Source: Erwinia pyrifoliae DSM 12163 (GTDB lineage Bacteria; Pseudomonadota; Gammaproteobacteria; Enterobacterales; Enterobacteriaceae). Taken from it: a stretch of 17,035 nucleotides of DNA. The notes under the pieces were generated by a model. It made no database searches and was not told where the DNA came from. It saw only the letters and a list, made by a program, of their open reading frames with translations. This document shows positions 1 to 17,035 of the stretch, piece after piece (within the stretch, counting starts at the first letter, position 1; every line of letters starts with the position of its first letter). Location: positions 2,107,808 through 2,124,842 of the forward strand of contig NC_017390.1 in assembly GCF_000026985.1 (NCBI RefSeq), given 5' to 3'. The translations under genes were made by a program, and so were the position numbers.

Positions 1-291
1 AAGGCCGCCGTTGCCGCCGCCGTCGCCCGCGCCAAAGCCAAAAAAGCGGCACAGGCCGCCCCCGCCACTGCGGAACAAGCAGCACATGCACAACAGCCCG
101 CAGTAGAACAGGATCCACGTAAGGCCGCCGTTGCCGCCGCCGTCGCCCGCGCCAAAGCGAAGAAAGCGGCACAGCGCCAGGCGACTGAAGCAGAACAGCT
201 TAATGATGTTGAAGCACCAGCCGCTTCAGATGATGCACGCAAAGCAGCGGTGGCAGCCGCTATTGCGCGCGTGAAAGCGCGTAAAACCCAG
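1..291 (+). repeat. 120-bp tandem repeats inside rsxC
   Basis: Similar blocks begin at 1, 121 and 241, an exact 120-bp (40-codon) period. The first 54 bases of the first two copies differ at only two positions (39 and 42), both synonymous. The third copy is diverged at the DNA level but keeps the protein pattern [15 protein letters not shown]. The spacer between blocks varies in sequence but not in length. The near identity of two copies indicates recent duplication or conversion; more copies probably lie upstream of the window. Confidence 0.85.
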
Positions 292-315
292 CAGCCTTCG
301 ATGCAAGAGGATTAA
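1..315 (+). CDS. rsxC: RsxC/RnfC, C-terminal repeat region (5' end outside window)
   Basis: Frame 1 is open from the window edge to a TAA at 313-315. It encodes an Ala/Lys-rich tail with three copies of a block like [15 protein letters not shown], each preceded by DPR or DAR, and ends SMQED. This is the C-terminal extension typical of enterobacterial RsxC (RnfC), the NADH-, FMN- and 4Fe-4S-binding peripheral subunit of the Rsx/Rnf electron-transfer complex; the catalytic part lies upstream of the window. The next gene, rsxD, starts directly after the stop codon, and its Shine-Dalgarno GAGG (307-310) lies in the last rsxC codons, so the two genes are very likely translationally coupled. Identity rests on the repeats plus the unmistakable rsxD-rsxG-rsxE downstream. 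Partial gene. Confidence 0.93.
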
Positions 316-1377
316 ATGGCTTTTCGTATTGCAAGTTCCCCCTACACCCATAATCACCGCAGCACCAGCCGCATTATGCTGCTGGTGCTGATCGCCGCAA
401 TACCCGGCGTTGCCGCGCAATGGTACTACTTTGGCTGGGGTAATCTCGTCCAGATATTCATTGCCTCGGTCGCTGCCATCGTTGCAGAAGCGGCAATTCT
501 GCACCTGCGTAAACAGCCGCTGGCTGAAACGCTGAAGGACAACTCCGCGCTGCTCACCGCCCTGCTGCTGGGCGTCAGTATTCCCTCGCTGGCTCCCTGG
601 TGGATGGTGACCATCGGTACGGTGTTCGCGATTATTATCTCCAAGCAGCTGTATGGCGGCCTCGGGCAGAACCCGTTCAACCCGGCGATGGTCGGCTACG
701 TGATGTTGGTGATCTCTTTCCCGGTACAGATGACCAGCTGGTTACCTCCCGCCGGTTTGCAGGGCATTACCCCCGGTTTTGCCGATACGCTGAGCATGGT
801 TTTCCACCTCCATACGCTGGATGGCCACACCATGCAGCAGCTGCAGATAGGGATTGACGGCATCAGCCAGGCCACGCCGCTGGATAACTTCAAGACCGGG
901 CTTCGTGCCGGTCAGAGCGCGGAGCAGCTGCTGGCGCAGCCTCTTTACAGCGGCGTAGTGGCCGGGCTTGGCTGGCAGTGGGTGAATATCGGCTTCCTGC
1001 TGGGCGGCATCTTCCTGCTGTTCACGCGCTCCATCCGCTGGCATATTCCGGTGAGCTTTATCGCCTCGCTGGCGTTTTGTGCCACGCTGGGCTGGCTGTT
1101 TTCCCCACAGAGTCTGGTTCCGCCGATGATCCACCTGTTTTCCGGGGCCACCATGCTCGGCGCGTTCTTTATCGCCACCGACCCGGTTACCGCCTCTACC
1201 ACCAATAAAGGCCGGCTGGTTTACGGTGTACTGATTGGCCTGTTGACGTGGTTAATCCGCAGTTACGGCGGCTATCCCGACGGGCTGGCTTTCGCCGTGC
1301 TGCTGGCCAATATTTGCGTACCTTTGATTGATTATTATACGCAGCCGCGCGTATACGGACACCGTAAGGGGAAGTGA
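316..1377 (+). CDS. rsxD: RsxD/RnfD, membrane subunit of the Rsx electron-transfer complex
   Basis: A 353-residue polytopic inner-membrane protein, one residue longer than E. coli RsxD. Hydrophobic segments run through residues about 20-60, 75-110, 125-145 and 215-340, and the C-terminus is of the RVYGHRKGK type. The RnfD/NqrB family binds FMN covalently on a threonine. The candidate here is Thr187 in [10 protein letters not shown], the same residue number as the flavinylated Thr in the E. coli protein. The complex moves electrons from a reduced carrier across the membrane; in E. coli it keeps SoxR reduced. The ATG follows the rsxC stop with no gap and has GAGG five bases upstream; the stop overlaps the rsxG start. 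Confidence 0.97.
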
Positions 1378-2009
1378 TGCTGGATGCCATTCGCAAAAAC
1401 GGCGTAACGCTGGCCGTATTCGCCGCGATCACCACCGGCCTGACGGCGGTGATCAACGCGGTGACCAAACCCACTATTGAGCATCAGACCGCACTACAAC
1501 AAAAAATCCTGTTGGATCAGGTTGTACCGCCTGAACTGTATAATAATCGCATCCAGGAAGAGTGCTACTCGGTGACTGACCCGGCGCTGGGCAACAACAA
1601 TCCGCATCACCTTTATCTGGCGCGTAAGGATGACAAACCGGTCGCCGTGGCGCTGGAAACCACCGCGCCCGACGGTTATTCTGGCAACATTCAGATGATT
1701 GTTGGTGCCAGCTTTAACGGTATCGTTTACGGTACACGCGTGGTGGAACATCACGAAACTCCTGGCCTGGGTGACAAAATCGAGCTGCGTATTTCCGACT
1801 GGATTAACAGCTTTAACGGTAAGCAGTTGAGCGGCCCCGGCGACAGCCATTTTGCGGTGAAAAAGGACGGGGGGGATTTCGATCAGTTTACCGGTGCTAC
1901 GATTACTCCGCGAGCGGTGGTGAATGCGGTTAAACGCACAACGCTGTATATTGAAACCTTACCCGGGCAGCTCTCATCGCTGCCAACCTGTGGAGATGCC
2001 AATGAGTGA
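1377..2009 (+). CDS. rsxG: RsxG/RnfG, FMN-bearing periplasmic subunit
   Basis: A 210-residue protein with an N-terminal membrane anchor (residues about 10-30) and a periplasmic FMN-binding domain. The flavinylation motif is FTGATIT, with Thr175 as the expected phosphodiester-linked FMN site, matching the E. coli position. I chose the ATG at 1377, one base overlapping the rsxD TGA, with AAGGGGA at 1366-1372 as ribosome binding site; a GTG one codon earlier (1374) is also open. The stop overlaps the start of rsxE by eight bases. A run of seven G (1869-1875) lies in the reading frame near the 3' end (codons for DGGD). Confidence 0.96.
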
Positions 2010-2703
2010 AGCAAAAACCCTGCTGGTCGGCGGGCTGTGGAAGAATAACTCCGCGCTGGTTCAGCTGCTGGGCCTTTGCCCGCTGCTGGCCGTGACCTCA
2101 ACCGCCACTAACGCCCTCGGCCTCGGGCTGGCTACAACGCTGGTACTGACCTGCACCAACAGCGCCATCTCGTTGTCGCGCCGCTGGGTACCTGCTGAAA
2201 TCCGTATTCCGATCTACGTGATGATTATCGCGGCAGTGGTGAGCTGCGTCGAGATGCTGATCAACGCCTACGCTTTCGGGCTTTATCAGTCGCTGGGTAT
2301 TTTTATCCCGCTGATCGTCACCAACTGCATTGTGGTCGGTCGGGCAGAAGCGGTCGCCTCAAAAAGCAGCGTGCCGCTGTCGGCGCTGGACGGCATGGCC
2401 ATCGGCCTGGGTGCCACCAGCGTGATGGTGGTATTAGGCTCCATACGCGAAATTATCGGCAACGGCACGGTTTTCAACGGTGCCGATCGGCTGCTCGGCC
2501 CGTGGGCTAAGGCGATGCGCATCGAAGTGGTGCATTTTGATTCACCCATGCTGCTGGCAATGCTGCCGCCGGGGGCGTTTATTGGTCTGGGGATGCTGCT
2601 GGCGGTCAAATATCTGATCGACAACAAGTTGAAACAACGTGCTGCTATCAAGGCTGAATCACAGATGCAGACGCTGCCGGAAGGGAAAACAGGGGCACTG
2701 TGA
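2002..2703 (+). CDS. rsxE: RsxE/RnfE, membrane subunit of the Rsx complex
   Basis: A 233-residue polytopic membrane protein of the RnfE/NqrD family (E. coli RsxE has 231). The start is the ATG at 2002, giving [16 protein letters not shown]; the frame is open further upstream, but the GGAG at 1992-1995 and homology fix this start. Cys26 (GLCPLLAV) and Cys109 (TNCIVVGR) are the conserved cysteines that in the RnfA/RnfE pair bind an intramembrane iron-sulfur cluster (family knowledge). The gene overlaps rsxG by eight bases and nth by four, so the last Rsx subunit and the DNA repair gene share one message. Confidence 0.97.
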
Positions 2704-3335
2704 ACAAGGAAAAGCGTCATAATATTCTGCTGCGGCTGCGCGATAACAATCCGCATCCCACCACTGAACTCAACTTTACCTCACCTTTTGAACTGCTGAT
2801 TTCGGTGCTGCTCTCTGCGCAAGCTACTGACGTCAGCGTGAATAAGGCCACCGCCAGATTATACCCGGCCGCTAATACGCCTGCCGCCATCCTGGCGCTG
2901 GGCGTTGACGGGGTGAAAGAGTACATCAAAACCATTGGCCTGTTTAACAGCAAGGCTGAAAACGTGATTAAAACCTGCCGCATGCTGCTGGAACTGCACG
3001 GTGGTAAAGTGCCACAGAGCCGGGAAGCACTGGAAGCCTTACCGGGCGTAGGGCGTAAAACCGCCAATGTGGTGCTGAATACCGCCTTTGGCTGGCCAAC
3101 GATCGCCGTTGACACCCATATTTTCCGCGTCTGTAACCGTACCCGCTTTGCGCCGGGTAAAAACGTAGAAGAGGTGGAAGAGCGGCTGCTGAAGTTTGTG
3201 CCAAAGGAATTTAAGGTCGATTGCCATCACTGGTTTATCCTGCATGGCCGCTATACCTGCGTGGCGCGTAAGCCGCGCTGCGGTTCCTGCCTGATTGAAG
3301 ATCTGTGCGAATTTAAAGACAAGGTTGAGATTTAA
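2700..3335 (+). CDS. nth: Endonuclease III (DNA glycosylase/AP lyase)
   Basis: A 211-residue protein, the same length as E. coli Nth. It removes oxidised pyrimidines and cleaves the abasic strand in base-excision repair. Visible features: the helix-hairpin-helix [10 protein letters not shown] with catalytic Lys120, the catalytic Asp138 in AVDTHIFRV, and a C-terminal 4Fe-4S loop C-x6-C-x2-C-x5-C ([19 protein letters not shown]). The start is a GTG at 2700 overlapping the rsxE stop, with AGGGG at 2691-2695; alignment to the E. coli N-terminus MNKAKR supports it. Translation is probably coupled to rsxE. Confidence 0.97.
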
Positions 3336-3396
3336 CCGGAAGCTGGCGGAGGCAAACTGGCTGATGTTGTTCGCCCCCGCCTGTCGGCCCGGTTAA
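3332..3396. other. Imperfect inverted repeat between convergent nth and betA
   Basis: TTAACCGG (3332-3339, including the nth stop codon) pairs with CCGGTTAA (3389-3396). Inside it, GGCGGAGGC (3345-3353) pairs with GCCCCCGCC (3373-3381) with one mismatch. The result is a long two-part hairpin, with no T-tract on either strand. It could act as an mRNA 3' end stabiliser or weak terminator for nth, or mark the edge of the bet insertion. Function is inferred. Confidence 0.5.
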
Positions 3397-3435
3397 AGCG
3401 CGTCGCCCGTTGAAAGGTTGACGCCGGGGAACCGA

Positions 3436-5076
3436 CTAAAGTGTGTAATACCCGGCCGTTGACAGGGGCAGCGGTGCCTTGCCACGAATGGCATCGGAGA
3501 TTTTCTCGGCAATCATCACCGTCGGCGCATTCAGGTTACCGGTAGTGATCTGCGGCATAACAGAGGCATCAACCACGCGCAGCCGCTGCATGCCATGTAC
3601 CCGCCCTTCTGCATCGACTACCGCCATATCGTCATTACCCATCGCGCAGCTGCCGCAAGGATGATAGGCGGTTTCTGCGTGTTCGCGGATAAAGGCATCG
3701 ATCTCTGCATCGCTCTGTACGTGGTTGCCCGGCTGTAACTCTTCACCGCAGTATTCAGCCAGCGCGGGCTGACGCATGATTTCACGCGTCAGACGCACCG
3801 CATTACGGAACTCTACCCAGTCGCGCTCCTCCGACATGTAGTTGAAGAAAATCGACGGCGCAGCATACGGATGTTTCGAGGTCAGCTTAACGCGTCCACG
3901 GCTCATTGAACGCATCGGACCAACGTGGGCCTGGAAGCCGTGCTGTTTCACCGGGCTGGTGCCGTTATAGTTAATGGCTACCGGCAGGAAGTGGTACTGC
4001 AAGTCTGGCCAGCCCGGCTGGTCATCGCTGCGGATGAAGCCACCGGCTTCAAACTGGTTGCTGGCGCCAATGCCGGTGCCTTTCAGCATCCACTCCGCAC
4101 CGATTGCCGGCTGGTTCCACCACTGCAACGCCGGATAGAGGCTGACCGGCTTTTTACAGCCGTACTGCATATACACTTCCAGGTGATCCTGCAGGTTGCG
4201 ACCAACGCCCGGTAACGCGTGAACCACCTCAATATCCAGCTCGCGCAGCCACTCTTCCGGCCCGACGCCCGAACGTTGCAGGATCTGCGGCGAATTAATC
4301 GCACCTGCGCACAGCAGCACTTCACGCGCTGCTTCAGCCTGTTCCTGCTTGCCGTTACGCAGCCAGGTCACGCCGGTGGCGGTTTTACCCTCAAACAGAA
4401 TGCGGTCAGTCTGCGCATGGGTAACAATGGTCAGATTAGGGCGCTGTTTAGCCACGTCCAGGTAACCGCGCGCGGTGCTGGAGCGACGGCCTTGAGCGGT
4501 AACCGTGCGGTCCATAGGGCCAAATCCATCCTGGCGGTAACCGTTCAGGTCATCGGTTTCATGATGTCCGGCCTGCTTCGCGGCATCGATAAAAGCGCGA
4601 TAAAGGGGATTATTGCCCTGTTTTGGCGTGGTGACGCTAAGATAGCCTTCACCACCGTGCCAGTCGTTTTCACCAATATCACGCTTCTCGGCGCGTCTGA
4701 AATAGGGCAGGCAGTTGAGATAAGACCAGTTTTCCAGCCCCGGCTTGCTGGCCCAGTTATCGTAGTCCATGGCGTTACCACGGATATAGCACATCCCGTT
4801 GATCAACGAAGAGCCACCCAGCCCTTTACCACGACCACACTCCATGCGGCGATTGTCCATGTGCGGCTCGGGATCGGTTTCAAACGCCCAATTGTAACGT
4901 TTACCTTGCAGAGGATAGGCCAAAGCGGCTGGCATTTGGGTACGGAAGTCCCAGCGGTGATCTTTGCCGCCTGCTTCCAGTAACAGTACCGATACGCCAG
5001 CATCCTCAGTCAGACGGGTCGCCAGTACATTGCCTGCTGAGCCTGCACCGATAATGATATAGTCAAATTTCTGCAT
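3436..5076 (-). CDS. betA: Choline dehydrogenase (oxygen-dependent, FAD, GMC family)
   Basis: A 546-residue GMC oxidoreductase that oxidises choline to betaine aldehyde at the inner membrane, the first step of glycine betaine synthesis. Seen in sequence: the N-terminal FAD-binding motif [13 protein letters not shown] (from Gly10) ending in LLLEAGG, the GMC signature 1 region ([20 protein letters not shown]), signature 2 ([16 protein letters not shown]), the active-site region [10 protein letters not shown], and the C-terminal [16 protein letters not shown]. The start is the ATG at 5076 with a perfect GGAGG upstream (5081-5085 on the minus strand); the 15 codons open before it do not align with the family. 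It is the last gene of the betIBA operon, 45 bases after betB. It ends about ten residues shorter than E. coli BetA. Confidence 0.95.
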
Positions 5077-5121
5077 GTAACCTCCGGAAAAATACCGTGG
5101 CGCAACCGCCACGGCAAGCAA

Positions 5122-6579
<1,458 letters not shown>

Positions 6580-6596
6580 AATTCCTTCTCCTCCTG

Positions 6597-7196
6597 TCAG
6601 GGGGTGACTGCGCTGTTTAACCACAGCGCAAGATTTTGATAACAAAGCATGCGGGCCTGCTCCAGACCCTGCTCCATCGGCAGCGGTGCCAGCGTTAAAC
6701 GCAGCCACAGACCATCAATTATTGCCGCCAGGCTTGACGCGGCGGCACGCGCCTGATGCCCGGGCATAACCCGGCGAAATTGTGCCGTCAAATTCGAATA
6801 CAGCCGACGGTCGTTTATTCGCTGCAGGCGATTCAGATTAGGCTGATACAGGCTTTCCGCCCAGAAAACCAGCCAGGTCTTCAGCACGGGGGGGGTAATC
6901 TGGCTGATGTCAAAATTACCATCAATGATAGCTTTAACCTGAGCTTCAGCATCGTTACCTGCTTTCAGGCGCTGGTGCCGTAATGCGACATAAAGGTCAG
7001 ACAGGATCTGCAGCATACAGGCTTCGAGCAGGCTGTTTTTGTCACCAAAGTAGTGACTGACAATGCCGGTTGATACTCCGGCCTCTTTCGCAATCAGCGC
7101 CAGGCTGGCATTAGCCAGACCTACCCGGTCGATGACCGTCAGCGTAGCATTAATCAGCTGCGCCTGACGGATCGCTTTCATTCCTATCTTAGGCAT
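6597..7196 (-). CDS. betI: BetI, TetR-type repressor of the bet genes
   Basis: A 199-residue TetR-family regulator (E. coli BetI has 195), beginning [15 protein letters not shown]. The helix-turn-helix occupies residues about 29-55 ([23 protein letters not shown]), with the TetR-typical Tyr-Phe at its end. BetI represses bet transcription and is relieved by choline (family knowledge). It is the first gene of the operon; betB follows after 17 bases. A palindromic operator candidate covers the -35 element 50 bases upstream, which implies autoregulation. A run of eight C in the coding strand (6888-6895, codons for TPP) is a possible slippage site. The ribosome binding site is weak (GATGAAG). Confidence 0.95.
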
Positions 7197-7229
7197 CGCT
7201 TCATCGGTTTTGACTATTGAATGATTGTG

Positions 7230-7258
7230 ATTATAGATTTTTTATATTGAACGTTCAA
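7230..7258 (-). promoter_or_regulatory. betIBA promoter (TTGAAC-N17-TATAAT)
   Basis: Read on the minus strand, TTGAAC (7258-7253) is followed by a 17-base spacer and a perfect TATAAT (7235-7230). The start codon of betI is 34 bases beyond the -10 element, which predicts a short leader. The -35 hexamer lies wholly inside the palindrome at 7246-7259, so a bound repressor would block RNA polymerase. Confidence 0.8.
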
Positions 7259-7259
7259 T
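7246..7259. promoter_or_regulatory. Candidate BetI operator, perfect 14-bp palindrome
   Basis: ATTGAACGTTCAAT is a perfect palindrome centred between 7252 and 7253. TetR-family dimers bind such inverted repeats, and BetI sites in enterobacteria are, as I recall them, of the TTGAACGTTCAA type. Its position over the betI -35 element fits repression by BetI. Confidence 0.75.
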
Positions 7260-7267
7260 CAATAAAA

Positions 7268-7281
7268 AAATTGGCCAATTT
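7268..7281. promoter_or_regulatory. Second palindrome upstream of betI
   Basis: AAATTGGCCAATTT is a second perfect 14-bp palindrome. Its centre (7274/7275) is exactly 22 bases, about two helical turns, from the centre of the first. The half-sites resemble the first (ATTGrnC versus ATTGGCC) but the core is GGCC rather than ACGT. It may be a second BetI site or the site of another regulator. Inference only. Confidence 0.45.
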
Positions 7282-7746
7282 GTTTATTCAGGACGCAAAT
7301 TATCGACCAGAGACGGCTTCACCGACCGTACGCGTGCCTGTCTGCCATTCACATGTGCAGAATGCCGCTGTCGCGTGATTTATCGCTTATAAACTCATTT
7401 AGATCAGCATAAAAAATGTTGAATTGGTAAAAAAAATCAGCGTGGTTTGTTACTATTTGGCAATGCAACGGCTGATCCTACCTGAGATGCTTCCCCTACC
7501 TGCTATAAGCAGATATGCACGCGCAGACCCTGATTTATAGAACAAAAAACCATTTAATCGTCTTAATCCTTTCAACTGACTGTATTCGGCATATTCAACA
7601 TAAATTAAAAAAGGCTTGCCTCATTGTGTGCGATCGGCGAGATTATTGGCGTTTTTTTCTCTATTATTATTAAAAAACGTGCGCGCCTTACGGATTACGC
7701 CGACTTAATTCCTGATGCAAAACAGGATCTGAATTCAGAGGTACAA
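7282..7746. other. Long AT-rich intergenic region between divergent betI and dtpA
   Basis: This stretch of about 465 bases carries no recognised gene. It is rich in A/T runs, for example around 7410-7437, 7541-7555 and 7606-7613, and suits binding by nucleoid proteins. I see no dtpA promoter with both hexamers well placed. In E. coli, betT is transcribed away from betI; no betT or recognisable piece of it is here. The last 123 bases (7624-7746) are open in frame with dtpA but do not resemble the family, so I treat them as leader. Confidence 0.6.
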
Positions 7747-9225
7747 GTGTCAACTGCAAACAAACATCCTGAGGCTGCCAGCCTCAACGCTTTCAAGCAA
7801 CCGCGATCGTTTTATCTGATTTTTTCCATCGAATTGTGGGAACGCTTCGGCTATTACGGTCTTCAGGGCATTATGGCGGTTTACCTGGTGAAAATGCTGG
7901 GTATGTCCGAAGCACAATCCATCACGCTGTTCGCTTCATTCAGTGCGCTGGTCTATGGCCTGATCGCCGTGGGTGGCTGGCTGGGTGACAAAGTTCTGGG
8001 CACCAAACGCGTTATTGTATTGGGAACGCTGGTGCTGGCGCTGGGCTATGCGCTGGTGGCGTGGTCCGGTCACGATATCGCCATGATCTACTTCGGCATG
8101 GCGACCATTGCCGTGGGTAATGGCCTGTTTAAGGCTAACCCATCTTCGCTGCTTTCGACCTGTTACGAAAAAGACGATCCCCGTCTCGATGGCGCGTTCA
8201 CCATGTATTATATGGCGATCAATATCGGGTCATTTTTCTCCATGCTGGCAACCCCGTGGCTGGCGGCTCAGTTCGGCTGGAGTACTGCCTTTGGCTTATC
8301 CTTCGTCGGCATGCTGATCACCCTGGTAAACTTTATGTTTTTCCGTAAATGGGTGAAGGATCATGGCTCCAAACCCGATTTTGCACCGCTGAATATGGGA
8401 AAACTGCTGGTAACCCTGCTGGGTATAGCAGTGATGATCGCGGCGGCAACCTGGCTTCTTCATAACCAGGATATTGCACGCATGGTACTGGGTGCTGTCG
8501 CTGTCGCTATCGTGGTGATTTTCACCAAAGAAGCGCTGACGCTGAAGGGTGCAGCACGCCGTAAGATGATTGTTGCGTTCCTGCTGATGCTGGAAGCCAT
8601 TGTATTCTTCGTACTTTATATGCAGATGCCAACTTCGCTTAACTTCTTCGCTATTCGTAACGTGGAACACAGTTTGCTGGGCATTGCTTTCCAACCTGAG
8701 CAGTTCCAGGCACTGAACCCGTTCTGGATTATGATTTTCAGCCCGTTACTGGCAGCCCTGTATAACAAGTTGGGCGACCGTATGCCCATGCCGCATAAGT
8801 TCGCGCTGGGTATGGTCCTTTGCTCTGCCGCGTTTCTTGTTCTGCCGCTGGGCGCTTCACTGGCTAATAAGATGGGTATCGTTTCAGTCGGCTGGCTGGT
8901 GCTTAGCTACGCGTTACAAAGCGTGGGGGAACTGATGATTTCCGGCCTGGGTCTGGCAATGGTGGCACAACTGGTGCCGCAACGCCTTATGGGCTTCATT
9001 ATGGGGTCGTGGTTCCTCACGACTGCCGGTGCAGCGATGGTGGCAGGAAAAGTGGCCAATCTGATGGCGGTACCCGAAAATATTACCAACCCGCTGCTGT
9101 CGCTGCACGTCTACGGCGATATATTCTTCAAGATTGGTATCACTACCGGCGTTATCGCCGTATTGATGATACTGGCTGCGCCGCTGCTGAACCGCATGAC
9201 GCAGGATGAACAGCCCGGCGTTTAA
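7747..9225 (+). CDS. dtpA: Di-/tripeptide:proton symporter DtpA (TppB), POT family
   Basis: A 492-residue major-facilitator transporter importing di- and tripeptides with protons across the inner membrane. Seen: the ExxER proton-coupling motif ELWER (residues 29-33), POT signatures [18 protein letters not shown] and [15 protein letters not shown], the stretch [13 protein letters not shown], and about 14 hydrophobic segments. I chose the GTG at 7747, with GAGG at 7738-7741 upstream, because it gives (M)[18 protein letters not shown], matching the E. coli N-terminus MSTANQKP. A frame open from a GTG at 7624 would add 41 residues unlike the family. In E. coli the gene directly follows nth; here betIBA intervenes. 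Confidence 0.95.
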
Positions 9226-9240
9226 TTTCTCATTCATGTG

Positions 9241-9260
9241 GCCGGGGTCTTTTCCCCGGC
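9241..9260 (+). terminator. GC-rich hairpin after dtpA
   Basis: GCCGGGG (9241-9247), a six-base loop TCTTTT, and CCCCGGC (9254-9260) form a perfect 7-bp stem 15 bases after the dtpA stop. The downstream side is TTCATC, so the T-tract is poor. It also follows the end of the 89-codon minus-strand frame at 9265, so it could serve both convergent units. Confidence 0.6.
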
Positions 9261-9264
9261 TTCA

Positions 9265-9534
9265 TCACCCTGCTCCCCTGTTTTGTCTGCTTTTACCCAC
9301 CGCCTGGCAATGAGCGCTACCCGGCAGGGTTTTATCCAGCGTCTCAATCTTGAAGCCTGACTGGCTCAGGCCCGTGATTATCAACTTTGCCGCCGCCGTG
9401 ACGCGCTCGTCCGCGCTGGCATCGGTTAACGCCAGCCCATCCTGCCAGATATTCATATCGCTAAGGTGTGTCACCGGGCCGAAACACGCATAATTATTTC
9501 TGTAAGACAGGCGTATAAAGCGGGCGATACGCAC
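9265..9534 (-). CDS. Unrecognised small ORF, 89 codons
   Basis: A minus-strand frame starting with GTG at 9534, preceded by GAGGAAGT, a fair Shine-Dalgarno sequence, and ending four bases before the GC-rich hairpin at 9241-9260. The product starts MRIARFIRLSYRNNY, has a middle part with an amphipathic helix-like run (ERVTAAAKLIITGLSQSGF), and ends basic. I recognise no family, signal peptide or membrane segment. E. coli has no gene that I know of here. In favour of a gene: the ribosome binding site and its convergent position on the hairpin. Against: short length and no recognised homology. It may be a remnant. Confidence 0.3.
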   Translation of the reverse strand: MRIARFIRLSYRNNYACFGPVTHLSDMNIWQDGLALTDASADERVTAAAKLIITGLSQSGFKIETLDKTLPGSAHCQAVGKSRQNRGAG

Positions 9535-9611
9535 ACTTCCTCATGTGAATGAGCGCGACGATATAGCAGGCCGGTGATAAAAAACAAGATAGCAGATATG
9601 ACATTTCCTAC

Positions 9612-9623
9612 TGATCTATATCA
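9612..9623. promoter_or_regulatory. Palindrome resembling an FNR/CRP-family site
   Basis: TGATctatATCA matches the core of the FNR consensus TTGAT-N4-ATCAA; the outermost base on each side does not match. It lies 67 bases before a small + strand frame at 9690 and 258 bases before gst. The whole 12-mer can occur by chance in AT-rich DNA, so this is a weak call. Confidence 0.3.
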
Positions 9624-9689
9624 TTTTTTCATGTAACACGAGTCAAGTAATTTGAAATAATTATGACTATCTCAACGGATGAGAGATCA

Positions 9690-9773
9690 ATGAACAACAG
9701 CCCGATGAGGGTGACAACGACGCTTGCTTTTGAGGCTTTATATCACGCGCCGAGGCTAAGCGATATTGATTGA
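9690..9773 (+). CDS. Possible 27-codon small ORF upstream of gst
   Basis: ATG at 9690 preceded by GGATGAGAG, a usable ribosome binding site. The product, written in two parts, is MNNSPMRVTTTLAFE then ALYHAPRLSDID. It is not recognised, has no membrane segment, and its stop is 107 bases before gst. It may be a leader peptide, a small protein, or chance. Confidence 0.2.
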   Translation: MNNSPMRVTTTLAFEALYHAPRLSDID

Positions 9774-9820
9774 CTACCCCAAACCCACCCTTACCAAACT
9801 ATTGATCCAGCCCACAGACA

Positions 9821-9850
9821 TTTACTGTTTGTCGCAGTAAGCTTTACTGT
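9821..9850. repeat. Repeated TTTACTGT motif and inverted repeat before gst
   Basis: TTTACTGT occurs at 9821-9828 and again at 9843-9850, 22 bases apart, on the same face of the helix. Between them CAGTAA (9835-9840) forms an inverted repeat with TTACTG (9822-9827). The cluster ends about 20 bases before the gst ribosome binding site. Two direct copies plus an inverted partner suggest operator half-sites for a regulator of gst, or a hairpin in its leader. The regulator is unknown. Confidence 0.35.
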
Positions 9851-9880
9851 CGTCCGACCCCAGTCCCGAAGGAGAACGCA

Positions 9881-10486
9881 ATGAAGCTGTTCTGTATTCC
9901 AGGTGCCTGTTCGCTGTCACCCCACATCGTGTTGCGCGAAACCGGCCTCGATTTCACTCTTGTGAACGTTGATACCCAAACTAAGCTCACTGAACAGGGA
10001 GAAGACTATCTGCGTATTAACCCCAAAGGACAGGTGCCGGCGCTGCAGCTGGACGACGGTTCGATACTCACCGAGGGAGTCGTGATTGTACAGTACCTTG
10101 CCGATTTGAAAGCGGAACGGCAGCTATTGGCATCCCCGGGCAGCCTGACACGCTACCACACGCTTGAATGGTTAAACTTTACTGCCACCGAACTGCATAA
10201 AGGCTTTGGACCTCTGTTTCACTCTGATACGCCAGAAGAATATAAGACGATGGTTCGCCAGCAGCTGGAACTAAAATTCCGCCATGTGGATGAAGCGCTA
10301 ACAGATAAGCAGTGGCTGATGGGGTTACGCTTTACCGTTGCCGACGCTTATCTGTTTACGGTTACCCGCTGGGCGCACGCGCTGAAGTTAAATGTGAACG
10401 AGCTTGACGCATTAAATAGCTGGTTTGAGCGTGTCGCTGCGCGTCCTTCCGTTGTAGCCGCCCTGAAGGCGGAAAAACTCAGCTAA
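9881..10486 (+). CDS. gst: Glutathione S-transferase, beta class
   Basis: A 201-residue cytosolic glutathione transferase, the same length as E. coli GstA. It conjugates glutathione to electrophiles and takes part in defence against oxidants. The N-terminal thioredoxin-like domain (1-80) has the beta-class Cys10 ([10 protein letters not shown]), the cis-Pro motif GQVPAL (residues 50-55) and LTEG. The C-terminal helical domain carries His106 in ATELHKGF, the second key residue of the class, and [11 protein letters not shown]. The ribosome binding site AGGAG (9870-9874) is strong. It is a single gene, convergent with pdxY; the 48-base gap between them has only a 5-bp hairpin (10504-10519). Confidence 0.95.
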
Positions 10487-10534
10487 CGCTGGCAGGTGGT
10501 GCACGGCAAACAACTGCCGCCCACGTCGGGATAG

Positions 10535-11395
10535 TTAAAGTTTTATCGCGTCAAAACTCTGTTGTGGTTGAGCAATGGCCTGCTGTGCAGCGACAAGCTG
10601 CAGTTCATACTCCCCCATTTGATGGGTTTTAAGCATCACTTCATACACCGCCGCCGTCACATGTTCTAACGCCTGCTGCAGGGATAATCCGTGCAACAAA
10701 TCGACCAGCAATAGTCCGCTGGTCAGATCGCCGACGCCTACAGGCTGGCGCACGCCAAAATCAAGCAGCGGTCGGGTAATATGCCAGGCCTCGTCCGCAG
10801 TGACTAACAGCATCTCAAAGCGGTCACTGCGATAACCCGCGCGCGACAGATGTTTAACCAGCACTATTTTTGGCCCCTTAACAATCAGCATCCGCGCAGC
10901 AGCCACCGCCTCCCCGACGTTAGCCACCTGCTTGCCACTGAGCATTTCCAACTCCAGCAGATTTGGCGCGATGATGTCGCTGGCCGGCAGCGACGCATGG
11001 GCATGAAACTCGGCGACGCCTGGCGCAACGATGCAGCCCTTTTCCGGGTGACCCATCACCGGGTCACAGAAATACCAGGCGTTGGGGTTGGCTGCTTTAA
11101 CCATTCGTACGATCTCAAGTATCGCTTCTCCCTGTTCAGCAGAACCGAGGTATCCACTTAACACTGCGTCACAGGTTTTCAGACGGTCGATTTCGCCAAT
11201 ACCACGGGCGATATCGGTCAGATGCGTGGCCGGCATAACTGACCCAGTCCAGTGACCATATTGCGTATGGTTGGAAAACTGCACGGTATTCAATGGCCAT
11301 ACGTTTGCGCCAAGACGGCGCATCGGAAATTCTGCCGCACCGTTGCCAGCGTGGCCAAACACCGTATGAGACTGAATGGAAAGTATATTTTTCAT
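10535..11395 (-). CDS. pdxY: Pyridoxal kinase PdxY (PLP salvage)
   Basis: A 286-residue ribokinase-fold enzyme that phosphorylates pyridoxal to pyridoxal 5'-phosphate in vitamin B6 salvage. Seen: the substrate-binding start [39 protein letters not shown], and the anion-hole/catalytic motif [10 protein letters not shown] with the conserved Gly-Asp. It is one residue shorter than E. coli PdxY, which begins with two Met. Its ATG lies 25 bases beyond the T-tract of the tyrS terminator, with an AGGTCAGGT-type ribosome binding site, so it has no room for a promoter of its own there. Together with pdxH the window holds two B6 salvage genes. Confidence 0.96.
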
Positions 11396-11420
11396 AGCAC
11401 AGACCTGACCTTTCTTGCCA

Positions 11421-11445
11421 ATAAAAAAGCCGGCAAAACCGGCTT
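11421..11445 (-). terminator. Rho-independent terminator between tyrS and pdxY
   Basis: Read on the minus strand: AAGCCGG, loop TTTTG, CCGGCTT, then four more T followed by AT. The 7-bp perfect stem begins 26 bases after the tyrS stop. The T-tract ends 25 bases before the pdxY start, so this hairpin should limit read-through from tyrS into pdxY. Confidence 0.85.
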
Positions 11446-11470
11446 AAAATGGGTTAATCCACAATACTTA

Positions 11471-12745
11471 TTACTTCCAGCTGATTAAGCTGTAGTTCTT
11501 TTTACCCCGGCGCAGCAGAGTATATTGGCCGAACAGGCGGTCATCTTCAGCGAAAGCATACTCGGCATTGGTTTGCAGGCTTCCGTTGATACTGATTGAT
11601 TTTGCGTCTATCAGTTTGCGAGCCTGGCCTCGAGAAGGTGCCAGTTCAGCATTCACCAGAGCCTGTTGCAGATCCAACCCGGCTTCCAGTTCGACACCCG
11701 GCATGCCATCCTGCGCCAGTTGCGCCAAATCATGGGCGGTCAACTCTGTCACACTGCCTGCAAACAGGCTTTGTGTAATGCGCTGTGCCGCAGTAAGACC
11801 CTCTTCTCCGTGCACCAACCTGGTGACCAGCTCGGCCAGCACAATTTGAGCACGCGGCGCTTTACCGCTATTTTTGTCTTCCTGCTCCAGCGTGTTAATG
11901 TCTTCAATGCTCATAAAGGTGAAGAATTTCAGGAAGCGATACACGTCCGCATCAGCAGTGTTAATCCAGAACTGGTAAAACTTGTACGGACTGGTTTTCT
12001 TCGCATCCAGCCAGACTGCTCCACCTTCCGTTTTACCGAATTTAGTTCCGTCAGATTTGGTGATCAAAGGCACGGTCAGACCGAACACCTGATTCTGGTG
12101 CAGACGGCGAGTCAGATCGATGCCTGAGGTGATATTGCCCCACTGGTCTGAACCACCAATTTGCAGCGCCACGCCGTGACGATCGTTCAGACAGGCAAAA
12201 TCATAACCCTGCAGCAAATTGTAAGAGAATTCGGTGAAGGAGATGCCCTGGTCATCACGATTCAGGCGCTGTTTGACTGCTTCCTTGTTGATCATCTGGT
12301 TAACAGAGAAATGTTTACCGATGTCACGCAGAAAGGTCAGCACGTTCATGCTGCCAAACCAGTCATAGTTGTTCGCCGCAAGGGCGCTGTTATCGCCACA
12401 GTTGAAATCAAGGAACGGAGCAACCTGCTGGCGAATTTTTTCAACCCAGTCGTTAACGGTTTCGCTGGTGTTAAGCTTACGTTCTGCCGCTTTAAAACTG
12501 GGATCGCCGATCAACCCCGTAGCGCCACCGACTAACGCTACAGGCTTGTGGCCTGCATCCTGAAAGCGCTTCAGGCACAGCAACGGCACCAGATGCCCCA
12601 AGTGCAAGCTGTCGGCAGTTGGATCGAAACCACAATAGAGAGCGATGGGTCCCTGCGCCAGTCGTTCTGCTAACGCGTTTTCATCCGTTACCTGGGCAAC
12701 AAGGCCCCGCTCTTGCAATTGTTTGATCAGGTTACTGCTGGCCAT
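11471..12745 (-). CDS. tyrS: Tyrosyl-tRNA synthetase
   Basis: A 424-residue class I aminoacyl-tRNA synthetase, the length of E. coli TyrS. It charges tRNA-Tyr with tyrosine in the cytoplasm. Seen: the tyrosine pocket [16 protein letters not shown], including the HIGH-type HLGH (residues about 47-50), the tyrosine-recognition [10 protein letters not shown], the KMSKS-type KFGKT after KSDGT, and a C-terminal S4 RNA-binding domain (about 355-415; [18 protein letters not shown]). The start ATG has GGAGT upstream. pdxH lies upstream with a 129-base gap that can hold a separate tyrS promoter. It ends in its own terminator before pdxY. Confidence 0.97.
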
Positions 12746-12825
12746 CTAAGACTCCATGTAAAAAAGTCTGCACCTAAGTTGGTACACTGCTTTGCGCTGA
12801 AGCGCGGAAAATAAGGCATATAGAA

Positions 12826-12857
12826 TAAGGCGCTGAACCGAGCCGATCCAGCGCTTA
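12826..12857 (-). other. Hairpin between pdxH and tyrS
   Basis: TAAGGCGCTG (12826-12835) pairs with CAGCGCTTA (12849-12857) with a single bulged base, 17 bases after the pdxH stop. On the minus strand it is followed by TTCTATATG, not a true T-run. It may be a weak terminator for pdxH or an mRNA end. A smaller palindrome, GCGCTGAAGCGC (12794-12805), follows in the tyrS leader. Confidence 0.45.
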
Positions 12858-12874
12858 CGGCATTATTTCATATT

Positions 12875-13531
12875 TCACGGTGCCAGACGGTCAATTTTCC
12901 ACGCATCGCCTTCACGCTGGTAGAAAAAACGGTCGTGCAGACGATGAACACCACCCTGCCAGAACTCTATTGAATCAATCCTGATGCGGTAGCCCCCCCA
13001 AAAGCTGGGTAAGGGTATTTCCCCCTGCTGGAATTTTTGCTTCAGCTCAAGGAACTTACCTTCCAGCACGCCGCGAGCAGAAATGCGGCTCGACTGCTTT
13101 GATACCCAGGCACCAAGCTGGCTGTCACGCGGTCGACTGTGGAAATACTTCAACACTTCTGGCGTAGACAAACGCTCAACGCTGCCCAGCACCATCACCT
13201 GGCGTTCCAGCATATACCACGGGAATAGCAGACTGATTCTCGGGTTTTTCTCCAGCTGCTGCGCCTTACGACTGCCGAGGTTGGTGTAAAACACCATGCC
13301 ACGCGCATCGAAATGCTTGAGCAAAACCATACGCTGGTAAGGCTGGCCATGCTCGTCAACCGTCGCCACACACATTGCTGTTGGGTCAGGCAGCTGGGCC
13401 GCCACGGCCTGATCCAACCAATGTTCAAACAGGCTTAACGGGGTATCGGGAAGATCCTTGCGGCGCAGTCCGCCACGGGTATATTCACGCCGCAGATGGG
13501 CGATTTGTTGCAGGTGATCGCTATCGGTCAT
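12875..13531 (-). CDS. pdxH: Pyridoxine/pyridoxamine 5'-phosphate oxidase
   Basis: A 218-residue FMN flavoenzyme, the length of E. coli PdxH, which oxidises pyridoxine and pyridoxamine 5'-phosphate to PLP. Family features: [42 protein letters not shown] in the FMN-binding barrel, [34 protein letters not shown] with phosphate contacts, and the invariant C-terminus HDRF...WKIDRLAP. The ATG at 13531 overlaps the stop of a short frame from anmK's end (13528-13689), and the upstream ribosome binding site is weak. It may therefore be expressed by read-through or coupling from anmK. Confidence 0.97.
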
Positions 13532-13689
13532 CGCTCAGGCTCTGATTTAAGGAGGATTCGCTTTATTGTGCGCCGCACACCGAAATTTTTCAACGGGTTA
13601 ACAAGCCAGCAATGCTGCAGGCACAGGCCTTTTTTCCACGTTGTGCGCATAGCCGGCATCACAGGCGATAATATCGCCAATAGCATCAT
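13528..13689 (-). CDS. Possible 53-codon ORF bridging anmK and pdxH
   Basis: An ATG at 13689 overlaps the anmK stop by one base (TGATG), and the frame's TGA overlaps the pdxH ATG (ATGA). The product begins [20 protein letters not shown], is basic and has no recognised family. The end-to-end overlaps are what a translationally coupled gene or a coupling relay would show. However, a different frame of the same DNA resembles a lipoprotein signal peptide remnant (13547-13639), and the two readings exclude each other. Low confidence as a functional protein. Confidence 0.25.
13547..13639 (-). pseudogene. Possible relic of mliC (lysozyme-inhibitor lipoprotein)
   Basis: Reading from GTG at 13639 gives [13 protein letters not shown] then TAA (13600-13598). 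A basic start, a hydrophobic run and the lipobox-like LLAC with a terminal Cys are what the start of a short lipoprotein looks like. The same frame then continues [16 protein letters not shown] to a second stop at 13547-13549. In E. coli, mliC, encoding a small outer-membrane lipoprotein that inhibits C-type lysozyme, lies exactly here between anmK and pdxH. A stop plus internal deletion would explain what is seen. The match is only to the general form of a signal peptide, so this is tentative. Confidence 0.3.
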
Positions 13690-14804
13690 CACAACGGCCG
13701 ATTTGCCGGGAATATCGCCCCGAGGACGCTGGCTTCCCGGGCGCCGGTAACTGAAGGTAAATTCCCCGGCAGCCCGCTTAGTGTGCGCCAGGCTAGCCAG
13801 GCAAACGCCAGCGCTTCCATATCATCACCGCCGATCCCGGCTTTATCTGTACTGATGACTTCCGTTCCGGAGAGGTGATCGGCAAGACGTGCCATAAGTA
13901 ACCGATTGTTTGCGCCGCCACCACACACCAGTAAACGGTCGCAGCCTCCACCTAGCAAGACCTGCTGCGCAATGGTGGTTGCTGTCAGTTCGGTTAACGT
14001 TGCCTGTATGTCCTGCGGCGGCAAAGCAGGATAAGATGACAACTGATTTTCAAGCCAGCGCAGATTGAAGTATTCACGCCCGGTACTTTTCGGAGCATGA
14101 AGGGCGAAATACGGGTCACCCAGCATTTGTTGCAGCAATGGGCGGACGATATTACCTGCCGCTCCCCAGGCTCCGTCCTTATCGTAAGCTTTTCCCTGCT
14201 GTCGCCAAATCCAGGCATCCAACAGCATATTACCCGGCCCCGTATCGAATCCACGCAGCTTCTGCCCTGGAATGAGCAACGACAGATTTGCAATGCCGCC
14301 TATGTTCAGTACCATTCGACGCTCGGTCGGATGCATTAACACCGCTTGATGAAAAGCCGGAACCAGTGGAGCGCCCTGCCCCCCTAACGCCATATCGCGC
14401 CGCCGGAAATCCCCCACGACGGTAATACCCGTTAAGGCCGCTAACTGATTGTTATCGCCTATTTGTAGCGAGTTGGGTGCCTCGCCCTGCGGCTCGTGCC
14501 ACACCGTTTGACCGTGGCATCCGATCGCCGTTATCTCTTCTCCTGACAGCCCCTGCTGCTTAAGGAGTGCCAGCACCGCTTCAGCAAACAGCCTGCCCAG
14601 CCGGGTGTCCAGCTGCCCCAGCTGCGATAACGTCAACGATTGCCCCTGGCAAATAGCCAGAATCTGCTGGCGTAATGCCTGAGGGATCGGATGATAGTAG
14701 CTGGCCTGCTGCGCTACCATATTTTCATCAATCACCGCCATAACCACATCAATCCCGTCGAGACTGGTCCCGGACATAACACCAATATATCTTCCTGATT
14801 TCAT
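13689..14804 (-). CDS. anmK: Anhydro-N-acetylmuramic acid kinase
   Basis: A 371-residue sugar kinase that phosphorylates 1,6-anhydro-MurNAc, opening the anhydro ring to MurNAc-6-phosphate in peptidoglycan recycling. It is of the actin/hexokinase-type ATPase fold. Seen: the phosphate-1-like [16 protein letters not shown] at residues 4-19, [22 protein letters not shown], the catalytic-Asp region [12 protein letters not shown], and the nucleotide-site [11 protein letters not shown]. The start is the ATG at 14804 with AGGTGA upstream; 14 further codons open before it lack family support. It is divergent from slyB, and in E. coli mliC and pdxH follow; here mliC is not intact. Confidence 0.96.
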
Positions 14805-15019
14805 TAATTTTTCACCTTTTTTCCGTAAGCCAGGTCTGTGATTCATTGCGTGAGCCTGGCAAATTTATCTGATGAATTCTATCGTCTGACAATTTTAAAT
14901 TTTTTTCTTCGTTCCAAAGAATATCGAACTGTGATTGTATCCACGTTCAGATAACACGGGTTAGTTTTATTGCTGAATCCACAACACACTTAATGTGAGA
15001 AACATCGCGATTATTGTCT

Positions 15020-15025
15020 TATAAT
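15020..15025 (+). promoter_or_regulatory. -10 element of slyB in the anmK-slyB divergent region
   Basis: A perfect TATAAT lies 62 bases before the slyB start. At 17 bases upstream the sequence is GAGAAA, with no resemblance to TTGACA, so the promoter probably needs an activator. PhoP activates slyB in E. coli and Salmonella, but I could not find a convincing direct repeat of GGTTTA at the expected distance; the nearest candidate (GGTTAG, from 14959) is too far upstream. The rest of the gap (14805-15087) is AT-rich leader and promoter DNA for anmK and slyB. Confidence 0.55.
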
Positions 15026-15087
15026 AATGCGATTACACGCTGCCCGCCGAATGCTCGCAGCACCTGCAATAAATAGGAGTTTTTAAG

Positions 15088-15555
15088 ATGATGATGCGTT
15101 TATTAATCGTGGCGCTTACCGGGGTAACGCTGGCTGGTTGTGTAAATGATAGCTCGCTTTCAGGTGATGTTTACTCGGCTTCTGAAGCAAAGCAGATTCA
15201 GAACGTCACTTACGGTACGCTGGTTTCCGTGCGTCCAGTACAAATTCAGGGTGATGATAATACGAATGTCATCGGTGCGATTGGCGGTGCAGTTTTGGGC
15301 GGCTTCCTTGGTAATACGGTTGGCGGCGGCACCGGACGCAGTCTGGCCACCGCAGCCGGGGCGGTTGCCGGTGGCGTAGCCGGCCAGGGCGTGCAGAGTT
15401 CCATGAACAAAAGTCAGGGCGTTGAGCTGGAAATTCGCCGCGATGATGGCAGCACTATTGCAGTGGTACAGAAACAGGCAGCCAGCCGTTATTCAGTGGG
15501 TCAGCGCGTAGCGATGACCTCTAACGGCCGCGAAGTTACCGTTTCCCCACGCTAG
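15088..15555 (+). CDS. slyB: SlyB, outer-membrane lipoprotein with glycine-zipper segment
   Basis: A 155-residue lipoprotein, the length of E. coli SlyB. The signal peptide ends in the lipobox LAGC, so Cys18 is the lipidated residue; Val at +2 does not prevent outer-membrane sorting. Residues about 60-105 form the glycine-zipper of the 17-kDa-antigen-like family (IGGAVLGGFLGNTVGGGTG, AGAVAGGVAGQG), followed by a small beta domain ending VTVSPR. In E. coli SlyB is a PhoPQ-regulated outer-membrane stress protein. The ribosome binding site TAGGAG is nine bases before the ATG. Three Met codons open the frame; the first gives the E. coli length. Confidence 0.97.
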   Translation: MMMRLLIVALTGVTLAGCVNDSSLSGDVYSASEAKQIQNVTYGTLVSVRPVQIQGDDNTNVIGAIGGAVLGGFLGNTVGGGTGRSLATAAGAVAGGVAGQGVQSSMNKSQGVELEIRRDDGSTIAVVQKQAASRYSVGQRVAMTSNGREVTVSPR

Positions 15556-15569
15556 ATACAGCTCATAAT

Positions 15570-15590
15570 AAACCGGCCCCGCGCCGGTTT
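15570..15590. terminator. Bidirectional terminator between slyB and slyA
   Basis: AAACCGGC (15570-15577), a five-base loop, and GCCGGTTT (15583-15590) form a perfect 8-bp stem in the 36-base gap between the convergent genes. The flanking A and T bases give a short T-run on both strands. Confidence 0.85.
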
Positions 15591-15591
15591 G

Positions 15592-16029
15592 TTATTCAAC
15601 CCTTCCCTGCAGATAAAGAATATTCTTTTCTAATTTCGCCACCAGCATAACCATCTTAACGATCTCTGCTGGCGAGATGCCGTCCAGAATATCATCACGA
15701 GTGGCAGAAATAACATGCTCAACCTGAGTGATAATCGGTTCTGCCTGATGGGTCAGGCTGATTCTTTTCGCCCGACGGTCGTTAGAACAGGTACTGCGCG
15801 AAATCAGCCCCTTTTCTTCCAGCTGATCAAGGGTGCGCACCAACGATGGCTGTTCAATACCAATTGCTTTTGCCAGCTGGATTTGTGACTGCTCAGGCGG
15901 TAGTTTATGGATGTTATGCAATGTTATCCAGTGGGTTTGCGTCAACTCCAGCGGTTTAAGTCTCTGGTCAATGAGTGCTCGCCAAATGCGTACTAATCTG
16001 GCCATGTCTGTTCCCAATGGTGTGTCCAA
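15592..16029 (-). CDS. slyA: SlyA, MarR-family transcriptional regulator
   Basis: A 145-residue winged-helix MarR-type dimer that activates and derepresses envelope and virulence genes, often by displacing H-NS, in Salmonella and relatives. Seen: [25 protein letters not shown], the recognition-helix region [23 protein letters not shown], and wing residues [11 protein letters not shown] chose the TTG at 16029: GGGAG (16036-16040) then lies six bases away and the N-terminus becomes MDTPLGTD, like E. coli MESPLGSD. An in-frame TTG two codons earlier (16035) abuts the GGGAG directly and is less likely. SlyA of E. coli also starts at TTG. A near-perfect SlyA operator just upstream implies autoregulation. 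Confidence 0.96.
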
Positions 16030-16045
16030 TTTCAACTCCCTATAA

Positions 16046-16057
16046 CTAGCTTGCTAA
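16046..16057. promoter_or_regulatory. SlyA operator upstream of slyA
   Basis: On the minus strand this reads TTAGCAAGCTAG, 11 of 12 matches to the known SlyA palindrome TTAGCAAGCTAA. It lies 17 bases before the slyA start. A -10-like GATAAT (16062-16057, minus strand) abuts it, so SlyA bound here would cover the start of transcription. This is the arrangement of negative autoregulation described for Salmonella slyA. Confidence 0.8.
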
Positions 16058-16132
16058 TTATCAAGCCACATTTTTAGTCTATTCTGCGAGTTTATAGAAC
16101 AAAATACAAATCGTTCATTATCTGGAGGACGC

Positions 16133-16165
16133 TTGACTTTACAGGTGCCTTCCACGCGCCGGTGA
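16133..16165 (+). CDS. Possible 10-codon leader peptide
   Basis: A TTG start at 16133, preceded by GGAGG four bases upstream, reads MTLQVPSTRR and stops at 16163-16165, 15 bases before the terminator hairpin at 16180. The strong ribosome binding site is the main evidence. The TTGACT could instead be read as a -35 element, but no -10 follows at the right distance. It may be a leader peptide of an attenuator or chance. Confidence 0.2.
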   Translation: MTLQVPSTRR

Positions 16166-16179
16166 AATGATGCCGGGGT

Positions 16180-16223
16180 AGCCGGTCAGTATTGCCCGCA
16201 TCCCCCCTGCTGACCGGCTTTTT
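16180..16223 (+). terminator. Rho-independent terminator with no gene upstream
   Basis: AGCCGGTCAG (16180-16189) pairs perfectly with CTGACCGGCT (16210-16219) across a 20-base loop and is followed by four more T (16220-16223). The run of T is only on the + strand, so it ends a rightward transcript. slyA points away from it, so no annotated gene supplies that transcript. A second stretch, GCCGGT at 16158-16163, can also pair with the 3' arm (ACCGGC, 16213-16218) and could act as an antiterminator. Best read as the end of a small RNA or an attenuator before the gene at 16538. Confidence 0.65.
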
Positions 16224-16486
16224 AAGGCCGAATGTATTTCCTGACGTTATTCTAAGATTTGCTGCAAAATTTACATTCTGGCTTTTAGCCTGGTAGACGA
16301 CGCGATCTGCCCGAAAGTCATCTGGCGATTTTCCGGTTAGCTATTTCCGCTTGATGCGAAAAAATGTGAAAGGCTTAACGCTATTTGATGTCGATTCAGC
16401 CGCGATACATTAAATTGTTGAATAGCGGCCTGAAGCTTAACAAAGCACTATATTAATTTTCACTCTGATGGTTTAACGTACAAACA
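16224..16486. other. Non-coding stretch before the coiled-coil gene
   Basis: About 260 AT-rich bases hold no recognised gene. CGCTATT (16379-16385) and AATAGCG (16421-16427) form an inverted repeat with a 35-base loop; I see no other strong structure. In E. coli the ydhI gene starts beyond slyA, but nothing like it is here. Confidence 0.5.
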
Positions 16487-16495
16487 TGATAAAAT
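16487..16495 (+). promoter_or_regulatory. Extended -10 promoter of the coiled-coil gene
   Basis: TGATAAAAT fits the extended -10 form TG-N-TATAAT with one mismatch, and lies 42 bases before the ATG at 16538. No good -35 hexamer is present, as is common with extended -10 promoters. Confidence 0.45.
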
Positions 16496-16537
16496 TTGCG
16501 TGGGTATATATCTTTAATGGCTTTCAGGGAGGAAAAT

Positions 16538-16918
16538 ATGCAGCAAGAAATAAGGTTAACACCGTCATGTGACGATATGACAGCGATCAAACTATCTCAG
16601 CAGGAAATAAAAAGAGATATCCATGAGCTGCGTAAGGAGGTTAAAGAGGATACTGGTGCTCTACGTCAGGAGGTTAAACAGGACATAAGCGCTTTACGCC
16701 AAGAGGTCAAACAGGACTTTGAGGCTTTGCGCACGGAAGTCAAACAGGACATTGGTGCTCTGCATCAAGGAATGAATAACGATATGAGTCATTTGCGTCA
16801 GGATATGTACAGACTTCAGCAGCATGCCCGCACCGACTTCAGACTGCTGTTCGGCGCGCTGATTTCCCTGGCGATTGGCATGTCAGGCCTTGTAGCGAAA
16901 GCATTCAACTGGATTTAA
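16538..16918 (+). CDS. Unrecognised hendecad coiled-coil protein with C-terminal membrane anchor
   Basis: A 126-residue product. I chose the ATG at 16538 because AGGGAGG lies just upstream; the frame opens 14 codons earlier at a TTG. After a short N-terminus (1-22) come repeats of 11 residues: EIKRDIHELRK (23-33), EVKEDTGALRQ, EVKQDISALRQ, EVKQDFEALRT, EVKQDIGALHQ and GMNNDMSHLRQ (78-88), then DMYRLQQHART. Residues about 101-120 (FRLLFGALISLAIGMSGLVA) form a single membrane helix, followed by KAFNWI. A long charged coiled coil anchored by its C-terminus is the likely form, with most of the chain in the cytoplasm. The pattern recalls DUF1640/CCDC90-like and Borrelia Bdr proteins, by architecture only. 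Function unknown; it stands alone with its own likely promoter. Confidence 0.85.
   Translation: MQQEIRLTPSCDDMTAIKLSQQEIKRDIHELRKEVKEDTGALRQEVKQDISALRQEVKQDFEALRTEVKQDIGALHQGMNNDMSHLRQDMYRLQQHARTDFRLLFGALISLAIGMSGLVAKAFNWI
16604..16801 (+). repeat. 33-bp tandem repeats encoding 11-residue coiled-coil units
   Basis: Six consecutive 33-bp units start at 16604, 16637, 16670, 16703, 16736 and 16769. The middle four share a GAGGTTAAACAGGAC-type opening with few differences and a CTnCG-type end; the first and last are more diverged. The DNA similarity of the central units suggests expansion by unit duplication, and copy number may vary between strains. Confidence 0.8.
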
Positions 16919-16929
16919 GCATTTTAAAT

Positions 16930-16984
16930 TACAGTCTGGAAACGGGGGCGGTTTGAGAGCGAAGACTGTAACGTCATCACGTTA
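16930..16984. other. Overlapping inverted repeats after the coiled-coil gene
   Basis: TACAGTCT (16930-16937) pairs with AGACTGTA (16963-16970), and TAACGT (16969-16974) pairs with ACGTTA (16979-16984) around a four-base loop. The two stems share bases 16969-16970. Neither is followed by a T-run. They may end the message or belong to an element that continues past the window; the last 50 bases show no recognisable gene. Confidence 0.4.
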
Positions 16985-17035
16985 TCGAGGCGGTTTTCCG
17001 AATAAATCGGCAGTCAGGACAATGGACCCTGTAAA

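Follow-up and report, generated by a model that had tools for sequence, protein, structure and literature searches.

A hendecad-rod protein encoded beside slyA in Erwinia belongs to a mostly prophage family and may be a host-kept part of a prophage exclusion cassette

Introduction

Several described bacterial and phage proteins join a helical rod to a membrane segment or occupy places in prophage genomes that bear on the gene studied here. The Bdr proteins of Borrelia are prophage-plasmid proteins with variable 11-residue repeats and a membrane C-terminus. XhlA of PBSX, which we take to be a lysis/holin accessory, is presumably a different protein from the Xenorhabdus haemolysin that is also named XhlA. 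A paper on Mannheimia phages equates haemolysin XhlA with the PBSX-type XhlA (PMC4553209). As described in another report, RexAB of phage lambda and of Pseudomonas putida is encoded by two genes behind the CI repressor gene, one for a small cytosolic protein and one for a membrane partner; in lambda rexAB sits immediately downstream of CI, and the membrane partner, once activated, damages the membrane (PMC12894663).

Here we report a computational analysis of a gene for a 126-residue protein near the right end of a 17,035-nucleotide stretch of Erwinia DNA (the window, meaning the whole stretch that was analysed), together with its relatives in Erwinia, in other bacteria and in prophages. The proteins that share its C-terminal tail are called family F, and the gene found upstream of F in many prophages is called X.

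Results

The gene and its flanks

The features of the locus and of related loci are collected in Table 1. GGGAGG and ATGCA stand at the identical place in six Erwinia genomes, which confirms the start codon and the strong ribosome binding site claimed by the initial annotation. Two other frames were discarded, namely a TTG start at 16496, conservation being limited to the ATG at 16538 with its ribosome binding site, and a ten-codon leader frame upstream of the gene, the stop of which is not kept in G002. The block upstream of the F gene is partly conserved in four Erwinia genomes; the likely promoter of its own that had been proposed found no support, as sigma-70 consensus sites numbered 0 against 2.5 in shuffled sequences.

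To the left, the earlier observation that the gene order of E. coli ends after slyA fits the window, but it does not describe four sister Erwinia (G003, G004, G016 and G032), in which three extra genes lie between slyA and the F gene; the two genes are adjacent in G002 (L025). The position of the F gene directly beside slyA therefore looks secondary. To the right, where a partner had been suspected beyond the edge of the window, none was found, and an IS256-like transposase is followed instead by a DUF1289 gene. The identities IS256-like, DUF1289, slyA and RsxC, like other gene names unless a record gives them, are putative. The window F gene is thus surrounded by housekeeping-like genes and an IS transposase, with no prophage setting around it. 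An open reading frame search found no gene X between slyA and the window F gene, nor any in the 174-base gap in L026; inspection by eye found no lysis genes in the window or in the 12 kb to its right, and Rfam gave 0 matches within the 14 kb of L024.

Between slyA and the F gene (16180-16219), TTTTTA comes after a 10-bp inverted repeat without mismatch (AGCCGGTCAG/CTGACCGGCT), which is not retained as such in G032 or G016. Directly past the F stop codon (16929-16971) is another perfect inverted repeat, with arms of 9 bp, a loop of 25 bases and no T run. Positions 1-315 of the window encode what we take to be RsxC C-terminal repeats, with units of about 40 residues. The number of RsxC-type repeats differs between E. 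amylovora strains, according to one paper (PMC10587187).

Table 1. Coordinates of the features of the locus and of related loci (window positions unless a locus is given).
Feature	Position	Strand	Basis or remark
Coding sequence, predicted tail-anchored coiled-coil protein assigned to family F, 126 aa	16538..16918	+	translation; start kept in six genomes; omega
Ribosome binding site GGGAGG	16527..16532	+	sequence; kept in six genomes
Six 11-residue units, residues 24-89, first and last loose	16607..16804	+	lag-11 self-match; period; 33-bp DNA repeat
Conserved tail, residues 98-126	16829..16915	+	invariant residues; hydropathy; prophage-only profile
Hydrophobic helix, about residues 101-119	16838-16894	+	hydropathy
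slyA (putative), divergent left neighbour	15592..16035	-	open reading frame
IS256-like transposase, with masked/ambiguous letters (X in translation)	L024:2868-4076		immediately to the right of the window
Pairs of a zinc-ribbon X and an F-like gene, each near an integrase-like fragment	L208:1058-1956; L209:1097-1827		two other Erwinia genomes

A hendecad rod on one membrane helix

The window protein consists of about 23 N-terminal residues, six 11-residue units that start at residues 24, 35, 46, 57, 68 and 79, and one hydrophobic helix near the C-terminus. The units are hendecads by two measures: the lag-11 self-match of residues 19-97 is 33/68, compared with 4.6 in shuffled sequences (p 0.0005, the lowest value that 2000 shuffles allow), and hydrophobic periodicity peaks at 3.67-3.68 residues with nothing at 3.5, a height that none of 1000 shuffles reached. 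A 33-bp repeat was also detected in the DNA by TRF. The claim of at least six hendecads thus holds, the outermost two of the six being loose, and so does that of a single hydrophobic helix with a very short tail, since the best Kyte-Doolittle 19-mer (residues 101-119) has a mean of 1.89 and the best one within residues 1-98 has -0.26. The membrane-tethered rod that was proposed from these features fits the sequence, and nothing contradictory was found.

The hendecads are real, but they are not what is special about the protein; they also recur in unrelated proteins, and the relatives described below carry 7-, 11- or 14-residue repeats on a common tail, so that the repeat unit does not define the family. 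Filing the protein by its hendecads was abandoned, because scans of Pfam, NCBIfam and PHROG return dozens of weak coiled-coil families. All Pfam and NCBIfam matches listed fall below their cut-offs except Focal_AT, which equals its own at 23.3 bits and which we take as a helix pattern only.

The conserved tail defines family F

On sequence comparison, the marker of the family is the tail DFRxLFGAxIxxAxGxxxLxAKxFxW, in which D100, F101, R102, F105, G106, G114, A120, F123 and W125 are invariant in 31 sequences. A tail profile made from 38 prophage members only finds the window protein at E 5.2e-8, and it scores 22 hendecad decoys, 11 of them labelled PF07798, at E 5600 or worse. PHROG 20262, annotated as function unknown and overlapped by PHROG 3556 and 6136, matches residues 57-126 of the window protein at E 7.2e-7 and 38 of the 39 members of the family alignment A3, and the family profile matches 1503 protein clusters, none with an assigned function. 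Judging by these matches, the window protein almost certainly belongs to a large, mostly prophage family. The initial annotation, which recognised no described bacterial system for the gene, was right as to function, although the databases do hold the family itself. The N-terminal half behaves differently from the tail: a profile of this half (motif near MEARVAKLESDVEYIK) gives the window protein E 2.4, within the decoy range, and is not clean, as it scores UPF_BP1 gp48 at 1e-9, HK544c103 at 0.015 and the decoy P0028 at 2.9e-5.

These results bear on whether the protein is instead a member of the CCDC90/DUF1640 family, for which a profile check had been suggested. PF07798 matches at E 1.4e-4 and PDB chain 6h9l, the single PDB match, covers residues 21-68 at E 3e-7, but the 22.2 bits of PF07798 fall short of the 33.5 bits required, the alignment is confined to model columns 72-129 of 175, which is the repeat part with no head part, and 0 of the 22 decoys score with the tail profile. 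Two DUF1640-like proteins (so classified by eye) likewise end in LAKGFHWF, which counts for this alternative and against the explanation favoured below; all told, membership of CCDC90/DUF1640 is very improbable. Such DUF1640-like proteins, ending in LAKGFHWF or IAKGFHWF, lie at L050:1423-1815 and L053:1146-1887, two of them in tandem in L053.

The class-wide search with profile A2 matched 34 of 369 genomes at 0.001, with a best E of 4.8e-8 outside the window's own genome; among the matches listed three reach the model end (two in G086, one in G225), and the two A2 matches in L050 and L053 that reach it are the DUF1640-like ones, without DFRxLFGA. With P0038 as the query the same 369 genomes gave 1 match at 1e-8, in the window's own genome, and in the family-wide search with profile A3 14 of 246 genomes matched at 1e-8; the tail end is reached by four of the matches, one of them that of the window itself. 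The search of named phages with P0001 returned 3 records, two of them the same phage, PS-1, under separate accessions; APSE-2 and a plasmid from Arsenophonus were dropped, their repeats being shared and the tail absent. A plasmid DNA search gave no match, nor did a megablast-only search in which the DNA of two prophage cassettes was run against complete E. coli genomes. PADLOC, run on the 39 members, gave one LeoC match (4.4e-6) and one LeoA match (1.8e-4), and a PDB sequence search with the family profile gave six weak matches (E 0.038 or worse). Literature searches, with subscription papers mostly outside their reach, returned no description of family F, of its partner X or of their slot, and the papers searched contained no test of an F or X protein against phage.

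Rod length steps

Of the 182 proteins measured, 136 have a distance of 31 residues between the N-terminal motif and DFR. The remaining proteins show 19 distinct increments, 17 of which are sums of 7s and 11s (p 0.004), and among increments up to 30 the proportion is 8 of 9, compared with 30% by chance (p 0.0004); these statistics count distinct lengths rather than independent events, and they test a pattern that had already been noticed. Rod length thus changes mostly by 7 and 11 residues, steps that keep helix phase. The same pattern would be expected without selection from tandem duplication of 21- or 33-bp units, and equally from selection for helix phase. The repeat number varies across strains, a comparison that had been suggested earlier: the natural length variants have 114, 126, 137, 148 and 180 residues, slyA-type rods differ from that of the window by -11, +11, +22 and +55 residues (one N-terminal residue allowed for in two), the rods of G003 and G004 differ by 42, and that of the E. 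amylovora entry P0002 differs by 11 from that of G002, taken as E. amylovora by likeness.

Distribution and selection in Erwinia

Named close matches of the window protein come from E. amylovora, E. tasmaniensis and E. piriflorinigrans. The genus search found a match in 12 of 37 Erwinia genomes and a match with the tail in 11; G022 (L041), which has no tail, was dropped from the family count. At the slyA/DUF1289 site the F gene is present in six genomes (G000, G002, G003, G004, G016 and G032) and open in all six, although in G003, a genome with 10% contamination, the region is split over two contigs. Omega, calculated pairwise over the last 45 codons, lies at 0.07-0.29 for 14 of the 15 pairs, the other pair (G003-G004) having 0.33 with almost no changes. 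When 16 N-terminal codons are compared instead, values of 0.08-0.38 are obtained for five pairs, while nine pairs are saturated and one pair is identical. The F tail at the slyA site is under purifying selection. The gene could also be a decaying relic without function, as its patchy occurrence in the genus, its variable repeat number and its absent partner would allow, but six open copies out of six, omega well below 1 and the conserved ribosome binding site make such decay improbable.

Away from the slyA site, five Erwinia genomes (G001, G005, G015, G024 and G033) carry nine more F genes, with neighbours that look housekeeping-like by eye. In two of the 37 genomes (G025 and G034) a zinc-ribbon X precedes an F-like gene that has a different tail, beside what by eye is an integrase-like fragment, from which it follows that a cassette can outlive its prophage; X of the P0236 type was found in 0 of the 37 genomes in a search run without a positive control. 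In a midpoint-rooted tree of 69 sequences over 35 columns, the slyA type falls together with sequences of Luteibacter type and from metagenomes (local support 0.86-0.98) and not with prophage sequences, and a viral scan with the slyA type returned no match exceeding 45% across the greater part of that type's length.

Solo genes amid housekeeping-like genes at several sites, purifying selection, and the grouping with proteins of the Luteibacter type, for which the searches gave no close relative among viruses, are also what one would expect of a host scaffold or tether, that is, an ordinary Erwinia inner-membrane rod which positions a cytosolic partner, has no phage role and whose tail served prophages as a convenient anchor. 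The relatives that come with context are mostly viral or prophage, although the scans used a viral collection, and occurrence of the tail in 11 of 37 genomes is patchy; we regard such a tether as somewhat unlikely.

Two further rod proteins are encoded in the window's own genome. The one at L156:1375-1743 has a glycine-rich linker, an N-half like that of prophage F and another membrane tail, and adjoins a ParA-like gene. The one at L155:1492-1848 has a rod of 7-residue repeats and a hydrophobic C-terminal end that is not the F tail, and a stop was reported inside its matched stretch.

Prophage relatives and the upstream gene X

A scan of IMG/VR gave 88 loci, of which 80 were kept; a simple pattern found open reading frames in 69 of the 80, not all of them F itself, and 54 distinct F genes were used for the context counts. 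A cluster of repressor reading frames (CI/S24-type by eye) occurs in 36 of the 80 viral loci, on the same strand in 32. Half of the F genes (27/54) have a repressor within the stretch examined, less than 2 kb upstream and on the same strand in 23; for the other 27 the stretch examined holds none, and some F genes lie among tail genes (by eye).

A same-strand reading frame of at least 55 aa ends near the F start in 51 of 54 cases, a count that includes frames which are plainly not X (L080, L120 and L141, a repressor in L141). Under a stricter rule the count is 43 of 54, against 3391 of 9047 random points (37.5%), so that by itself it is modest evidence, and the sequences of the upstream genes are better evidence for an X-F pair. 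Two CxxC pairs are present in 16 of the 54 upstream genes, and an alignment of 14 upstream proteins, picked for this feature, keeps four cysteines and little else. X comes in zinc-ribbon, beta-like or alpha-like types; when six viral X proteins were compared with PHROG, two matched 4293, one matched 5893 and three matched none. Prophage F tends to be the second gene of an X-F pair, often behind a CI repressor or in slots that other phages use for exclusion genes. At L120:5368-6189 the X place before the F gene is occupied by a second F-like protein, which is longer, contains 11-residue repeats and ends in a different tail.

Named phages

The gene order in PS-1 is cI, PS1_27 (X) and PS1_26 (F). 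In HK544 it is cI, c104, c103, Timm and oL, the pair c104-c103 standing in the place of rexA-rexB, and in UPF_BP1 the pair gp49-gp48 is flanked by gene 16 and an mnt-like gene, where P22 has sieA. HK544c103 and UPF_BP1 gp48 have PHROG 3556 and the N-half in common with F and have different membrane tails, and they seem from their sequences to be looser relatives. UPF_BP1 gp49 and X of L100 share 61% identity across 80 residues. Since the F of L100 ends in the standard tail, both tail types occur with a single X family; HK544c104 gave no alignment with X of L096.

The build of a helix rod with one C-terminal membrane helix would also suit a lysis or holin accessory like PBSX XhlA. PF10779 matches 12 of the 39 A3 members at E 0.01 (best 1.3e-6) and is carried by 9 of the 120 relatives listed, and database names point the same way, but it is not among the 25 of 51 Pfam families listed for the window protein, and the lysis genes of UPF_BP1 and PS-1 lie elsewhere, far from the X-F pair, while the HK544 relative is in the immunity region. 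A role of this kind is quite improbable. In the Mannheimia phage paper an "xhlA" gene, whose product has one membrane helix, is listed as adjoining cI (PMC4553209), and its likeness to F is one of description only.

Discussion

We favour, at a probability of roughly 0.45 for the whole chain, the explanation that the window gene is the membrane part of a prophage exclusion cassette that the host has kept. The chance that prophage F works in exclusion, as its gene position would suggest, is about even, and that the solo Erwinia copy still does so is doubtful. The widest form of the idea, in which one conserved anchor, a swappable X in rex or sie slots, a rod that serves as a membrane ruler and solo copies kept by Erwinia make up a large undescribed class of exclusion systems, we hold to be more doubtful still.

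The exclusion reading is supported by the repressor upstream of F in many loci, by pairs that stand where rexAB would be expected in HK544 and sieA in UPF_BP1, by the X-F pair behind cI in PS-1 with lysis genes elsewhere in PS-1 and UPF_BP1, and by the X and F-like pairs next to integrase-like fragments in two Erwinia genomes. It is weakened by the window gene being without X and without an adjacent phage gene, by an N-half that is undetectable in the window protein and is all that the HK544 and UPF_BP1 proteins share with F, and by the half of F genes with no repressor nearby. The origin from a prophage in particular is weakened by the grouping of the slyA type with Luteibacter-type proteins.

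A mechanism can be outlined on this basis. F would have its N-terminus in the cytosol and its C-terminal helix inserted into the inner membrane, a topology to which the charged rod and the lack of a visible signal sequence point, and it may oligomerise through rod and tail. In prophages, X would be a cytosolic sensor or regulator and F the membrane effector, blocking an infecting phage or arresting the cell, as in RexAB. The Erwinia copy would be what remained once X was lost; its protein, with a reach set by rod steps of 7 or 11 residues, could act on its own as a tether or a constantly present exclusion factor in the inner membrane.

If the exclusion reading is true, some 1500 protein clusters with no assigned function gain a testable role and the X-F cassettes form a set for phage assays in laboratory E. 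coli, and the solo Erwinia copies show hosts retaining single parts of prophage exclusion systems. The stepwise rod length poses the question of whether head and anchor must hold the same helix face.

Among known families, CCDC90/DUF1640 (PF07798) has a hendecad stalk and a C-terminal membrane helix as in the window protein, which lacks the head-neck part, and Borrelia Bdr is likened to the window protein by its general description only, a literature search on it having yielded nothing of use. XhlA (PF10779) resembles F in its helical rod and single C-terminal membrane helix and differs in that the orthologue P0004 scores 21.1 bits against a curated cut-off of 34.7 and that no lysis neighbours of the window gene were seen. 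PHROG 20262 has the tail in common with the window protein but is a phage family, whereas the window gene is solo and chromosomal and encodes a longer hendecad rod. The likeness to SieA of P22 is positional, the slot from gene 16 to mnt being that of the pair with an F-like member in UPF_BP1, and SieA is one gene where UPF_BP1 has two. P. putida RexB has four membrane helices (PMC12894663), and F has one. In P. putida prophage P1, PP_3897 and PP_3898 separate cI from rexAB and are candidates for an X-F pair. The prophage X-F pair is like RexAB in gene order and build, with no likeness of sequence implied; the window gene is single and lies beside slyA, whereas some of its prophage relatives do have the arrangement of RexAB, two genes behind CI.
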